Below the pieces are notes generated by a model, which did not search any database, was not told the origin of the DNA, and saw only the letters and a program-made list of their open reading frames with translations. 64,000 nucleotides of DNA, taken from a virus. Shown here piece by piece: positions 1 through 64,000 of the stretch. Each line of letters starts with the position of its first letter. Positions within the stretch are counted from its first letter, which is position 1. The translations under genes were made by a program, and so were the position numbers. The DNA is taken from positions 1 through 64,000 of IMG/VR virus record IMGVR_UViG_3300010354_000061. The stretch is one strand, 5' to 3'.

Positions 1-1031
1 CCACCGCCGCCCCCAAATTTGCGTCCCTCCCCCCCACCCGCCACCACTAGATAATCCACACTCACCGCAGCCGGAGGCGCTACCCACTCCTGCGTGGATT
101 TGAAGGTGAAGACGGAAGAATAGGGAACAATACATTTTAAAATAACAATGCCAGAGCCACCAGTACCTCCGGCACCTTCAAAACCCGGACTATTTCTATA
201 TCCCCCTCCACCACCTCCACCACCGGTATTTGTTGTGCCGGCCGTACCATCCTCAGCCCCCGTGCCACCAGCCCCCCCACCGCCTGTACCACCAGCACCG
301 GCAGTTCCCCCACTAGGATTTCGGGCGCCACCGCCGCCACCACCAGCATAAGTTACTGATGCACCAGAAATGTTTGAAGACGAGCCATTACCACCAGCGG
401 TTGGACTGCCACTAGTAGCGTTTGCTGCAGCAGCACTAGCACCTCCACCACCAGCACCAGAGTTTGTGTTGCTTCCAGAAGTTCCGCCAGCATTTTCTCC
501 AGATCCTGCTGCTACTCCTGCTCCACCACCAGCAGCTTGACCACCGCCTGATCCACCACCAGTGCCTGTGGCTGCTACATTATAACCACCACCGCCACCG
601 CCTCCAGAAGATGTTACAGTTGTAATGCCTGGACCAGATAATGAAGAACTTGAACCAGAAACACCTCCTGGATATACGTTATTTTGACCATCATAGCCGC
701 CTGCGCCTCCTGCACCAACGGTTACAGTATAATCACTGCTAGCAGAGACAGATAATGTTCCTGTTTTAAACTGTCCTCCTCCTCCACCACCGCCAATTGT
801 TTCCCCTCCTCCTCCGCCACCTCCTACTACAAGATAATCTGCAGACGTGACTCCCTCAGGACTAGTCCACGTTCCAGAAGCAGTAAATGTAGCAACAATT
901 GAGACGACCGACGCCGGCCAGTTTCCCCCCCGCTTTGCCAACAGCGCAGCCGTCAGCGACCATATTCCTTTTGCTGAGGATGTACTTGCACTGTTGACGG
1001 GACCAATTATGCCACCATTTAGACGAGCCAT
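1..1031 (-). CDS. Glycine-rich fibre/adhesin protein (3' end outside window)
   Basis: Reading the minus strand from the ATG at 1031 gives 343 codons without a stop, running off the window edge. The start reads MARLNGGIIGP. After about 55 residues a glycine-rich domain opens with ADYLVVGGGGGGG and ends with GIVILK; a second copy starts near residue 325 with VDYLVVAGGG. Domains of this YLVVAGGG type occur in phage fibre-tip proteins, where glycine-rich loops are thought to form receptor-binding surfaces (family knowledge). The protein at 2478-3317 carries the same domain. The position at the end of a fibre gene block fits an adhesin. Function is inferred; the coding frame itself is clear. Confidence 0.8.
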   Translation of the reverse strand, partial: MARLNGGIIGPVNSASTSSAKGIWSLTAALLAKRGGNWPASVVSIVATFTASGTWTSPEGVTSADYLVVGGGGGGGETIGGGGGGGQFKTGTLSVSASSDYTVTVGAGGAGGYDGQNNVYPGGVSGSSSSLSGPGITTVTSSGGGGGGGYNVAATGTGGGSGGGQAAGGGAGVAAGSGENAGGTSGSNTNSGAGGGGASAAAANATSGSPTAGGNGSSSNISGASVTYAGGGGGGARNPSGGTAGAGGTGGGGAGGTGAEDGTAGTTNTGGGGGGGGYRNSPGFEGAGGTGGSGIVILKCIVPYSSVFTFKSTQEWVAPPAAVSVDYLVVAGGGEGRKFGGGG

Positions 1032-1039
1032 TTTATTCT

Positions 1040-1405
1040 CTATGACAGTTCTTCATAACTAACAACTGCTTCTAAATCACTATTAGCAGATGCTAGACCA
1101 ATTAACTTGTCGCCTTCTTCAAGATAAACTTGAGAAGCCTTCTCGATAACAACCAAAGAGGCATCAGCCGGTACTGTAACAGTTTTTGCAATGTTGTATG
1201 TGACGTTAGCAGAATAATCATACAACGTTACAGTAACATCAGCATTGTTTGTACCATCAACGTTGCTAATATACAAGCTGTTCACTTTGAATACTTTGCT
1301 GCTAGTATTGCCATTTGCAACAATGTCTGTGTTTGATGTTGTCAAAGCAACACCAGATGTTTTTCCCGTTATTGTTGTTACGTTAACAATATTTGGAGCA
1401 GCCAT
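1040..1405 (-). CDS. Small virion-type beta protein, unknown
   Basis: A 121-residue protein without cysteine, rich in Thr, Val, Asn and Ser, starting MAAPNIVNVTTITGK. It has alternating hydrophobic residues (VTVTLYDYSANVTY, SLVVIEKASQVYLEEGDKL), which suggests a single beta-sandwich domain. It ends only 8 bases before the start of the glycine-rich gene and so is probably co-transcribed with the fibre block. A purine-rich AAGAGG precedes the ATG, and a TATAAATA-like AATAAATA lies further upstream. The family is not recognised with certainty; small structural or fibre accessory proteins of marine T4-like phages look like this. Confidence 0.7.
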   Translation of the reverse strand: MAAPNIVNVTTITGKTSGVALTTSNTDIVANGNTSSKVFKVNSLYISNVDGTNNADVTVTLYDYSANVTYNIAKTVTVPADASLVVIEKASQVYLEEGDKLIGLASANSDLEAVVSYEELS

Positions 1406-1434
1406 TTTGACCTCTTTTAGTTTTTAATATTTAT

Positions 1435-1653
1435 TTAACCGCCAAACACAATTGCCATTGCTATTATCTTACCAGTTGTAGCAGCACCACTATATCCACT
1501 TATGCCACTAAATCCTGAGTATCCAGAAATACCACTAAAGCCAGAGTAGCCAGAAGTACCCATACCCGAGAAACCAGACGTACCACTAAAACCTGAGAAG
1601 CCTGACAGTCCTTCGTATCCCTGCGATGTTGTGTTACTAAGATAAATTGGCAT
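1435..1653 (-). CDS. Short collagen-like G-X-S repeat protein
   Basis: A 72-residue protein made almost wholly of G-X-S triplets (GFSGFSG, GYSGFSGISG) between a 14-residue head (MPIYLSNTTSQGYE) and a hydrophobic tail ending AMAIVFGG. The repeat is the same as in the 2368-residue fibre at 3310-10416, so it looks like a minimal relative of that fibre or a leftover of duplication. Collagen-like triplets in phages form trimeric stalks. It may trimerise alone or join the larger fibre; neither can be shown here. Confidence 0.7.
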   Translation of the reverse strand: MPIYLSNTTSQGYEGLSGFSGFSGTSGFSGMGTSGYSGFSGISGYSGFSGISGYSGAATTGKIIAMAIVFGG

Positions 1654-1688
1654 TTTTTACTCTTTACTTAGTTGTTATGTTTAACTTT

Positions 1689-2465
1689 TTAATTTCTCCA
1701 AAATTCAGAATTGATCACACGACTTAAAATTTCAGAGGGTACGAACGTTTCTTGTTTTTTCAATTCTACCTTACCCTCAATGTTATGTAATCCTTGAATT
1801 TGAACATCATCATCATACTCTTTAAAACTAAATTTAACATTATTAAAATCATGCTTGAAATGGGGCTCATTAATAAAATCATATATCTTCGTCAATATTT
1901 TTTTCGGATTGCTTGCTAGGTCCTTATATTCCACTAATAAATATTTGCTTTCATTAGCTGGCACCAAGGCCTGCTTTAATCCGTTATATGCATATCCAAG
2001 TATTCCATCATGTCGCATCAATGCTTCACAACGCGTAAAAACATTTTTATTATCATCCCTAGACAACTTGCTATTTTCAAAACAATTTCTTTGATAAAGC
2101 TGCTCAAAAGAATTTAATATTTCTGTTAAATCTCGTACACATATAATTACTTTACTTTCAGGAAATAAATTTTGTATCATAGGCAAATCATAGGTCCATC
2201 CTCTACTTGTATCAAAAACAATTTGTCTATCAGTAATATCTTCATAAAACGTATCAAACACATTTTGAATTATTTTTTTTCGTGTTTGTACAGAACAAAG
2301 ATATTTCATTCCAGGCTCAGCAGTCGCTTCCGTTACAATCGATCTGGCCATTCTATTCAAAGGTCCAGCAATTGATGCATAAATTTTTGGATTTTGTAAT
2401 AATAACGAAGATAGTAAAGTTGTGCCCGACCTAGGCAATCCTGAAATAAAATGATACTTTTTCAT
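1689..2465 (-). CDS. Sulfotransferase family protein
   Basis: A 258-residue protein. It opens with MKKYHFISGLPRSGTTLLSS, where GLPRSGTT is the classic 5'-phosphosulfate-binding loop of PAPS-dependent sulfotransferases. Near residue 110 the strand and helix VIICVRDLTEILNSF fits the 3'-phosphate-binding motif (R, then S). The length is normal for the family. The ATG follows AAGGAA at good spacing. It sits between fibre-tip genes, so the likely acceptor is a fibre, a host-surface glycan or another exposed molecule; the acceptor cannot be read from sequence. Sulfotransferase-like genes are known in marine phages. Confidence 0.85.
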   Translation of the reverse strand: MKKYHFISGLPRSGTTLLSSLLLQNPKIYASIAGPLNRMARSIVTEATAEPGMKYLCSVQTRKKIIQNVFDTFYEDITDRQIVFDTSRGWTYDLPMIQNLFPESKVIICVRDLTEILNSFEQLYQRNCFENSKLSRDDNKNVFTRCEALMRHDGILGYAYNGLKQALVPANESKYLLVEYKDLASNPKKILTKIYDFINEPHFKHDFNNVKFSFKEYDDDVQIQGLHNIEGKVELKKQETFVPSEILSRVINSEFWRN

Positions 2466-2477
2466 AATATATTTTCC

Positions 2478-3317
2478 TTAAAAAGTAATTGACCCACTCC
2501 CAGTAAATTTATATATCCTTTTTCCTCCAGATTCTGAATATGTGGGACTACCAGTGGTTGAGCTTGCTGCAGTGTTCTCTAGAGGATAGCTAATTATTAC
2601 GACTCCAGAACCACCAGATCCACCATAAGTCAAATAATATCTACCCCCTCCACCGCCTCCACCCAAATTTACACTACCATTTGAACCAGCTCCACTATTA
2701 GATCCGTTGCCACCGCCACCAGACCCCCCAGTACCTGCCGGATCATTTAAAGACCCGCCGCCTCCGCCTCCACCATAAGTAACGCTTGTACCAGTAATTG
2801 AGCTGGAAAGTCCGGTTCCGCCGTTACCACCAGCAGCCCCAACAACGTTACCTCCTGCCGTTGTTGCCCCACCACCCCCTCCACCACCATAGCCTGTACT
2901 TGCATCTCCTCCTTTATTTCCTTCTCCAGATGTGCCTGATCCTCCTACTGGCAATCCGTGTCTAGCTCCGGCACCGCCACCAGAACCTCCACTATTTCCA
3001 TTTTGTCCTTCCCAACCACCATATCCACCACCTAAACATGAAACAGTAGAAAAAGAAGAGTTTGATCCGTTGGTTGCTTGCACTTCATACCCCCAACCAC
3101 CATATCCATATCCTGCGCTGCCACCGCCACCCACCGTGATGGTGTACTGGGTTCCTTTAGAAACAGAAAGAGAAGAGCCCGCTCTAACACCCCCTGCACC
3201 ACCAGCACCATAAGAAGAACCACCACCTCCTCCTGCTACCACTAAGTATTCAACAGACGTTGGTGGTCCAGGAGCGGCAGATATACCAAATCCAACTAAA
3301 TGATTTATTTTAAGCAT
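2478..3317 (-). CDS. Glycine-rich fibre-tip protein
   Basis: A 279-residue protein: a short head (MLKINHLVGFGISAAPG), then VEYLVVAGGGGGSS and about 200 residues of glycine-rich loops (GGYGGWEG, GGSGGGAGA), closing with GVVIISYPLE and a 30-residue tail ending YKFTGSGSITF. This is the same domain type as in the partial gene at 1-1031, here once instead of twice. Its start overlaps the stop of the giant fibre gene by 8 bases, so the two are probably translated together; a role as tip or adhesin of that fibre is a reasonable inference. Confidence 0.78.
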   Translation of the reverse strand: MLKINHLVGFGISAAPGPPTSVEYLVVAGGGGGSSYGAGGAGGVRAGSSLSVSKGTQYTITVGGGGSAGYGYGGWGYEVQATNGSNSSFSTVSCLGGGYGGWEGQNGNSGGSGGGAGARHGLPVGGSGTSGEGNKGGDASTGYGGGGGGGATTAGGNVVGAAGGNGGTGLSSSITGTSVTYGGGGGGGSLNDPAGTGGSGGGGNGSNSGAGSNGSVNLGGGGGGGRYYLTYGGSGGSGVVIISYPLENTAASSTTGSPTYSESGGKRIYKFTGSGSITF

Positions 3318-6300
3318 CTGTGCTTGCGTCTGTAGTAAAGTATAACGTTACACCATGCAATCGAGCATCAATAGCCATTGTGTCGCTGGCGTTTGCTGGT
3401 GCTCTTTTTACTCTAAACATTACATAATCTTCTGCTTGTGGTGTGCCTCCAATTGTAATTGCTGAAGACTCAGGACCAACATATAAATCGTTTGTTGTTC
3501 CTCCTGTGTCTGCTGACGTTTGTTCTGTACCAAATGCTACATCTAATCCATCATCATTGGATACGGCTACAGCATCCAATGCCCACACAACACCAAAGTT
3601 TGTAGAAGTTGAAGCATGACTCCACGATGGTGTAAATGTAACAGTACCCTCATCCCACGATTTAGGCATACGAATATCAAATTGAGCAAACTCTTGGGTT
3701 GTTGCATCGAAATCCAAAGTTTTGATCATGTTCTTATTTGTGGTTGTTTCTACAGTTCCTGAAGCAGCACCGTTTGTTGTTCTAGCTGTCATGGCACCAG
3801 CAGGTATCCATATTGTTTGCTTACCTGCTGTTGATGCACCACTAAATCCTGAATAACCACTCGTGCCTGTACCACTAAATCCTGAGTAGCCACTAATACC
3901 AGAACCAGAATAACCACTAAAGCCTGAATATCCACTAATGCCACTAAAGCCTGAGTATCCACTAATGCCGCTGAACCCACTAGACCCAGATAATCCAGAA
4001 ACACCACGTGGTCCAAGTGTAGATATTAGTTGCCATGTAGTACCATCGTAAATCAAATATATTATATTACTCTTTGCATCACAAATAAGATCATCAGCAA
4101 CACCTTCTATCGTGGAGCCGTTCCTTGCTACCGTTAAGTTATTAACAGACCAGTCTCCACCATCACCAACAACAACTATTGCTCCTGTTGACGGTGTAGC
4201 AGGCAGTGTTACCGTGAACACTCCGCCTGTCGTATCAGCAAGATATTGTCCACCCGACACAACGTTTGTATTGGAAGTTATTTTCTGCCACGTCAACAAC
4301 ACACCAGAATATCCACTGGTGCCACTGAAGCCAGAGTAACCGGAAATACCAGATCCACTAAAGCCAGAATATCCACTAGTACCAGGAGCACCAGGAGCAC
4401 CACTCATCCCCGATACACCAACAGTACTAACAACCTGCCACGTTGAACTATCATATGTTATGTGTACTAATACATCAGCAACATCAAGCAACAAATCGTT
4501 GGATTGACCTTCAATTGTGCTACCATTACGTAGAACAGTTACATTATTGTTTGACCAATTGAAAGATGTATTACCACCATCTTGGAGAAGGACTGTGTCA
4601 CCAGTGCTTGGTGTAGCTGGTAGCGTAACGTTAAACGATCCACCAGAAGAATCGAGTATATATTGACCTCTATTGATGAGGTTGGTGTTGGCTGTGAGTT
4701 TTGTCCAACTTGGTGCAATACCGGAATAACCCGATGTACCACTGAATCCTGAGTAACCAGATACACCAGCTCCACTAAAGCCAGAATAGCCTGATTCTCC
4801 GCTAAAGCCTGAAAACCCGCTCGCTCCGTTGCTACCTATGACACCATCTTGACCAGAATAACCACTTATACCACTAAAACCAGAGTAACCTGATACACCA
4901 GACCAGCCACTGAAGCCGGACTCGCCCGACCACCCCGAGAATCCACTAATGCCAGACCATCCACTGAATCCAGATACTCCACTAAATCCTGAATAACCGC
5001 TTATACCAGACCATCCACTAAATCCGCTAACACCACTAAATCCCGAATAACCGCTTGCGCCGGCAGTTACTAAATCGGTACCGACTGTGTTGCCCCCCGC
5101 GGTAATATCTATGTAATATCCGCGATTTGAACCACCATTTTCAAAGAATCTTAATTTATTTTGATAGACATCAATTGTCACACCGTTGGTAATAGAAGTG
5201 TTTGTGACTGGTTTGTTGAGGTATATTTCCCCTCCCTCGTCTCCATTCTGATAAAGAGATTCTAAATTACCATTAACTTTTAAACTTGTTCCATCATAGA
5301 CTAGTCCGGCACTACCTGTTACGACACCGCTGCTGTCTTTATAAATGACTTGGTTGTTAGATCCTCCTATAACTGCACTGTACCCGGAGAAACCACTTAT
5401 ACCCGACCAACCACTAAATCCACTAATACCACTGAATCCAGAGTAACCGGAAATACCACTAAATCCAGAATAACCACTTATGCCCGACCACCCCGAGAAA
5501 CCAGAAATACCACTGAAACCCGAATATCCTGAAATGCCAGACCATCCACTGAATCCAGAAATACCACTAAAGCCCGAGTAACCTGATTCTCCTGACCATC
5601 CCGAGAAACCGCTTACACCCGACCACCCTGAATAACCGCTTGTACCCTGATCTCCCTTGTCTCCTGTAACAGCGAACGTAACAGTAATTTGAGTTGCATT
5701 TGTAAACGGAGTTGTACCACCAGACAACCAAGAAACAGGTACATTAAAATGGTTGTTAGCATCTTCAGTATGCGATCCAACAATTGCAAAGAAAGTAAAG
5801 TTAAGTGTATTGGCTTCTTCTGTTAACTTGACATGACCTTTTATTGACGATGTGGAGTCATCAATTGTTTGCAAGAATGAGTAGATCGATGTATTATTTC
5901 GATCCTGGTAGTCAACATACATTATGTTGGCCGTTGCAAGGTTGGCGCTGTTGAAGCTAATGTCGCCATCTGCTGACGGATTTGGATCTGCAGTACTTGT
6001 TAGGAAGTTATACTCGAACGAAGCCCCTGCAAATTGTCCGTCCCGTCCACTGAAACCTGACGTGCCAGACCAACCGCTAAATCCACTTATGCCACTAAAT
6101 CCAGAATAACCACTTATGCCAGACCAACCACTGAAACCACTTATGCCAGACCAACCCGAGTAACCAGACTCACCAGACCAACCCGAATAGCCACTAATGC
6201 CACTGAAACCAGAGTAGCCAGAAACACCACTAAAGCCTGAATAGCCAGACTCTCCTGACCAACCACTGAAGCCTGAATAGCCACTAATACCACTAAAACC

Positions 6301-9300
6301 AGAATATCCCGACTCTCCTGACCATCCTGAGTAACCAGAAATACCACTGAAGCCTGAATAACCACTTATACCTGAGCCAGAGTAGCCCGACTCTCCACTA
6401 AAACCAGAGTAGCCAGAAATACCACTAAAGCCTGAGTAGCCAGAATCACCACTAAAGCCTGAGTAGCCACTGATGCCACTAAAGCCAGAATAGCCAGAAT
6501 CACCTGACCATCCGGAATAGCCAGATATGCCACTGAAACCTGAGTAGCCAGATTCTCCACTAAATCCTGAGTAGCCAGACTCCCCAGACCAACCAGAGAA
6601 ACCACTCACACCAGACCAGCCGGAATATCCTGACTCCCCTGACCATCCTGAGTAACCAGATATTCCAGACCAACCGCTGAAACCACTTATACCGCTAAAT
6701 CCTGAGTAGCCAGATTCACCACTAAATCCTGAATATCCAGAGATACCACTACCAGAGTATCCACTTATACCTGAACCAGAGTATCCACTGATGCCACTAA
6801 AGCCCGAGTATCCAGAGATACCAGACACACCAACCGTGCTAACAACCTGCCACGTCGTATTATCGTACGTTATGTGAACAAGAACATCAGCAACGTCAAG
6901 AATTAAATCATTAGATTGGCCTTCAATTGTACTGCCATTACGCAAGACTGTTACATTATTAACGAACCAGTTTATTGATGTGTTGCCGCCGTCTTGAAGA
7001 ACAACTGTATCGCCAAGACTTGGAGTTCCTGGTAAAGTAACATTGAACGATCCGCCCGACGAATCGAGAATGTATTGACCTCTGTTAACAAGATTGGTGT
7101 TAGCAGTAAGCCTTGTCCAACTTGGTGCAATACCAGAGTAGCCACTAATACCACTAAAGCCAGAGTAGCCAGATTCTCCACTGAAGCCAGAGTATCCAGA
7201 CTCGCCACTAAATCCTGAATAACCACTAATACCTGAACCAGAATAACCACTTGTACCACTGAATCCAGAGTAACCAGACTCTCCGGACCAACCAGAGTAG
7301 CCTGAAATACCACTAAAGCCAGAGTAGCCAGATTCTCCACTAAATCCTGAGTACCCACTAATGCCACTAAATCCTGAGTATCCACTAATGCCACTAAATC
7401 CTGAGTAGCCGGATTCCCCAGACCACCCCGAGTAACCAGAAATACCGCTAAAGCCAGAGTAGCCACTTATACCACTGAAACCAGAATATCCGGATTCACC
7501 ACTGAACCCTGAATAACCAGACTCTCCAGACCATCCTGAATAACCTGAAATGCCGCTAAAACCTGAGTACCCACTTACACCACTAAATCCCGAGTATCCA
7601 GAAATACCACTAAATCCAGAGTAGCCAGACTCGCCCGACCAGCCACTAAAACCACTTACCCCAGACCAGCCAGAGTAACCGCTTGTACCTTGATCGCCCT
7701 TATCGCCAGTAACTGCAAACGTGACCGTTATCTGTGTAGCATTAGCAAAAGGAGATTGTGTTCCCGATAACCACGATACAGGCACATTGAAGTGGTTGTT
7801 AGCGTCTTCGGTGTGTGTACCAACAATTGCAAAGAATGCAAAGTTAAGAGTGTTGGCCTCTTCTGTTAATTTTACATGACCTTTAATCGACGATGTTGAA
7901 TCGTCAATTGTCTGCAAGAAAGAGTAAATCGATGTATTGTTTCGATCCTGGTAGTCAACATACATTATATTAGCGGAAGCAAGATTGGCGCTATTGAAGT
8001 TAATATCACCATCAGCTGATGGGTTAGGGTCTGCTGTGCTTGTTAAGAAGTTGTATTCAAACGAAGCACCTGCAAATTGACCATCACGTCCACTAAAACC
8101 TGATGTACCAGACCAACCACTGAATCCTGAGTAACCGGAAATACCGCTGAAACCCGAAAAACCAGAATATCCACTGATACCACTGAAGCCCGAATAACCT
8201 GACTCCCCTGACCAACCACTATACCCCGATTCTCCACTAAATCCTGAATATCCGCTAATGCCACTAAATCCCGAGTAGCCACTTATACCGCTAAATCCAG
8301 AATATCCAGAAATACCACTAAATCCAGAATATCCTGACTCGCCCGACCACCCTGAGTAACCAGAGATACCGCTGAAGCCTGAATAACCTGATTCGCCACT
8401 AAATCCTGAATAACCAGATTCCCCGGACCATCCTGAGTATCCACTGATACCACTGAAGCCTGAGTAGCCAGATATGCCACTGAATCCTGAATAACCTGAT
8501 TCACCACTAAATCCTGAATATCCAGATTCTCCAGACCAACCTGAGTATCCGCTGATACCACTGAAGCCTGAGTAGCCAGATATGCCACTGAATCCTGAGT
8601 AACCAGATTCACCTGACCAGCCAGAGTAGCCTGATTCCCCTGACCAGCCAGAATAGCCACTAATACCTGAGCCAGAATAACCACTTATACCACTAAATCC
8701 TGAATAACCTGACTCACCAGACCATCCTGAATATCCTGACTCACCACTAAAGCCTGAGTAGCCAGATATGCCACTGAATCCAGAATATCCTGACTCGCCA
8801 CTGAATCCTGAGTAACCGCTAATACCTGAGCCAGAATAACCACTTGCGCCACTGAATCCTGAATAACCAGACTCTCCAGACCATCCTGAATACCCTGATT
8901 CTCCCGACCAACCACTAAATCCGCTTATCCCGCTAAAGCCTGAGTATCCACTTATGCCACTAAAACCAGAGTATCCCGACTCGCCACTGAATCCTGAATA
9001 ACCACTTATACCTGAGCCAGAGTAACCCGACTCTCCACTGAAACCAGAGTAGCCAGAAATACCACTAAATCCAGAATAACCAGATTCTCCTGACCAACCA
9101 CTAAATCCGCTTATTCCTGACCAGCCACTAAAGCCACTTATCCCAGACCAACCTGAATAGCCACTTATACCGCTTGTGCCACTAAAGCCTGAGTAACCAC
9201 TAATACCTGATCCACTATAACCTGAAATACCACTACCTGAATAACCAGATTCTCCCGACCATCCACTAAATCCGCTTATTCCTGACCAGCCACTAAAGCC

Positions 9301-10416
9301 ACTTATCCCAGACCAACCTGAATAGCCACTTATACCCTGATCACCTTTGTCACCAGTAACAGCAAACGTGACAGTTATTTGTGTCCCGTTAGCAAAAGGA
9401 GATTGAGAGCCAGAAAGCCAAGAAACTGGAACATGAAAATGGTTATTAGAATCTTCTGTATGTGTACCAACAATCGCAAAGAATGTATAGTTGAGTGTGT
9501 TTGCTTCTTCTGATAGTTTGACGTGACCTTTTATTGAGGAAGAAGAGTCGTCAATTGTTTGAAGGAACGAATAGATTAAGGTGTTGTTGCGATCCTCATA
9601 GTCAATGTACATAACATTGGCTGTTGCGAGGTTTGCGCTATTGAAATTTATTTCACCATTTGCAGATGGATTTGGATCAGATGTACTAACAATAAAATTA
9701 TATTCAAACGAAGCACCAGCAAATTGTCCGTCACGACCACTAAAGCCTGATGTTCCAGACCAACCACTGAATCCGCTAATGCCACTGAAGCCAGAATAGC
9801 CACTAATGCCAGACCAACCTGAAAAACCACTTATGCCAGACCAACCTGAGTAACCCGACTCACCCGACCAACCTGAATATCCACTAACACCACTGAATCC
9901 AGAATAACCTGATTCTCCACTAAATCCAGAATAACCCGATTCTCCGCTAAATCCTGAGTAACCAGAAATACCACTAAATCCAGAATATCCTGAGATGCCG
10001 CTAAATCCCGAGTAACCAGAAATACCACTGCCTGAATAACCACTTATTCCAGAACCAGAAAAGCCTGAAAACCCCGATCTACCACTGAATCCTGAATAGC
10101 CTGATATTCCGCTAAATCCTGAGTAACCAGAAATACCACTAAATCCAGAATATCCTGAGATGCCGCTAAATCCTGAGTAACCAGAAATACCACTACCCGA
10201 ATAACCACTTATTCCAGAACCAGAGAATCCGCTGTAGCCTGATATTCCAGAATAACCACTTGCACCATTAACACCTATAATACCATCTTGACCAGAATAG
10301 CCAGAATAACCAGAAATACCAGACGGACCAGGAACAGCAACGCTAATGTTGGTTGGAACAGCAGAAACAGGCTGTAGAACACCGCCTAGTGGGGTTACTT
10401 TGATGTTAACTGTCAT
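3310..10416 (-). CDS. Giant collagen-like tail fibre protein (G-X-S repeats)
   Basis: A 2368-residue protein. After a 30-residue head it consists of long runs of G-X-S triplets in which X is mainly Tyr, Phe, Trp, Ile or Glu (GYSGFSGISG, GWSGESG). The runs are broken by globular inserts. Three copies of a roughly 130-residue domain starting DGQFAGASFEYNF lie near residues 229-354, 775-908 and 1455-1588. Three copies of a roughly 100-residue domain (APSWTRLTANTNL type) lie near 1095, 1898 and 2038. A unique insert (VIGGSNNQVIYKDSSG) lies near 1680-1785. The C-terminal domain (about 2195-2368) starts KQTIWIPAGAMTARTT. Canonical collagen uses G-P-P, so the aromatic triplets are odd. A trimeric, flexible long tail fibre or whisker is inferred. 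Confidence 0.85.
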   Translation of the reverse strand: MTVNIKVTPLGGVLQPVSAVPTNISVAVPGPSGISGYSGYSGQDGIIGVNGASGYSGISGYSGFSGSGISGYSGSGISGYSGFSGISGYSGFSGISGYSGFSGISGYSGFSGRSGFSGFSGSGISGYSGSGISGYSGFSGISGYSGFSGISGYSGFSGESGYSGFSGESGYSGFSGVSGYSGWSGESGYSGWSGISGFSGWSGISGYSGFSGISGFSGWSGTSGFSGRDGQFAGASFEYNFIVSTSDPNPSANGEINFNSANLATANVMYIDYEDRNNTLIYSFLQTIDDSSSSIKGHVKLSEEANTLNYTFFAIVGTHTEDSNNHFHVPVSWLSGSQSPFANGTQITVTFAVTGDKGDQGISGYSGWSGISGFSGWSGISGFSGWSGESGYSGSGISGYSGSGISGYSGFSGTSGISGYSGWSGISGFSGWSGISGFSGWSGESGYSGFSGISGYSGFSGESGYSGSGISGYSGFSGESGYSGFSGISGYSGFSGISGFSGWSGESGYSGWSGESGYSGFSGASGYSGSGISGYSGFSGESGYSGFSGISGYSGFSGESGYSGWSGESGYSGFSGISGYSGSGISGYSGWSGESGYSGWSGESGYSGFSGISGYSGFSGISGYSGWSGESGYSGFSGESGYSGFSGISGYSGFSGISGYSGWSGESGYSGFSGESGYSGFSGISGYSGWSGESGYSGFSGISGYSGFSGISGYSGFSGISGYSGFSGESGYSGWSGESGYSGFSGISGYSGFSGFSGISGYSGFSGWSGTSGFSGRDGQFAGASFEYNFLTSTADPNPSADGDINFNSANLASANIMYVDYQDRNNTSIYSFLQTIDDSTSSIKGHVKLTEEANTLNFAFFAIVGTHTEDANNHFNVPVSWLSGTQSPFANATQITVTFAVTGDKGDQGTSGYSGWSGVSGFSGWSGESGYSGFSGISGYSGFSGVSGYSGFSGISGYSGWSGESGYSGFSGESGYSGFSGISGYSGFSGISGYSGWSGESGYSGFSGISGYSGFSGISGYSGFSGESGYSGFSGISGYSGWSGESGYSGFSGTSGYSGSGISGYSGFSGESGYSGFSGESGYSGFSGISGYSGIAPSWTRLTANTNLVNRGQYILDSSGGSFNVTLPGTPSLGDTVVLQDGGNTSINWFVNNVTVLRNGSTIEGQSNDLILDVADVLVHITYDNTTWQVVSTVGVSGISGYSGFSGISGYSGSGISGYSGSGISGYSGFSGESGYSGFSGISGFSGWSGISGYSGWSGESGYSGWSGVSGFSGWSGESGYSGFSGESGYSGFSGISGYSGWSGDSGYSGFSGISGYSGFSGDSGYSGFSGISGYSGFSGESGYSGSGISGYSGFSGISGYSGWSGESGYSGFSGISGYSGFSGWSGESGYSGFSGVSGYSGFSGISGYSGWSGESGYSGWSGISGFSGWSGISGYSGFSGISGFSGWSGTSGFSGRDGQFAGASFEYNFLTSTADPNPSADGDISFNSANLATANIMYVDYQDRNNTSIYSFLQTIDDSTSSIKGHVKLTEEANTLNFTFFAIVGSHTEDANNHFNVPVSWLSGGTTPFTNATQITVTFAVTGDKGDQGTSGYSGWSGVSGFSGWSGESGYSGFSGISGFSGWSGISGYSGFSGISGFSGWSGISGYSGFSGISGYSGFSGISGFSGWSGISGFSGYSAVIGGSNNQVIYKDSSGVVTGSAGLVYDGTSLKVNGNLESLYQNGDEGGEIYLNKPVTNTSITNGVTIDVYQNKLRFFENGGSNRGYYIDITAGGNTVGTDLVTAGASGYSGFSGVSGFSGWSGISGYSGFSGVSGFSGWSGISGFSGWSGESGFSGWSGVSGYSGFSGISGYSGQDGVIGSNGASGFSGFSGESGYSGFSGAGVSGYSGFSGTSGYSGIAPSWTKLTANTNLINRGQYILDSSGGSFNVTLPATPSTGDTVLLQDGGNTSFNWSNNNVTVLRNGSTIEGQSNDLLLDVADVLVHITYDSSTWQVVSTVGVSGMSGAPGAPGTSGYSGFSGSGISGYSGFSGTSGYSGVLLTWQKITSNTNVVSGGQYLADTTGGVFTVTLPATPSTGAIVVVGDGGDWSVNNLTVARNGSTIEGVADDLICDAKSNIIYLIYDGTTWQLISTLGPRGVSGLSGSSGFSGISGYSGFSGISGYSGFSGYSGSGISGYSGFSGTGTSGYSGFSGASTAGKQTIWIPAGAMTARTTNGAASGTVETTTNKNMIKTLDFDATTQEFAQFDIRMPKSWDEGTVTFTPSWSHASTSTNFGVVWALDAVAVSNDDGLDVAFGTEQTSADTGGTTNDLYVGPESSAITIGGTPQAEDYVMFRVKRAPANASDTMAIDARLHGVTLYFTTDASTDA
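3830..10320 (-). repeat. Protein-coding 9- and 18-bp repeat tracts (G-X-S triplets)
   Basis: The DNA is dominated by imperfect direct repeats encoding GXS triplets. On the plus strand they look like CCACTAAATCCTGAGTAACC with many synonymous changes. Codons for Gly, Ser, Tyr and Phe vary between neighbouring units, so the DNA repeats are much more diverged than the protein repeats. The tracts are interrupted by the non-repeat domains described for the fibre gene. Confidence 0.85.
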
Positions 10417-10748
10417 CTCGTCACTTCCGGATTAATTGTGGCGATTCCCTCAACAACTCTCGATACCGAACCAGTGGCTGAGTCTGTTAGCTCAATGTCA
10501 TAAACGTAACGGCCAGCGGTCATTGCTTTCGTGGTGTTTGCAGTCAGGGAAGCTGTTAAAATGCCTGTACTTGTGTTTACAGTACATACAAAGCTGGTGG
10601 AATTCGATGAGGAATAGTGCTTTCTTATTTGTCCGGCAGCCGAATATGTAGTGAGATCAAGGATTTCTCCAGTATCATCGTTTGTCAAACTAAATGTAGT
10701 GGCAAACGTAGTGCCTTGATCTATAGAAAGATTTACCTTGACTGCCAT
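10413..10748 (-). CDS. Small virion protein upstream of giant fibre
   Basis: A 111-residue protein starting MAVKVNLSIDQGTTF. It shows an Ig-like or beta-sandwich pattern with LTNDDTGEILDLTTY and AGRYVYDIELTDS. The IDQGTTF...GRYVYDIELTD layout resembles the N-terminal domain of baseplate-attached upper-fibre proteins, a loose resemblance only. Its stop overlaps the giant-fibre start by 4 bases (ATGA), so it is translationally coupled and may anchor that fibre. A TATAAATA late-promoter match lies just upstream at 10775-10782. Confidence 0.7.
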   Translation of the reverse strand: MAVKVNLSIDQGTTFATTFSLTNDDTGEILDLTTYSAAGQIRKHYSSSNSTSFVCTVNTSTGILTASLTANTTKAMTAGRYVYDIELTDSATGSVSRVVEGIATINPEVTR

Positions 10749-10774
10749 GCGAAGCCCCCTGAACGTTATTCAGG

Positions 10775-10782
10775 TATTTATA
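10775..10782 (-). promoter_or_regulatory. T4-type late promoter (TATAAATA)
   Basis: An exact TATAAATA on the minus strand, about 27 bases upstream of the 10748 start, is the T4 late-promoter consensus recognised by gp55-RNA polymerase with gp33 and the clamp. It could drive the 10748 gene, the giant fibre and the tip genes. Confidence 0.6.
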
Positions 10783-10795
10783 TGATTGAAATCTA

Positions 10796-12271
10796 TTATT
10801 TTTCCAGCTTGCGCTCGAGAGTTTCAACTTTGTCACTAAGCTCTTTTATTGCTTCAATCAATAATGGAACTAGTCGTCCATAATCAAGGGTCATGTATTG
10901 TGGATCAATTGGTGCTGGCTGGACAATTTCTGGCAGCACGTTCTCCACGTCTTGAGCTGAAACACCAACCTCTGTTTTCGTGGTGTTATAACCAAGCTTC
11001 CCAGCTGTCTCGTTTCCTGTATAGTAAAAACCACTCAGCTGCTTCAATTTGGCAAGCGGGTCAACAATTGGTCCGACAAATTTTTTCAATCTCATATCGG
11101 AGTAATAAGCTGTAATATTACCTGTTGCTCTAATTTCACCAGATGTACCTGAAGCATCTGTAGCAACACCCAACGAATTAACTCTATAATTGTTTGTTGT
11201 AGTTAAAGCACCAGCTGTGCTTGCAAATGTTGCATTATCAACATAGGTTGCACCGATTGCGCTAACAATTTGAGCACCTGTTGCAGCAGTAAATGCTCCA
11301 GTACCATTACCACGAACAATGCCTGTTATTGATGTAGTTCCTGTACCACCACGAGCAACCTCGACGGTGGTAAACCCAGATCCCAAACTTCCGCTTGTCA
11401 GCGTTCCAACAGTAACAACGCTCGATGTTCCAGTGTAAGCGTTCAGCGCCGAAGTAATAGACGATGTCGTTGCATAGTCCGCAGCCAATGTACCACCAAG
11501 TCGTAAAGCGTTGTTTGCTGTGCCTGAAAAACTTGTGGAATTAACCACGGCTGATCCAATTGTAAGATTGGAAGCCGAGATTATAACATTAGAGGAAGAA
11601 TTGGAAATACGCAGAATTGTCGAATTGGCAAACGTATTTACGGTCGTATTACCAATATTAACATTGCCTCTGTAAACAAGAACATTGTTTGCATGCAGTG
11701 TGTTCCATATTGACGTAGTATTTCCAATGGAATAGGTGTTGTCATTTGGTACTAAATCACCCACAGCAATTTGATCCCCAATAAAAGTAGGAGGACCAGC
11801 AGTGAATGTTACGTTGCCATTGAACGTAACATTACTTGTAAATGTTCCAATGCCAGTAAATGTCATGTTACTTGAAACGTTTAACATGGCTCCACCCACA
11901 GCAACATTACCAGCAAGGTTAGCCGCCCCTGTTACAGTAAGACCCGATGCTGCAAGCGTTCCATCAATTGTTGTATTACTAGCAATGTTTAGTGTAGAAC
12001 CCCCTACAACAACATTACCAGAGAGATTAGCTGTTCCTCCTCCCAATACTAATGAGGAAGCAATCAACGTTCCAGTTATGGTTGTATTGCTGGAAACATT
12101 TAATGTGGCTCCACTAACAACAACATTACCAGCAAGGTTAGCTGTTCCTAGTACACTAACGTTTGCTGATGCAATGAGAACACCATCAACCGTTGTGTTG
12201 TTTATTGTAGAGTTAGATGCGTTGTTTGGTACTAGAATTCCACCTTCCGCTACGAATCTTGAGCCAGCCAT
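10796..12271 (-). CDS. Tail fibre with C-terminal S74 chaperone domain
   Basis: A 491-residue protein. The N-terminal 250 residues are repeats such as TANLAGNVVVSGATLNVSSN and TIDGTLAAS, a beta-helical fibre pattern. The C-terminus, from AYYSDMRLKKFVGPI to a terminal coiled coil (IEAIKELSDKVETLERKLEK), is the intramolecular chaperone auto-processing (peptidase S74) domain. YSDMRLKK contains the Ser-Asp cleavage site, and LGYNTTKTEVGVSAQDVENVLPEIV matches the family core pattern. Such domains trimerise the fibre and then cut themselves off. Starts MAGSRFVAEGGILVPNN. Confidence 0.88.
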   Translation of the reverse strand: MAGSRFVAEGGILVPNNASNSTINNTTVDGVLIASANVSVLGTANLAGNVVVSGATLNVSSNTTITGTLIASSLVLGGGTANLSGNVVVGGSTLNIASNTTIDGTLAASGLTVTGAANLAGNVAVGGAMLNVSSNMTFTGIGTFTSNVTFNGNVTFTAGPPTFIGDQIAVGDLVPNDNTYSIGNTTSIWNTLHANNVLVYRGNVNIGNTTVNTFANSTILRISNSSSNVIISASNLTIGSAVVNSTSFSGTANNALRLGGTLAADYATTSSITSALNAYTGTSSVVTVGTLTSGSLGSGFTTVEVARGGTGTTSITGIVRGNGTGAFTAATGAQIVSAIGATYVDNATFASTAGALTTTNNYRVNSLGVATDASGTSGEIRATGNITAYYSDMRLKKFVGPIVDPLAKLKQLSGFYYTGNETAGKLGYNTTKTEVGVSAQDVENVLPEIVQPAPIDPQYMTLDYGRLVPLLIEAIKELSDKVETLERKLEK

Positions 12272-12280
12272 TTGCTATCC

Positions 12281-13030
12281 CTAATATGTGAACAACGTTG
12301 CTAAAATTTTAAGACTGGAGCTTGTTGCAGACTGCGTAAAGCTCACAGTAATAGTATTTCCCGATTGTGTTGCAGACAGCTCACCAATGTTTGCTGTAGC
12401 TGGAGACACAATTGTACCATAAACAGTCAGAAACACGTTAGCTCCAGAGTTTGTTCCAGAGCTTGCAGCATTCGATGCTAGCACAACTTCTGATATTTCT
12501 GTGTTAGAGCCATTTTTTGCTTGAATCGTTAATTTAGCTGTCGGTGTTGCCACAGCATTGATTGTGAATATATCTTGTGCAACAGTAGTGTTGGATCCTA
12601 AATCTGTGTTGCTAATAACAAGAAGTTGTGACACATCCGACATAAACAAGTTGGCAACTGTTACGGCGCCGCTAACAACAGTGTTTGTCGTAATTGTTAG
12701 ATTAGCAACACCATATGTTGCATTCATTCCTCCAAGCCCAGTCATAACACCGAACGTGTTAGCCGTGATTGTATTATTGGAATGCATTGCAGAAATTACA
12801 AACAAGTTAGCAGAAGATGCTACTGTACCTCCACGCAATGTGTTTGCGGAGAAATTTGTTACACTTAACGCACCATTAACAAAACCATTACCTGTAACAC
12901 CAGCACCCCCTGATGTAGTGTCAACAGTAACGGCATTTTCTGTCATGGCGAACAGCACTTCATTGGTTTGGTTCAACCATTGATCAAAAGTGTCTGTCGT
13001 TGCTTCAACGTTTGCGATTGCTTTAGCCAT
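12281..13030 (-). CDS. Fibre-associated structural protein
   Basis: A 249-residue protein starting MAKAIANVEATTDTFDQW. The N-terminal 30 residues are probably helical and may attach to the baseplate. The rest is Asn/Thr/Ala-rich beta sequence with ITANTFGVMTGLGG and TVSGAVTVANLFMSDVS motifs like those of the neighbouring 491-residue fibre. Its start overlaps the end of the small coiled-coil gene upstream by 8 bases. Likely a fibre or fibre-connector subunit; the family is not named. Confidence 0.7.
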   Translation of the reverse strand: MAKAIANVEATTDTFDQWLNQTNEVLFAMTENAVTVDTTSGGAGVTGNGFVNGALSVTNFSANTLRGGTVASSANLFVISAMHSNNTITANTFGVMTGLGGMNATYGVANLTITTNTVVSGAVTVANLFMSDVSQLLVISNTDLGSNTTVAQDIFTINAVATPTAKLTIQAKNGSNTEISEVVLASNAASSGTNSGANVFLTVYGTIVSPATANIGELSATQSGNTITVSFTQSATSSSLKILATLFTY

Positions 13031-13229
13031 TTTGTTCCAACTTTACTATTTTTTCGTTAAGTGAATGTATTAAAGCTTCCATTGCATCAATTTTTTTCTG
13101 CATTGCCTTGAACTGCTTGTCTATAAGACGGGCCTGCTTATATTGCTTAAAAGCCTCAACATCAGTATTTATAAGAACGTTTGTAATGGGATCCCGAATA
13201 AAAGTTTTATCTTGAGAGCCTGTAATCAT
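13023..13229 (-). CDS. Small coiled-coil protein
   Basis: A 68-residue protein starting MITGSQDKTFIRDP. Its second half (KQFKAMQKKIDAMEALIH, then SLNEKIVKLE) has clear heptads and should form a coiled coil. It overlaps the upstream gene by 4 bases (ATGA) and the downstream gene by 8, so it is within a translationally coupled structural operon. Possibly a fibre attachment or oligomerisation factor; no family recognised. Confidence 0.65.
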   Translation of the reverse strand: MITGSQDKTFIRDPITNVLINTDVEAFKQYKQARLIDKQFKAMQKKIDAMEALIHSLNEKIVKLEQNG

Positions 13230-16030
13230 ACCGATGTAGCAATTGCTCTTATATCGTTAATATATGGAACAACGCCCAACCTGTCTCTTGTCATAACAAC
13301 TTTGATAGCAAATTGTTGATAACCATCGTACCCAGCTTTATTACTGTCATAATATCTAACAATACTGTCATTACCGTAGTACTTAAATGCTTCAGTTGGA
13401 TACGATAGCTTCTCTACCGTTAGCCCTGTAGTAGTTGTAGTAAACACGCCTTGATCTGACAACACACTCTTTAACGATAATCTCGTGTTGTTTGCAACAC
13501 TATCAACAATACCTATATCATAAACTTGAGCATTTGATGGATCAATAATTGCAATAACATCATTAGCAGCAAGATTTCGTGATCTGTCTGTTAAAGTATG
13601 GCCTACTTCACTAGATCCTGCTGTCAAATCAATGTTTGCTCCACTAGCAGTGTTAGCAAGAGCTAGCGCTGTACTGTTTGCATAAACAACGTAGTAGCTT
13701 TCAGTGTTCGTCAGTCCTGTAATTGCAGTATTACCTGCACTGACTGTATATGTAACAATGTCACCATTAACAAACGGGTTACTTGCAATAGCAATATAAT
13801 CCCCAGTGTTGCTTACGGCTGTTAATGCATTAAATGTTGTTGGCGACCACGTTGTACCAATACCATCAAGGTTAGCTGTGGCGTTTGTGTATGATGCTGC
13901 CCCAGCAACAACAACTGTTTGGGGCTTCTTGCGGAACGTGTATCTATATTCTTTATAGTCAGCCAAGTCACTCGAAGAGCTATAAACATCAGCATTTGTA
14001 TCAATTATTAGTTCTGACCAGTCAATGTCATCCATTTTTCTGGTGTCTTCTCTTCCCCTAATTTTAACGTATACTTTAACATCTGTACCAGAAGGTCTAT
14101 AAGCTGTTACATATAGAAAGATATCTTCAGCATCGAGTTCTGGGTTGAGAGAAGAAGCTTTTGAAATATATTTTGCAGAAGCAGCACCAGCATTGTTAGC
14201 CCAATTTTCGTTAGTTGTATTGCTATTAATAAATGCTGAAGATACAAATAAACTTGAAGGATGGAAGGTAACCTTTGGAGACGAAAGATTAGATTCGGAG
14301 TTTAGATTAATCTTCAAGGCAAGCGATTCCATCGATGGACTGAGGGATTTGCTTTTCAACACAGCATCGTATGTTACAACTTGTGTATCATTAAGATTGA
14401 ATTTTTTGATTGTTGTATTGTTGCCAGTAGAAGAATAATTTGTTATTACAAAACTATCAATAGTTGTACCGAGCGGTGCAAAATTTTTGACTTTTGAACT
14501 AACTCTATCAATTGCTATTTGATCAATGCTAGTAACGTTAGCATAAGCAGTAGAAAAAGAAGTCGTGTTAGTGTAACTAGTACTTAGCAATGTGCCTAGA
14601 TATGTAGAATTAGACTCGCGAAACTTTATTGTAGTATTTGCAGTGCTGCCCTCAATACGCATTTTATTCGTTATACTGTTTATACCATCTATGCGTCCAA
14701 CGGGAGCCACTTGATAGGCATAAGCAATGTTAGCAGAACCAGCCGTAAACAAAGCACCGTTTGAAGCAGTAACAAACTCTCTTGGAATTGGATCTTTTAA
14801 CTGTATCAACGTATTATTGCCAGAATAAACAGTTGTTACAAACGTTTTAACATTATTAGCAACCCAAAACGCTGTGTTGGTTACAGCTGACGAAGATACT
14901 GGAGCGTCAATGGTAAATTCACTACTATTAGCTACAGCAACAACTTGACGAATACATCCAAAATGTTGACCGTTGGGACCGACTGAGAATAGCGTGTTGC
15001 TATAATCTGTGTTGCTTACGTTGGGTATAACAACAAAATCTCCCACTTGCAGAGCAGCAGTATTAGTACTTGTAATTGTTGTGCTATCTCCAGGTATTGA
15101 CGGAATATTTGTATAACCACTACTCCCTGGTGAAGCCTTAACCATATCAGGCTCAATGCGCAAAATAATAATACCACTACCACTATTAAAGTTTGTAAAG
15201 TTGGCTGATCCAGCAGTGTTGCTAATTTGAAAAGAGCCCACATCAATTGTACTGTCAACAAGTGGTCTATTTAAACTAATTATAGGACCAGTCAACAACG
15301 CACCACTATTAGCCGAAAAATAGCCAGCACCGTATGAATTTGTTAGCTGGCCCACCATTGTATCACGAACAAACGCAAATTTTTTATTTGCAAACGTGTT
15401 GTAAGAAATAAACTCATAGTCGTTAGGTACCAGCGTAATATCCCCAAACGTCTGATCAAATTTTAAAACTTGCACGTCGTATACAAGGTCCTCAGTTTGT
15501 ATTGGCGTCCATGTTGTTTGGTTTGTTGATAAAAACAAAACTCCCGGTGTCACATTATCTTGTGTCGAATATTGTATATTAGTTGCAAATACTGTTTCCC
15601 CCACTCTACCAATCCAAGCAAGGTAGTCGGTGGTGTTACCATCTGCGTAAGCAACGATTGCATATTCTGCATCATTTTGCAAAAATGCCGGTTCCAGGAA
15701 AACAAACGTCGTATAATCTGCAGCAGTTAAACCTGTAGCACTTGTACTAAGAGTGTTGATGTTATCAGCAATTTGATAAGTTCTCGCTAATACATTGTCC
15801 GGACCCATAGGGTAGCCATTAAACGTCCTTCTTATCTCGACTGTTACACCCGAATAAGGCAATAAAGAAGTAGCAATTGCAGGGTCCGATTTTGTTGCAA
15901 AAAGTAACTTGACAGCATAAACCCATTTACCACCGGCTTTTGTATCGACTGTTGTACGAAACGTTTGGGCCAGTGGACTAACGCTGTAAGATCGAATTGC
16001 TGGATCAGACGTAAGAGTTGTTGTACTCAT
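13226..16030 (-). CDS. Large virion structural protein, baseplate/fibre
   Basis: A 934-residue protein starting MSTTTLTSDPAIRSYSVS, with early segments GVTVEIRRTFNGYPMGPD and TSATGLTAADYTTFVFLEP suggesting a jelly-roll domain like those in exposed virion proteins. Near residues 732-822 it carries a beta domain (NPFVNGDIVTYTVSAGNT, then YYVVYANSTALALA) that recurs almost unchanged in the gp8 and gp7 relatives at 20837-26841. The C-terminus has AFKYYGNDSIVRYYDSNK and VVMTRDRLGVVPYI. It lies between the DUF4815-like protein and the small fibre genes. It is probably a baseplate-peripheral or fibre network component; exact family unknown. Confidence 0.75.
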   Translation of the reverse strand: MSTTTLTSDPAIRSYSVSPLAQTFRTTVDTKAGGKWVYAVKLLFATKSDPAIATSLLPYSGVTVEIRRTFNGYPMGPDNVLARTYQIADNINTLSTSATGLTAADYTTFVFLEPAFLQNDAEYAIVAYADGNTTDYLAWIGRVGETVFATNIQYSTQDNVTPGVLFLSTNQTTWTPIQTEDLVYDVQVLKFDQTFGDITLVPNDYEFISYNTFANKKFAFVRDTMVGQLTNSYGAGYFSANSGALLTGPIISLNRPLVDSTIDVGSFQISNTAGSANFTNFNSGSGIIILRIEPDMVKASPGSSGYTNIPSIPGDSTTITSTNTAALQVGDFVVIPNVSNTDYSNTLFSVGPNGQHFGCIRQVVAVANSSEFTIDAPVSSSAVTNTAFWVANNVKTFVTTVYSGNNTLIQLKDPIPREFVTASNGALFTAGSANIAYAYQVAPVGRIDGINSITNKMRIEGSTANTTIKFRESNSTYLGTLLSTSYTNTTSFSTAYANVTSIDQIAIDRVSSKVKNFAPLGTTIDSFVITNYSSTGNNTTIKKFNLNDTQVVTYDAVLKSKSLSPSMESLALKINLNSESNLSSPKVTFHPSSLFVSSAFINSNTTNENWANNAGAASAKYISKASSLNPELDAEDIFLYVTAYRPSGTDVKVYVKIRGREDTRKMDDIDWSELIIDTNADVYSSSSDLADYKEYRYTFRKKPQTVVVAGAASYTNATANLDGIGTTWSPTTFNALTAVSNTGDYIAIASNPFVNGDIVTYTVSAGNTAITGLTNTESYYVVYANSTALALANTASGANIDLTAGSSEVGHTLTDRSRNLAANDVIAIIDPSNAQVYDIGIVDSVANNTRLSLKSVLSDQGVFTTTTTGLTVEKLSYPTEAFKYYGNDSIVRYYDSNKAGYDGYQQFAIKVVMTRDRLGVVPYINDIRAIATSV

Positions 16031-16061
16031 TATTTTACCTTGTATATTTTATTCTAATAAA

Positions 16062-19000
16062 TTAAAAAGAATTAAACCGAGTGTAATCATCTGTTAATAC
16101 ATCGAATCCTCCACCTCCTCGGTTATCAATATCTAATCCCAAATCAATGGTCGAGGTATTTGGAGGTGGTCTATAGACGTGTACGTTCGCAGTATTTGCA
16201 GGCGGAGGTACAACGACCGTGTTACTAGAAGCAGTGTTGCTAGTATTCCCACTAGGAGGCGGAGGCGGCGGTGGCGGTGGTGGTAGAGTTGTTGTTACAT
16301 CACGATTATCAATGACATCAACAGTATCATCATCGACACGATCTGGGTTTGGATCATCATCGTTAATGCCGCCACTTCTAAGTTGATCTTGTATTTGGAG
16401 CCAGAATTCTTGATCTCCTACCCAACGTGCTGTACACGAATCCAAATTCTCCATTGCCCACAAAGCGACATCCATGCCATAGGTTGAGCTGATCCATGCA
16501 AACGTTTCTGTCGAGAGAGGGTGACAAAGGATACCGCCTCCGCCACCACCGCCACCGCCACCACCGCCACCGCCACCACCGCCGCCACCGCCGCCGGGGG
16601 GAGGTGGAGGAGGTGGAGGAGGGGGAGGAGGGGGAGGAATAATAACTGGAGGACGTTGTGGTACAATGGTGGAACTAAACCCTCTGAAGCTACCTTTAGC
16701 AATAGAAACCGCAGCAGGCTCAAAACCTATCGCTTCTACATCCATTACAATAATTTCTTTCCGTCCAAATGTATAATATCGAGCAGGTATGTTGTATTGT
16801 ATTGACAGCTTACCATCTATTGAAGAAACAAGACTTCCAGCAGACCCTACCTGTGTAGAAGTTGGTTGCCAACCTGAATCGAACCCTCCGCTTGCGTAGA
16901 TACCATCGCTACCGCTTCCCTCACGCACACGAGAGTACATTTCTGTTCCTGTCAAGCTACTAGTCGTGTATGTCCACCTACTCATTGGTAATTCGCTTGT
17001 GTCACTTGCTGGCACAACAGCAGTTGTAACACTTGATGTAATATTTAATCCATCGAAAAACACATAATGTTTTCTGTTTGGTTGTAATCCTGTTACGTAT
17101 ATTGTAATTGTCTGGGGTTTGATATACTCATCGAGGCCTCCCGATCCTGCAGAGGTTGAGACATCATAAGGAGGATTAACATATATGGTACCGTTGTATT
17201 TTACAAACCCGTTAACAATATTACGCTGGGATGTTGGTTTGTCAAATTTTGCTTCCGACTTTAAGCTCGAAGATTCAAGAAACGCATGGCTTGCGTCTGA
17301 AACAACGCTATCAAGAATTGTTATGTTATTTGTATTAGCAACTTTCAACTTAAGAGGTATTTCAGCAAACACAGGTGTAGCAATTTCGTTAACAGTATCA
17401 ATTACAAAAGTTTGACTTTCTGTCGATTCAGAAAAACTTTTATCCTTCATTGGATCAACAAAAAAGCCATGCTTAAATCTTTCGAACTGTGTGTTAGACT
17501 CACTTGTAATCTTTAAAGATTTTGTTTGAGCTTCCATAAGACTAAATGATGCATAATATTCGAGTCTTTGGACTCTGTCGTTAATTTTTTGAATATCACG
17601 CATCGTATATCTTGTTTGTTGATTAGTGCTTGTTAAAACAGCGTAATCAACTCTACCAAGTTGCAAGGCAGCAGAATAAGCAAGGCTTGGATAAGGAGGG
17701 ACATGCAATTCACCCAGAACAAACGTGCCTGAAGGTGTTAGAGGAACATCTGGCTTAAGAGAAGGTAACCCCAGCACAACTCTAACGTTACCATGCTTGT
17801 CCATAACTACTTTATCACGTCGTGGAATATAATATGACATATCAGCTTCATAGAGACCGGACGGAGAAGGATATTTTCTTGATAAAGAAGAAACTGACTC
17901 TACGATAACGTTGGAATATGCAATATGGGTTGCGTTTGTTGTAGAGCTGTCGTATATCAAGGCTCCGCTTGCAGTATTGCTATAAGGAACGGTATTAGAA
18001 ACGAACGGTCTAAAATCAACAGCATCCCTCAAAGAAATTATTTTACCAGCATTAGTTTTATATACTGGTATATAAAGTAAGGAGGAAGGGGTGCCATTTG
18101 CATAAACATAGGATTCTAACGTAATATAATCGCCAACAACATCTCTCCTAAAAGCTAGAACTTGTACGAGTAAATTTTTTGTTGACGTCAATGTGAAAGA
18201 AGATTGGTTTTTCAGTTTTACATAAGAAAGACCATAAATTGAATCTTTTTGACCTGTCACAAGCTCAAAATTATTTACAATATTTGGGTCTGTATTTGCG
18301 TCAGCAAACGTGTCGCCTGAGCCTGCCCACACACCAAGAAGCTTGACTGCATTTGGTATACCGAGACACCACGGTCCATTTGGTAACGTAGCAGCAATAG
18401 TATTACTAATTTTAACATAATGTGTATCGAGGACAAGGTTGGCTGACGTCGGCGTCGCAATAGATGTACAAATTACTGATACGTTACCGATTGTAGATGA
18501 TGTTGCAACGTTACTCCATGGATTGAGAGTAAATGTTAGTGAGCCAGTTGCAGCATTAACCGTAAACAGCTTGGAGTTAACAATAGTGTTGTTCGGGCAG
18601 CTATACGCAACATTTGCATCATTAATAACAATGTTTGCTGTTGATGGGATTTGTGCAGAGGTACTGTTTGTTACAGCAACAATTGGATAATAATAACTTG
18701 TTGTATTGTTAGCAATCTTTATATGCAAACCATAGTTTTTATAAGCGTCAAACGTAGTAAGAAGGTTGGGAGTTCCTGAGCTAAGAACGAGCCCGTTAGA
18801 GTATACGTTTACAGAACCAGCAAGATTTGCAGAAACAATATTATCTCTCGAAACTACAACAAAATCAGTTTTTTGTAATTCTGACACTGGATCCGTTGTG
18901 TATAAAAACTGTTCGCCAGATGCTGCAGATAGCGAAAAAACACCGTTATTACTTACCTGACGGTCATCGGTTTGTTTTCTATAATAAAAGCTGTCATCAC

Positions 19001-20828
19001 TTATACTTGCAAGGGCTTTTACACCTAAAGGAAAAATTGTTGTTTCATACTGTGTACCAATCAACGCCACATTGTTGCTTGAGGATACTTCAGCAACAAA
19101 CTTGCTATTGGAACCAATCGCTTGTATGTCAGAAGGATTGAAACCTGAGTTTATTTGTACATCATAAACATATACATTATATTTGTTGTCCGATATTGAC
19201 CCACCAAAACCGTCGTATGATATTGAACGTACCTTTGCTGTACCAATAACTTTTGTAGTACCCAACGACGAGTTGAGGTTAGAAGGAACAGCTCCACCAG
19301 GCTGTACAATGCCCGAGTTACCTGTTGTAACTGTGTTGGCAAAAAGTGTGATTGTTTCGCCATATTGAATGTTTGCTATACCAAACCACTTGTTCTGTGG
19401 TACAGACAGGTAATTCTCATACGAAGTAGAAACTACTTGATTGTTGGTTGAAAGAGTCGTGTTTGCTTTAGGTATAGGTAATCTTATGTTGTTTGAAAGT
19501 TCATTTCTATGACCTTGAATATAAGCCACACCCTTTCCAACTATTACGTTAATAAAATTACTGTAATTTTCTCCATAAACAAGGCCAGCTTCTTCTGTAG
19601 TTATATTGATTGGTTTTAAAACATAGTTACCGCTTTCTTCACTTGTTCGTCTTGCAAGTTCAGTGTTGATGGCGTTAAACTGTGTTGATGTTTTATCTCT
19701 AGTAACATAACCGTTTTGAAATTCGACTAAAGAAAAGAAATTTTGCACTGATGGAACACCATCAATAACATCAGATAAATCGTTTGCCGATTTTACAACC
19801 AAAGTTGGTGTAAGTTTTAGCCTGTCTGCACCAGGAGCTTGATAATTTGTATATCCCTGGGCATTATCTAAAAGAGTTGTGTCGACGGAACTGTTAACAA
19901 TCGATTCCTCTGTCATAAATCCTACAGAGACGTTGTTTGGGTAGCCGCTATTAGTTGTCAGATATTTGGAAACAACAATTTCTTGAGGCTCAACGCGTAC
20001 AAAAAAGCCTTTTTGGAAAATAATACCATCAGAAACTTTCAATCCATATCCAACCCCTGTTCCATTGGATGCAACAATAGGCTGAGCAACATAGTTAATG
20101 ACACCAACGTTAGCGTTGTTGGGTGATGTTACAGCAGCTCCGTTAGCATAAACAATTCTAGTAGACAGCAAGTCTGGATCTTTTACGTAACCCTCACCTT
20201 TACTAATAACAACAACATCTGTGATCGAGCCAGCGCTGTTTGTAACAAGGCGACCATACGCATTTATTGTTGGTGCTGGAGACGTCTGAACAGCATATAC
20301 AAACATTGTATTTGTATAACCACTACCAGCAGCTGTGATTGGAAAATCTTCAACAGTTCCTGCTGTTCTTTGAGCAAAAAGTGTAGCTCCGTCAGCAAAC
20401 GTGTTCTGTGTAGTGTTTGATCCTAATGAAAGATACTTTACATAAAGAGTTTTTAAATCATTGTTTGCACTTGACTCCAAGCCATCTATTACATTAACAA
20501 CAAGAGCCTTTGCCCCCGTTGATTGATCAATAACGTAACACCCTTGAAGATCGTTAATATTGACATCATAATTGTCAGCGTCTAGGTCTTTTATTCGTAC
20601 AAAATTATAAAACGGATCGAGAGAAACACTGCAACCACTAATTATAGTACCGGTTTTATAGATGTTTTGCCCAAAACGCTCAATTTGACTCTGAAGAACC
20701 GATTGAAGCTGTGTTAGCTCCCTTGCCTGAATTGGAAAAGAAGGCTTAAAAAGAATTCGATGATAGTTTTTAGTATCATCATAATCATCGAAATACGGCG
20801 TGATATTGAGGTTCGTTTCTTGGGACAT
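16062..20828 (-). CDS. DUF4815-like large virion protein with Pro/Gly tracts
   Basis: A 1588-residue protein. The N-terminus (MSQETNLNITPYFDDYDDTK, then FPIQARELTQLQSVLQSQIE) is the typical opening of DUF4815 virion proteins found beside baseplate genes in marine T4-like phages. The middle is beta-rich, and a segment near residue 1110 reads YTMRDIQKINDRVQRLEYYA. Near residues 1390-1430 there is a run of 14 prolines followed by 21 glycines; the next segment has isolated cysteines (ILCHPLS, LDSCTARW). A second polyproline run follows near residue 1500. The tracts are unusual and could be flexible linkers. A structural role next to gp8 is well supported by context. Confidence 0.8.
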   Translation of the reverse strand: MSQETNLNITPYFDDYDDTKNYHRILFKPSFPIQARELTQLQSVLQSQIERFGQNIYKTGTIISGCSVSLDPFYNFVRIKDLDADNYDVNINDLQGCYVIDQSTGAKALVVNVIDGLESSANNDLKTLYVKYLSLGSNTTQNTFADGATLFAQRTAGTVEDFPITAAGSGYTNTMFVYAVQTSPAPTINAYGRLVTNSAGSITDVVVISKGEGYVKDPDLLSTRIVYANGAAVTSPNNANVGVINYVAQPIVASNGTGVGYGLKVSDGIIFQKGFFVRVEPQEIVVSKYLTTNSGYPNNVSVGFMTEESIVNSSVDTTLLDNAQGYTNYQAPGADRLKLTPTLVVKSANDLSDVIDGVPSVQNFFSLVEFQNGYVTRDKTSTQFNAINTELARRTSEESGNYVLKPINITTEEAGLVYGENYSNFINVIVGKGVAYIQGHRNELSNNIRLPIPKANTTLSTNNQVVSTSYENYLSVPQNKWFGIANIQYGETITLFANTVTTGNSGIVQPGGAVPSNLNSSLGTTKVIGTAKVRSISYDGFGGSISDNKYNVYVYDVQINSGFNPSDIQAIGSNSKFVAEVSSSNNVALIGTQYETTIFPLGVKALASISDDSFYYRKQTDDRQVSNNGVFSLSAASGEQFLYTTDPVSELQKTDFVVVSRDNIVSANLAGSVNVYSNGLVLSSGTPNLLTTFDAYKNYGLHIKIANNTTSYYYPIVAVTNSTSAQIPSTANIVINDANVAYSCPNNTIVNSKLFTVNAATGSLTFTLNPWSNVATSSTIGNVSVICTSIATPTSANLVLDTHYVKISNTIAATLPNGPWCLGIPNAVKLLGVWAGSGDTFADANTDPNIVNNFELVTGQKDSIYGLSYVKLKNQSSFTLTSTKNLLVQVLAFRRDVVGDYITLESYVYANGTPSSLLYIPVYKTNAGKIISLRDAVDFRPFVSNTVPYSNTASGALIYDSSTTNATHIAYSNVIVESVSSLSRKYPSPSGLYEADMSYYIPRRDKVVMDKHGNVRVVLGLPSLKPDVPLTPSGTFVLGELHVPPYPSLAYSAALQLGRVDYAVLTSTNQQTRYTMRDIQKINDRVQRLEYYASFSLMEAQTKSLKITSESNTQFERFKHGFFVDPMKDKSFSESTESQTFVIDTVNEIATPVFAEIPLKLKVANTNNITILDSVVSDASHAFLESSSLKSEAKFDKPTSQRNIVNGFVKYNGTIYVNPPYDVSTSAGSGGLDEYIKPQTITIYVTGLQPNRKHYVFFDGLNITSSVTTAVVPASDTSELPMSRWTYTTSSLTGTEMYSRVREGSGSDGIYASGGFDSGWQPTSTQVGSAGSLVSSIDGKLSIQYNIPARYYTFGRKEIIVMDVEAIGFEPAAVSIAKGSFRGFSSTIVPQRPPVIIPPPPPPPPPPPPPPGGGGGGGGGGGGGGGGGGGGGILCHPLSTETFAWISSTYGMDVALWAMENLDSCTARWVGDQEFWLQIQDQLRSGGINDDDPNPDRVDDDTVDVIDNRDVTTTLPPPPPPPPPPSGNTSNTASSNTVVVPPPANTANVHVYRPPPNTSTIDLGLDIDNRGGGGFDVLTDDYTRFNSF

Positions 20829-20836
20829 ATTTTCTC

Positions 20837-23407
20837 TCAGAATTCAAAAATGAACTTAAACGTCTCTGTTTGGTTGCTATTTTTGGTTATTGGAGGTACA
20901 CTTTCTATGTATATTACCTCCCCAGAACCATAGACCAAATCAGGCAACGTCTGACTTTGTATGTTGGCTTCAGGTCGTGTTCCTTCTGGAGCATCTGTTC
21001 CTCTAATTAAATACTCATCGTTGTCCCCAGAGGAATTAAACGTCCCTCTCGTATGCGTCAAGCGCACTGTCACGTTTGTTGCACCGTTTGCTGAATTGTT
21101 AGAAGCATAAAATAAACCGTTTGCAGCATCAACACCACTACGACCTGGCTGTATTATTGTTTCATCATCAACAAAATAAACGCTGTTATTCTTGTTTGTT
21201 ACCACTAAGCGCAACGTTTGATCAAAGTATGTATCTTGGCCAGAAACCGCATTTGCCACAACAGAAACTGTGTTGCCAGCATTTCGAATAACATTTACGC
21301 TTTCGGATGTGATTACTGCAATTGCGGTGGCCGTCTCACCAATCAGATTGTGTCCTGTCTGAGTTGTATTTCCAACAGCAAGTATTACAGGATAACCTGT
21401 TGAATTACTTAGCTTTATTGCTGTCGTATTAGAAAATCTAACGTAGTAGTATCCTCCAGACGTCATATTACCGACAGCCGTGTTTCCTGTGTTAGCAACA
21501 TAAAGTAACTTATCTCCAACTTGGAACTTGTTACTTGATACCGTAATATAATCATCGTTACGAGATTTGTTTGTTAAAGTATGACCTTCTTCACTAGACC
21601 CTGCTGTTAAATCGACGTTTGCTCCCCCGGCAGTAGTAGCAAGAGCCAACGTCGTGCTGTTTGCATAAACAACATAGTAGTTTTCAGTGTTAGTTAATCC
21701 AGTAACAGTAGTATTACCAGCACTAACCGTATAGGTAACAATGTCCCCAATAACAAAAGGATTACTTGCAATAGCAATATAGTTGCCTGTATTGCTCACA
21801 CCTGTTAGTGCATTAAATGTTTTTACAGTAACAGGATTTACGTCCGTGTTAGCGTTAAAGGTGAATGTTGGGGCAGCAATCGTAACGTCTGGCACCGTGA
21901 GGTATCCACTTCCACTCGCTGTAATGTGGAGGTTAGAAATTTTACCTGTAGCATTTGCTTGTGCGTTTGCTGTAGCACCGCTTCCTGTATTTCCTGCTAT
22001 TGTTACAGTCGTGTTAGCGAAGTAACCAGATCCTGGGTAAGTTATAACCAACTGACCAACAGCACCTGAGGAACCAACTTCAAACAATCCTCCAACGTCC
22101 GTAAGCGTGATAGTATTATTTGAAGTATCAATGTCTGTTATTGTTCCTGTTGCGTTTGTGTTAGACTGTGTCACTTCTTGACCTACAGAAAAATCTCCAA
22201 CACTATGCTCAGGGGCAATTGTTAATGTTACACTTCTGTATTGTGGATTCTTCAATAATCCTAGAATTCTAAAATCATTCTTATCAACAATCTTTCCACC
22301 AGAACTACTACTGGAAAGAGTTGAAGAAATACCCACCCAATGAGCCCCAAGCTCTTCAGCTTGATTTTTTCCGTGACCCCCAGAAGGAGGAAGAATTGCT
22401 CGTAACACAGGAGCAGCCGGCGTATTAGACGAAACTACACCTTGAACTTCTACGGTAGCATAGTCGTAACCAGCGCCACGGCTTGTCACAAGAACACTTT
22501 GAAGAGTTTTTGTTGAAGAATTAACAACTGCGCGTGCCTGAGCTCCTAGTCCGTTACCAACAATTAGTACGTTAGGAACAACATTATATGTTGTGCTTGT
22601 ATTAGAAGAATTCAAAAAAGCAGAATCAAGTAAAACCCTCTTCGTTACACCATCGTAATCAATAATTTTTCTTTGATTGCCGCCATTGGCCCCATCAACA
22701 ATATAAAGAACTCCTCCAGTGTAGATATCATTAGTTGCACTTGCGTTAGCTGAAAGAGTATAAATTAAGGTATTACCACCAACAGCTACATCCTGGAACG
22801 TTCCCTCATGGGTTCCAATGTAGCGACGCTCGCCTGGTGTAACGACGTCAATTATTTCGACTGCACCAGAAACAGCATTACTTACAACACTTGCATTTTC
22901 AACAAACGGAAAATATTCCTGTGTGGCAAATTTTGTTACTGTTGCTGCTGTTGCTGAATACATATATTTCCACTGGTAGCCATCAGCTGTAATGTATGAC
23001 TCATCAGTAGGATCTTCAATAACAGGCTCAACAGTTGAATTAGCCCCTTTATTGTTATTCAAGCATTTAAAAACAGCATTATTGCTGTTAATAACAAAAT
23101 ACTGTTTTTGCGACAACAAATTATCCTCATCATCATAACGAGCGTAGACTGTGTTGCCGGTCCATTCATATCGCCTAACCATCAAACAAACATCGCTTGT
23201 TGATAATCTTTTTCCAAACAACATGTTATCATAAACATCATAAACAATGTCGCGACTATTGTCATATAGTGTTGGGACGTTATTATCGTTTGCAAATGGC
23301 TGACTTCTGCCAGCAAATACGTAGTAGGTCGAACTATTAGATTCTGAAACAGAATCGACAAAATGTTTTGCTGAAGAATGTCTGAAGTTGTTTGTAACTA
23401 GTTTCAT
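20837..23407 (-). CDS. 8: Baseplate wedge protein gp8-like, with large insertion
   Basis: An 856-residue protein, against 334 in T4 gp8. Recognisable T4 gp8 features: near the start YYVFAGRSQPFANDNNVP (T4 has FITFGRSEPW), then VCLMVRRYEWTGNTVYARYD, TADGYQWKYMYSATAA, and the C-terminus GEVIYIESVPPITKNSNQTE ending FIFEF (T4 ends GEMIYMENRPPI...ILFTF). Between these halves lie about 450 residues of beta repeats (residues about 526-622 are the NPFVIGDIVTYTVSAGNT domain shared with two neighbours). gp8 is a wedge subunit joining gp10, gp7 and gp6. Its stop overlaps gp7's start region by 1 base or directly abuts it. Confidence 0.88.
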   Translation of the reverse strand: MKLVTNNFRHSSAKHFVDSVSESNSSTYYVFAGRSQPFANDNNVPTLYDNSRDIVYDVYDNMLFGKRLSTSDVCLMVRRYEWTGNTVYARYDDEDNLLSQKQYFVINSNNAVFKCLNNNKGANSTVEPVIEDPTDESYITADGYQWKYMYSATAATVTKFATQEYFPFVENASVVSNAVSGAVEIIDVVTPGERRYIGTHEGTFQDVAVGGNTLIYTLSANASATNDIYTGGVLYIVDGANGGNQRKIIDYDGVTKRVLLDSAFLNSSNTSTTYNVVPNVLIVGNGLGAQARAVVNSSTKTLQSVLVTSRGAGYDYATVEVQGVVSSNTPAAPVLRAILPPSGGHGKNQAEELGAHWVGISSTLSSSSSGGKIVDKNDFRILGLLKNPQYRSVTLTIAPEHSVGDFSVGQEVTQSNTNATGTITDIDTSNNTITLTDVGGLFEVGSSGAVGQLVITYPGSGYFANTTVTIAGNTGSGATANAQANATGKISNLHITASGSGYLTVPDVTIAAPTFTFNANTDVNPVTVKTFNALTGVSNTGNYIAIASNPFVIGDIVTYTVSAGNTTVTGLTNTENYYVVYANSTTLALATTAGGANVDLTAGSSEEGHTLTNKSRNDDYITVSSNKFQVGDKLLYVANTGNTAVGNMTSGGYYYVRFSNTTAIKLSNSTGYPVILAVGNTTQTGHNLIGETATAIAVITSESVNVIRNAGNTVSVVANAVSGQDTYFDQTLRLVVTNKNNSVYFVDDETIIQPGRSGVDAANGLFYASNNSANGATNVTVRLTHTRGTFNSSGDNDEYLIRGTDAPEGTRPEANIQSQTLPDLVYGSGEVIYIESVPPITKNSNQTETFKFIFEF

Positions 23408-26400
23408 TACTCGAACCTTATAATTGAATGTCCCGTTTCGTTTCCACTTACCGACAAGTCGACGTTACTTGTTGAATTTGCCAACTTGACTCCGCTTGTA
23501 TTTGCTAAAACGACCGTATAAACATAATTGTTTACTAGTCCAATATCTGCTGTATTTCCTGCTTCTCTTACATACACGCACGAGTCGTTATTTGCAAATA
23601 TTAACGAGCTATTCGCGTGCTGATTATTACCTAAATTAATAAAATCAAGCGCTGCATCAACACTTGTAGAATTTGAATAAAAATACCTCTTCAAGGCAAT
23701 TGCCGATTGAGATACGTTCGATTGCTCTTTTATATCAGCTATAACCTTGATAACATTACCAAAATACTTAGTTCCTGCAACGTGCAGCACTTCCTTCAAA
23801 ACACGGGCATACTTATCAAGTGATATTCCCGTTCTTACTTCGTAAGAAAATTCCTGATAGTAGTTATTATCATGAATATATTTATCCGAGTTCAAAAACC
23901 CTTGGTTGTTTTTGAAAAAACCAGTTCCCGTTCCTTGTCTCTCTACGTTTACACGTCCTACACCTACAAATCTATTTTCGCCTTCAGGTTGTATTGTTAC
24001 GAGCTCGTCTTGTTGGTAACCCAGACCAGAATCAATAACGTTAATTCCAACTATTGTTCCATTAGCAACAGTTGTATTTGCAGTAATTGAAGCATTTAAT
24101 CCTATAGGTTGTGTGTTTGTTGCAGTTGTAAAGGAATTAACAACCGCTGCTGCCTCAGTAGTAAATCCCACAATAGGTGTGCCGTTAGCAACCGGAAGAT
24201 TAAACTTCAACCTCTTCATATTCATTGTACCGATGCCTGTATCAGAATCATAACTAAATGCCCGTACTTCACCAACTATGCTCGTATTGGTTGTTCGTGT
24301 AATTGTACCAAACGTTGCCGGACTTGAGCCAAGCGAGGATTCAATTGTTGCATTGACGTCAGACGTATAACCAAACCCACCAGAAACAACGTTAACAGCC
24401 GAAATGGTTCCGTTTGCGTGTGTTATTACTTTTGCATAAGCACCTACGCCTGGTGAGTTAGTAAAAGTGACTGGATCGTTATTAGTAAATCCAGATCCAC
24501 CATCCGTGATAGCTACGTTGGTTATTGATCCAGAACTTATTGTTAATTTTTCTCCAACACTAAATGGCTTGCTGATTGACTCAAGATTAAGTAGTAGATC
24601 TTTCTTCCCATATCCAGCAGTTCTTGGTTCATATACAAGAACAAACGGATCTATGTTGTAATCTTCACCACGGTTAGTCTCAGAAAGGACGGCAATTGAT
24701 CCGACGTTGACTGTTGTGCCTGCCAGGCACACATCTATAATTGTAGCTGAGTTTCCAGCAGGAAACTTTGGGAAGCTGTATTGACCTGCAGGAGAAATAT
24801 TTGATGCATCAATTCGCATTGATAAGTATGGCACATTTGCAGCATTGTTGCCACCAATCATGTCTGTACGGATAAACACCCTATCAATTGTTTGTACCTC
24901 ACCAATAGCAAAATTGGCATCGCTTCCGAAAAATTTTCTTCCTAACTGTGTAACAGTATTTGATGTCAGCCCCACAACAAAGTTGTTTGGCGTTCCAGTA
25001 TTTGCAGCATAATATACAAAATTTCCATTTCCTGTTATTGAATGAAAACCAATATATGCTGTATTAACACCAGTAAGAAAACCATAAACTGTTAAATTGA
25101 CGTTAGCTGACCACGGCGTATTTGCGAATGTGTTGCCTCCAGACGAATTGGATGCTCTGAGACTGACGACACTTGCATTATTGTTGAATGCATTACTGTC
25201 TGAAATTAATATGAGATTGTTGCTTGTTGTAGATACAATATAGCCGTTAGCAATATCGTGAGTTGCATTACCACCAATTACAAGCGACCCATTTGCTGGA
25301 GTACCGCTTCCCCACAATGTTCCAATCGATTGATAATAGTTGGTTTTGTATTGAGCTACTTGTTCTCTTATTTTAAACTGACCAAGATTTCTATTTTGGG
25401 GACCAACAAGATAATGAGTTTCACTACTACTCGAGGATGTTAAATCAAGAGCTGAGCCGTTTGCGGTGTTGGCAAGCTTAAATCCTGTTGTGTTTGCATT
25501 AACAACGTAATATACGGTATTATTAGAAAGACCAGATATTGCCGTATTAGATCGTGTCGTAAAATATAATACTGTGTCCCCATTAATAAATTCTGTATTG
25601 GCGTACGTGCGCGTCAGCGTGTGGCCACTTTCATTTAAACCAGCCGTTAAGTTAATGTTTGCTCCATTGGGTCCGTGGGCAAGAGCAAGAGCAGAGCTGT
25701 TTGCATAAACAACGTAGTAGTCACCTTTTTGAGCTAAATTTGTAAGTACCGTGCTTCCTGTATCGACAGTATAAACAACAACATCACCATTAACAAACGG
25801 ATTATTGGAAATGGCAATGGTATCGGCAGTATTACTTACATCGTTCAATGCGTTAAATGATTTAATTGTAAGTGGGTTTGGTATGGTGATAAAGTCGGCG
25901 GTGTTAGCAACATCAACACTTGCATCAAACGTCTTTGTAACACGATTAGTCGTGTTGGATATAGCAAACATATTGTTGGCAATATATACGGTAGAACCAG
26001 CTTCGAGAATTGTACCAGATCCATCTCTTACTCTTTTAACATAACCAAAACCGCCGTCATCAATTGTAAAAACTATTTGTCCTGTAGCAAATCCAATTTC
26101 GGTGATTCGTGCTTTACCATGCCGGCCACGGAGATCGGAAATGATTTTTACTTCCTCACCAACAACAAAATCACTACTTTCGTTTACAATTTCCAGCGAA
26201 GTTAATGACCCAAGAACAACGGGGTTCCCTTCTACGGTTCCGTTAGCTGTTACTATTTCACCGGGGGAAAAGTTTCCCCTGACGTTCGACAAAAATACCT
26301 GGTCAATTGGGAATCCATCATAATAACGACGTGCGACTTGATCGACAAATGCTTTAGCACCAGACGACACACCAACAATTTCTAACCCTCTAAACGTAAA

Positions 26401-26841
26401 CGAACGATCGTTGGCTGCTAACTCCAAATAACGCGGAACAACATATTTGCCGTCTGATGGCTTTATTACATCATCTCCTGGATGATATATTGTAGCTTCT
26501 TCTCCATACAGCAATCGCATAACAAGCTTGACTGCCGCTTCTGATCCCTTGGATCTGTAAATGTCTAACGATTTTTTAACAATCGATTTTGTGTTAGCAA
26601 ACGACGTTAGAGGAAAGTCAACAAGATATTTGTTTTTGAAGTGGATTAGAAAATCATCAATGGTTTTGTCGATATCGCGATAATCAATTAGTTTTCTAGA
26701 AATATAATTAACGTTGTCGGATTGCTCTAACCACTCATAATAAGCTTTTACAAATGCAATAAATCTCTCACCCTCGTCGTTGTAAAACGCAGGAAATTGT
26801 GTTTCAATTAATGAGGAAACTTTATCTGGCAAATTGCTCAT
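23407..26841 (-). CDS. 7: Baseplate wedge protein gp7-like
   Basis: An 1144-residue protein (T4 gp7 has 1032). The N-terminal segment RFIAFVKAYYEWLEQSD, then the segment near residue 115 (IYRSKGSEAAVKLVMRLLYG, followed by EEATIYHPG), correspond to the middle part of T4 gp7 (STKGIEASYKFLFKVLYNEE). The rest is beta-rich, with the shared NPFVNGDVVVYTV domain near residues 324-414, a variant directly after it, and a shorter copy at the C-terminus. gp7 binds gp10 and starts wedge assembly. In this genome the T4-like N-terminal half is missing and the extra mass is C-terminal. Confidence 0.83.
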   Translation of the reverse strand: MSNLPDKVSSLIETQFPAFYNDEGERFIAFVKAYYEWLEQSDNVNYISRKLIDYRDIDKTIDDFLIHFKNKYLVDFPLTSFANTKSIVKKSLDIYRSKGSEAAVKLVMRLLYGEEATIYHPGDDVIKPSDGKYVVPRYLELAANDRSFTFRGLEIVGVSSGAKAFVDQVARRYYDGFPIDQVFLSNVRGNFSPGEIVTANGTVEGNPVVLGSLTSLEIVNESSDFVVGEEVKIISDLRGRHGKARITEIGFATGQIVFTIDDGGFGYVKRVRDGSGTILEAGSTVYIANNMFAISNTTNRVTKTFDASVDVANTADFITIPNPLTIKSFNALNDVSNTADTIAISNNPFVNGDVVVYTVDTGSTVLTNLAQKGDYYVVYANSSALALAHGPNGANINLTAGLNESGHTLTRTYANTEFINGDTVLYFTTRSNTAISGLSNNTVYYVVNANTTGFKLANTANGSALDLTSSSSSETHYLVGPQNRNLGQFKIREQVAQYKTNYYQSIGTLWGSGTPANGSLVIGGNATHDIANGYIVSTTSNNLILISDSNAFNNNASVVSLRASNSSGGNTFANTPWSANVNLTVYGFLTGVNTAYIGFHSITGNGNFVYYAANTGTPNNFVVGLTSNTVTQLGRKFFGSDANFAIGEVQTIDRVFIRTDMIGGNNAANVPYLSMRIDASNISPAGQYSFPKFPAGNSATIIDVCLAGTTVNVGSIAVLSETNRGEDYNIDPFVLVYEPRTAGYGKKDLLLNLESISKPFSVGEKLTISSGSITNVAITDGGSGFTNNDPVTFTNSPGVGAYAKVITHANGTISAVNVVSGGFGYTSDVNATIESSLGSSPATFGTITRTTNTSIVGEVRAFSYDSDTGIGTMNMKRLKFNLPVANGTPIVGFTTEAAAVVNSFTTATNTQPIGLNASITANTTVANGTIVGINVIDSGLGYQQDELVTIQPEGENRFVGVGRVNVERQGTGTGFFKNNQGFLNSDKYIHDNNYYQEFSYEVRTGISLDKYARVLKEVLHVAGTKYFGNVIKVIADIKEQSNVSQSAIALKRYFYSNSTSVDAALDFINLGNNQHANSSLIFANNDSCVYVREAGNTADIGLVNNYVYTVVLANTSGVKLANSTSNVDLSVSGNETGHSIIRFE

Positions 26842-28634
26842 TATGCGTAAATACCTCTTACAGAGACATGGATATCGGATTCACGTGTTTGAAGTATTTC
26901 ATTTAGTGTTACAGTAATATCTTTATTTTTAGGGGTGGCATTAAATGCAACTCCTTCGCCACTATAACTTGCAATTCTCAAATTATCAATTGTAACAATC
27001 CCGGTGTTATAATTTACGGAACCAACAGGGAACGTCTTATCACCTAAAACAGCATTTAGTATACCAGCTTCATCATCTTGCAAATACACATTTCTGTAGA
27101 GACTGTTTTGATAAAATAGAGTGAAGCTATCGCTAACTACGCTCGTAATTGGATTTGCAAACGAAATTGTTGTATTGAGGTTTTCGCGTGTTGCTGTTTG
27201 TTCAGGTGTTGGAACAAGATATCTAATCAGCTTAATTGACGTGTCGTTACTAATAATTCCGTCGTACGTATCATCAATAGCTGTCGTCAGCTTTGAGTAA
27301 CGCAGTGTAACGTCAAAGTCATTAATATTCGTGTTACAAAATGTTTGAATAGTTGTCTTAACAGCTGCTTTAATATCTCCTTCAGCAGCTGTTGATGTAT
27401 TAATATTATACACAATATTTGAAGAAACATCACAATACAGGAAGGATGGGTTAATAAAGATAGGGTCAATTGTTAGCGGCATTTTTTCTTTAAGGAACTT
27501 ACGGTATTTTTCAGCTAAAGTCGGGGGTATACCGTCTGCATTAAACACATCAATTGCTACCATTACTTTACCAAACTGAGGAGGGTCATTCTCCTCACCA
27601 CCATATGCATGAACAGAATCAATCTCTGGAAAGTTTGTTCTCAGCAATGTTTCATAGTCACTTGTTGTAATTGCACGCTCTTGTGTCTGGAAATAGCGAG
27701 GAGCATTAAAGCGCACAGATTCGATTGTTTCTGCAGGAGCTCCTGACTGAGCAGCTTCGAGAACTGCAATCGCTACTTGACCTCCCGAGTAAGAACCAGC
27801 TGTTCCGGCAATTGAATCATCAAGTCGAAAACTGTCTGCACCGTTTGGAGCACTTCCATTGGTAACTCTATACTCACAGGAAATTACAGCACCGTTTTTA
27901 GGTTTTTTACCTGTTACGTTGTTACCAAACACAATCTCGTATTGTTCGTTTTCTGCTCCTTGGACAAAGAACACCTTATCAGTAGCAGTTACATTAAAAA
28001 AGGAGGACGACAAAACATATGATTGAAGCTGTGTATTTCCATCTTCAATTACTGAAACCTTGATGCTAGATGTGTCAAGATTTGGATTCGATAATACAAA
28101 CCGCTGAGTTGGATTGCTGTCATCAACGACAAACGTGTCAGCAGCCGTAAATCCTTCATAGATCAAAACTGCATTGCTAAAAAACTGATTAAGTTGCGTA
28201 TTTGCTGGGTTTAACCGTCTATCCATTACAATAGTTTGATCAGTTGTAAACACATAAGTGTTTGATCCAACAGTTGTTGTAAATGAAGTTCCTCTTCGAA
28301 TTGTTAATGAATCTTCATAAACCGTTGGAGTAACAACAAGCCCCAATGTAGCAACGGAGCTGATTGCTGAACGAGGAGTATAATTTAATTCCTTTGCATG
28401 ACTTACAATACTATCACGCAACAACGCTGTATCCATAAACATTTCGTTGCCAATCATGTTCAGGTAAAACCCATTATGATATGTATTATAGGCAAGAATG
28501 TCTAAGAGAACGTTAATATTGGACGCTTCAAAATCAATATCTTGAAATAATGCATTATTTCTAAGGTATTCTTTTAGGTTGTTTTTATACGTCGAAAAAT
28601 CTAACGTAACTAAGTTTGTTGAAGTATTCGCCAT
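26841..28634 (-). CDS. 6: Baseplate wedge protein gp6
   Basis: A 597-residue protein. The opening (TLDFSTYKNNLKEYLRNN, DIDFEASNINVLLDILAYNT, NMIGNEMFMDTALLRDSI) is the hallmark of the gp6/baseplate J family. QERAITTSDYETLLRTNFPE is the conserved J-type core. Length is near T4 gp6 (660). gp6 dimers form the inner iris of the baseplate that transmits the sheath-contraction signal. It overlaps gp7 by 1 base and lies 1 base after gp25, in conserved T4 order. Confidence 0.93.
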   Translation of the reverse strand: MANTSTNLVTLDFSTYKNNLKEYLRNNALFQDIDFEASNINVLLDILAYNTYHNGFYLNMIGNEMFMDTALLRDSIVSHAKELNYTPRSAISSVATLGLVVTPTVYEDSLTIRRGTSFTTTVGSNTYVFTTDQTIVMDRRLNPANTQLNQFFSNAVLIYEGFTAADTFVVDDSNPTQRFVLSNPNLDTSSIKVSVIEDGNTQLQSYVLSSSFFNVTATDKVFFVQGAENEQYEIVFGNNVTGKKPKNGAVISCEYRVTNGSAPNGADSFRLDDSIAGTAGSYSGGQVAIAVLEAAQSGAPAETIESVRFNAPRYFQTQERAITTSDYETLLRTNFPEIDSVHAYGGEENDPPQFGKVMVAIDVFNADGIPPTLAEKYRKFLKEKMPLTIDPIFINPSFLYCDVSSNIVYNINTSTAAEGDIKAAVKTTIQTFCNTNINDFDVTLRYSKLTTAIDDTYDGIISNDTSIKLIRYLVPTPEQTATRENLNTTISFANPITSVVSDSFTLFYQNSLYRNVYLQDDEAGILNAVLGDKTFPVGSVNYNTGIVTIDNLRIASYSGEGVAFNATPKNKDITVTLNEILQTRESDIHVSVRGIYA

Positions 28635-28635
28635 T

Positions 28636-29124
28636 TTATCTTATTCTTTCAATAACGGTCGAAAAAACAATGCGTTTTTGAAGCGTTCCCAAAGTGTAAA
28701 TTATTGTTACACTTACTGTGTTATCTTCGGACGTAGAACTAAACAATGCAGTTCGTTCGTCGGCTGGGAACACGGTCGTTTGAGCTCCAGCATCAACTTG
28801 AACGCTTTCAACAGAAACTCTAGGCTCAAATGATATAATAGCGTCACGTATCATCGTATTTAGCTGGTCCATTATAATAGGACTCATTGGTTCAAATAAT
28901 AGCCGACGAACGTCTGTTCCAAAAGTTGGGTTGAAGAATCGTTCACCTTTTCCTGTAAGAAATAGATTTTTCAATGCTTCATTTACAGCATACTCATTGA
29001 CGTGTCTTGCTAAATCATGTTTTTCAGGATGAACGTTAAAATTCTTAAAAAAGTCGGAATAAAGAACTTTTTCAGCTCGACGTTTAGCTTCTGTATTTCT
29101 ATCGTATTGTTTAACTAACGCCAA
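28636..29124 (-). CDS. 25: Baseplate wedge protein gp25
   Basis: A 162-residue protein starting MALVKQYDRNTEAKR. It has the GPW/gp25 family core: NEAVNEALKNLFLTGKGER then FFNPTFGTDVRRLLFEP. gp25 sits at the inner baseplate, contacts gp6 and gp53 and helps start sheath assembly. The neighbours gp6 and the PAAR tip protein are as expected. Confidence 0.95.
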   Translation of the reverse strand: MALVKQYDRNTEAKRRAEKVLYSDFFKNFNVHPEKHDLARHVNEYAVNEALKNLFLTGKGERFFNPTFGTDVRRLLFEPMSPIIMDQLNTMIRDAIISFEPRVSVESVQVDAGAQTTVFPADERTALFSSTSEDNTVSVTIIYTLGTLQKRIVFSTVIERIR

Positions 29125-29125
29125 C

Positions 29126-29389
29126 TTATCCTCCTATAAACACATTGGATGATCCTGTGGCTTGATGGCCGCAAGATGCCTTGTGTCCTTTTCTGCAAAC
29201 AGGTTTTCCGTTGCAGAATACGTTGCTTGACCCTTGAATCATCCTCGAATTGCTGTGATTAGCTCGACCATGGGACTGAACACGGTCTCCTTTTCGAACT
29301 AAACTTTTGCCATTAACAAAAACGTTACTCGATCCTTCAATGAGTTTTCCACCAGCACTATCTATCTGTTTTCTCGTAGCTCCTGACAT
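29126..29389 (-). CDS. PAAR-type spike tip protein (gp5.4-like)
   Basis: An 87-residue protein with three repeated S-S-N-V-F segments (EGSSNVFVNGK, QGSSNVFCNGKPVCRKGHK, TGSSNVFIGG), typical of PAAR-repeat proteins that cap the membrane-attacking spike. Two Cys and several His residues (HGRANHSN, CRKGHKASCGHQ) fit the metal site in the PAAR apex. It lies between gp25 and the 516-residue protein, next to gp5, the spike it should sharpen. Confidence 0.9.
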   Translation of the reverse strand: MSGATRKQIDSAGGKLIEGSSNVFVNGKSLVRKGDRVQSHGRANHSNSRMIQGSSNVFCNGKPVCRKGHKASCGHQATGSSNVFIGG

Positions 29390-30939
29390 TATGCGTCCAC
29401 CCAGGTACCGGTTGTAGGACTTGTTTGCACAAATGTTTTTGTCTTGCCTGTAGTAGAATCACGCCACAAATCTCCAAACTTAGGATTTAATGGTGGGGTT
29501 GGAGAAGTTGTAGTAGTTGGAACATACTGTGATGCAGCTCTTACATCTGCTGCTTCTGCGGCTGCATTTTCAGCTTCCACAGTTGGATCAACATATCCAC
29601 CATAATCTGGCCAATCGCAAGGACAACCATCATTAAACCATTCGTTAATTGCTGTGACGTGTTCTGATACTTCCTTTACAAATTCGATAAATGGCTCTCG
29701 TTCTCCAAAAACCGCAAGATTTGTAAGAGGACCTTTTGCTGGTCTGTACACGTTGCCATCCCAAATGTCAGGCCATTCAAGAAAAGGCACTGCTTCAGGA
29801 TATCCCAGATCCTCTACTATTTGACCGCTTGGTAACTGAATTTTGATTGTAGAAGGTTCATTTCCTTGAACATACGCTGCGCCATACCGGAAGGATTCAA
29901 TACCTGCATAAGGATTACCCAGAGCACATATATCTACTCCATAACTAAATAAATCCCACGAAATTCTTACTGCGTTGTGAAGTGACCTTTTATCTGTAAG
30001 ATTTGGTGAACTAAATCCTCTATAATATGTAGGTACTTGAATACATTCGGGCAGGCCCCACCCGTGGGTTACCTCATCTTGCGTATACCACGTTCCCGTT
30101 ACAGGATCTATCATTTGTTGATTGTAGGGTTCTCTGCCCTCTGCCCATATGCCTCTCATGTGGTTATAATTAAATCCTGAGTATATGCCAGGGTATGCGT
30201 TTCTCATCATCCAATCAATATAAAAATTATGAGAAAAACTATATTGTCCAAACGGTATACCAACATTTATTGGATAATCGGCAAGTTCTGGAAACTCCCC
30301 AAAGTTTGTTCGGCCGCTTAGTATACCAAGCCAGCGAGCTCCGTAAACTGGAAATCCCATCAAACTAGTCAATATAAAAGACCTGTCTCCCCCGTAAGCA
30401 TTAAACAGCGTTAATAGTCTATTGACGGTAGGAGCTGTTTCAAATTTTAAAAGGGACGGATGAACATAGGTGTTTGATATTGTATATGGTTTAAACGTTT
30501 CCCCATCAACAATTTTTATGGACCCGTTGGCAACTCCTTCGTTAATATTTTGATTAAACGCATTCCTTCGACGCTCCTCCCACCACGTTCTCCGTCCTGA
30601 GCCTCCACCACCACGATATTTTTCATCGGGTACAGTACTTGGATCCCAGAACTGCCATTTCCACAAATCACCAGGAATATTTAAGTCTTGGGGAGGATTA
30701 ATTTCTCCAGATGTTATAAAATCGTTGTAGGGTACTGGACCTGCCCCCGCAGTAACTTCTAGTCCACCAAAAGGATTAAAAAATTCTTTACCGTTTTCTA
30801 ATTCATTAATAGCAGATTGAGTTAGACCTATACTTTTCAGTGTTTCGTGATCACCAACAGCCAGATAATCATTAATAATTTGGCCTATTAAATAAGGTTC
30901 TGCTGTATTAAAATTAAGATGTTTCCAGCCGTATGACAT
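29389..30939 (-). CDS. Baseplate-cluster protein, unknown
   Basis: A 516-residue protein starting MSYGWKHLNFNTAEPYLI. It is rich in Trp, Tyr and Pro (GDLWKWQFWDPS, GRRTWWEERRRN, YNHMRGIWAEGREPYN), and its tail ends KFGDLWRDSTTGKTKTF, a short motif common near the ends of phage fibre or virion proteins. It overlaps the PAAR gene by 1 base and starts 6 bases after gp5's stop. A virion role, perhaps spike-associated, is inferred only from position; no family recognised. Confidence 0.72.
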   Translation of the reverse strand: MSYGWKHLNFNTAEPYLIGQIINDYLAVGDHETLKSIGLTQSAINELENGKEFFNPFGGLEVTAGAGPVPYNDFITSGEINPPQDLNIPGDLWKWQFWDPSTVPDEKYRGGGGSGRRTWWEERRRNAFNQNINEGVANGSIKIVDGETFKPYTISNTYVHPSLLKFETAPTVNRLLTLFNAYGGDRSFILTSLMGFPVYGARWLGILSGRTNFGEFPELADYPINVGIPFGQYSFSHNFYIDWMMRNAYPGIYSGFNYNHMRGIWAEGREPYNQQMIDPVTGTWYTQDEVTHGWGLPECIQVPTYYRGFSSPNLTDKRSLHNAVRISWDLFSYGVDICALGNPYAGIESFRYGAAYVQGNEPSTIKIQLPSGQIVEDLGYPEAVPFLEWPDIWDGNVYRPAKGPLTNLAVFGEREPFIEFVKEVSEHVTAINEWFNDGCPCDWPDYGGYVDPTVEAENAAAEAADVRAASQYVPTTTTSPTPPLNPKFGDLWRDSTTGKTKTFVQTSPTTGTWVDA

Positions 30940-30945
30940 TATTAA

Positions 30946-31860
30946 TTAACCTCCATACCGAGAATTTCTTACATTTGGATTAACATAGCCAGCATACTTC
31001 GATTTACCCTTTACCGTAGGTCCTGGTGATGGATCGTCAGGTGCAATCACTGACCCCACCCTATCAGGATTCAAATGAATTTGAGGAGCACTCATCACAA
31101 TTCTTTTATCAGAGAGAAGATTCATTTCCCCCACTGACTTTATTGAACAATCTCCCTCAACTCTTACTGTTGAGCTTCCCTTTATCAAAACAATTGATTT
31201 GCCCTTCACTTCTACAAAGCAATCTCCAGTAATGGACACATTATCATTCTTAGCAACTACTGTATAATTATCTCCAACAATTTTATCCACACGATTTCCA
31301 TCCTTGTCTATTTCAACGAACGTTCCTGTTCTGTGGTAAAGATGTAATCGCTCTTGACCTTCTGTGTCGTCCATCTCAACAACATGGCCACGTTCTGTTC
31401 TATAAACTTTGTTGAACGGATATTTCGCACCGAATGCTGAAGGAGGCTCGGTAACGAGATCACCTGTTGCTCTACGACTATTTTTTGCGTCAAGAAGATC
31501 ATTCTCTTCTCTAGCAAGCTTAGCAACATCATGCTTTGATGTATCGTTGTCTGGAATTCCAGCAAGAGAACCTAAGATCACTGGTAGCTGACCTTCGTTA
31601 CCATCCATGAAGAATCCAAAAACAATTGATCCAACAATTACACCTACAGGCGCAATACCAACTTGGTTAGAAGCAGCGCTGTAAGGTGGAGTCAGTATGG
31701 TTGCCCATGGAAGCTTATCGTTAGGAGTCTTGCCCTCATCGTCATGAAGACTGAAGATACGAACCTTGAGACGGCCAAGCTTAAGAGGGTCACTTTCCCT
31801 ATCAACAACTTTTCCTATAAACCACCGAAAGCCATTTTCGCCAAGCGCTTTAGTCGTCAT
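30946..31860 (-). CDS. 5: Baseplate spike protein gp5 lacking lysozyme domain
   Basis: A 304-residue protein (T4 gp5 has 575). The N-terminal OB-fold is clear: GFRWFIGKVVDRESDPLKLG, RLKVRIFSLHDDE, LPWATILTPP. A C-terminal triple beta-helix is suggested by repeats such as NVSITGDCFVEVKGKSIVLI and STVRVEGDCSIKS. The lysozyme domain that T4 gp5 carries between these parts is absent; a lysozyme domain is found instead in the tail protein at 40167-42083. gp5 forms the central puncturing spike. Confidence 0.9.
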   Translation of the reverse strand: MTTKALGENGFRWFIGKVVDRESDPLKLGRLKVRIFSLHDDEGKTPNDKLPWATILTPPYSAASNQVGIAPVGVIVGSIVFGFFMDGNEGQLPVILGSLAGIPDNDTSKHDVAKLAREENDLLDAKNSRRATGDLVTEPPSAFGAKYPFNKVYRTERGHVVEMDDTEGQERLHLYHRTGTFVEIDKDGNRVDKIVGDNYTVVAKNDNVSITGDCFVEVKGKSIVLIKGSSTVRVEGDCSIKSVGEMNLLSDKRIVMSAPQIHLNPDRVGSVIAPDDPSPGPTVKGKSKYAGYVNPNVRNSRYGG

Positions 31861-33125
31861 TTTTTCTTTCCTATCTTTACTGCTTCAATGACCATATCGT
31901 ATTCATCAAGAGAAAACATATGTCTCATCTTTGTTACCATGTAATTACCAGAATATTTTAGATCAGGGGCAAATTCAAATTTATCAAGCTTTGCTGCGTC
32001 ATCGCGAGACGGAATTTCAATATTAATTACGTCACCCAGTGCTACAGTCAAGTCTCCTGCAACCTTCAACACAATTGCTGTATCCCCAAACAATGCAGAC
32101 GCTATTTCTTTATCTCCTGCATTCTCAACAATTGTTGGTTTCGTATCGACCGAGGAGGGTAAAAAAACGTAGTGACCAGCATCAGGGAACGTTTCATACA
32201 AATTATCTTTGTATAGAACTCCCTTGTCATCCGTCGTTAACGGAAGCTTTGCTGTTTTAACATCATATTTTTTTCGTTGATATTGTTTTGTTGTAATGTC
32301 GAACGAAAGAACATTGACAGCCATTGCACCACTAGTTAATTTCTCAAACGTATTAAAACTTTTAACTATCTCATAATGCAAAATATTTTTATAGTGAAGG
32401 GGTTTAGAACCATCATCTTCAAAATCAGTTTCAATAGCAGTCTTTGTTGTATATGTAGTTATTGGTTTGCACGTCTTGCTGTTATTAACAATGTAATCAA
32501 TTGTTGCGAAATTATATCCTGCATTGCTTTCGTAAAACAAATAAGGAGAGTTTGGGTATTGTTTGCTAACAGCGCGCTTACGAATCATGTCTATAGCCTT
32601 AAAGCTGTTGTACGTTGGTATTGTAAGTAAGACAGTATCTTTTGTCGGGTCGTCCTTCAAAAACGTTTTCTTTGAGGAGAGAAAATTTTTAACGATGTCT
32701 TCTACAATATTTTCAGCTTTATCATTGTAAGATTTTGTAACAAGTTTTTGTGTGTTTTTTAAGTGTTCAATACTGATCGCTCTAATTATGTAGGTTTGGC
32801 CAAGTTCCGTTGGGTTGCTGCCGCTATTCGTCACACTAACAATACCAAACTCATAATCTAAAACTTTATGTGTATTAACTGGGTCCTCAACAGTAACAAC
32901 TATTGACTCGTCTCCTTCTGTTGCCAACCCTCCCTCTGTCAATTCCCAATCTTGAAGCAGGTTTCCAAAGTCGCGAATTAGAAATTCAGCGTAAATGGAT
33001 GGTTTCATAATATCTTCAAAAATAGAAAGCATTACTAATTGAGGTCCAATCGGTTTTCTTATTCCCGTATTGTATTTTTTTAGGTAGAGTTTGGTAACTC
33101 TACCCTCTCTCGGAAAATTTTGCAT
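31857..33125 (-). CDS. 27: Baseplate hub protein, gp27-like
   Basis: A 422-residue protein, close to T4 gp27 (391). It starts MQNFPREGRVTKLYLKKYN and has the layout of hub proteins: two beta domains (SIFEDIMKPSIYAEFLIRDF, TYIIRAISIEHLKNTQKLV), a helical segment (AENIVEDIVKNFLSSK), then a late-protein D/gp44-like part (PYLFYESNAGYNFATIDYI). It lies between gp53 and gp5 and overlaps gp5 by 4 bases, so it should trimerise on gp5. The assignment rests on layout and location more than on exact motifs. Confidence 0.78.
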   Translation of the reverse strand: MQNFPREGRVTKLYLKKYNTGIRKPIGPQLVMLSIFEDIMKPSIYAEFLIRDFGNLLQDWELTEGGLATEGDESIVVTVEDPVNTHKVLDYEFGIVSVTNSGSNPTELGQTYIIRAISIEHLKNTQKLVTKSYNDKAENIVEDIVKNFLSSKKTFLKDDPTKDTVLLTIPTYNSFKAIDMIRKRAVSKQYPNSPYLFYESNAGYNFATIDYIVNNSKTCKPITTYTTKTAIETDFEDDGSKPLHYKNILHYEIVKSFNTFEKLTSGAMAVNVLSFDITTKQYQRKKYDVKTAKLPLTTDDKGVLYKDNLYETFPDAGHYVFLPSSVDTKPTIVENAGDKEIASALFGDTAIVLKVAGDLTVALGDVINIEIPSRDDAAKLDKFEFAPDLKYSGNYMVTKMRHMFSLDEYDMVIEAVKIGKKK

Positions 33126-33127
33126 GT

Positions 33128-34069
33128 TTAAACTTTTAGTATTTGTCGCAGCTCATCGTTTATTACTGTTGTATATTCATCAGCAATTAAGGAAACGAGT
33201 TGACGAGACTCATTTATTTCAGTTTCTAAATCATAAAATGAGATAGGTTGCCAATAGCTGTACTCATCAATAGGAATTGATAAAGACACAACACTGCTCG
33301 ATGACACACTCAGTGTTAAATCTTTACTTCTTACTGTCAATGTTCCTGATATACTTGTAGAACTGCCGTTGCTTGAGAAATAGTTTGTGTCTGTAATGTG
33401 TTTAATAAACATAGCACCATCGATAAGAGAAGCTACCTCTCCCTCGGCCACAAGAGTTCCTCCGCTACGTTTTTGTACAAGATCGCCGACAACGAGAGTG
33501 TTGTTTCCTGAAGCTTTTGTATATTCAACCTTTACAACAGCATTTGTATCTGAGGTGATAGGAGCCTTTGTTATTTCATAATACGTAAACTGACTATAAT
33601 CTCTGTTGTCCGATTCCTGTCTCCAAAGTGTTTCTTCTTGCTGAGGAGTTGTTAACGACCGCGTCCAATACTTTTTTTGAGCTGTTGTTAACGCGTTGTA
33701 GGCTGCCTTTGTAATTTTGGGCTTTGAGCGATTTACTCTATAATAGGCAGTTTTAGAAACAGCATTGTCGAGCGAACCATACTTTCCAATAATATAGTTA
33801 TCAAGTGTTACCTGATCTTTGTACCACTCAAACAACGGATCTGTGTAGTTGTTTAATAAGTAAATAATCCAAGTGTAGAAAGGATCTCCATAGAAAGCTC
33901 CTGAGATAGTGTCTGGACGCTCTCCGGGTTTGACGAGATAACTATAGTAGCTCAATGCTTCTTTTTTGAATTCTTCTTTTGCACGAACCCGTTTTAGCAA
34001 ATCAACAGCGTACGTATTGTTGTATGCTACTACAGGAAATTTTGAAAAATATTCTGAGCGTGAACTCAT
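33128..34069 (-). CDS. 53: Baseplate wedge protein gp53
   Basis: A 313-residue protein (T4 gp53 has 196). The N-terminus has KFPVVAYNNTYAVDLLKRVR and the conserved block YYSYLVKPGERPDTISGAFY then GDPFYTWIIYLLNNYTDPLF, matching T4 (RPEELANAIYGNPQLYWVLL). A beta insertion near residues 170-260 enlarges it, and the C-terminal helix ends ELRQILKV. gp53 clamps the wedge dimer of gp6 and gp25. Confidence 0.92.
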   Translation of the reverse strand: MSSRSEYFSKFPVVAYNNTYAVDLLKRVRAKEEFKKEALSYYSYLVKPGERPDTISGAFYGDPFYTWIIYLLNNYTDPLFEWYKDQVTLDNYIIGKYGSLDNAVSKTAYYRVNRSKPKITKAAYNALTTAQKKYWTRSLTTPQQEETLWRQESDNRDYSQFTYYEITKAPITSDTNAVVKVEYTKASGNNTLVVGDLVQKRSGGTLVAEGEVASLIDGAMFIKHITDTNYFSSNGSSTSISGTLTVRSKDLTLSVSSSSVVSLSIPIDEYSYWQPISFYDLETEINESRQLVSLIADEYTTVINDELRQILKV

Positions 34070-34103
34070 CTATTACTCCGTTGTACGATTGTTTCTAGCA
34101 TGG

Positions 34104-35156
34104 TTAAGCTCCAGCATCCCTTAAGGCAGCATCAGAATCTGTCCCTGTTGGTAAAGATCTCTTATATTCGTTTTTAAAATCACTACGCGTAAGGATTTCT
34201 GTTTCTTGTAGTGCTAGAGAGACATCTATTTCAACAGGCTTACCGTCGTCTTTAAAAAATGATGGAACAGCACTTGGAGCGTAATTAACATTAAACGCTG
34301 TAATTACACATGGCTTAAATTGAAAAATATCATTACCTTTGACAACCATTTTTGGAAACGCTCTGCATGGAAATGTCAAAAACAATTTTTCTTTTCCTGG
34401 GTGCATCGCATACTTAATTGTATTAATAATTTCATTCAACTTAATACTATCCTCTTGTCTTTCAGGAGCAAAGCGCCAGGAGTATTGAAAGGACCTGAAC
34501 GTATTACTTTGAAATAACAACGCAAATCCTGGATTTGGAGTTGATCCCGTGAACAAATCAGAGAAAGCTCCTCCTGTTGTAGGTAAGACAGCTCTCACAC
34601 CAGCTCTAAGTAAAAAAGAAGGCAGGCTTCCTGTTACATTTTCTGCAAACTTACTTGCTTCTTCTCTTCTCCTGGAAGCTGCTGGATCCCCTTCCCCTCT
34701 CGCTTTTCCTTGAGATAGTGCGTTTGTTACATTTCCTGCAGTCCGCAAAAATTCAGGATCACCAAGTACAGGTCCAAACTGGGCACGGTTATATTCCATA
34801 GCAAAAGCTTCATTAATATTACTTGGTAATGGCAAGTAAATTGTTCCTAGCGGTGAGCCGTTTTTTCCGCCACCATCACTTGATGGTTTTTCATATTCTT
34901 TAAGCTCAAGCTTAAAATATGCTAAAGAATCTGGCAAATCACTTGGATAAACAAGGCTAGAGGCCGAGCTCTCAACAAACCGCCTGTCAGCAAGCGGTTG
35001 TGTTAGTATTGGATCATTTTTAGTTCCAGACCTTAAACCGTTTCTTAACGATGGAAATGCTCCGTTAAGAGCATTTGCTATACCTCTACCTACTGGGGAA
35101 AGAACATTTCCTAAACTTGATTTGGTGATGTCTCTTGCGGGGTTAAACTCGGCCAT
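34104..35156 (-). CDS. 48: Baseplate tube-cap protein gp48-like
   Basis: A 350-residue protein (T4 gp48 has 364). It has the tail-tube-like core PGFALLFQSNTFRSFQYSWR, followed by FAPERQEDSIKLNEIINTIK and PCRAFPKMVVKGNDIFQFKP, the pattern seen in gp48/gp54 proteins of marine T4-like phages. gp48 sits on the hub and starts the tail tube together with gp54 (plus strand, 36375). A TATAAATA late promoter lies 32 bases upstream. gp48 versus gp54 naming is based on length and could be swapped. Confidence 0.8.
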   Translation of the reverse strand: MAEFNPARDITKSSLGNVLSPVGRGIANALNGAFPSLRNGLRSGTKNDPILTQPLADRRFVESSASSLVYPSDLPDSLAYFKLELKEYEKPSSDGGGKNGSPLGTIYLPLPSNINEAFAMEYNRAQFGPVLGDPEFLRTAGNVTNALSQGKARGEGDPAASRRREEASKFAENVTGSLPSFLLRAGVRAVLPTTGGAFSDLFTGSTPNPGFALLFQSNTFRSFQYSWRFAPERQEDSIKLNEIINTIKYAMHPGKEKLFLTFPCRAFPKMVVKGNDIFQFKPCVITAFNVNYAPSAVPSFFKDDGKPVEIDVSLALQETEILTRSDFKNEYKRSLPTGTDSDAALRDAGA

Positions 35157-35187
35157 TAGAATAATACCTTGTTGTGTACTGTTTTTT

Positions 35188-35195
35188 TATTTATA
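35188..35195 (-). promoter_or_regulatory. Divergent late promoter region (TATAAATA)
   Basis: An exact TATAAATA on the minus strand about 32 bases before the gp48 start, in the 75-bp gap between divergent gp48 and gp4. On the plus strand CTAAATAC occurs a few bases further right and may be a weaker late promoter for the gp4 block. Confidence 0.6.
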
Positions 35196-35231
35196 TTGAC
35201 TAAATACAATTATTAACATATTGATATTTTT

Positions 35232-35672
35232 ATGTTTTACAAAGGATTTTTCAAACCAAAGAATCCTACCAAATACAAAGGGGATCCAACAAATATTGTC
35301 TACAGATCGTCTTGGGAGCTTAAGTTAATGGTCTGGCTTGACACGCATCCTGATGTTCTTCAGTGGGGTAGTGAGGAACTCGCAATTCCCTATAGGTCAC
35401 CAATAGACAACAAAATACACCGTTATTTCCCGGATTTTTTTGTTCGCAAACGAAATCGTTCTGGACAAATAGAAAATGTGTTAATTGAGGTCAAACCTTA
35501 TAATCAGACGATTCCACCCAAAGCCCAAACAAAAAGAACAAAAAGGTATATTAATGAGGTATATACATGGGGAATCAATAGTTCAAAGTGGGAAGCTGCA
35601 AACGAATATTGCAAAGACAGAAACTGGAGATTTGTAGTAATGACAGAAAAGGATCTTGGAATAAATGGCTAA
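35232..35672 (+). CDS. 4: Head completion protein gp4 (PD-(D/E)XK-like)
   Basis: A 146-residue protein matching T4 gp4 (gp50) along its whole length: KNPTKYKGDPTNIVYRSSWE (T4 KNISKYRGDPKKITYRSNWE), LQWGSEELAIPY, HRYFPDFFV, then VLIEVKPYNQTIPP and INEVYTWGINSSKWEAANEY. The D of PDFF and the E and K of IEVKP form a PD-(D/E)XK-like nuclease site. gp4 completes filled heads before tail joining. Overlaps the next gene by 8 bases. Confidence 0.93.
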   Translation: MFYKGFFKPKNPTKYKGDPTNIVYRSSWELKLMVWLDTHPDVLQWGSEELAIPYRSPIDNKIHRYFPDFFVRKRNRSGQIENVLIEVKPYNQTIPPKAQTKRTKRYINEVYTWGINSSKWEAANEYCKDRNWRFVVMTEKDLGING

Positions 35673-36378
35673 CATTTATCAACCAGCAAACACTGCTACA
35701 ACGACAATCAGGCAAAAAAGTGGAATTGCTGAGATCTACAAGCCTGCCAATACAGCTACAACAACAATCAGGCCTAAAGAACTTGGAATTGCCGAGATTT
35801 ACCAAGAAAATCTCAAGTCGACAATTAAACAAGGCCAGATGCCTAAAAAGACAACAACAGCAAGAATCTGGTTACGTGATATTGCAGAATCTGAAGCTAA
35901 GGTCAGCGCACTTCAGGGTCAGATACAATCAAAAACAAAAAGATCTATAGTTGTTGGCAACATGTACATGTTTAACTATAGTCCCAAAACAGCAGCAACG
36001 CTTCCTTACTACGATCAGTTTCCAGTAATATTTCCCTTTGAAAAAACTGATAACGGATTCTATGGAGTGAACCTTCATTACCTTCCCCACACATACAGGG
36101 CAAGATTAATGGACATGCTGTACACATTTGTTAATAATGACAAATATGACGAAACAACGAAGTTGCAGGGAATGTCGTATAACACATTGAGGAGTATGAG
36201 TACTTTCTTCAAGCCATGTGTCAAGCGCTACCTAAATAAACAGGTTACTTCGAGATTTATACAGGTTCACCCAAAACATTGGGAGTTGGCGTTGTTTCTT
36301 CCACTTGAGCAATTTGCTAAAGAGAGTAGAGAGAAAGTACATCAGGACTCAGTCAGACTAATAGAGAGAAGTAAATGA
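35665..36378 (+). CDS. 2: Probable DNA end protector gp2-like
   Basis: A 237-residue protein. The core VVGNMYMFNYSPKTAATLPY, YDQFPVIFPFEKTDNGFYGV and NLHYLPHTYRARLMDMLY is a conserved T4-like phage family that I recall being annotated as the gp2 DNA-end protector; gp2 lies beside gp4 in T4. The N-terminus is odd: a tandem duplication of about 20 residues (IYQPANTATTTIR and IYKPANTATTTIR, each followed by GIAEIY). Adjacent gp4 and a 4-base overlap with gp54 support a head-completion or packaging role. Confidence 0.65.
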   Translation: MANIYQPANTATTTIRQKSGIAEIYKPANTATTTIRPKELGIAEIYQENLKSTIKQGQMPKKTTTARIWLRDIAESEAKVSALQGQIQSKTKRSIVVGNMYMFNYSPKTAATLPYYDQFPVIFPFEKTDNGFYGVNLHYLPHTYRARLMDMLYTFVNNDKYDETTKLQGMSYNTLRSMSTFFKPCVKRYLNKQVTSRFIQVHPKHWELALFLPLEQFAKESREKVHQDSVRLIERSK

Positions 36379-37265
36379 GCATATTAAGTAAAAACAAGCT
36401 TAGTTTACCAACAGCAATTGGTTTAGGCACAACAGTTTTAGGTGCTGCAGGAAATTTGCTCGGTCAGTTGTTGGGTACGGGAACTAGGGGGGCACAGACT
36501 GAGCAAAACAGGGCTACCACAAGTATTAGAACATACGGTGTTCTCCGTGATAATCTTTTCGCCACAAGCATTTCTCTTCCAAATTATCTAACAGCCGCTC
36601 AAAGATCAGTAAAGGGGGTTGTTGTAAGTGATGACCTGATGCTTTACGCTCAGGCTGTAAATTTGCCTGGTGTAAACATAGCAACAGGGGAGACACGTCG
36701 TTATGGGTTTGGTCCAGGAATTCGATATGCAAGAGATGTGTCGTTTAATGATGTTGCTGTAACGTTTATTGGAGATGGGGCCGGAGCTATATTGAAAATT
36801 TTTACGGATTGGATGAACGGAATTGTTAAGTTTGATGAATACCTTTCTCCTTCAAATTCTTTAAGCGATCCTCCTTTCTTTTTTCGCTACAAGAAAGATT
36901 ATGTCGCCAAAAAGTTTTTTATAACTGTGTTTAACGAATCGAGAGATGAGGTTGCTGTTTATTACCTTGAAGACGCTTTTCCAACATCAATAAGCGATAT
37001 TAACCTCAACTGGGGAAGCACAAACCAGCTAGCAAGCTTCACAGTTAATTTTACATATACAAGATGGACTCATAGATCTGCAGTAGAAGATATAACTGAA
37101 AAATTACAAGTTCCTGGTCAGGGAGATGCAAGCATATTAAGTATGCTATTCCAAGCTGGAACAGCAGCCACGATGCTTACCTCTTTAAGAAGACCACGAA
37201 GTGTTGGAGATGTAATTAATGCAACGAGCACAGCAGCATTTATTCTTGGACGATTTGGAAGATAA
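36375..37265 (+). CDS. 54: Tail tube initiator gp54-like
   Basis: A 296-residue protein (T4 gp54 has 320). It has a Gly/Ala-rich N-terminal helix (TTVLGAAGNLLGQLLG) and a tail-tube-like core: MLYAQAVNLPGVNIATGETR, FNDVAVTFIGDGAGAILKIF, FTVNFTYTRWTHRS. gp54 and gp48 extend the hub and nucleate tube polymerisation. It overlaps the upstream gene by 4 bases and is followed after 12 bases by gp26. Confidence 0.8.
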   Translation: MSILSKNKLSLPTAIGLGTTVLGAAGNLLGQLLGTGTRGAQTEQNRATTSIRTYGVLRDNLFATSISLPNYLTAAQRSVKGVVVSDDLMLYAQAVNLPGVNIATGETRRYGFGPGIRYARDVSFNDVAVTFIGDGAGAILKIFTDWMNGIVKFDEYLSPSNSLSDPPFFFRYKKDYVAKKFFITVFNESRDEVAVYYLEDAFPTSISDINLNWGSTNQLASFTVNFTYTRWTHRSAVEDITEKLQVPGQGDASILSMLFQAGTAATMLTSLRRPRSVGDVINATSTAAFILGRFGR

Positions 37266-37277
37266 TGGAGAAATATT

Positions 37278-37985
37278 ATGCCTTTACCGAAAATTGAGCA
37301 CCCTATTCATCAATTGACTTTGCCATCTACTGGAAAGCAGATTAATTTTAGGCCGTTTCTTGTCAAAGAAGAAAAAATTCTTTTGATGGCCAAGCAGGGC
37401 GGTGATGAAAAAGAAATTGTCAAAGCTCTCAAACAAATTATTAACAACTGCATACTCGATCAAGACGTCGATGTTGATACATTTGCTACATTTGACGTCG
37501 AATATTTCTTTCTTAAGTTAAGAAGCAAATCTGTCAATAATATTGTTTCATTATCCTATAAAGATTATGAGGATGAAAAAGTTTATACGGTCGATGTTGA
37601 TCTTGATACCGTAGAGGTGATTAAAAATCCAGAGCACACGAACAAGATTAAAATTAATACATCTGTTGGTGTTGTAATGAAATACCCTTCGATGGAGATT
37701 TTTAATAAACTTTCTTCAACTAACGAAGAAGAAGTTGCTTTTGATATTATTAAAAAATGCATTGAGACTGTTTACGATGAGGAAAATGTGTATTCTGCTA
37801 AAGATTTTTCAGAGGCTGAGATTGACGAGTTTGTGCAGAACCTCGATGTGGCATCATTGGAAAAAATTCTTGATTTTTTTAAAACGATGCCAAAATTGTA
37901 CTATGAGGTAAAGTACACCAACTCACTTAATAACGAGCGTACAGTACCTCTGGACACATTAACAGATTTTTTTACGTTGGGCTAA
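37278..37985 (+). CDS. 26: Baseplate hub/tail assembly chaperone gp26 (zero-frame product)
   Basis: A 235-residue protein of the T4 baseplate gp26 type: MPLPKIEHPIHQLTLPSTGK, INFRPFLVKEEKILLMAKQG, ALKQIINNCI, FDVEYFFLKLRSKSVNN. T4 gp26 has 208 residues. A GGAG ribosome site precedes the ATG. The gene ends in a run of seven T residues (DFF codons) followed within four codons by the stop; a -1 shift on that run opens a 56-codon extension (see next entries), placing this gene in the role of the short product of a frameshifted tail chaperone pair directly before a tape-measure-like gene. Confidence 0.9.
   Translation: MPLPKIEHPIHQLTLPSTGKQINFRPFLVKEEKILLMAKQGGDEKEIVKALKQIINNCILDQDVDVDTFATFDVEYFFLKLRSKSVNNIVSLSYKDYEDEKVYTVDVDLDTVEVIKNPEHTNKIKINTSVGVVMKYPSMEIFNKLSSTNEEEVAFDIIKKCIETVYDEENVYSAKDFSEAEIDEFVQNLDVASLEKILDFFKTMPKLYYEVKYTNSLNNERTVPLDTLTDFFTLG
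37967..37973 (+). promoter_or_regulatory. Slippery heptamer T_TTT_TTT for -1 frameshift
   Basis: Seven T bases read in gp26 frame as gaT TTT TTT Acg, an ideal X_XXY_YYZ site. Slippage by -1 lets ribosomes bypass the stop at 37983-37985 and continue to 38152. P2-like phages use a similar T-rich site in their tail chaperone gene. Confidence 0.75.
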
Positions 37986-38152
37986 ACTATAACTCAATCT
38001 CCAACTATTATTATGTTAACTTTAGTTTAGCTCAGCATCACAAGTATTCAATAACGGAGATTGAAAATCTTATACCATTTGAGCGAGACCTTTATGTAGA
38101 AATGTTACGCGACTATCTTGATAAAGAAGAAGAAAGGTTAAGAGCCAGATAG
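37967..38152 (+). CDS. 51: gp51-like extension made by -1 frameshift from gp26
   Basis: The -1 frame across the gp26 stop is open from 37934 to the TAG at 38150-38152 but has no ATG, GTG or TTG start with a ribosome site. It encodes FYVGLNYNSISNYYYVN, then HHKYSITEIENLIPFERDLY and VEMLRDYLDKEEERLRAR. This matches the short gp51-type hub-assembly proteins of T4-like phages (kyklseIEnMiPWErdiY pattern). A gp26-gp51 fusion of about 290 residues is therefore predicted. The stop overlaps the GTG of the next gene (taGTG). Confidence 0.75.
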   Translation, partial: FFYVGLNYNSISNYYYVNFSLAQHHKYSITEIENLIPFERDLYVEMLRDYLDKEEERLRAR

Positions 38153-40164
38153 TGGACGAAAAACAGCCAAAAGTCATGGATGCATTGAAGAAAAACGTTT
38201 TTAAAAACGTCGTGAGTTACTTGCGAGCTCAAGCTCCAGCCATCTTCAACAAAAAACAAGATAATAAACAACAAGCTCAGATTAAAAGGAACACAGACGC
38301 TCTTGTTGAAGTAAGAAAAGAAATTGTAAAGCTTCGAACAGCATTACGAAAAAACCAACAACTAATTCAATCCCTTCAAAGAAACATTCAAGTTGGAGTT
38401 TCTCAAAGCCAACCAGCCCAAACCTTCACTCCATCAGCTATCCAACAAACTGTTGGACGTGTTGGTGTGCTTGGCGGCCGCTATTTGTTTGATAGAGCTA
38501 CACGACAATATACTACTCCCCAAGGAAGACCTGTAGCCACAGCTGCAATAAAAGAAAGTGTTGCTGGAGCTTCACCTCAAAGCGGACTTTCAGGTCTTGG
38601 TTTGGGAGCAGCTGCCCTTGCAACATCTGGTCTTGGAATGTTTTTAAGAGGCAAATACCGCACAAAAGCAATTGGTGCTGGTGCTAGAATGATGAAAGAT
38701 CTCGGTGTTCCAAAGTTTGCAAGAAGAGCTGTAATGCAAGGAGCTGGGCGAATGGCTCTTGGTGCAGGTGTAAGACTGCTAGCAAACCCCTACACTCTGG
38801 GTCTCACGGCAATTGCTGGAATATTGTTACCAAGGGATGTCAAGAATATTATTGGAGGCGTTCTTGAAGGATTTTTGAAAGGTGTTGGTTTAGATAAAGA
38901 TTTGGTCGATACAGTAATGTCTGTGTATGATAAGCTGGTCGATTTGAGTGAACGATTTAAAGAGGTTGTTGTTGACATTGCCAAACGGTTGTACGCGATT
39001 GTCCAAACATTTTTGACGCCTGAAGGTAGAGAAAGAGTTCAGCAAGCTCTTCGAGGCGTGCGAGGAACGGAAGGAATAGTTCCTGGTTCCAGCAGTGGAG
39101 CGGAGATGGGAGGTATACCCGGCAACCCACCGTCCCCCGATAGGTATCAACCATCGCCTGCAACAACACAGCAACCATCTGAGCAACGAGCTGCTTACGA
39201 CACAGCTAAAAAACAATTAACAGAATCAAAAAAGACGCTCGACGATAAAATTAAAACATATCAAAGAATTGTTAGTGAAAACAATTTTCCTAAAACAGCA
39301 ACAAATGAGCAAAAAGAAGAATTCAAGCAGAGTATAGGCAAACTGATTGAATTACAAGATAACATTGATAAACAATTAAAGCAACCAGCATCTTCTCAAG
39401 TTAATTATAAGGCGGAAGCGGAAAAGCTTAATAACCTTTCAAATGCAGTTAGAAATGAAACTGATAAAACAAGAATATTATATAACAAGATGGAGAAGAG
39501 TGGAGAACCTGTTTCTCAGTCGCCTGCACAAATACCTCCGGAACCTCAAACTAGTAGAGGTCCAGAAACACAGGCACCAACTCAACCACCACCGGCTGGT
39601 AGTGTTCCGGAAATCCAAACGCCTGTTCAACAACCATTAGCAGGTGGGGTTCCAGTAGTTCCTGAAACTGAAGGTTCAACTCAACCCTCGTCTGCTGACG
39701 GAGCTCCTGTAACCAAACCTAGCATTTCCTCAACACTTAGCAATGAACAACCCAAAGAACCACCCTCAGTGTCCGGAGAAGAGACAGGAACTGAGCCTGT
39801 TATTCCAGTTGATAAACTTACAGTTACAGGACAAAATTTTTATCCCGATTTTAAAGGACCAATTTCTCCAGCAATGACAAGGAGATTGCGCGAACAAGAA
39901 CCCCGAGCATATCAAGAATATCAACAATATCAGCAAGAACCGATGGAGCCAGCCGTATCAACCGGCAAAGAATTGATTGAGCGTAGCCAAAATTTAGCAC
40001 AGATGCGTTACAGTCCACGTACCCAGAACGTCGATAATAATTATATTGACAATTCCCGAAAAATTACCCCTGATGTTAGTGAAGAAGCAATACGTCATAT
40101 ACCCTCTCCCGTAGCTTCGAGAGCTGATCTTGATGTTGATACAATTTTTAATGCAATAGCATAG
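38152..40164 (+). CDS. Tape-measure/hub-like tail protein
   Basis: A 670-residue protein with a GTG start that overlaps the frameshift product's stop by 1 base. Residues 40-90 are helical and probably coiled coil (TDALVEVRKEIVKLRTALRK). Two hydrophobic glycine-rich segments follow (SGLGLGAAALATSGLGMFLR, NPYTLGLTAIAGILLP), then helices and a long Pro/Gln/Thr-rich tail. The location right after the chaperone gene is where tape-measure proteins usually lie, and T4 gp29 (590 residues) has this job. No sequence match to gp29 can be claimed; a tail-lumen or hub protein is the best inference. Confidence 0.6.
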   Translation: MDEKQPKVMDALKKNVFKNVVSYLRAQAPAIFNKKQDNKQQAQIKRNTDALVEVRKEIVKLRTALRKNQQLIQSLQRNIQVGVSQSQPAQTFTPSAIQQTVGRVGVLGGRYLFDRATRQYTTPQGRPVATAAIKESVAGASPQSGLSGLGLGAAALATSGLGMFLRGKYRTKAIGAGARMMKDLGVPKFARRAVMQGAGRMALGAGVRLLANPYTLGLTAIAGILLPRDVKNIIGGVLEGFLKGVGLDKDLVDTVMSVYDKLVDLSERFKEVVVDIAKRLYAIVQTFLTPEGRERVQQALRGVRGTEGIVPGSSSGAEMGGIPGNPPSPDRYQPSPATTQQPSEQRAAYDTAKKQLTESKKTLDDKIKTYQRIVSENNFPKTATNEQKEEFKQSIGKLIELQDNIDKQLKQPASSQVNYKAEAEKLNNLSNAVRNETDKTRILYNKMEKSGEPVSQSPAQIPPEPQTSRGPETQAPTQPPPAGSVPEIQTPVQQPLAGGVPVVPETEGSTQPSSADGAPVTKPSISSTLSNEQPKEPPSVSGEETGTEPVIPVDKLTVTGQNFYPDFKGPISPAMTRRLREQEPRAYQEYQQYQQEPMEPAVSTGKELIERSQNLAQMRYSPRTQNVDNNYIDNSRKITPDVSEEAIRHIPSPVASRADLDVDTIFNAIA

Positions 40165-40166
40165 CA

Positions 40167-42083
40167 ATGTCTCTCGAACAGTTAAATCGACAATCAATGA
40201 TCTTAAGAGACATAACGAGCGAGTTACGTCGCGCGGGATCGTTTGTTGCTGTAACGAACAATCAAATAGGAAAGAGAGCGACACGAGGTGTTGGAAAGCC
40301 TTCTTCTTTTTCTAATGTAAGAAAAGCGATGTCTGCTGTTGCGAAAAGATTGGTTGCTCAACCTGCAAAACAATTACAAAAAGGCATGACTGCAAGAGCA
40401 CGATTAGCTTCTCCGTTATCTCCCGAATATCAGATGGGAGGTACGGAACAACCGGCCAGTCAACAGCAACAACAACCAAGTCCGCAAGATATTTTAAAGT
40501 CTGCATCTTTATTAGCTGGTGCAGTTGCATTATCTAAAACAGATTTTAGCTCCTTAGTTTCAGGAATGCTATCAAGAATTATTACAAAAGATATTGCTGA
40601 TAAAATTGAAGAGAGAGCTGAGAGTATATCAAATGATTTGGATGGAGCGAAAGAAGATGTTGGTATTTTAGAAAAAATACTAGGTATTGCAAAACCTAAA
40701 GAAACAGAACCACCTAAAGAACCACCCACGCCTACACCTAAAGAACAACCACCCACGCCTACACCTAAAGAACAACCACCTACGCCTACACCTAAAGAGC
40801 CACTCAAAGAGCCACCTGAGCCGCCCAAAGAACCTCTACCCAAAGAGCCGCCAACTAAACCACCTAAAGAACAACCATCTAAAAAGCCGGCTAAGCCTGT
40901 CACTGAAGTTGCTCCGCCTACCATTGAACCACCTCCAAAAACTCAAGAACCACCCAAGCTGGAAGAACCTCCAAAAATTGAGCCTATTCCATCTAAACCT
41001 ATAACCCAAGTTGCTCCGCCTACCATTGAACCACCTCCAAAAACTCAAGAACCACCCAAGCTGGAAGAACCTCCAAAAATTGAACTTCCTCCGCCTAAAC
41101 CTATAACCCAAGTTAATCCACCTACAATTGAACCACCTCCAAAAACTCAAGAACCACCCAAGCTGGAGGAGCCCCCAAAAATTGAACCTGTTCCACCAAA
41201 AAAACCCGCAGAGCAAGCAAAGCCTGTGGGCAAACCTCCTTTTGTACAAAAGCCATCATCAGCTGCAGTCCCTGAAGCTTCGGTTGCCGTAAATTTTATC
41301 AAAGCAAAGGAAAGATTTAGCGGCAAAGCATATTGGGACGTAAAGGGTTACAGTGTTGGCTATGGACATTTCATACAACCAAAAGAGGCTGAGCAAAAAT
41401 TTATTGATCTTGGCGGTGGTGAAAAAGTTGTGGTGGTGGGGGACAAAGGTAAAGATACTACAATAACTAGAGAACAAGCTGACAAACTGTTTGCTAAAGA
41501 TTTAAAATACTTTGAAAAGGGGGTAGCTAGTTCTTTAGGAGAGTCGTGGGACAAACTTAACGAAAATCAAAAAGCAGCATTAGTTTCTTATGCTTATAAT
41601 ACTGGTATGGGGGGATTTAGAGACAGCCTCATTAAAAAAGGATTGAAAGACGCTATTAATGCTGGAGATACGGAAAAGGCTGCAAAGCTAATAGAAACTG
41701 GTATTGCAACAACACAGCGTGGATATTCCCAAGGTCTAGCTGCACGTAGAAAAGAAGAAGCGGATTTGTTTAGGAAAAAAACAGTTGTTTCGTCACTTGA
41801 TCAAGATAAGGCCCCACAAACTCCTGATGGTGAGAGGCAAGAACCTCCACAAGTGGCAGATACTTCTCCTTCTGCAACAAGGCAAGCGGCACTTGAACCA
41901 CCAGCTGAGCAAGGCCGTTCTCTCGACTCTCGCTCAGCCTTGGTTGCCTATGAACAACAGAAACAAAGTGAGGAAGCACCTCCCGTGATTAACGTTGTCG
42001 ATAACAGCACAATCGTCAATCAACGCAGGCAGGCGCCCCCTCAGACAAGCAGTCCTAGTACAATATACTCTTCGCTTACCTAA
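40167..42083 (+). CDS. Tail-associated lysozyme (GH24-like) with Pro/Lys/Glu linker
   Basis: A 638-residue protein. Residues about 170-350 form a low-complexity linker of TPKEQPPTP and PPPKTQEPPKLEEPPKIE repeats. Residues about 370-525 are a T4-lysozyme-like domain: FIKAKERFSGKAYWD contains the catalytic Glu and, eight residues on, the Asp; then VKGYSVGYGHF, NENQKAALVSYAYNTGMGGF and TTQRGYSQGLAARRKEEADL. The usual catalytic Thr position of T4-type lysozymes reads Ser/Val here and the loop is one residue shorter. gp5 lacks its lysozyme domain, so this protein likely digests peptidoglycan during entry. The N-terminal 160 residues could dock in the tail or hub. Confidence 0.85.
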   Translation: MSLEQLNRQSMILRDITSELRRAGSFVAVTNNQIGKRATRGVGKPSSFSNVRKAMSAVAKRLVAQPAKQLQKGMTARARLASPLSPEYQMGGTEQPASQQQQQPSPQDILKSASLLAGAVALSKTDFSSLVSGMLSRIITKDIADKIEERAESISNDLDGAKEDVGILEKILGIAKPKETEPPKEPPTPTPKEQPPTPTPKEQPPTPTPKEPLKEPPEPPKEPLPKEPPTKPPKEQPSKKPAKPVTEVAPPTIEPPPKTQEPPKLEEPPKIEPIPSKPITQVAPPTIEPPPKTQEPPKLEEPPKIELPPPKPITQVNPPTIEPPPKTQEPPKLEEPPKIEPVPPKKPAEQAKPVGKPPFVQKPSSAAVPEASVAVNFIKAKERFSGKAYWDVKGYSVGYGHFIQPKEAEQKFIDLGGGEKVVVVGDKGKDTTITREQADKLFAKDLKYFEKGVASSLGESWDKLNENQKAALVSYAYNTGMGGFRDSLIKKGLKDAINAGDTEKAAKLIETGIATTQRGYSQGLAARRKEEADLFRKKTVVSSLDQDKAPQTPDGERQEPPQVADTSPSATRQAALEPPAEQGRSLDSRSALVAYEQQKQSEEAPPVINVVDNSTIVNQRRQAPPQTSSPSTIYSSLT

Positions 42084-42989
42084 TTACTCCTCTTCAGCAA
42101 GCTTCTTAAAGAAATCCATGTTGTCTTCATCTTCATCAAACGCCTGACTGAGTTCCTTTGCAGGTTTTGTTGGACGTGAAGGAGCAGACATTGTTTCTTC
42201 CTCAAGATCGGCAGCACGGCTGGTAGGCTTGGGTGCCGATCCATCAAGACAAAGAACCTTGTGAAGCTTTGCTTTGAGTTCGTCGTAGGACTTGAAATTC
42301 TTTGCATCAACAAACTCACCAAGCTTGTGCTGCTTGTTCCACAGATCTTCAAGCTCCTTATCGTTTTCCGAAATCGGGGCAGGAGAATCAAACTCTGACT
42401 TGTCGTAGTTACGATATCCCTCAACATTACGAATCTTGATCTTGAAATTAGCACCCTCCCACATATCAAACGGGTTGAGCGGCTTCTCATCTTCGAACTC
42501 AGGATTCATTGCAGCATTGAGCTTATCAAAGATCTTCTTACCGAACTTAAAAAGAAACACCTTACCTTCGTTAGCAGGATTAGCAGGATCCTTAACAACA
42601 AGGATGTTTGAAAAGAAATTCAAACGACGCTTCTGCTTACGAACTTGCTGCTTGTTGGATTCGATACCAGAATTCCATAACTGGGAATTGTACTCAGAAA
42701 CGGGATCCTTCTGACCAAGAGTAGTCAAAGACTTCTCGATGTACCATCCACCAGGACCCTGGAATCCATGATCCCACACACGGACGAACGGAACGTCTTC
42801 ACCGGACGGTGCAGGCAAGAAACGAATGACAGCATAGCCGTTACCAGACTTGTCGACTTCTGGATACCAGAAACGATTGTCTTCTTGCTGACCCTGTTGC
42901 TGTTTGGAATCGAGTTTGGAGACTTCTGAGACGAGCTTATCGAAATTCGACTGACGAGACTTCTTGAGCTGAGCAAAACTTGTAGACAT
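42084..42989 (-). CDS. 32: Single-stranded DNA-binding protein gp32
   Basis: A 301-residue protein, same length as T4 gp32. The N-terminal basic LAST-like stretch (LKKSRQSNFDKL), the core RFWYPEVDKSGNGYAVIRFL, VWDHGFQGPGGWYIEKSLTT and VVKDPANPANEGKVFLFKFG, and the acidic C-terminal tail (FDEDEDNMDFFKKLAEEE) all match. The zinc-binding Cys/His residues of T4 gp32 are missing, as I recall for other marine T4-like phages. It coats ssDNA in replication and interacts with gp59. It is convergent with the lysozyme gene, with no gap. Confidence 0.95.
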   Translation of the reverse strand: MSTSFAQLKKSRQSNFDKLVSEVSKLDSKQQQGQQEDNRFWYPEVDKSGNGYAVIRFLPAPSGEDVPFVRVWDHGFQGPGGWYIEKSLTTLGQKDPVSEYNSQLWNSGIESNKQQVRKQKRRLNFFSNILVVKDPANPANEGKVFLFKFGKKIFDKLNAAMNPEFEDEKPLNPFDMWEGANFKIKIRNVEGYRNYDKSEFDSPAPISENDKELEDLWNKQHKLGEFVDAKNFKSYDELKAKLHKVLCLDGSAPKPTSRAADLEEETMSAPSRPTKPAKELSQAFDEDEDNMDFFKKLAEEE

Positions 42990-43074
42990 ATAATTACCTC
43001 GTATAAAAGTATGTTAGTATAACTTCTTATCCACTTAACCATAACAACACAACTACTTTACAACAAAAAGATAT

Positions 43075-43425
43075 TTACTTCAACTTCTTTTTTGGATTTC
43101 TGTTTATTTTTTCCGCCTTAATTGTTCTATACATGAACATTGCGGCTATGAATGCAATAAATGCATTCAGAAGAGTTTCACCTACAAATCCAAATCTAAA
43201 ATATGAAAATGGAAACTCATCACCAAAATATAACCCGAGAACAATTGTAAACCACGTAAATAAACTTGCAAGACCAGCCCACCATAAAGGAGTGACATGC
43301 CATCTTGGCATGTTTTTGTTATGAAATATTAAGTAAAAAGCCCCAGAAAACGTAACAAGATGAGCAACAAAATTGACTGGCTGAGCAAAAAAGTTTAAGA
43401 AGCTTACGAGATCAGGAGCGGTCAT
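43075..43425 (-). CDS. Small membrane protein
   Basis: A 116-residue protein with three likely transmembrane helices: VNFVAHLVTFSGAFYLIFH, WWAGLASLFTWFTIVLGLYF and LLNAFIAFIAAMFMYRTI, and a basic tail (RNPKKKLK). It overlaps the next upstream gene by 4 bases. Function unknown; membrane channels or holin-accessory proteins look similar. Confidence 0.65.
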   Translation of the reverse strand: MTAPDLVSFLNFFAQPVNFVAHLVTFSGAFYLIFHNKNMPRWHVTPLWWAGLASLFTWFTIVLGLYFGDEFPFSYFRFGFVGETLLNAFIAFIAAMFMYRTIKAEKINRNPKKKLK

Positions 43426-43790
43426 TTTCTTCTCCCCCTTCTTACCTTAGTGGGTCTGTTGGGCGTTGTTCCTCTTACTTTATTTGCAAGATCAACAATG
43501 TCGTCGTCCCTGTTCTTGGCAAAGAAATTAGCCACTGCTCCCAAAATAGAATATGCAACAAAACCAACAGTGCCACCAGCCATCAACTGCATTTCCCAGT
43601 TTGTTGGAAGAGAAAATGTTACGAGAAGAGGAGTTGCAAAGATGATTGCAGCACCTGTTGAAATGCCACCTCTTGCAAATGCTTCACCAATTGTTCTTGG
43701 CTTAACAAATGACATCATACTCATACCACCAAACAACCCACCAATTGCAGACGCTATTTTTGCTGTGACGTAAGTACTGGGATCTCCCAT
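43422..43790 (-). CDS. Small membrane protein, holin-like
   Basis: A 122-residue protein with hydrophobic segments near residues 10-28 (IASAIGGLFGGMSMMSF), 40-58 (GGISTGAAIIFATPLLVTF) and 68-90 (LMAGGTVGFVAYSILGAVAN), and a strongly basic C-terminus (PTKVRRGRRK). This arrangement fits class I holins, but the neighbouring genes are replication genes and another holin candidate lies at 45313-45630. Confidence 0.6.
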   Translation of the reverse strand: MGDPSTYVTAKIASAIGGLFGGMSMMSFVKPRTIGEAFARGGISTGAAIIFATPLLVTFSLPTNWEMQLMAGGTVGFVAYSILGAVANFFAKNRDDDIVDLANKVRGTTPNRPTKVRRGRRK

Positions 43791-43813
43791 TGCCTCGCCC
43801 TTTATTATTGTTA

Positions 43814-44416
43814 TTATTTGTTATTTATGAAGCGGTCAATAGTGAGTTGGCGACACTTTTCATTGTTAAATCGCACGAATGGCTTATATTTATCAATTTT
43901 ACTTCTCACCTCTGGCCAAACAACACGATCATCAATATTTTTGCTCCAGTATTTAATGAATGGTGTAATACTGTCAAGTATAATAACTGTTTCAATACAC
44001 ACATCTTTTTGAAGATATAGTCTCAACAAAGTCGGATGTTGGCCGTCAATAACTTCGAAATTCTTGTTGTAGTTATCATCAAGCTTTGTAAGCTCATTTT
44101 GGTATTGGTAAGAGAGAGATTCTTGACGCTTGAGCCACTTCGCATACGTATTGTGTACCTTCATGTTTTCCATGAGATCACCAATCCACTGAGAAGGACC
44201 CAAGTCTACAAAGCTTGCAACAAGATATTGCTCTAGATTTTTTTGCTTGGAAAGCTTATAGAAAAAATACTTGTCTTTCCTGGTTTCAAAAGTAGCTGGC
44301 GTTACCTTTACGTGACCCTGATACTTAAAATAGTCGTATTTTGGGTTTGTAAAATGACTCTTTAACGCCAGATACTTTTTATATGCTTCAAAAGCTTCAG
44401 CCATTTCAGGCGACAT
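43814..44416 (-). CDS. 59: Helicase loader gp59
   Basis: A 200-residue protein matching T4 gp59 (217): KKYLALKSHFTNPKYDYFKY, FETRKDKYFFYKLSKQKNLE (T4 KRRDKYFFQKLSEKYKLKEL), SQWIGDLMENMKVHNTYAKW and LDSITPFIKYWSKNIDDRVV. gp59 recognises forks coated with gp32 and loads the gp41 helicase. Its start lies inside the end of the methyltransferase gene; a start four codons later is possible. Confidence 0.93.
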   Translation of the reverse strand: MSPEMAEAFEAYKKYLALKSHFTNPKYDYFKYQGHVKVTPATFETRKDKYFFYKLSKQKNLEQYLVASFVDLGPSQWIGDLMENMKVHNTYAKWLKRQESLSYQYQNELTKLDDNYNKNFEVIDGQHPTLLRLYLQKDVCIETVIILDSITPFIKYWSKNIDDRVVWPEVRSKIDKYKPFVRFNNEKCRQLTIDRFINNK

Positions 44417-45038
44417 TGAGGTTACGGAAGATTAACCCTTGTTGACGAATATAACGCTGAGCCATCGTGGAAGCCTTACGCATTTCATTTGTTTCGTTAA
44501 TTAACAGTTCAAACCCACTTGCTTCCATAGCACCAATCCAATATTCAGGAGGCATGCAGTTTACGTGGTGATGGCCACCTTGACCTGGAAATGCGTGTGT
44601 CATTGTGACAATCTTACACGTCTTAAATGTCTCAAAGAAGTTTTGCATGTACTTCTTTTCCACATGCTCAACAAACTCAACACACCACGCTAAATCGCGA
44701 ACAGGATTACACTTGAACGGTCCCACAGTATAGTCATGAATAATCGTCACTTTGTTTACTGTATCTTCACGAGGACACAAATGATCACCATCAACTCCAA
44801 TCACGTCGATGCCACGCTGGATGAATTGCTTAACAACACCTCCAGGGCCACACCCAATATCAATAACAGACTTGATATTAAATGTTTTAATTAGGTAATC
44901 AATTGCTCCATCGTCAGTGTGAGTTTCAAAACCATGTCCTCCTAAATGGTCAGCAAGACCTGGTGTGGAATGGTCGGACGGTGGAACAAAATTGTATTCA
45001 ACTGGGGCCTTCTCGGGGCCAGCGGCACGTTCTGTCAT
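44406..45038 (-). CDS. SAM-dependent methyltransferase (class I)
   Basis: A 210-residue protein. Motif I is VIDIGCGPGGVVKQF (glycine-rich SAM loop) followed by the acidic end of the next strand, VIGVDGD. RDLAWCVEFVEHVEKKYMQN follows, as in small-molecule methyltransferases of the Methyltransf_23/11 type. The substrate is unknown. It is coupled to gp33 upstream (ATGA overlap) and gp59 downstream, an unusual place for a methyltransferase in T4 order. DNA, sugar and other small-molecule targets are all open. Confidence 0.85.
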   Translation of the reverse strand: MTERAAGPEKAPVEYNFVPPSDHSTPGLADHLGGHGFETHTDDGAIDYLIKTFNIKSVIDIGCGPGGVVKQFIQRGIDVIGVDGDHLCPREDTVNKVTIIHDYTVGPFKCNPVRDLAWCVEFVEHVEKKYMQNFFETFKTCKIVTMTHAFPGQGGHHHVNCMPPEYWIGAMEASGFELLINETNEMRKASTMAQRYIRQQGLIFRNLNVA

Positions 45039-45316
45039 AATGGTAACTTCCCTGTTTTTGGTAAATAATGAAGATCCTCAGCTTCTTCTTGAATTAATGC
45101 TTTCAGCTTAGGATTGTTTTTAATTAATGTTCCTGCAACCTCAACTTCTAAACCAGTTATTTCACAATAGTATACGACTGCCTCAATATAAGTCAACCGC
45201 TTATCTACAACCACCTTTTCAATTTCTGTTAAGATATTTTTGGAGGTGTGTATCTGAGCAATCTCTTTTTCTTGCTCAGGTGTGACGTGATAGTCATCAA
45301 ACAAAACTGTAATCAT
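45035..45316 (-). CDS. 33: Late promoter transcription co-activator gp33
   Basis: A 93-residue protein starting MITVLFDDYHVTPEQEKE. The segment LTYIEAVVYYCEITGLEVEV then AGTLIKNNPKLKALIQEEAE, LHYLPKTGKLPL is the gp33 pattern of T4-like phages. The ATG at 45316 overlaps the stop of the upstream holin-like gene by 4 bases; the longer open frame upstream is Cys-rich and unlikely. gp33 links RNA polymerase to the sliding clamp at TATAAATA promoters, several of which are present here. Confidence 0.88.
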   Translation of the reverse strand: MITVLFDDYHVTPEQEKEIAQIHTSKNILTEIEKVVVDKRLTYIEAVVYYCEITGLEVEVAGTLIKNNPKLKALIQEEAEDLHYLPKTGKLPL

Positions 45317-45630
45317 TTGAATAACAGTAGAGCAAGTAGCACAGCTTGTACAATGAAACCAACACCGATTCCGGCCGACATGATGGTATCTTTTTGCATT
45401 AGAGCTCGACAGAACCATACAGCAAGGCCTGCCCAGATGAATAGAACGATGTCTATTGATGGAAGCTTATCGATTGTTCCGTTTTGAGCTGCAATGAGTG
45501 TTGGAATTGTAGCAAGATGGATGAACACCATTCCAATAATATCCAGAGATCTAATCGTACCGGTGACTAGATCATTCCATAGCTGCTTCAATGACTGCGA
45601 TGAGAACGACATCCCAGTTACTTTATTCAT
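45313..45630 (-). CDS. Holin-like membrane protein next to hydrolase
   Basis: A 105-residue protein: a short amphipathic head (MNKVTGMSFSSQSLKQLW) and three likely membrane helices (LDIIGMVFIHLATIPTLI, IDIVLFIWAGLAVWFCRA, GIGVGFIVQAVLLALLLF). It overlaps the end of the SleB-like hydrolase gene by 8 bases, so the two are translated together. That pairing suggests a holin, although holins are too diverse to be sure. Confidence 0.65.
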   Translation of the reverse strand: MNKVTGMSFSSQSLKQLWNDLVTGTIRSLDIIGMVFIHLATIPTLIAAQNGTIDKLPSIDIVLFIWAGLAVWFCRALMQKDTIMSAGIGVGFIVQAVLLALLLFK

Positions 45631-46156
45631 AAAATATGTGCCTTCCTATTTTTCCAATTCGCTTTTTCTTCCAACCAGGGTTAACATAGTCAGCATGGTA
45701 GTATAATGCATCCTGTAAAAGTTCTAAACGGAAGTCCTCCAAAAGAACTTTCTTTGCTGCTATGTATGATTCCTCGTACGATTTTGTATTCGTAGGAGCT
45801 AAACTTGAAGGATGAAGACAGTGCCAGGAAAATTGGCAGACAGTCTTCGACATTAGCGTATCTTTCTGATAGACAACCTTGCAGATATCTTTAGGAAAGT
45901 GTGGGGAGTTCGACCTATTGATTGTAACTTGAGCTACAGCTACTTTACCCTCAAAAGATTCCACACCAGCCTCATGATAAACGTTTAGAGCTAAACACTT
46001 AAGTTGTCTTTCCCTCTCTGCTGCTGTTATAAACTCCTTACCTTGATACTTATTGGTGAAACGTGATATAGCAGAATTTGTGGCAACAAATCCAACAAAT
46101 AGTCCAATTGCCACACACGCGATCGTAGCGATCGCGCTGACGGTTCTTTGAGACAT
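45623..46156 (-). CDS. SleB-type cell wall hydrolase with membrane anchor
   Basis: A 177-residue protein. An N-terminal hydrophobic helix (TIACVAIGLFVGFVATNSA) acts as signal anchor. The catalytic domain shows the Hydrolase_2 (SleB/CwlJ) pattern: CLALNVYHEAGVESFEGKVA, VAQVTINRS, FPKDICKVVYQK and TVCQFSWHC. Glu in YHEA is the expected catalytic residue of this lytic transglycosylase-like family. It is probably the endolysin for host exit. AGAGGAA lies 8 bases before the ATG and right after the tmRNA gene. Confidence 0.88.
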   Translation of the reverse strand: MSQRTVSAIATIACVAIGLFVGFVATNSAISRFTNKYQGKEFITAAERERQLKCLALNVYHEAGVESFEGKVAVAQVTINRSNSPHFPKDICKVVYQKDTLMSKTVCQFSWHCLHPSSLAPTNTKSYEESYIAAKKVLLEDFRLELLQDALYYHADYVNPGWKKKRIGKIGRHIFYE

Positions 46157-46179
46157 TTTTGTTCCTCTGTTGTTAAAAA

Positions 46180-46468
46180 GAAAGAGGTGTTTCTGTTTCC
46201 AGGTACACCTCCGAAACCCAGATAGCCGATATTAGGCGGCCATCAGATAAGTGTCTTCATTGGCACTTATGATTTTGCGCTTTTACGGTAGTCGCCTTCC
46301 GGGTTGCCATATAGCCATACTCCCTGCCCGTCGAAACCAATTCAGGCCCATCAGAAGCATACTATTCTTGATTTAATCAAGTGCCTTCGTTAGGGTCTGC
46401 AATAGTGTGCTTTTGGTGGACCTGCCCGGAATTGAACCGGGGTCCGAACAGCTTTCTTTCTACACAGT
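46180..46468 (-). ncRNA. ssrA: Circularly permuted two-piece tmRNA (ssrA)
   Basis: Minus strand. The acceptor piece (about 46468-46414) ends in TTCGGACCCCGGTTCAATTC, CGGG, CAGGTCC and A-CCA: a T-arm with loop TTCAATT and an encoded CCA. The coding piece starts at 46349 with GGGCCTGAATTGGTTTCGAC; GGGCCTG pairs with CAGGTCC (one G-U) to rebuild the acceptor stem. The tag frame starts at GCC (46264) and ends TAA (46232), giving ANEDTYLMAA after the charged Ala. GATGGCCG and CGGCTATC form helix 5 round the stop, and CTGGGTTTC/GGAAACAG with AGGTGT/ACACCT makes a pseudoknot. The spacer 46350-46413 has a stem (AGCACACTATT/AATAGTATGCT) that would bring the ends together for processing. tmRNA rescues stalled ribosomes and tags their products for proteolysis. 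Confidence 0.92.
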
Positions 46469-46627
46469 TTACAACCATTCACCTACAGTGAGGCCCTTTT
46501 CCGTGGCCCACTTGTTAGCCTCTTCCATATGTTCAAAGACAGGGCTTGCTAAAGTGTCTTCCTCATTAACCCAAAACCATATGTCAGCGTGGCTCATACC
46601 ATCGTTGTACTTTATAAGTTTCAACAT
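46469..46627 (-). CDS. Small protein (52 residues) upstream of tmRNA
   Basis: ATG at 46627 to TAA at 46469, 52 residues: acidic, with three tryptophans in its middle and C-terminal parts (ADIWFWVNEEDT, EEANKWATEKGLTVGEWL). It resembles the many small acidic phage proteins in early operons. No strong ribosome site is visible (GAAATAAT). The stop directly abuts the tmRNA acceptor piece, so the RNA may be processed from the same transcript. Confidence 0.6.
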   Translation of the reverse strand: MLKLIKYNDGMSHADIWFWVNEEDTLASPVFEHMEEANKWATEKGLTVGEWL

Positions 46628-46662
46628 ATTATTTCAACAACAAAATTATTTTGGTATATTAC

Positions 46663-47193
46663 TTATCTTAAAAACGTCGGTACAGGCCGTTTAGACCATT
46701 TTGCTAAGTGTTCCTTACCGTACTTGTAGTAGTTACGATAAGAGACGATTGAACTGCCTTTAACTTTGTAGTCATTAGGCATTGCCGGTGTTGGTTCTGT
46801 AAAATGGCTGTTAGGAATATTGGTTGGCAAGTTTGCTAAAGGACCAAGCAGTGCGGATGATTTGTGTTGCCTACCGTAACGAAACGTGTATTCATCCAAT
46901 AAGCACTCAAACAACCGATACAGCCACTGATAATTGCTGCTAGCCGAACGCACCCACAAAGCAGAAGGATGTTTCATATGAGCAGCTTCATAGATTGTTG
47001 AGTCTCGCTCGTCGTTTAACTTCCACCTAACAACAGTTTTCTTTCCTGTCTTGGTGGTGTACGGCTTGCCATCCAACACACGATGAGCTGTAGAAAGCAA
47101 TTGTGCGTACTCAACAATCATCTTCACACAATGCTTGTCATTATGCATTTCTGCACAACGACGTTGATCGTGGTCGAGATAGAAGATGTTCAC
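46663..47193 (-). CDS. Conserved phage protein, unknown (MNIFYLDHD family)
   Basis: A 176-residue protein starting MNIFYLDHDQRRCAEMHNDK, then HCVKMIVEYAQLLSTAHRVL and HMKHPSALWVRSASSNYQWL. I recall this as a common protein in T4-like and other large phages, without proven function. The His/Asp/Cys-rich start and paired helices suggest an enzyme or nucleic-acid protein, which is inference. Overlaps the upstream 63-residue gene by 4 bases. Confidence 0.8.
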   Translation of the reverse strand: MNIFYLDHDQRRCAEMHNDKHCVKMIVEYAQLLSTAHRVLDGKPYTTKTGKKTVVRWKLNDERDSTIYEAAHMKHPSALWVRSASSNYQWLYRLFECLLDEYTFRYGRQHKSSALLGPLANLPTNIPNSHFTEPTPAMPNDYKVKGSSIVSYRNYYKYGKEHLAKWSKRPVPTFLR

Positions 47194-47381
47194 GCTGTCA
47201 TTTCTAGCTGGAACTTATCCCGTTCAGACCCGCTAGTATACGTACCATCGACAAACGAGTTCCAAAACAGTCGCGCCCTGGCAAGCTCTTTGAAGTACAT
47301 GTTCTCGTTCCAACGACGAAGCTGATACGTCTTGAAATCTTCATCTGGATAACGAGCTGGATTAAAAGGATGAGTTGTCAT
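47190..47381 (-). CDS. Small protein, unknown
   Basis: A 63-residue protein starting MTTHPFNPARYPDEDFKTYQ, charged and aromatic (LRRWNENMYFKELARARLFW). An AGGAGCC ribosome site precedes the ATG, and a well-formed promoter lies at 47414-47442. It is coupled to the 176-residue gene by an ATGA overlap. Family not recognised. Confidence 0.72.
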   Translation of the reverse strand: MTTHPFNPARYPDEDFKTYQLRRWNENMYFKELARARLFWNSFVDGTYTSGSERDKFQLEMTA

Positions 47382-47413
47382 TGTGGCTCCTATTGTTTTC
47401 CCTGGACAGGGGA

Positions 47414-47442
47414 ATCATAACGAGTAAAAAATAAAAAGTCAA
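47414..47442 (-). promoter_or_regulatory. Sigma70-type promoter
   Basis: TTGACT (47442-47437), 17-base spacer, TATGAT (47419-47414), followed after about 30 bases by the 47381 start. One member of the uniform TTGAC promoter family in this genome. Confidence 0.75.
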
Positions 47443-47443
47443 C

Positions 47444-47474
47444 AAAAAAAGCCACGCGCCTTTCGACGCGTGGC
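47444..47474 (-). terminator. Intrinsic terminator after DUF932-type gene
   Basis: On the minus strand GCCACGCG, 8-base loop, CGCGTGGC (stem 47451-47458 / 47467-47474) followed by seven T. It directly precedes the promoter at 47414-47442, giving a compact terminator-promoter junction. Confidence 0.88.
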
Positions 47475-47487
47475 CAACTTGCTGTGA

Positions 47488-48447
47488 TTAAGCCGCGTTG
47501 GCGTACTCAACAGCAGTTTCAAGGGCTTTGATCTTGAGGTTGCGGTTCTGACCAAACCAAGCAGACTTGAGACGCGTATCGTTCGAACGACCAATCTCAT
47601 GATCAGTGAGGAAGGTAACAGCATTGAACGCATTCCACCAAGTACCACGAGCAAACTCAGCACCAGGCTGGGCTTCAACAATCTCGACAGCTCGTGCTGC
47701 AGACTTCGACAGCTCTTTCTTGCTTTGTTCTTTCTGCGTGATTACAGGGAACACTGAAGACATATACTCTTTGAGCTTTTGTTCCGTGTACTTCTTGACA
47801 CCGAGGAACTCGGCCATCTCCTTATACTTCGCCAGCTTGTTGCTAGCGATACCAAGCGTTTCCTTAGCAGTGTTAGCATCAAACACACGACGATGCGATT
47901 GCTTAAACACTTGTTCAGAGCGAGAGTTAATAGCGAGAGTCAAGGTGTTATTACACACTACACGGATCGGTGTAAACCGAATGTCGATCCCCTGACCAAA
48001 CTTGTGGGGATTGGTAAACAGTAGATAGGATTCAACCGTGTCCTTCTTGAACACAGTAAAGCCATCGTTTACCTTAGCAAGCGCCCACACAATACGACCA
48101 CCATCGAGCGAGCCAGCAGTGTGCATTTGCATGTCACCAGCTTCGACAAACTCACTAAAGAAATCAAACGCGTCTTGGTTCTGCACAGGGTTCCAGTCGT
48201 TCGACACAACACCAAGAACCTTGTGGTCAGTCATCCGAGTAAGAGCAGACCAGCCGACAGAAACCTTCTTACCGTCGATAGTTGAATATGCAGGAATTTT
48301 TTGAACTTCCCAATCAAGCTCGGCAGCTTTGAGCATTTGGTCGGTCGAGAGATCAGCAGGAACTTCTTTACCAAGCCCATGCCACGGCACCTCGCCAGCA
48401 TAGGCCATTTTTGCAACACCATTCACAATTTCAAGTTTGTGTGCCAT
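47488..48447 (-). CDS. DUF932-type phage/plasmid protein
   Basis: A 319-residue protein starting MAHKLEIVNGVAKMAYAGEV, PWHGLGKEV, then GWSALTRMTDHKVLGVVSND, WNPVQNQDAFDFFSEFVEAG and DIRFTPIRVVCNNTLTLAIN. This is the DUF932/TIGR03299 family common on phages and plasmids; function unknown, sometimes linked to host-takeover or anti-restriction neighbourhoods. It has its own promoter (48489-48517) and terminator (47444-47474), so it is a single-gene unit, probably strongly expressed early. Confidence 0.88.
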   Translation of the reverse strand: MAHKLEIVNGVAKMAYAGEVPWHGLGKEVPADLSTDQMLKAAELDWEVQKIPAYSTIDGKKVSVGWSALTRMTDHKVLGVVSNDWNPVQNQDAFDFFSEFVEAGDMQMHTAGSLDGGRIVWALAKVNDGFTVFKKDTVESYLLFTNPHKFGQGIDIRFTPIRVVCNNTLTLAINSRSEQVFKQSHRRVFDANTAKETLGIASNKLAKYKEMAEFLGVKKYTEQKLKEYMSSVFPVITQKEQSKKELSKSAARAVEIVEAQPGAEFARGTWWNAFNAVTFLTDHEIGRSNDTRLKSAWFGQNRNLKIKALETAVEYANAA

Positions 48448-48488
48448 AATATAATCTCCTAAGTGTTTATCAATTAACTACAATGACC

Positions 48489-48517
48489 ATTCTAGACTTT
48501 TTGTGAAAAAAAGTCAA
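48489..48517 (-). promoter_or_regulatory. Sigma70-type promoter
   Basis: TTGACT, 17-base spacer, TAGAAT on the minus strand, 42 bases upstream of the DUF932-type gene, which also has an AGGAGA ribosome site. Confidence 0.75.
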
Positions 48518-49273
48518 CTATATTGAGTAAGATCCACTTATTTGTGCGTAATGAATAGTAAGTGGTGAACTATTACCACCATAGTAACTGAGAGTAACGT
48601 TCATGCCAATACTAATAAAATGGTCTGTTCGTGATAATTTGCCGGTGTTCCATTGACCTGTGGTTCCTATACTCCACCCACCTACTGACCCAAATGATAC
48701 AGGATTGCTTAGTGAGTAACTTAATGTGACTGTGCCAGTTTTAATTCTAGATCCACTAAATGCACCGGAAAGTGATGTCAAACCATTTTGGTTACCATAA
48801 TCAGTAACAGAAGCAAAAGGGTAGCCAACAGGCTTAATTGCAGGAACTATAGCAAAATTAGTGCTCGAATCAACCACAACAAACGAATCATATGTTACTC
48901 CGATAGTAACTGTCATGTTTTGTGTTTGAACAGTGGCATTAGCATAAGCTGTTGTATCATAAACATCAACATCAAGAGCTCCCACACTAAATTGTGTACC
49001 TTGTGTATATGCAGGAACATAATAGGAGCCACCTGAAGCAACAAAATTTGTAGTATAAAAAGAATCGGTTCTTGTTCGAGAAGGAGCAACCTGTCCACTA
49101 TCATATGTTCTTGTTCTGTTTTTGTTTTGAAGATCACTATATGATATAGTACCAGACGTTCGGTTAGCTAAACGTCTCACCCTTTCTCCGTTGAGCACCA
49201 CTATGTTTGTTGGTGATCTATCCAATTCTATATTAATATCACTTGCTGCTATTTGACCGGATGGAGTAGTCAT
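48518..49273 (-). CDS. Virion-type beta protein, unknown
   Basis: A 251-residue protein starting MTTPSGQIAASDINIELDRS, a start often seen in short fibre or whisker-like proteins of T4-like marine phages, followed by Ser/Thr/Tyr-rich beta sequence (GTVTLSYSLSNPVSFGSVGG, LSRTDHFISIGMNVTLSYYG). No signal peptide. AGGAGG precedes the ATG and a CATAAATA late-promoter-like element lies about 25 bases upstream, so it is probably a late structural protein placed outside the main tail block. Confidence 0.7.
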   Translation of the reverse strand: MTTPSGQIAASDINIELDRSPTNIVVLNGERVRRLANRTSGTISYSDLQNKNRTRTYDSGQVAPSRTRTDSFYTTNFVASGGSYYVPAYTQGTQFSVGALDVDVYDTTAYANATVQTQNMTVTIGVTYDSFVVVDSSTNFAIVPAIKPVGYPFASVTDYGNQNGLTSLSGAFSGSRIKTGTVTLSYSLSNPVSFGSVGGWSIGTTGQWNTGKLSRTDHFISIGMNVTLSYYGGNSSPLTIHYAQISGSYSI

Positions 49274-49317
49274 AAATCCTCCTAGTTTTGTTACAAACTA
49301 TTTATGAGGATTTGACC

Positions 49318-49605
49318 TTAGGGATACACCTTTTCAAGAAGAAGGCCAAGAACTTTGCGAGTGTCTTTATCGTTGGCGCCATAAATGCTAAATTGCTCCA
49401 TCAGCTGATCCATGAACGTTTTTAGCTGTTCTTTCGACATACCTTTGTTATAACCTTGATTGAAACGGCCATTCAAAAAAGAAGCGACCTTTTCAATCGT
49501 GTGACGAGGAAACGATTCAGTATACAAGTCCCACTGACTTGCTGATAGATTAACATTAACAAGCGTAGACATGCGTATGTTCTTTTCAATGCTGAAAATA
49601 TTCAT
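49318..49605 (-). CDS. Small helical protein, unknown
   Basis: A 95-residue protein starting MNIFSIEKNIRMSTLVNV; an internal start (MSTLVNVNLSASQWDLY) is possible but AAGG lies 8 bases before the first ATG. It is mostly helical, with EKVASFLNGRFNQGYNKGM and TFMDQLMEQFSIYG. It starts 3 bases after the stop of the small membrane gene upstream and probably shares the promoter at 49835-49863. Confidence 0.65.
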   Translation of the reverse strand: MNIFSIEKNIRMSTLVNVNLSASQWDLYTESFPRHTIEKVASFLNGRFNQGYNKGMSKEQLKTFMDQLMEQFSIYGANDKDTRKVLGLLLEKVYP

Positions 49606-49608
49606 TAT

Positions 49609-49806
49609 TTAACCTTTTTTATTCCAAAGACGCAAAAATGCAACACCAGCATAAACAGCTCCAGCCGCAAAAGTAATCAAATCATACCAATAATGATACC
49701 ATTCATAAAATATCACATCAATAGCAACTTGGCAAAACGAATGTGTAAACACAGCAACTGCAAACCAATGTAACCACAACCACATAATTCTTTTATCCAT
49801 CAACAA
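49609..49806 (-). CDS. Small membrane protein
   Basis: A 65-residue protein with two hydrophobic helices rich in aromatic residues (IMWLWLHWFAVAVFTHSF, DLITFAAGAVYAGVAFLRLW) and a short basic tail. A GGAGATT ribosome site and a strong promoter lie upstream. Function unknown. Confidence 0.65.
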   Translation of the reverse strand: MLMDKRIMWLWLHWFAVAVFTHSFCQVAIDVIFYEWYHYWYDLITFAAGAVYAGVAFLRLWNKKG

Positions 49807-49834
49807 ATCTCCATAATTTTATCACAACATTTAC

Positions 49835-49863
49835 ATTGTACTAAATTAGAAGAAAAATGTCAA
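49835..49863 (-). promoter_or_regulatory. Sigma70-type promoter
   Basis: TTGACA, 17-base spacer, TACAAT on the minus strand, starting a few bases after the bidirectional terminator and 29 bases upstream of the 49806 start. Confidence 0.78.
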
Positions 49864-49870
49864 CAATAAA

Positions 49871-49892
49871 AAAAGGCCCCGAAGGGCCTTTT
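49871..49892 (-). terminator. Bidirectional intrinsic terminator
   Basis: AAAAGGCCC, CGAA tetraloop, GGGCCTTTT: a perfect stem with A and T tracts on both sides, directly after the lysine/proline-rich secreted protein gene. It closes the transcript that carries the heptose genes. Confidence 0.9.
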
Positions 49893-49895
49893 TTG

Positions 49896-50096
49896 TTACT
49901 TCTTGGGTTCTTCTTTCTTTGGCTCTTTCTTAGGTTCCTCTTTTTTAGCAGGTTCCTTTTTTGGGGCATCTTTGGGAGCAGGAGCTTCTTTCTTTGGTTC
50001 AGCCTTTGGGGGCTCTACTTTCTTTGGTTCCTGGCCAAAAACTGGAGCGGTAAGACCCAAAGCTACAATACCAGCAACTAGCATATTCGACTTCAT
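49896..50096 (-). CDS. Secreted Lys/Glu/Pro-rich small protein
   Basis: A 66-residue protein: a signal peptide (MKSNMLVAGIVALGLTAPVF, GQ) followed by 45 residues made only of Lys, Pro, Glu, Ala and Asp in KKEPKKEE-like repeats. It should be exported and remain unfolded in the periplasm. It lies just downstream of the sugar-kinase gene with its own ribosome site (AGGAGA). Could be a small spanin-like or envelope-binding factor; nothing proves this. Confidence 0.7.
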   Translation of the reverse strand: MKSNMLVAGIVALGLTAPVFGQEPKKVEPPKAEPKKEAPAPKDAPKKEPAKKEEPKKEPKKEEPKK

Positions 50097-50107
50097 ATTT
50101 TTCTCCT

Positions 50108-51094
50108 TTAACAGTTAGCTACAACTTCACTACCTTTGTCGTAAAATTGGAAATCATATATTTTACACTCAGTACCTTCTGTCACAGCACTCATAACGTC
50201 ACTACGCTTATCTTTCTTAACGTAAAAGATAAAAAACCCGCCACCACCGGCACCCAACAACTTACCACCCAAAGCACCGGCCTCGATAGCCTTGTTGTAA
50301 ACATTATCGAAGTAGTCGTTACTGATAGACTCCACGATTGTTTTCTTAGTTTGCCATCCCTCGTGAAACAAATGACCAATGTCATCAAACTGACCGTTCA
50401 AAATACTGTTGTAAGCTTGATATGCCTTATCTCTGTTGGCTCTTACTTTATCGAACTTACTCTTATCAATAAGTGAGTCGCGCTGCTTCTGAAGAATGCT
50501 GTTTGCTGATCTTCCTCGACCGCTATACACAAGAAGGAGATTTTGATTGAATTCAAACATCCGTTGGTCGTTGATATTAACAGCAGTGTTGGTTACTGAT
50601 CCGTCAGTATGAAACTCAAATAAATTCATACCACCAAAGGCAGCTGCATACTGATCCTGCTTGCCTATTGGATACCCACATCGATCTATTTCAATCTCAC
50701 AGGCAACATCAGCTAGATATTGTTTCGTAATGTGACCCCACCGAAGAGTTGCGAGAGCGTTTACAAGACCTACAGTAAACGTTGATGAAGAACCAAGACC
50801 TGACCCTTTAGAAAGAATGTCTGATATAGAGGCAACAGTAATTTCTTTCTTGTAGTTAAAGTATGTGAACGCTTCTTTAGAAATTTCATGCTGCATTGTT
50901 TCAACATCGGGTGTTTCCTCAATCTTGTCATACATTGCTTTGATGCCAAGATGGGGAGTTCGGTGAACACAAACATAAACAAACTTATCAATTGTAACAG
51001 ACAACGCTGCTCCCTTCTCTTTCTCATAGAAAGAGCTCATATCGCTGCCTCCACTAAAGAGGCTCATACGGAGAGGAGTTTTAGTGACTATCAT
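50108..51094 (-). CDS. hddA: GHMP kinase, heptose 7-phosphate kinase (HddA-like)
   Basis: A 328-residue protein of the GHMP kinase family: MIVTKTPLRMSLFSGGSDMS at the start, ILSKGSGLGSSSTFTVGLVN (ATP-binding GLGSSS loop) near residue 95, CGYPIGKQDQYAAAFGGMN, and KLLGAGGGGFFIFYV near the C-terminus. The Q-D-Q-Y and GAGGGGF motifs fit the D-glycero-D-manno-heptose 7-phosphate 1-kinase branch. It would phosphorylate heptose 7-phosphate made by the SIS isomerase encoded upstream. It overlaps the transaldolase gene by 4 bases. Confidence 0.85.
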   Translation of the reverse strand: MIVTKTPLRMSLFSGGSDMSSFYEKEKGAALSVTIDKFVYVCVHRTPHLGIKAMYDKIEETPDVETMQHEISKEAFTYFNYKKEITVASISDILSKGSGLGSSSTFTVGLVNALATLRWGHITKQYLADVACEIEIDRCGYPIGKQDQYAAAFGGMNLFEFHTDGSVTNTAVNINDQRMFEFNQNLLLVYSGRGRSANSILQKQRDSLIDKSKFDKVRANRDKAYQAYNSILNGQFDDIGHLFHEGWQTKKTIVESISNDYFDNVYNKAIEAGALGGKLLGAGGGGFFIFYVKKDKRSDVMSAVTEGTECKIYDFQFYDKGSEVVANC

Positions 51095-51828
51095 AGTTTA
51101 ATGTTGAAACCCGACTTAACAGCATCATCATAGAACATCTTTACCGTTTCGTAGGAAAACTGAGTAAGATCTTTACCAAACGTGTTAAGTTTCTTGATTA
51201 GTTGGGGGGTCATTGTAATGATATCGCAGCCGCACAGTTCAGCTTGGATAAAGTTGAATGGTTCACGAGGGGAAGCCCACAATGTTTGAATGTTACCATT
51301 CACGAAGCTGACATGACCAAGAACAGCAACGGCGTGTCTTACAATACCAACAGGATCGACACCGGCATCGGCAATCCGTCCAGCAAAAATAGAAATGATT
51401 CCTTTTACGTTCGGATCAAGAGCTGCCGCAACGTTCTCAATTTGTTCTTTTGTAAAGACAGCTGTGACGTTACAATTTACACCAAGACGAGAAAGATCTT
51501 GAACCAAATCGTAAGTAGCAACTCGTTGTGTGTTCATTACAGGAATCTTAACATATACACGATACTTCTTCATTGCGCCCCACGACTGAATTTTTATTGC
51601 TTGCTGATGCATAACATCTAAGTCATCATCAAACACTTCAAGGCTTAAGCATGTTTCAGGTCGTGTGCTGGCTAGGTAGTCAATGCACTCATTAGCAAAC
51701 ACTTCATAATCAGTTACGCCAGCTTGGCGCATTAGAGTTGGATTAGTGGTGAAGCCAACGATTCGCGGATCATTTGCCGCTTGCTTGATCCCTTCCATGT
51801 CTGCACCATCTGCAAATAATTTAATCAT
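51091..51828 (-). CDS. talC: Transaldolase/fructose-6-phosphate aldolase family
   Basis: A 245-residue protein: MIKLFADGADMEGIKQAAND, VGFTTNPTLMRQAGVTDY (conserved TTNP motif), MKKYRVYVKIPVMN (K in VKIP is the expected Schiff-base lysine), NVTAVFTKEQ and SIFAGRIADAGVDPV. Marine cyanophages carry similar small transaldolases. Here the gene is embedded between heptose kinase and phosphatase genes with overlaps of 4 and 8 bases, so its likely task is to set the supply of sedoheptulose 7-phosphate for heptose synthesis. Confidence 0.9.
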   Translation of the reverse strand: MIKLFADGADMEGIKQAANDPRIVGFTTNPTLMRQAGVTDYEVFANECIDYLASTRPETCLSLEVFDDDLDVMHQQAIKIQSWGAMKKYRVYVKIPVMNTQRVATYDLVQDLSRLGVNCNVTAVFTKEQIENVAAALDPNVKGIISIFAGRIADAGVDPVGIVRHAVAVLGHVSFVNGNIQTLWASPREPFNFIQAELCGCDIITMTPQLIKKLNTFGKDLTQFSYETVKMFYDDAVKSGFNIKL

Positions 51829-52363
51829 AACTACACTCCTTTTGATTTATTATATAGCATGCCTCAAGTACATTGGCAACAACAAAATTAGGTTTTATTG
51901 ATTCAAACTCTTCTGGAGGTGTATATGGACCGTTGCTTACATAGAATGTTGTTAGCCCACTCCTATGACCGCACACTATATCTCGCCAGCTATCTCCAAT
52001 TAGAAAGCTCTCATTACGATTGATGTTATATTGCCTACACAGCTTGTCAACCATCCCCGTGTTTGGTTTATAGCAATCCGCTCCACGTTCCTTGCAATAC
52101 GTAATAGAATCAACACCCAACCGCTCATCGAGAATCTCATGCATTGTATCTAACGCTCGTTGAGTCATTAGATTATCATTAATGTCAGGCTGGTTTGTTA
52201 TGACGTGAGCTTGGAAACCCATTGCCTTGCAAAGCTTCACGGCTGCTCTTGCCTCTGAAATAATTTCAAACTCTTCAACAAGCCAAGCAGCCGTATAACG
52301 ATCGCCGTGCTTGACCATCTTTGCAAGCACACCATCACGATCAAAAAATATAGCTTTTACCAC
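51821..52363 (-). CDS. gmhB: HAD phosphatase, heptose bisphosphate phosphatase (GmhB-like)
   Basis: A 180-residue HAD-IIIA protein: AIFFDRDGVLAKMVKHG (nucleophile DxD), AHVITNQPDINDNLMT (motif II region, TNQ), YKPNTGMVDKLC (conserved Lys) and SFLIGDSWRDIVCGHRSGLT (motif IV). GmhB usually binds zinc through a Cys-x-His ... Cys-x-Cys loop; here only a shortened YCKERGADCYKP remains, so zinc binding is probably lost or changed. Predicted to remove the 7-phosphate from heptose 1,7-bisphosphate. Confidence 0.82.
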   Translation of the reverse strand: MVKAIFFDRDGVLAKMVKHGDRYTAAWLVEEFEIISEARAAVKLCKAMGFQAHVITNQPDINDNLMTQRALDTMHEILDERLGVDSITYCKERGADCYKPNTGMVDKLCRQYNINRNESFLIGDSWRDIVCGHRSGLTTFYVSNGPYTPPEEFESIKPNFVVANVLEACYIINQKECSYD

Positions 52364-52941
52364 GTCGTCTTTTTAACTTGCAGCTTGGGATGGGAAACGA
52401 TACAGTGCCAAACAACTGCTTGGAATGCTTCGCTGTGAGGAGTAACTCGTTCTGGGAATAATTCAGGCACTACTACAACATTGTCGCCGTTCAGTGCAGT
52501 GTAACCAGATCCTTTTCCAACAACCCCACAGACAGTAGCATGGCACTGCTTTGCATATTTAATTGCGTTGATAAGGTTCATAGAGATCTTGCGCTCTTCA
52601 GAACCTCCACCTACAGAAAAGATAAGCAGGCAATCGCTGGCAGTGAGATTACTTGTACGAAGATATGCTTCGAAGATAGTTTCAAAGCCATCATCGTTTG
52701 TACGTGCTGTAAGTTCAGAAACGTTGTCCGTAGGAGCATATGCCTCTATACCACAGAGCTTACGAAAGTCATTAACAGCATGGGAGGCATTACCAGCTGA
52801 TCCTCCAACACCCAGAACGAACAGTCGTCCCTTTCGCGTGCGGACAAGGGCCAACGCATCGACAATACTTTCTATTTTTTCTTTGGAGATTGTTTTTGCA
52901 ATTTGTTCAACTTCAGTAAAAAATTGTTCGCTAAAGCTCAT
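52357..52941 (-). CDS. gmhA: SIS-domain sedoheptulose 7-phosphate isomerase (GmhA-like)
   Basis: A 194-residue SIS protein: RLFVLGVGGSAGNASHAVND (GmhA has GNGGSxxDAxH), DNVSELTARTNDDGFETIFE, CLLIFSVGGGSEERKISMNL, FPERVTPHSEAFQAVVWHCI. Length and motif order match GmhA, which converts sedoheptulose 7-phosphate to D-glycero-D-manno-heptose 7-phosphate. First gene of the operon; a TATAAATA late promoter lies 75 bases upstream. Confidence 0.85.
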   Translation of the reverse strand: MSFSEQFFTEVEQIAKTISKEKIESIVDALALVRTRKGRLFVLGVGGSAGNASHAVNDFRKLCGIEAYAPTDNVSELTARTNDDGFETIFEAYLRTSNLTASDCLLIFSVGGGSEERKISMNLINAIKYAKQCHATVCGVVGKGSGYTALNGDNVVVVPELFPERVTPHSEAFQAVVWHCIVSHPKLQVKKTTW

Positions 52942-53015
52942 AATGACCTCACCATTTCATAAAGGAATGAGGGAGTCTATCTCACGACAGTCTCCCTCTG
53001 ACATGCGTGTGCGTG

Positions 53016-53023
53016 TATTTATA
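53016..53023 (-). promoter_or_regulatory. Late promoter (TATAAATA) of heptose operon
   Basis: An exact TATAAATA on the minus strand, 75 bases before the isomerase start. A hairpin GTTGGAGC/GCTCCAAC (53045-53068) without a T tract lies between it and the protease gene. Suggests late expression of the heptose genes. Confidence 0.6.
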
Positions 53024-53072
53024 AAGCTGTCGCACCCCAGCTTACGTTGGAGCTTATTGCTCCAACTCATTC

Positions 53073-53840
53073 TTACTTAGTAAGACCAGCATCCCTACGA
53101 GCAAGATATACGTACGTGTAAGCATACGACTTACTAATTTTAAGGTCTTGCATCACAAGGGCGACGATATCGCTAGTCTTCTTATCCTTGTTGGCTTCAA
53201 AGATTGCATTAACACGCGAACGATTAGTCACACTCTTTTCCTTAGGAGCCTTAACACCAGTAATATTAACAACGTTAGTTTGATTCTGAACAGCAGCTTC
53301 CATTTTGACACCTCCATTAATAAAGTTTACTCGAAGATCGCGGTACACTTCCTTCCACAGCGCACCGTGCCCGCGATCGTCATCATCACCGTGCGCATAT
53401 TTTATACTAGAAAAAACTTTCGTAATTAACGACCACTGAACGCAGTGAGCCAATTCGTGAGCAACAAGAGCCCAAATACACTGCTCTCTTGGAGCACCGG
53501 CCGGTAAGTTACCAATTTCTCGATCATCTGCAAATTCACTATATTCACGAAAACAATCACTATTGTTCTCCAAAAAATAAATTCCTGCAAGCGACATCCA
53601 GGGTTTATATTCCCTGTCCTTCTTATAATACTTTACACCCCCATACGAACGGCGACGACGCTCGCTAAACGACATCGAAATATTGGGTGTCCAAGTATTG
53701 TCACCAATTTTCTGACGAATTGCTGGAACCATAGCATTACAAGCAGCCTGCACAGTCGACCGAACGATTTGTTTTTCGTTCTGAAGCCTGTTGAACGTCC
53801 TTGGCTTATATGCCTTCAACCACTTGTCAAGTAAATTCAT
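53073..53840 (-). CDS. SprT-like metalloprotease with C-terminal helix-turn-helix-like tail
   Basis: A 255-residue protein. Zinc-protease motif ALVAHELAHCVQW (HExxH) near residue 130, followed by HGDDDDRGHGALWKEVYRDL, the usual third ligand and HGxxWK signature of SprT-like proteins. The C-terminal 60 residues (NRSRVNAIFEANKDKKTSDI, VALVMQDLKISKSYAYTYVY) look like a helical DNA- or RNA-binding domain seen in other phage proteins. SprT relatives include DNA-protein crosslink proteases. It has its own promoter at 53848-53876. Confidence 0.83.
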   Translation of the reverse strand: MNLLDKWLKAYKPRTFNRLQNEKQIVRSTVQAACNAMVPAIRQKIGDNTWTPNISMSFSERRRRSYGGVKYYKKDREYKPWMSLAGIYFLENNSDCFREYSEFADDREIGNLPAGAPREQCIWALVAHELAHCVQWSLITKVFSSIKYAHGDDDDRGHGALWKEVYRDLRVNFINGGVKMEAAVQNQTNVVNITGVKAPKEKSVTNRSRVNAIFEANKDKKTSDIVALVMQDLKISKSYAYTYVYLARRDAGLTK

Positions 53841-53847
53841 GATTCCT

Positions 53848-53876
53848 ATTGTATATAAAGTCTCAAATTATGTCAA
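53848..53876 (-). promoter_or_regulatory. Sigma70-type promoter
   Basis: TTGACA, 17-base spacer, TACAAT on the minus strand; the SprT-like gene starts only 8 bases downstream of the -10 box, so the leader is very short, with AGGAA as ribosome site. Confidence 0.72.
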
Positions 53877-53883
53877 CACATCC

Positions 53884-53968
53884 TGGTACCCGAGGCGGGA
53901 CTCGAACCCACAAGGCCAAAGCCGGCAGATTTTAAGTCTGCTGTGTATACCATTCCACCACTCGGGCA
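53884..53968 (-). tRNA. tRNA-Leu (anticodon UAA)
   Basis: An 85-base tRNA on the minus strand: acceptor TGCCCGAG... pairs with ...CTCGGGTA followed by encoded CCA; anticodon stem GCAGA/TCTGC with loop CTTAAAA (anticodon TAA); a long variable arm as in class II tRNAs; T-arm GTGGGTTCGAGTCCCGC. It reads UUA, a codon favoured in AT-rich late genes. Own promoter at 53977-54005. Confidence 0.95.
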
Positions 53969-53976
53969 TTAGAAAC

Positions 53977-54005
53977 ATCTTACATCATTGACAAAAACAT
54001 GTCAA
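53977..54005 (-). promoter_or_regulatory. Sigma70-type promoter of tRNA-Leu
   Basis: TTGACA, 17-base spacer (containing TTGTCA 11 bases after the first box), TAAGAT on the minus strand, 9 bases upstream of the tRNA 5' end. Confidence 0.72.
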
Positions 54006-54016
54006 CGAAAAGAAAG

Positions 54017-54024
54017 TATAAATA
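54017..54024 (+). promoter_or_regulatory. Late promoter (TATAAATA)
   Basis: An exact TATAAATA on the plus strand, 32 bases before the start of the first candidate internal head protein, back to back with the tRNA promoter on the other strand. Confidence 0.7.
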
Positions 54025-54055
54025 ATCAGTCAATTTCCAAATTATAAGGCTACAA

Positions 54056-54475
54056 ATGTCGGATAAAATTAACAAATATGTTCAGTTTATTCAAAACGAG
54101 CAAAAAAGACTCAGTTATTCGACAATAACATCTCCTAAAGCCCTAAAAGAAGCAGTACCTGCGGCCGTGCCTCTTGCCTTGGGAGCTCTTGCTGGTGCGG
54201 CAACTTCTATACCTGCATACATTGCAGCTAAAAAAGTTGGAGCAGAGCTTGATAAAGCAAGAAAAGATGTTGAGATGGAAATGGAAAGACGAAAAAAATC
54301 TCAAAAACAAGATACAAGAGTGATGGGCAAACATGAAACAGAGAAATTGAAAGCAATGCTTGGTTATGAAAAGGATAAGCCTCCCTCCTACGATTATAAT
54401 TATGAACTTGCAGTGAAAAAAGCCGTTGAAAGTTCCAAAAAGCCCAAAGAGGATACAAATGACAAAGAAGATTGA
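54056..54475 (+). CDS. Candidate internal head protein with CTS-like leader
   Basis: A 139-residue protein. The leader INKYVQFIQNEQKRLSYS then KALKEAVPAA resembles the capsid-targeting sequence of T4 internal proteins (MKTYQEFIAEA type); LKE-A fits the T4 prohead protease rule (L/I-x-E, cut after E). After the site comes an Ala/Gly/Pro-rich hydrophobic stretch (AVPLALGALAGAATSIPAYI) and then charged helix (KARKDVEMEMERRKKSQKQD). The next gene has the same leader. Packaging in the head is inference; the duplication of the leader is seen directly. Confidence 0.65.
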   Translation: MSDKINKYVQFIQNEQKRLSYSTITSPKALKEAVPAAVPLALGALAGAATSIPAYIAAKKVGAELDKARKDVEMEMERRKKSQKQDTRVMGKHETEKLKAMLGYEKDKPPSYDYNYELAVKKAVESSKKPKEDTNDKED

Positions 54476-55394
54476 TCTTTACGCCAAATTTATTCAAAAC
54501 GAGCAAAAAAGGCTAAAAAATTCAACGGTCGTTGCTTCTCGGTATTTGAGCGAAGCTCAAACTACACCTGGAGCGGGAGCTCCAGGACCCACCTCAGGGG
54601 GCGGAGCTCGAAGTGGTATGGGAGGATTACCTCTCAAACCTCGCTATACTATTCGAGATGGGAAAATTGTTCCAAAAGAACCAACTGTATCTCCTTCTGC
54701 CTCTCCTACAAAACCTAAACCCGAATTGAAAATGGAACCGTTACAGGTTGGAAAAGCAGTAGTAGGAGCAGCCGGCTTGGTAGGCGGAGGGGCAGCAATT
54801 CTCAGTGGAACAGAAAAAAGAAAAGAAGCAGAAGCAGAGAGAGCCCCAAAGCAAGAAACACCAGTAGCAGAGCCGCCAAAAAAAGAACCTCCAAAAGCTG
54901 AAGTATCTCCAGAGCCTTCGAAGCCAGAAGCTGCAGCAGAAGCTCCAAAATCTAGCGAAGAAGATGAAGAAGCAGAAAAGTATGTTGCTCCTGTTGAGAG
55001 AAGATATCGCTCCATCAAGAAAGAATCTCTTGAACGTTTCATCAACGTGCAAAAGCCACGTGTTCCAAACAGCTCCAAGTTTCCAGATGTTTTTACAGAA
55101 CAAGAAGCTGTTAAGGCCCAACCTATTAAAGCAAAGCCTGTCTCTGATGAGGTAAAGGCAGAACCAGTTAAGTCTGGAACTGAACTTGATTCAGAGCTTG
55201 AAGATATGCCAGGAACTGATCCAAAGGAGCAAGGAGCTAAGTTTCAGCCCGTAACAAGAAGTCCCGAGTACATGGATTACTTAAGACAGAACCAGGAAAA
55301 AATTATAGCAGCCAAGCGTGCACGTGAAGAGGCTGGAGCATTCAAGTCCAAAATCCAAGCTTCAAGCACTTCAGCTGACGTAGATTCTCTTTAG
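54459..55394 (+). CDS. Candidate internal head protein, paralogous leader
   Basis: A 311-residue protein starting MTKKIDLYAKFIQNEQKRLK, then TVVASRYLSEAQTTPG, with LSE-A as a predicted prohead-protease site. This start overlaps the previous gene by 17 bases and aligns with the previous leader, so it is chosen over an upstream ATG at 54426. Beyond the leader the protein is Pro/Ala/Lys/Glu-rich (PPKKEPPKAEVSPEPSKPEA), with a hydrophobic patch (VGKAVVGAAGLVGGGAAIL), and a basic segment (ERRYRSIKKESLERFINVQK-like). Low complexity fits a DNA-packed internal protein; no enzyme domain seen. Confidence 0.65.
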   Translation: MTKKIDLYAKFIQNEQKRLKNSTVVASRYLSEAQTTPGAGAPGPTSGGGARSGMGGLPLKPRYTIRDGKIVPKEPTVSPSASPTKPKPELKMEPLQVGKAVVGAAGLVGGGAAILSGTEKRKEAEAERAPKQETPVAEPPKKEPPKAEVSPEPSKPEAAAEAPKSSEEDEEAEKYVAPVERRYRSIKKESLERFINVQKPRVPNSSKFPDVFTEQEAVKAQPIKAKPVSDEVKAEPVKSGTELDSELEDMPGTDPKEQGAKFQPVTRSPEYMDYLRQNQEKIIAAKRAREEAGAFKSKIQASSTSADVDSL

Positions 55395-55547
55395 GATTTT
55401 ACAAACATTATCGGCAAGCCAAACGCGGGCACATACCCTTAACAAATCGTTTGGCTCGTTGTCTACAATGTGCAGCAACTTCTTGATCAAATCTGTATCA
55501 CAATTTTCATAACGAAGTTCAGAAATGAATTCTGGTGTTATTTCCAT
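55371..55547 (-). CDS. Small protein (58 residues), unknown
   Basis: ATG at 55547 after a good AAGGAG site, ending TGA at 55371; the last 24 bases overlap the convergent plus-strand gene. Sequence MEITPEFISELRYENCDTDL, IKKLLHIVDNEPNDLLRVCA, then RVWLADNVCKILKRIYVS: three Cys, helical, acidic start and basic end. No family recognised. The ribosome site and codon pattern support it as real. Confidence 0.65.
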   Translation of the reverse strand: MEITPEFISELRYENCDTDLIKKLLHIVDNEPNDLLRVCARVWLADNVCKILKRIYVS

Positions 55548-55778
55548 TCTGCTCTCCTTAATAGGTGCCGGTTACGCACTTCCGGCGAACTCTAGGAATG
55601 CTACGCGCATTCACACCGACAGAGGTTTTGGTCACATACAGGGTTCGCTTCCGGAACTCCCCCAGTATGCCAAATCATGTTGTTCCGCGTTGACTAACCG
55701 CTTAGCCGGCCACTTAGTAGCAACCCAAAGCGCGGCGGTTAGTTTCGACCCCTTCCCGGGTCATCGTCAGAACGCTGG
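55548..55778 (-). other. GC-rich, structured gene-free stretch
   Basis: About 230 bases between minus-strand genes, visibly more GC-rich than neighbours. On the minus strand there are strong stems: CTAACCGC with GCGGTTAG (long range), GAATGC/GCATTC, and GCCGG-AAGTGCGTAA-CCGGC just before the ribosome site of the 55547 gene. Only tiny open frames occur (for example MIWHTGGVPEANPVC..., 25 codons). A structured leader or small RNA is possible; no known RNA family is recognised. Confidence 0.5.
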
Positions 55779-56201
55779 TTATTCGGCCTTTGTAAAAAAG
55801 GCTCTCATTAACTGCTCATCGGTCCAGCTTGAAATATAATCATTATCTTCCCTACAAATTTGAAGCGCTTCTTCTTTTGTAACAACACGGTGACTGAGGA
55901 TTGTTTCACCAAGATCTTTTTGACTAAACTCTTTCGCTTCTTGGTATGTTACATCATCAAGCGCCCATTCAGCTTTTCCTTTGGGAACTTCAACACAGTA
56001 CCGCATGCGATAGGTTTGAACACACTCAACAAGAACAAGTTCGGTTTCTTGTTCCTCTACCTTCGACAGTGAGTAAGAACCGTCGCCGTTGTCTTTCCAA
56101 CGAAGAGTGTCACCCGGTGACCATCCTACAGCTTGCATCTCTTCGTTGGAAAATTCAATAAACTGCTCGCCGTTTGGTAAGGCTTGAATTCGCTTCATCA
56201 T
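55779..56201 (-). CDS. Conserved phage protein with AbrB-like N-terminus
   Basis: A 140-residue protein. Residues 8-45 (NGEQFIEFSNEEMQAVGWSP, GDTLRWKDNGDGSYSLSK) have the swapped-hairpin pattern of AbrB/MazE-like DNA-binding domains. The second half (YRMRYCVEVPKGKAEWALDD, VTYQEAKEFSQKDLGETILS, SSWTDEQLMRAFF) is a conserved partner domain common in marine T4-like phages. Probably a small regulator; DNA binding is not proven. Confidence 0.78.
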   Translation of the reverse strand: MMKRIQALPNGEQFIEFSNEEMQAVGWSPGDTLRWKDNGDGSYSLSKVEEQETELVLVECVQTYRMRYCVEVPKGKAEWALDDVTYQEAKEFSQKDLGETILSHRVVTKEEALQICREDNDYISSWTDEQLMRAFFTKAE

Positions 56202-56216
56202 AATATAAAGTACTCC

Positions 56217-56363
56217 TTATCGCTTGTCGGTCTGATCCAGTTCGTCTTTGACACCTGGACTAATCATATTAGGATCGGAAGGATTACGCTTCTTCGAATT
56301 CCACAGCTTGTATCCAACATAAACAAACAGTAGAATTCCTACGAAAATAAGAAGATTTTCCAT
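56217..56363 (-). CDS. Small single-pass membrane protein (48 residues)
   Basis: ATG at 56363 after AAAGGG, ending TAA at 56217. One membrane helix at the start (MENLLIFVGILLFVYVGYKL) then a hydrophilic tail (NPSDPNMISPGVKDELDQTD). Typical tiny early-region membrane protein; too short for the usual ORF limit. Function unknown. Confidence 0.68.
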   Translation of the reverse strand: MENLLIFVGILLFVYVGYKLWNSKKRNPSDPNMISPGVKDELDQTDKR

Positions 56364-56413
56364 TATAGCCCTTTCTTGATAAGAGGGAACATCCCTCTAG
56401 CCAAGTATATAGG

Positions 56414-56677
56414 CTATACGCCGAGCCCCATTCCTGCCATAATAAAGTCCTGAGTTTTTTTCAAAACAACAGCTTTATTGTCCGTTGCGTGGATAGCAGC
56501 AATGATCTCATCCTTGCGTTTCTGTTTGCCACCACCTTGCTGAATCACGTCTTGGCAAATTCCACGAAATTCATTAATACCAGCTTTATCATACTGCTCG
56601 TACAGCATGGAGAGCGTGTTGTTGCCAAGCGTATCATTCTTAAGCCGCGGCTTGCTAGATTTCTGAGTTGCGAACAT
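56414..56677 (-). CDS. Small basic helical protein, unknown
   Basis: An 87-residue protein starting MFATQKSSKPRLKNDTLGNN, then FRGICQDVIQQGGGKQKRKD and EIIAAIHATDNKAVVLKKTQ, a SAP- or helix-hairpin-like pattern (helix, GGGKQKRKD, helix). Nucleic-acid binding is a weak inference. Its ATG overlaps the stop of the 51-residue gene by 1 base (TAATG). Confidence 0.65.
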   Translation of the reverse strand: MFATQKSSKPRLKNDTLGNNTLSMLYEQYDKAGINEFRGICQDVIQQGGGKQKRKDEIIAAIHATDNKAVVLKKTQDFIMAGMGLGV

Positions 56678-56832
56678 TAGTGCACCGTTTCCCGTTTGTC
56701 ATTATAAAGAAAGTTAATTGCATCATATACGAGATTGACGTCACAGTCAAGCGACAGTGCAATCTGTTCAGAATCCATTCCAGATTCAAACATTTCGGTG
56801 ATTTCCATCACAAGTTGTTTCATGTAGCTCAT
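56677..56832 (-). CDS. Small protein (51 residues), HTH-like
   Basis: ATG at 56832 to TAA at 56677. Sequence MSYMKQLVMEITEMFESGMD, SEQIALSLDCDVNLVYDAIN then FLYNDKRETVH. The pattern helix, SEQIALSLDCDVNLVYDAI, helix is a good helix-turn-helix match, so a small DNA-binding regulator is plausible. Starts 1 base after the 62-residue gene's stop and is coupled downstream by TAATG. Confidence 0.68.
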   Translation of the reverse strand: MSYMKQLVMEITEMFESGMDSEQIALSLDCDVNLVYDAINFLYNDKRETVH

Positions 56833-56833
56833 T

Positions 56834-57022
56834 TTAGTCCGTATAAACAGTCACTTCAACGGTACCGTCTGTATTGCGACGGACCCGGCCTCCGAATGGA
56901 GCCTTTCCCCAACCATCACATTCACGAATCAGATCATAGTCAGACTTGTTTGCATCGCTTTCTTCAAGCTTGATAGTGTATACATCCCTGTTGTATTGTG
57001 TTGAACTCTTAATAATTTTCAT
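56834..57022 (-). CDS. Small protein (62 residues), unknown
   Basis: Starts MKIIKSSTQYNRDVYTIKLE and continues YDLIRECDGWGKAPFGGRVR, ending DGTVEVTVYTD; a small beta-rich fold is likely. It is transcribed from the promoter at 57029-57057, whose -10 box is only 7 bases upstream of the ATG. Family not recognised; similar short proteins are common in T4-like early regions. Confidence 0.65.
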   Translation of the reverse strand: MKIIKSSTQYNRDVYTIKLEESDANKSDYDLIRECDGWGKAPFGGRVRRNTDGTVEVTVYTD

Positions 57023-57028
57023 AACGCA

Positions 57029-57057
57029 ATTATCCTTCGTTTTGACATTAATGTCAA
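57029..57057 (-). promoter_or_regulatory. Sigma70-type promoter with palindrome
   Basis: TTGACA, 17-base spacer, GATAAT on the minus strand. The -35 box is half of a perfect palindrome TTGACATTAATGTCAA (57042-57057), a possible operator. The -10 box is nearly adjacent to the downstream ATG (short or absent leader). Confidence 0.7.
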
Positions 57058-57068
57058 CTATTTACTGA

Positions 57069-57179
57069 TTACCCCCAGAACAGGTATTTGGCCGCAACAG
57101 CAATGAACATCAGATAGGCAACGATCTTAATCAAGCCCCAGATGCCATCCCATACAATTGACCACTCGTTGGTTGTCAT
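57069..57179 (-). CDS. Tiny membrane protein (36 residues)
   Basis: ATG at 57179 to TAA at 57069: MTTNEWSIVWDGIWGLIKIV then AYLMFIAVAAKYLFWG. One membrane helix. Its ATG overlaps the previous stop (ATGA), supporting translation by coupling. Confidence 0.58.
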   Translation of the reverse strand: MTTNEWSIVWDGIWGLIKIVAYLMFIAVAAKYLFWG

Positions 57180-57235
57180 AATGTCTCCACGATGTATGTG
57201 AGAGCCACAATCAGCAAGAAGTCAGCTGGCGTCAT
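57176..57235 (-). CDS. Tiny hydrophobic peptide (19 residues), tentative
   Basis: MTPADFLLIVALTYIVETL between two coupled genes: its start lies inside the end of the 59-residue gene (AAAGG 7 bases upstream) and its TGA overlaps the next ATG. A start two codons earlier (MQMTPADF) is also possible. It could simply be a coupling reading frame. Confidence 0.4.
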   Translation of the reverse strand: MTPADFLLIVALTYIVETL

Positions 57236-57401
57236 TTGCATGCCTTTCACTAAAAGTTTTCATCCATTCAACGACAAGCTCACGTGCTTCCATTTTTTTC
57301 ACGCCAAACGCTTCTTGAACATACGGCGTAGCACCAAACATGTTGACAATCCCAGATTCACGCAGATCGTCAAGAAACTGAAACACTTCTTCCTTATTCA
57401 T
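57222..57401 (-). CDS. Small conserved phage protein (59 residues)
   Basis: ATG at 57401 after AGGAGC, ending TGA at 57222: MNKEEVFQFLDDLRESGIVN, MFGATPYVQEAFGVKKMEAR, then ELVVEWMKTFSERHANDAS. The FGATPYVQEAFGVKKMEARELVxEWM pattern is a small family that I recall from T4-like phages; function unknown. It overlaps the 118-residue gene by 8 bases. Confidence 0.72.
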   Translation of the reverse strand: MNKEEVFQFLDDLRESGIVNMFGATPYVQEAFGVKKMEARELVVEWMKTFSERHANDAS

Positions 57402-57750
57402 GATTGCTCCTCAAAGAACCTGCACCATTATCACCAGCCATTCCTACAGACCCACCAACACCACCGACACCTCCAACACCGATAGAAACAGATCCAATCG
57501 GACTGATATCCAACCACTCACCACATGGAGCTTCCGGATTGAAGTCGTTTCTCACCTTGTTAATACCATATTCCTCTACAACAAACGAATCCCAAGGCTG
57601 AATAACATAGTCCGGCTCACGCTGCGTCTGCCGAGCGCGGATAGTTTTTTCGGCGCGTAGCGCCGCTTCGCGCGTGGAAAAACACCCAATGATGTACTTT
57701 TGCATCGCTAACCTGTTCACTACACCATGCAGCACGTAAACTTTCTCCAT
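57394..57750 (-). CDS. Hypothetical protein with Gly-rich tail
   Basis: A 118-residue protein. Residues 1-65 are a small alpha/beta domain (MEKVYVLHGVVNRLAMQKYI, IGCFSTREAALRAEKTIRAR), then YGINKVRNDFNPEAPCGEWL and a Gly/Val repeat (GVGGVGGVGGSVGMAGDNGA). It has its own promoter at 57785-57813 right after the terminator array. Family not recognised. Confidence 0.65.
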   Translation of the reverse strand: MEKVYVLHGVVNRLAMQKYIIGCFSTREAALRAEKTIRARQTQREPDYVIQPWDSFVVEEYGINKVRNDFNPEAPCGEWLDISPIGSVSIGVGGVGGVGGSVGMAGDNGAGSLRSNHE

Positions 57751-57784
57751 CTCACACCCCCAAAAATCACCAAATGACGGTTAT

Positions 57785-57813
57785 ACAATACCAAAGAAAA
57801 GAAAAAATGACAA
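57785..57813 (-). promoter_or_regulatory. Sigma70-type promoter
   Basis: TTGTCA, 17-base spacer, TATTGT on the minus strand, 35 bases before the 57750 start and just downstream of the terminator array. Confidence 0.6.
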
Positions 57814-57820
57814 CATCAAG

Positions 57821-58048
57821 AATAATACGGCTAAAAAAGCGGGCCCCCGCAGTTTTAGCGGGCCCCCACACAGAATCATGCGGTTAAAAAAGCCCCCCCG
57901 CGTTTTTTTGCGGGCGCCCGGGTAGTTTATAGAACATGGTGGGGAATCATGCGGTTAAAAATGGGGGCCCCCGGAGTTAATTGGAGGAAGCGATGTGAAT
58001 TTTACTAGAAACGCGTAAACCCCCTGTTTAAAAATGCCCCCGCCGGGG
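57821..58048 (-). terminator. Array of four intrinsic terminator-like hairpins
   Basis: On the minus strand, in order: CCCCGGCGGGG then GCATTTTT (58048-58028); GGGGGCCCCC then ATTTTTAACC (57975-57951); GCCCGC/GCGGG with a seven-A loop then TTTTTTAACC (57918-57880); and CCCGC-TAAAACT-GCGGG then GC and six T (57868-57832). The last three end in a shared repeat (AATCATGCGGTTAAAAA on the plus strand at 57874 and 57945, AATAATACGGCTAAAAA at 57821). No gene is seen in 57751-58054 apart from these and the promoter. Confidence 0.7.
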
Positions 58049-58054
58049 TTCAGC

Positions 58055-58144
58055 CTACAGCCTGTCCGCAACAATCTGCAGGAAGACAACAGCTGTGCCT
58101 ATGTTGCAGACGACGCCAATGATCCAGTCTCCGAAGTCGTTCAT
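58055..58144 (-). CDS. Tiny membrane protein (29 residues)
   Basis: ATG at 58144 to TAG at 58055: MNDFGDWIIGVVCNIGTAVV then FLQIVADRL, one hydrophobic helix. Its ATG overlaps the stop of the upstream 91-residue gene by 4 bases, and a terminator hairpin follows. Last gene of the 58-59 kb operon. Confidence 0.55.
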   Translation of the reverse strand: MNDFGDWIIGVVCNIGTAVVFLQIVADRL

Positions 58145-58416
58145 TGCACCGTCATCCTTGCAAACGCGATCTCCATCTCCGCAATGTACTCCTGAAGGAG
58201 GTCCGCGATGTCGTTGCACATTGCCATCTGCTTGGCAGACCGTTTCGCCAGCATCTGCTTCGCATCGTCAAACGACACGGTGTCGATGGGGTTAGTGACT
58301 ACGTACTTCTCCGACTTTGAGAGGGCCGCCAGAAGGTCGACAGCCCTATCAGCACAGCCGAAGCACATAGCGACCGTGTCATTGTACAGCCGGTCAGAGA
58401 CGATCACTCGATACAT
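58141..58416 (-). CDS. Small helical protein (91 residues), unknown
   Basis: Starts MYRVIVSDRLYNDTVAMCFG, then CADRAVDLLAALSKSEKYVV and DDAKQMLAKRSAKQMAMCND, LLQEYIAEMEIAFARM. Mixed alpha/beta start then helices, three Cys. The upstream gene's stop overlaps its ATG (TAATG). No family recognised. Codon choice is GC-rich compared with the tail genes. Confidence 0.65.
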   Translation of the reverse strand: MYRVIVSDRLYNDTVAMCFGCADRAVDLLAALSKSEKYVVTNPIDTVSFDDAKQMLAKRSAKQMAMCNDIADLLQEYIAEMEIAFARMTVQ

Positions 58417-58613
58417 TACGCCTTCTCCTTCTGAAACACGCTCGATTCCAGCAGGACCGCAGTGACATGATCACGCTCACACTTCGACAGCTTGGTGAAC
58501 ATCGATACCATCATCGACTCGAAGTAGCCCGCAGCAAACGCGTGAGAGTCGTACTTCTCGAGAGCAGCCTTCTTCCACAGTTCCACGACAGACTTGAAGT
58601 TTTCGACGTTCAT
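58416..58613 (-). CDS. Small helical protein (65 residues), unknown
   Basis: The start MNVENFKSVVELWKKAALEK at 58613 is chosen because AAGGAG lies 7 bases upstream; the longer frame would cross its promoter's leader. It continues YDSHAFAAGYFESMMVSMFT and ends VFQKEKA. Similar short phage proteins with FAxGYxxSxxxxM motifs are common in phage early regions; function unknown. Promoter at 58638-58666. Confidence 0.7.
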   Translation of the reverse strand: MNVENFKSVVELWKKAALEKYDSHAFAAGYFESMMVSMFTKLSKCERDHVTAVLLESSVFQKEKA

Positions 58614-58637
58614 GTGTTCTCCTTGATTGGAAAGTCC

Positions 58638-58666
58638 AGTATACTGAGCTGTCACAATTAGGTCAA
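58638..58666 (-). promoter_or_regulatory. Sigma70-type promoter
   Basis: TTGACC, 17-base spacer (GTGACA 11 bases after the first box), TATACT on the minus strand. The -35 box follows directly on the stop of the 56-residue gene. Confidence 0.78.
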
Positions 58667-58667
58667 C

Positions 58668-58838
58668 TCAGTCCAGCTCATTCCCAATAAAGTCGTTCGC
58701 CAGCATCATCTGCCGGACCTCATCCTCAGCCATCCAGCCAACACACGCCCTGATCAGCATGTCCTTGTCAATTGCACCCTCTTCAACCCAGTCAAGCAGC
58801 TGGTGCGTGTACTTCCGCGAGACAAAAGGATGCGTCAT
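58668..58838 (-). CDS. Small protein (56 residues), unknown
   Basis: ATG at 58838 (TAATG overlap with the 93-residue gene) to TGA at 58668: MTHPFVSRKYTHQLLDWVEE, GAIDKDMLIRACVGWMAEDE then VRQMMLANDFIGNELD. All-helical and acidic. The same LxxWMSEDDVxxM pattern is seen in small T4-like phage proteins of unknown role. Confidence 0.68.
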   Translation of the reverse strand: MTHPFVSRKYTHQLLDWVEEGAIDKDMLIRACVGWMAEDEVRQMMLANDFIGNELD

Positions 58839-59119
58839 TAGTAGCAATCCTCAGCAGAACCGTAATCCTCATCCGTCCCCCAACCAGCCGACGCCAGAGC
58901 CTGCCCATCGGCGTACGCATCGTCGTCCTCGTACGCATCGTCGTCAACCCAGCTGAGGTCCATCGCCACATCCCTGCAGAGCTCCTCATCGAACTCCTCA
59001 GCTGTCAGCAGGACCGGCTCAGCCGCATCGTAGCCACGGAACCCACCAATCCAGTTCCTGTTCTGAACGTACGCCCAGTTGAGGTAGAAATTAAGCTTCT
59101 CGTGCGGTTGCATTTCCAT
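58838..59119 (-). CDS. Small acidic protein (93 residues), unknown
   Basis: Starts MEMQPHEKLNFYLNWAYVQN after AGGAGA, middle part RNWIGGFRGYDAAEPVLLTA, and a very acidic C-terminus (DLSWVDDDAYEDDDAYADGQ, TDEDYGSAEDCY). The acid tail recalls DNA-mimic or tail-binding proteins, but this is only composition. Promoter at 59146-59174. Confidence 0.65.
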   Translation of the reverse strand: MEMQPHEKLNFYLNWAYVQNRNWIGGFRGYDAAEPVLLTAEEFDEELCRDVAMDLSWVDDDAYEDDDAYADGQALASAGWGTDEDYGSAEDCY

Positions 59120-59145
59120 CTGTCGTCTCCTTAGTCAGTAAGGAC

Positions 59146-59174
59146 AGCATACGGTATTGTCAAAATATTGTCAA
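59146..59174 (-). promoter_or_regulatory. Sigma70-type promoter
   Basis: TTGACA, 17-base spacer (TTGACA repeated 11 bases later), TATGCT on the minus strand. The -35 box contains the TGA stop codon of the upstream gene. Confidence 0.75.
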
Positions 59175-59494
59175 CTCGAGGTGTGTGAGCACTTACCCCT
59201 GTAGTAGAACCCTGGACACGTACACCGGATCTTGCCATTTTTCTCGGAAACATAGTATACTTTACCGTTTTTCCCACTGACTGGCGTGCCTTCCTCCTTG
59301 ATTTCGTCAGGAACAGACCGTAAAACCTTGAATTTACGGCCTTTTCTGTCGAATTTGATCGGCCCATGCAGCGTGATCTTCTCTTTTGACCCCTCTGGAA
59401 TGTATGCAAACAGCTCGGTCATCGAGTCGTTGAGAAAGTACTCGTGGTTTGGCGTGCTGCCTTCCCACTCAGTCGTCTCGAGAACGTGCTTCAT
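59171..59494 (-). CDS. SWIM-type zinc finger protein
   Basis: A 107-residue protein. The C-terminus GKVYYVSEKNGKIRCTCPGF then YYRGKCSHTSS has the C-x-C ... C-x-H pattern of SWIM zinc fingers, which bind DNA or protein. The N-terminal 60 residues (HEYFLNDSMTELFAYIPEGS, KFDRKGRKFKVLR) are probably beta. Similar short proteins ending CTCPGFxFRGxCKH are common in phages. It overlaps the upstream gene by 4 bases. Confidence 0.8.
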   Translation of the reverse strand: MKHVLETTEWEGSTPNHEYFLNDSMTELFAYIPEGSKEKITLHGPIKFDRKGRKFKVLRSVPDEIKEEGTPVSGKNGKVYYVSEKNGKIRCTCPGFYYRGKCSHTSS

Positions 59495-59688
59495 TGCATC
59501 AGCAGCCGGGCTTCCACGCTCTTCACCCAGCCTGAAACATCGCTGGTCCCGATCTCTTCCACGCTGCCGACGAACTCAGCGACCTCGTTTGCAGCGTTCA
59601 GAACAGCCTCAGGACCGTAGCTGGACAGCATATCGCAGCGTTGCATGCAGATTCGGTTGAGAATCGCGTTGGCGACAATAGCACTCAT
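59491..59688 (-). CDS. Small protein (65 residues), unknown
   Basis: The start MSAIVANAILNRICMQRCDM at 59688 uses the TAATG overlap with the 43-residue gene and a GAGGAG site; a GTG nine bases upstream is less likely. Continues SSYGPEAVLNAANEVAEFVG and ends VKSVEARLLMQ. Helical, unknown function. Confidence 0.65.
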   Translation of the reverse strand: MSAIVANAILNRICMQRCDMLSSYGPEAVLNAANEVAEFVGSVEEIGTSDVSGWVKSVEARLLMQ

Positions 59689-59819
59689 TACACACACTCC
59701 TCAGTAGCTGCATTGCACAGCATGTTGACGTACGCACAGAACTCTTCCGTTTCCCGCCAGGCCTGCTCTTCGAGCTCGATCTGGTGTTGCAGGGCAGCAA
59801 AAACGTCGTCTTCGTTCAT
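59688..59819 (-). CDS. Small acidic protein (43 residues)
   Basis: ATG at 59819 after GAGGAG to TAA at 59688: MNEDDVFAALQHQIELEEQA, WRETEEFCAYVNMLCNAATE then ECV. Coupled to the next gene by TAATG. First gene of an operon transcribed from 59846-59874. Unknown function. Confidence 0.65.
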   Translation of the reverse strand: MNEDDVFAALQHQIELEEQAWRETEEFCAYVNMLCNAATEECV

Positions 59820-59845
59820 ATGTGATCTCCTCATAACGTAGGACC

Positions 59846-59874
59846 ACTATCGCATTTCCACAAAATATTGTCAA
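59846..59874 (-). promoter_or_regulatory. Sigma70-type promoter
   Basis: TTGACA, 17-base spacer, GATAGT on the minus strand, 27 bases before the 59819 start, at the left edge of the gene-free stretch. Confidence 0.72.
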
Positions 59875-60341
59875 CCGGTTGCCTTCTTTTTGTCAATCCC
59901 AGATAGTATCCCCATCGGTTCGAACGGCGATGTCCGGGGATGGACGGCGAGAGCGGATCAATGGTTAGTAACCACTTACCCCCCGGTTGACCTAAATTCA
60001 GAGTTCGTTGCCAATACAGGATTTTGCAGAAAGGTAAGTGGCCACTCACCTACCTACGGTGATGAGTGTGCAGAGATGTGCAGCTGGAAGGCAGCGATTG
60101 TCAGCGGCTGGGAGAGCTGCTGACTACCCACACCGCTACCAGTCTAAATATATGGTTAGTGAGTACTTACGGATTTTGGTTTACATACAATTGCCGGGAA
60201 TCCAGCCTATGACACCGCTAGAACACCATCTACGGAACGTACAATGCTTCAAGCGATGCATGACTAACCTATTGGTGAGAGATCCGGTCACTAACACTGT
60301 TCTCAATAGGTTCCTTGATGATCAGCTTGCTTATGGACTTG
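59875..60341. repeat. Gene-free stretch with repeated 18-bp palindromes
   Basis: No well-supported gene. Three imperfect palindromes with arms GGTWAGT and ACTYACC lie at 59963-59980 (GGTTAGTAACCACTTACC), 60034-60051 (GGTAAGTGGCCACTCACC) and 60154-60171 (GGTTAGTGAGTACTTACG); a fourth, weaker one is at 59180-59197. They could be operators or initiator-binding sites. A plus-strand frame of 64 codons starting at 60209 (MTPLEHHLRNVQ) has no ribosome site. Confidence 0.6.
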
Positions 60342-60572
60342 CTACTTGTAATGGTCTTCACACAGCATGGCAATCTTGGCTCTCACCTCATCACCGAAGA
60401 TAGATGCAAGAGTCGTTTCAGCTAGGTCCTGATGATAGCGAATCCGATCGTCATTGGGTAAGGGATCCAGGCCGTTCTTCTTGTCATCATTGTCATACAT
60501 CTCTACGGTTTCCATAGCATCTTCAAAGCACAAAACAGCTACCTGGTTTACAAGCTCATCAAACGTTGTCAT
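60342..60572 (-). CDS. Small acidic protein (76 residues), unknown
   Basis: Starts MTTFDELVNQVAVLCFEDAM then TVEMYDNDDKKNGLDPLPND and ends IFGDEVRAKIAMLCEDHYK. Helical. GGAGGC lies before the ATG, and the start overlaps the 72-residue gene by 14 bases. Last gene before the palindrome-bearing stretch. Family not recognised. Confidence 0.65.
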   Translation of the reverse strand: MTTFDELVNQVAVLCFEDAMETVEMYDNDDKKNGLDPLPNDDRIRYHQDLAETTLASIFGDEVRAKIAMLCEDHYK

Positions 60573-60777
60573 TGTTGCCTCCTAGATTCCAAAACTGAAT
60601 GATTGCATCGCCCATCTCATCTGTGTAGTACGTATCATAGATTGACACTACATCCTGCTTCAAGAACTCGATGACAGCTTGTTGAAAGTGCCAATCATCA
60701 ACATCGATTCCAAGATCTTGACACACATCCGCAATATGATCAACCACGTCATCCGGTATATTAACAGTGATTTCCAT
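60559..60777 (-). CDS. Small acidic protein (72 residues), unknown
   Basis: Starts MEITVNIPDDVVDHIADVCQ, DLGIDVDDWHFQQAVIEFLK and ends AIIQFWNLGGNNDNV. The opening strand then helix resembles ribbon-helix-helix or antitoxin-like starts, but the acidic character argues against simple DNA binding. It follows the AAA ATPase gene after 6 bases with GAGGAA as ribosome site. Confidence 0.65.
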   Translation of the reverse strand: MEITVNIPDDVVDHIADVCQDLGIDVDDWHFQQAVIEFLKQDVVSIYDTYYTDEMGDAIIQFWNLGGNNDNV

Positions 60778-60783
60778 GATTCC

Positions 60784-61650
60784 TCAGTTAGCAAGAACAT
60801 ACTCAGCAAGCTTCTCCCAACCAGGCTGGCCAGAAGCACGAATCTTCGTAACGGTGATCAGACTACGAAGCGACAGGTCACTACACTGCTCACGATTCCG
60901 CTTGAGCAAGTCAAGAGCCTCGAGCTTGTACGTGACCGGAATGTTCGGCAAGAACCCCTCAGAACGGAGAATCGTGTCCATCCGCTCGATCTTCTGATCA
61001 GCAGTCATCTCCAAGTCAATACAAATAGAACGCGTACGCAAAGCCTGACCGATCTTGTCCTGCGACTTGTTCGAAATGAAGATCACAGCACCACGAAAGA
61101 TGAAAGAACGCGGCAGCTGGTCGTCAACAGACGTGTTCCACGTGATCAAACGCTTGTCATACGAGTCAAGAGCACCCTTCAGCAGGTTCAACGCATCAGG
61201 ATCGGTGAGAACAGAGTCACAATCGTCAAAGACGACAATGTTGTTCTGATTCTCGAACAACACACGATACAAGCCCTTCGCAGTCGAGAAACCCTTGATA
61301 ATCCGGAAAGACTTCATCCCAGCAATAGACGTGCCAAGATCCAACTCAGAGATGTCAGACAGACCAGCGGCCTTGAGACCGGACATCACAGCATGAGTCT
61401 TGCCAAGACCGCCAGGTCCCGTGATGATCATCGACGGAATCTGCTTCTGCGCGATCATCTGGATGATCTGGCCGATGTACTGAAACCGATCATTGATCGG
61501 AAACTGCTTCGCCTTCGATTCTTGCACCTCGCCCTCAGACTCGTACTGAGCGAGCTTGCTTTTGGCATAATATTTGTTTGCGCTGTCGAACACAGACTTG
61601 CCGTCGACAACGATATGCCACCTACCACCACGAAGTTCAAGTTTAGCCAT
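60784..61650 (-). CDS. AAA+ ATPase, possible loader or DNA-transaction protein
   Basis: A 288-residue protein, start at 61650 (MAKLELRGGRWHIVVDGKSV) because GAGGA lies 10 bases upstream. After a 55-residue N-terminal domain come Walker A (IITGPGGLGKTHAVMSG, residues 78-85), Walker B with N-IVVFDDCDSVL near 140, sensor-1 like GAVIFISNKSQDKIGQAL and an arginine-finger candidate (ALRTRSICIDLEM). This layout fits phage AAA+ proteins of the type annotated as ATPase or clamp/helicase-loader-like. Its role is not settled. Strong promoter at 61679-61707. Confidence 0.83.
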   Translation of the reverse strand: MAKLELRGGRWHIVVDGKSVFDSANKYYAKSKLAQYESEGEVQESKAKQFPINDRFQYIGQIIQMIAQKQIPSMIITGPGGLGKTHAVMSGLKAAGLSDISELDLGTSIAGMKSFRIIKGFSTAKGLYRVLFENQNNIVVFDDCDSVLTDPDALNLLKGALDSYDKRLITWNTSVDDQLPRSFIFRGAVIFISNKSQDKIGQALRTRSICIDLEMTADQKIERMDTILRSEGFLPNIPVTYKLEALDLLKRNREQCSDLSLRSLITVTKIRASGQPGWEKLAEYVLAN

Positions 61651-61678
61651 TTGTGTAGTCCTCATCAGTAATAAGTAG

Positions 61679-61707
61679 ACTATACCGCTGTGACAAATTT
61701 ATGTCAA
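61679..61707 (-). promoter_or_regulatory. Sigma70-type promoter
   Basis: TTGACA, 17-base spacer (TTGTCA 11 bases later), TATAGT on the minus strand, 29 bases before the AAA+ gene start. Confidence 0.8.
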
Positions 61708-61736
61708 CGGAAAAGAACACCAGAGGAATCAAGAGG

Positions 61737-61985
61737 TTAGAACGGTTTGGGATTGTGCTGAGTCTCGGCCCAGCGATTGTCACGGTACTCGAAATGCTTC
61801 TGAATTCGCTGGCCAGTCTGCCAATCGGTCATAGCCAAGCATTCCTGGATGATAGATTCAGCGAACTTTCGAACCTCATCGACGTCAGCATAACCACAGA
61901 CGAAGTACCGACGTGGAGTCTCGAGGTCGTTATAGTTGAGCAAGCCAGCATCAGAAGCCAGCTTGAGGATCTTGTCGTTCACCAC
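61737..61985 (-). CDS. Small conserved phage protein (82 residues)
   Basis: Starts MVNDKILKLASDAGLLNYND and continues VDEVRKFAESIIQECLAMTD then TGQRIQKHFEYRDNRW. The LxxLAxxAGL...KFAExIIxEC pattern is a very common short phage protein of unknown role. Its ATG overlaps the 91-residue gene upstream by 7 bases. Confidence 0.78.
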   Translation of the reverse strand: MVNDKILKLASDAGLLNYNDLETPRRYFVCGYADVDEVRKFAESIIQECLAMTDWQTGQRIQKHFEYRDNRWAETQHNPKPF

Positions 61986-62254
61986 TGATGTTCCACGACA
62001 AGATGGTCGACTTTCTGGATTGCAGACTCACCACCGACAGGCCGGTAGATCATCATCTCACCATCCCACTGATCCTGATCGAACAGCTTGTCTTCCGGTC
62101 CAACTACGGTGAAACGGACGACTCGGCCAGTGTGGTGGCTCTCGACAAAGAACTCCTTCGGAAAACAGCCAGCAAAGAACTCTGAAGCGAGGCGAAGCTG
62201 GCGACGCTCTTTGACATAGTCACAATGCTTGAGACTGACAGTAATCAGAGACAT
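61979..62254 (-). CDS. Small protein (91 residues), unknown
   Basis: Starts MSLITVSLKHCDYVKERRQL after AAGGAA, then RLASEFFAGCFPKEFFVESH and GRVVRFTVVGPEDKLFDQDQ, WDGEMMIYRP. Beta-rich; I recall no family. Promoter at 62281-62309. Confidence 0.68.
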   Translation of the reverse strand: MSLITVSLKHCDYVKERRQLRLASEFFAGCFPKEFFVESHHTGRVVRFTVVGPEDKLFDQDQWDGEMMIYRPVGGESAIQKVDHLVVEHQW

Positions 62255-62280
62255 TTCGGTTCCTTTTTGATTGAACGGTC

Positions 62281-62309
62281 ACAATACGGAATGGTCAAAA
62301 TTAGGTCAA
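62281..62309 (-). promoter_or_regulatory. Sigma70-type promoter
   Basis: TTGACC, 17-base spacer (TTGACC repeated 11 bases later), TATTGT on the minus strand, 27 bases before the 62254 start and directly after the upstream gene's stop. Confidence 0.78.
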
Positions 62310-62585
62310 CTACTTCCAGATCCTATGCTTCTCAGCGACCCACTCCATGCCGTCGTACTCCTGAATCGTCCACTCAACGTCATCAGGAATCTCGACGATC
62401 TTGAGATCGGAATAGTTGTCGTTGGCCTTCTCACCCAGCTGTTCAACAACCTGGACAAGAGCCTCATCATCACGATAGACGTGAAAGCTGTTAAAGTCTT
62501 CCCCAGTCAGCTGTTTGAACAGATCCTCACCCTTATGGCTAAGGCCGAACCCACCATGACACTTGTTAATCACGACTTTTTGCAT
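62310..62585 (-). CDS. Conserved phage protein (KCxGGFGLS family)
   Basis: A 91-residue protein: MQKVVINKCHGGFGLSHKGE, then SDLKIVEIPDDVEWTIQEYD and GMEWVAEKHRIWK. The VVINKCxGGFxLS start and IPDDVxWxIxEYDGxEWVxExHRxW end form a family found in many phages and some bacteria, function unknown. It lies immediately next to the 80-residue gene. Confidence 0.85.
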   Translation of the reverse strand: MQKVVINKCHGGFGLSHKGEDLFKQLTGEDFNSFHVYRDDEALVQVVEQLGEKANDNYSDLKIVEIPDDVEWTIQEYDGMEWVAEKHRIWK

Positions 62586-62828
62586 TTACGTTAACTCCTG
62601 ATGCACTTCAACAACCCTCTCAACATTCCTGCACTCAGCAATCAAGTCCATCGCCATTGCAGCGATGTCTTCAAATGCACGACGCTCTTCACGGCTCATA
62701 TCATTGACAAACTCAAGAACCGCCTCTGGACTGTTGATCTGGGCCTCTCGCATCGCTGAAATAAGCTGATCGATCGCTCGGTGCGTGTTCTCGAACATGC
62801 AGTACGACATATTTGGATAGTTGTTCAC
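62586..62828 (-). CDS. Conserved phage protein (MSYCMFENT family)
   Basis: An 80-residue protein with a GTG start at 62828 (GGAGG four bases upstream, GTGA overlap with the previous stop); the family-typical MSYCMFENT begins six codons later and could be the true start. Continues RAIDQLISAMREAQINSPEA, SREERRAFEDIAAMAMDLIA. Short helical proteins of this type are widespread in phages; function unknown. Confidence 0.8.
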   Translation of the reverse strand: MNNYPNMSYCMFENTHRAIDQLISAMREAQINSPEAVLEFVNDMSREERRAFEDIAAMAMDLIAECRNVERVVEVHQELT

Positions 62829-63013
62829 ACAGCCTCCGGACAGTCAACAGTACGCTGGAACGAATCAATCTTGCTATACCGATCACCCACTTCCTCGTGC
62901 GTTGCTAGTATCAGCTTCGCCTCAAACTTGTTGGCAGCATTCTTAGACGAGAACACTTTGCAAAGAGATTCACGCTTCAGATGATCATATGCAGTGACAA
63001 TAAACACTTTCAC
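62825..63013 (-). CDS. Small protein (62 residues), unknown
   Basis: GTG start at 63013 with AAAGGAA upstream: MKVFIVTAYDHLKRESLCKV, FSSKNAANKFEAKLILATHE then RYSKIDSFQRTVDCPEAV. An alpha/beta ferredoxin-like layout is possible. Coupled to the next gene. No family recognised. Confidence 0.65.
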   Translation of the reverse strand: MKVFIVTAYDHLKRESLCKVFSSKNAANKFEAKLILATHEEVGDRYSKIDSFQRTVDCPEAV

Positions 63014-63039
63014 GTTTGTTCCTTTCTGATTGAAAGGCC

Positions 63040-63068
63040 ATGATCTTATAGTGACAAAATTAGGTCAA
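63040..63068 (-). promoter_or_regulatory. Weak or diverged sigma70-type promoter
   Basis: TTGACC with TTGTCA 11 bases later as in the other promoters, but the hexamer 17 bases on is GATCAT, a poor -10; TATAAG lies closer, at 12 bases. The -35 box holds the stop codon of the upstream gene. Confidence 0.45.
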
Positions 63069-63277
63069 CTGACGAGCTTGCCACGCTTTCCATATGCACC
63101 TCCAGCATAGTAGCTACACCACCCATCAGGGTCGATGTCTCCAGCTACAGCTGTGCATTTGTTTGGATCACGCCACATCGTGCAATTGATGCACTTCTGC
63201 TTGTTCTTTGGGTGATCCTGGTAGTTTGCCTCAGACTTTGAGGACTTGGCTTCTGAAATGAATTCGATGAATCGCAT
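63065..63277 (-). CDS. HiPIP-like small protein with CTS-like leader
   Basis: The start MRFIEFISEAKSSKSEANYQ at 63277 is chosen because GGAGG lies 5 bases upstream. The rest, KQKCINCTMWRDPNKCTAVA then DIDPDGWCSYYAGG, has the C-x2-C ... C ... GWC pattern of high-potential iron-sulfur proteins, as in known short phage proteins. The leader FIEFISEA also resembles the T4 capsid-targeting leader with a prohead-protease site (ISE-A). Iron-sulfur binding and head location are both inferred. Confidence 0.72.
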   Translation of the reverse strand: MRFIEFISEAKSSKSEANYQDHPKNKQKCINCTMWRDPNKCTAVAGDIDPDGWCSYYAGGAYGKRGKLVS

Positions 63278-63416
63278 ACACACCTCCTAGCGTTTCATCT
63301 ATTTAGAAAGAATGCCGGTTACGAGTCCGGCGCTAGCATTGTCGTCGTCTAGCCGTATCACGATTCGCTCTAAGTCACCCGAACGGTTTGGCGACCGTCA
63401 CCGTCCTGGATACCAA
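63278..63416 (-). other. Short gene-poor gap with hairpin
   Basis: About 139 bases. On the minus strand the hairpin CGCCGGA-CTCGTAA-CCGGCA lies 29 bases before the ribosome site region of the 63277 gene and shares its 3' arm (CGTAACCGGCA) with the hairpin at about 55563-55583. A 20-codon frame from GTG (MIRLDDDNASAGLVTGILSK) is open but unproven. Confidence 0.4.
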
Positions 63417-63770
63417 CTACGCAAGCTCTTGCGAGCTCACTTCACTAAACGGAATCCGCTTCTCGCGGAACGTGATCACGCCGTCGTACTCCAACTGAGC
63501 CCGCTCAAAATCCGGCACGTAATCATCACACTCGACAGACCAGTCAATCACGTACTCACGGAAGCCCACATTGTCCTCCTCGAACTGAGGGACCAGCGCT
63601 TCCGCGAACTTGCGGACATCACTACTACAGAGGAACCCAATCGAGACGTCCTCGATCAAGTACTCGTGACCGCCCTTCATCTTCCAGCGGGCGTTCTCAC
63701 CCGTGCCGAGGTTACCCTCAGAATCCCAAGCGTAGTTCTCTTCAACCTGCGTGCGAAAGACGATCTTCAT
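63417..63770 (-). CDS. Conserved phage protein, unknown (MKIVFRTQVxENY)
   Basis: A 117-residue protein; the start MKIVFRTQVEENYAWDSEGN at 63770 is preferred over the ATG two codons upstream because GAGGA is then well spaced. Continues ENARWKMKGGHEYLIEDVSI, SSDVRKFAEALVPQFEEDNV. The MKIVFxTQVxENY ... WKxKGGxEY pattern is widespread in phages; function unknown. Confidence 0.82.
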   Translation of the reverse strand: MKIVFRTQVEENYAWDSEGNLGTGENARWKMKGGHEYLIEDVSIGFLCSSDVRKFAEALVPQFEEDNVGFREYVIDWSVECDDYVPDFERAQLEYDGVITFREKRIPFSEVSSQELA

Positions 63771-63797
63771 GTGCATTCCTCAGTTGTCAATATAGAC

Positions 63798-63826
63798 ATC
63801 ATAGAGAATTGTCAAAAAAAGGTCAA
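63798..63826 (-). promoter_or_regulatory. Sigma70-type promoter
   Basis: TTGACC, 17-base spacer (TTGACA 11 bases later), TATGAT on the minus strand, 28 bases before the 63770 start. Confidence 0.8.
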
Positions 63827-63828
63827 CC

Positions 63829-63930
63829 CTACTTCATTCCTTTGACATTCTTGCAGTACCACGTTCCGAGATTGAACCCGGCAACAAGGCCAAGAACTAC
63901 ACCTATAGCAAGAGTGAATACTGCTGTCAT
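63829..63930 (-). CDS. Tiny membrane protein (33 residues)
   Basis: ATG at 63930 after GGAGG to TAG at 63829: MTAVFTLAIGVVLGLVAGFN, LGTWYCKNVKGMK. One glycine-rich membrane helix. The good ribosome site supports it; function unknown. Confidence 0.62.
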   Translation of the reverse strand: MTAVFTLAIGVVLGLVAGFNLGTWYCKNVKGMK

Positions 63931-63938
63931 ACTGCCTC

Positions 63939-64000
63939 CTATCGTTTGAACACGCGTGAACTGTAGTAGTACGCGTTCGCGAATGTGATCTTCAGCTCCT
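63939..64000 (-). CDS. 3' end of a gene entering from the right edge (partial)
   Basis: An open frame from the window edge to TAG at 63939 encodes the end ELKITFANAYYYSSRVFKR. It is followed 8 bases later by the 33-residue gene. Too short to identify. Confidence 0.5.
   Translation of the reverse strand, partial: ELKITFANAYYYSSRVFKR

Follow-up and report, generated by a model that had tools for sequence, protein, structure and literature searches.

A phage gene predicted to encode a circularly permuted tmRNA of betaproteobacterial type with its own tag peptide

Does a phage bring its own ribosome-rescue RNA into the infected cell? This question was raised by a short locus in a viral DNA stretch of 64,000 nucleotides (positions 1 to 64,000 of the IMG/VR record IMGVR_UViG_3300010354_000061; hereafter, the window), where positions 46180-46468 had been predicted from the letters of the DNA to hold a circularly permuted tmRNA with its own tag peptide. 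ARAGORN called a single permuted tmRNA at 46141-46506 on the minus strand with the tag ANEDTYLMAA*. The Rfam covariance-model search that had been proposed as a check was conducted, and two models matched the minus strand above their cut-offs: RF04321 (tmRNA_permuted) at 46232-46476 (141.2 bits, cut-off 47, E 1e-27) and RF01850 (beta_tmRNA) at 46160-46541 (124.2 bits, cut-off 84, E 2.3e-37), the latter model being covered end to end. Together with the structure drawn by hand, these results place a whole permuted tmRNA on the minus strand from 46476 to about 46184 and bear out the prediction of such a gene in the phage, except that the true start lies about 8 nt farther upstream than first given.

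RF04321 is a merger of the alpha, beta, and cyano permuted models (PMC11915505), and among these three older models, beta was the match listed for the window tmRNA. The original prediction had named alphaproteobacteria and cyanobacteria as the lineages with two-piece tmRNA, but it omitted Betaproteobacteria, whose model RF01850 fits the window gene. Judged by this fit, the window tmRNA is of betaproteobacterial type. In a phylogenetic tree, it joined three Burkholderiales genes on a long branch and weakly (SH-aLRT 80). The nearest relative found was 67% identical, the nearest copy by identity was not a bacterial ssrA, and DNA similarity to annotated phages was limited to a 29-nt match. Based on the tree placement and the Rfam model, we infer that the host is betaproteobacterial.

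The stems and the piece boundaries were paired by hand on the window sequence, the two pieces being also delimited by Rfam. As predicted, an acceptor piece with a T arm and CCA lies upstream of the coding piece, in permuted order. The acceptor piece (46476-46414, minus strand; 63 nt, GGUUGUAAACUGUGUAGAAAGAAAGCUGUUCGGACCCCGGUUCAAUUCCGGGCAGGUCCACCA) contains half of helix 2, the T arm, and the 3' strand of the acceptor stem, and ends in the encoded CCA. It is followed by an intervening segment of 64 nt (46413-46350), a spacer of the kind that is removed in permuted tmRNAs, and then by the coding piece, which starts at 46349 and whose exact 3' end was deduced to be at about 46184. The coding piece comprises the acceptor 5' strand GGGCCUG, a D-loop-like GGUUUCGAC, helix 2, the first pseudoknot region, the tag, helix 5, and the 3' pseudoknot. 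The acceptor stem GGGCCUG/CAGGUCC was paired at 7/7 positions including G3.U70, the T stem at 5/5, and helix 2 (CUGUUCG/CGGGCAG) at 7/7, with an extension CUGUGUAG/CUAUAUGG paired at 8/8 with wobbles and then GGUUG/CAACC at 5/5. The ends of the spacer also pair at 11/12 positions by hand pairing, prolonging the acceptor stem of the precursor, and no meaningful open reading frame was found in the window spacer.

The tag reading frame (46232-46264, minus strand; ARAGORN and hand reading) begins with the resume codon GCC, preceded by U at -5 and A at -4, and its codons GCC AAU GAA GAC ACU UAU CUG AUG GCC GCC UAA give ANEDTYLMAA and a stop. Helix 5 (GAUGGCCG/CGGCUAUC; 46221-46244, minus strand) carries the UAA stop in its loop, and in the 3' pseudoknot (46184-46221, minus strand; drawn by hand) CUGGGU pairs with ACCUGG across the GAGGUGU/ACACCUC hairpin. 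Hence the acceptor stem, helix 5 with the stop in its loop, the pseudoknot, and the tag frame named in the original prediction could all be drawn on the window sequence. G3.U70 is the pair read by alanyl-tRNA synthetase; this pair, the discriminator A (A73), and CCA make up the alanine identity set present in the window tmRNA.

The source record comprises 78,847 bases (classed linear, 42% G+C) and encodes the T4-type proteins gp32, gp59, tail tube, baseplate wedge, DNA end protector, and a gp33-type coactivator; the source phage is a T4-like myovirus. The neighboring genes named here all lie on the strand of the tmRNA. Upstream are a DUF932 protein (47488-48447), which is a conserved neighbor, a phrog_624 protein (46663-47193), and a small open reading frame of 52 aa (46469-46627), whose last codons share 8 nt with the start of the acceptor piece. 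Directly behind the tmRNA is a cell wall hydrolase (PF07486; 45623-46156), whose start is at 46156 and whose ribosome-binding site, an AGAGGA box, lies in the tmRNA trailer, followed by the gp33-type late-transcription coactivator (PF16805; 45035-45418), the gp59 helicase loader (43814-44416), and the gp32 single-strand DNA-binding protein (42084-42989). Elsewhere in the window, a GHMP kinase, a transaldolase, and two unnamed neighbors stand in a row (50108-52941, minus strand) as possible phage-carried sugar-metabolism genes, and ARAGORN found a tRNA-Leu (UAA) at 53884-53967 (minus strand) as the sole tRNA.

A search with the gp32 protein gave 80 IMG/VR loci. In most of the loci compared, the same order recurred on one strand, namely DUF932 (or phrog_624), tmRNA, cell-wall hydrolase, gp33, sometimes a methyltransferase, gp59, and gp32. 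This placement in a conserved T4-like operon further bears out a phage-encoded tmRNA with its own tag. RF04321 was above cut-off in 22 of 42 gp32-related records, many of which are fragments; because about half of the related records show none, the tmRNA can be regarded as no more than a common accessory gene among these phages. More widely, 100 of 131 phage permuted tmRNAs have an upstream open reading frame of at least 40 codons whose end falls in the interval from about 60 nt before the acceptor piece to 10 nt inside it, and therefore phage permuted tmRNA genes are embedded in operons.

We consider it highly probable that the locus encodes a working permuted tmRNA of betaproteobacterial type. 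Its gene, structure, frame, synteny, and conservation were computed, and from these we infer its transcription, processing, charging, tagging, and benefit as follows. The tmRNA would be transcribed within the operon leading to gp33, gp59, and gp32, and once host tRNA-processing enzymes had cut out the 64-nt spacer, a piece of about 63 nt and another of about 166 nt would stay joined through the acceptor stem and helix 2. Charging of the tmRNA, through G3.U70, A73, and CCA, would fall to the alanyl-tRNA synthetase of the host. No SmpB gene was found in the 78.8-kb phage fragment, and therefore host SmpB would have to serve; with it, the charged tmRNA could enter ribosomes stalled on broken mRNA, where alanine and ANEDTYLMAA would be appended before the ribosome terminates. 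The likely benefit would be that ribosomes stay available during the destruction of host mRNA, with a phage-type tag ending replacing that of the host.

Next, we consider this ending. The first ARAGORN survey of relatives gave the endings LMAA and LAAA alongside ALAA, and the LMAA of the window tag is neither ALAA nor a close bacterial variant. One genome per species was screened for tags of 10 residues carrying Met at -3 across 84,980 bacterial and archaeal species, and 57 loci with such an xMAA tag were obtained. The residue at -4 was Ala, Pro, or Val in 56 of them, and the 57th, in Pantoea (L249), represents the enterobacterial phage element described below rather than an ordinary tmRNA. 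In viral contigs, the pattern used for the species screen matched at least 119 loci, 49 of those listed being that element. Among the matches listed, Leu stood at -4 in 52 of the remaining 70 viral loci (counted by hand) versus 0 of the 56 bacterial ones, counts that include near-copies and describe a contrast, not a rate. LMAA is a phage-typical tag ending that was not seen among the bacterial 10-residue tags scanned. Other tag forms were also observed: the tags predicted for some phage permuted tmRNAs (L133, L157, L163, L167, L193, L131, and L212) are long, at 28 to 31 residues, and conserved, e.g., ANADTFDFSAMSFTGNTVSGKSKVALAA, and a Gallionellaceae genome (L285) carries a standard tmRNA (ANDEKYALAA) beside a permuted one (ANDENFAMAA), at 819-1188 and 1471-1802.

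The enterobacterial phage element is separate from the finding in the window. It is a conserved element of about 190 nt, in which a tmRNA-like resume context, a tag, a hairpin, and an H-type pseudoknot come in succession (L318, 920-1140; L319; L457 in phage HK620, 1500-1780; L459, 600-760; L460 to L463). Its tags include ANDDVVLMAA, ANDNTFLAVA, and ANEEMYLAVA, mostly with L at -4, and a 10-residue tag was kept in 52 of 52 members of a set gathered without using the tag. Felixounavirus (ANDNVFLAVA) and Kuttervirus (ANDNTFLAVA) both retain the element, with a DNA identity of about 71%, and the tag in Erwinia phage phiEa2809 is ANDNEFKVAA. In an alignment with the pairing read by eye, the second stem of the pseudoknot varied on both sides. 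The element, which is mostly unannotated, matched 719-744 phage records and was present in 709 of 5,426 E. coli genomes. The HK620 copy is located in the late leader, flanked by qut and tQ. The Rfam search of the element gave scores below cut-off only, and neither a tRNA-like domain nor a common T arm with CCA was found among the members. That the enterobacterial LMAA matches are the C-termini of proteins was ruled out, as the frames upstream of them span only some 7 codons. No account of this element turned up in a brief literature search.

These observations raise the tentative idea, which we hold with less than even confidence, that a separate class of trans-translation tag, ending in L-M-A-A and also L-A-A-A, evolved in phages, arose there repeatedly, is unused by bacteria, has the window tmRNA as one instance, and changes the handling of tagged proteins during infection. 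A related explanation, that the phage tmRNA competes with the host tmRNA and that LMAA is an altered degron with another rate or protease, to the advantage of the phage, appears somewhat doubtful. It draws on the contrast at -4 among the xMAA tags listed, on the L at the same position in the tags of the enterobacterial element, and on the tmRNA tree, where the LMAA state underwent at least 15 changes, 8 of them forced by starred branches (tag codons left out, quick method). Against it, the final two alanines count most in the contacts with ClpX, the third-last residue and the tyrosine position having modest effects (PMC7652416). Because ClpX mainly reads the two alanines that LMAA keeps, LMAA is probably still a degron. 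The earlier suggestion that host or phage proteases treat the tag differently gains circumstantial weight from the phage-typical ending and loses some from the retained alanines. This ending makes the question of why phages carry a ribosome-rescue RNA testable through the fate of LMAA- versus ALAA-tagged proteins.

Could the gene instead be a passive, functionless relic of a host ssrA gained by recombination? Phages often integrate at ssrA or acquire pieces of it (PMC9004378), but the window gene is complete, its position is conserved across many divergent phages, and a bacterial ssrA is not its nearest copy. Furthermore, its determinants are those kept across 111 distinct phage permuted tmRNAs, which were found by ARAGORN or patterns and form a sample favoring well-formed genes. 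In these, G3.U70 was kept in 104, and the discriminator A and the A at -4 before the resume codon in all 111. Acceptor pairs 4 and 5 varied on both sides (GC, CG, and AU types) and were still paired in 109 and 106 of the 111, respectively. The window tmRNA is diverged, with at most 67% identity and a long branch, yet its stems are paired and every determinant is kept, which makes a relic very unlikely. In a scan covering 300 genomes of a single order, the candidates scored per genome were few, so that the low count of permuted tmRNAs there does not represent a frequency.

It is likewise very unlikely that the RNA inhibits host trans-translation or acts as a decoy for it. The precedent is the tmRNA form of phage DS6A, which is also phage-borne but has no tag frame and is reported to inhibit the endogenous host tmRNA in E. 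coli (PMC11915505). The tag frame in the window, however, is intact with its resume codon and stop in place, and the relatives called by ARAGORN also have tag frames. Chance similarity or misassembled host DNA in a viral contig is extremely improbable given E-values of 1e-27 and 2e-37 and phage genes on both flanks in the same order in other independent contigs. The preferred reading is that of a working phage tmRNA.

The spacers of related phage tmRNAs deserve separate mention. Their median length is 85 nt versus 31 nt in bacteria, the 64 nt of the window spacer also exceeding the bacterial median. Some of them (L043, L134, L115, L026, L153, L214, L384, L201, L108, L159, L171, and others) hold an open reading frame between the acceptor CCA and the coding piece, ending at a TGA one base before the latter; because the pattern used to pick part of these loci has the TGA built in, the open frame counts as evidence and the TGA itself does not. 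Seven spacer frames of at least 50 codons were observed versus about 0.03 expected from dinucleotide shuffles. Homologous 52-aa proteins occur in four loci (L026, L153, L214, and L384), and a dN/dS of about 0.15 to 0.25 among the three closer ones indicates that this family is under purifying selection. Many shorter frames of 22 to 27 residues resemble single transmembrane segments.

Finally, the window tmRNA was compared with known systems. With the bacterial tmRNAs of RF01850, it has the permuted order, the pseudoknot, and helix 5 in common, whereas permuted bacterial tags were observed to end in ALAA, AIAA, or AMAA. In a published survey, tmRNA was present in 402 of 18,146 phage genomes, and the two-piece form accounted for 53 of its 133 distinct tmRNA structures (PMC9004378). 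Among isolates, no match was obtained in Sinorhizobium phage phiM12 or Caulobacter phage Cr30. The SsrA of Methylophilales phage Melnitz (MZ577097, 45984-46436; PMC9004378), a T4-like myovirus, is likewise permuted and in two pieces and precedes gp33, gp59, and gp32. It differs in being of alphaproteobacterial type with the tag ANDNYVPVDYALAA, whereas the window tmRNA fits the beta model and ends in LMAA; unlike at the window locus, a glutamine riboswitch was reported in Melnitz. The SsrA of Pelagibacter phage Mosig (MT647606, 111467-111805) is also permuted and lies at the same locus upstream of gp33, gp59, and gp32, with the tag GEDNFALAA instead of ANEDTYLMAA. Given these two annotated genes of cultured phages at the same locus and the phage survey, the phage permuted tmRNA is therefore already published as a kind, and the window gene is another example, of betaproteobacterial type. 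The phage tmRNA at the gp33 locus now includes this type and is common among uncultivated T4-like phages.
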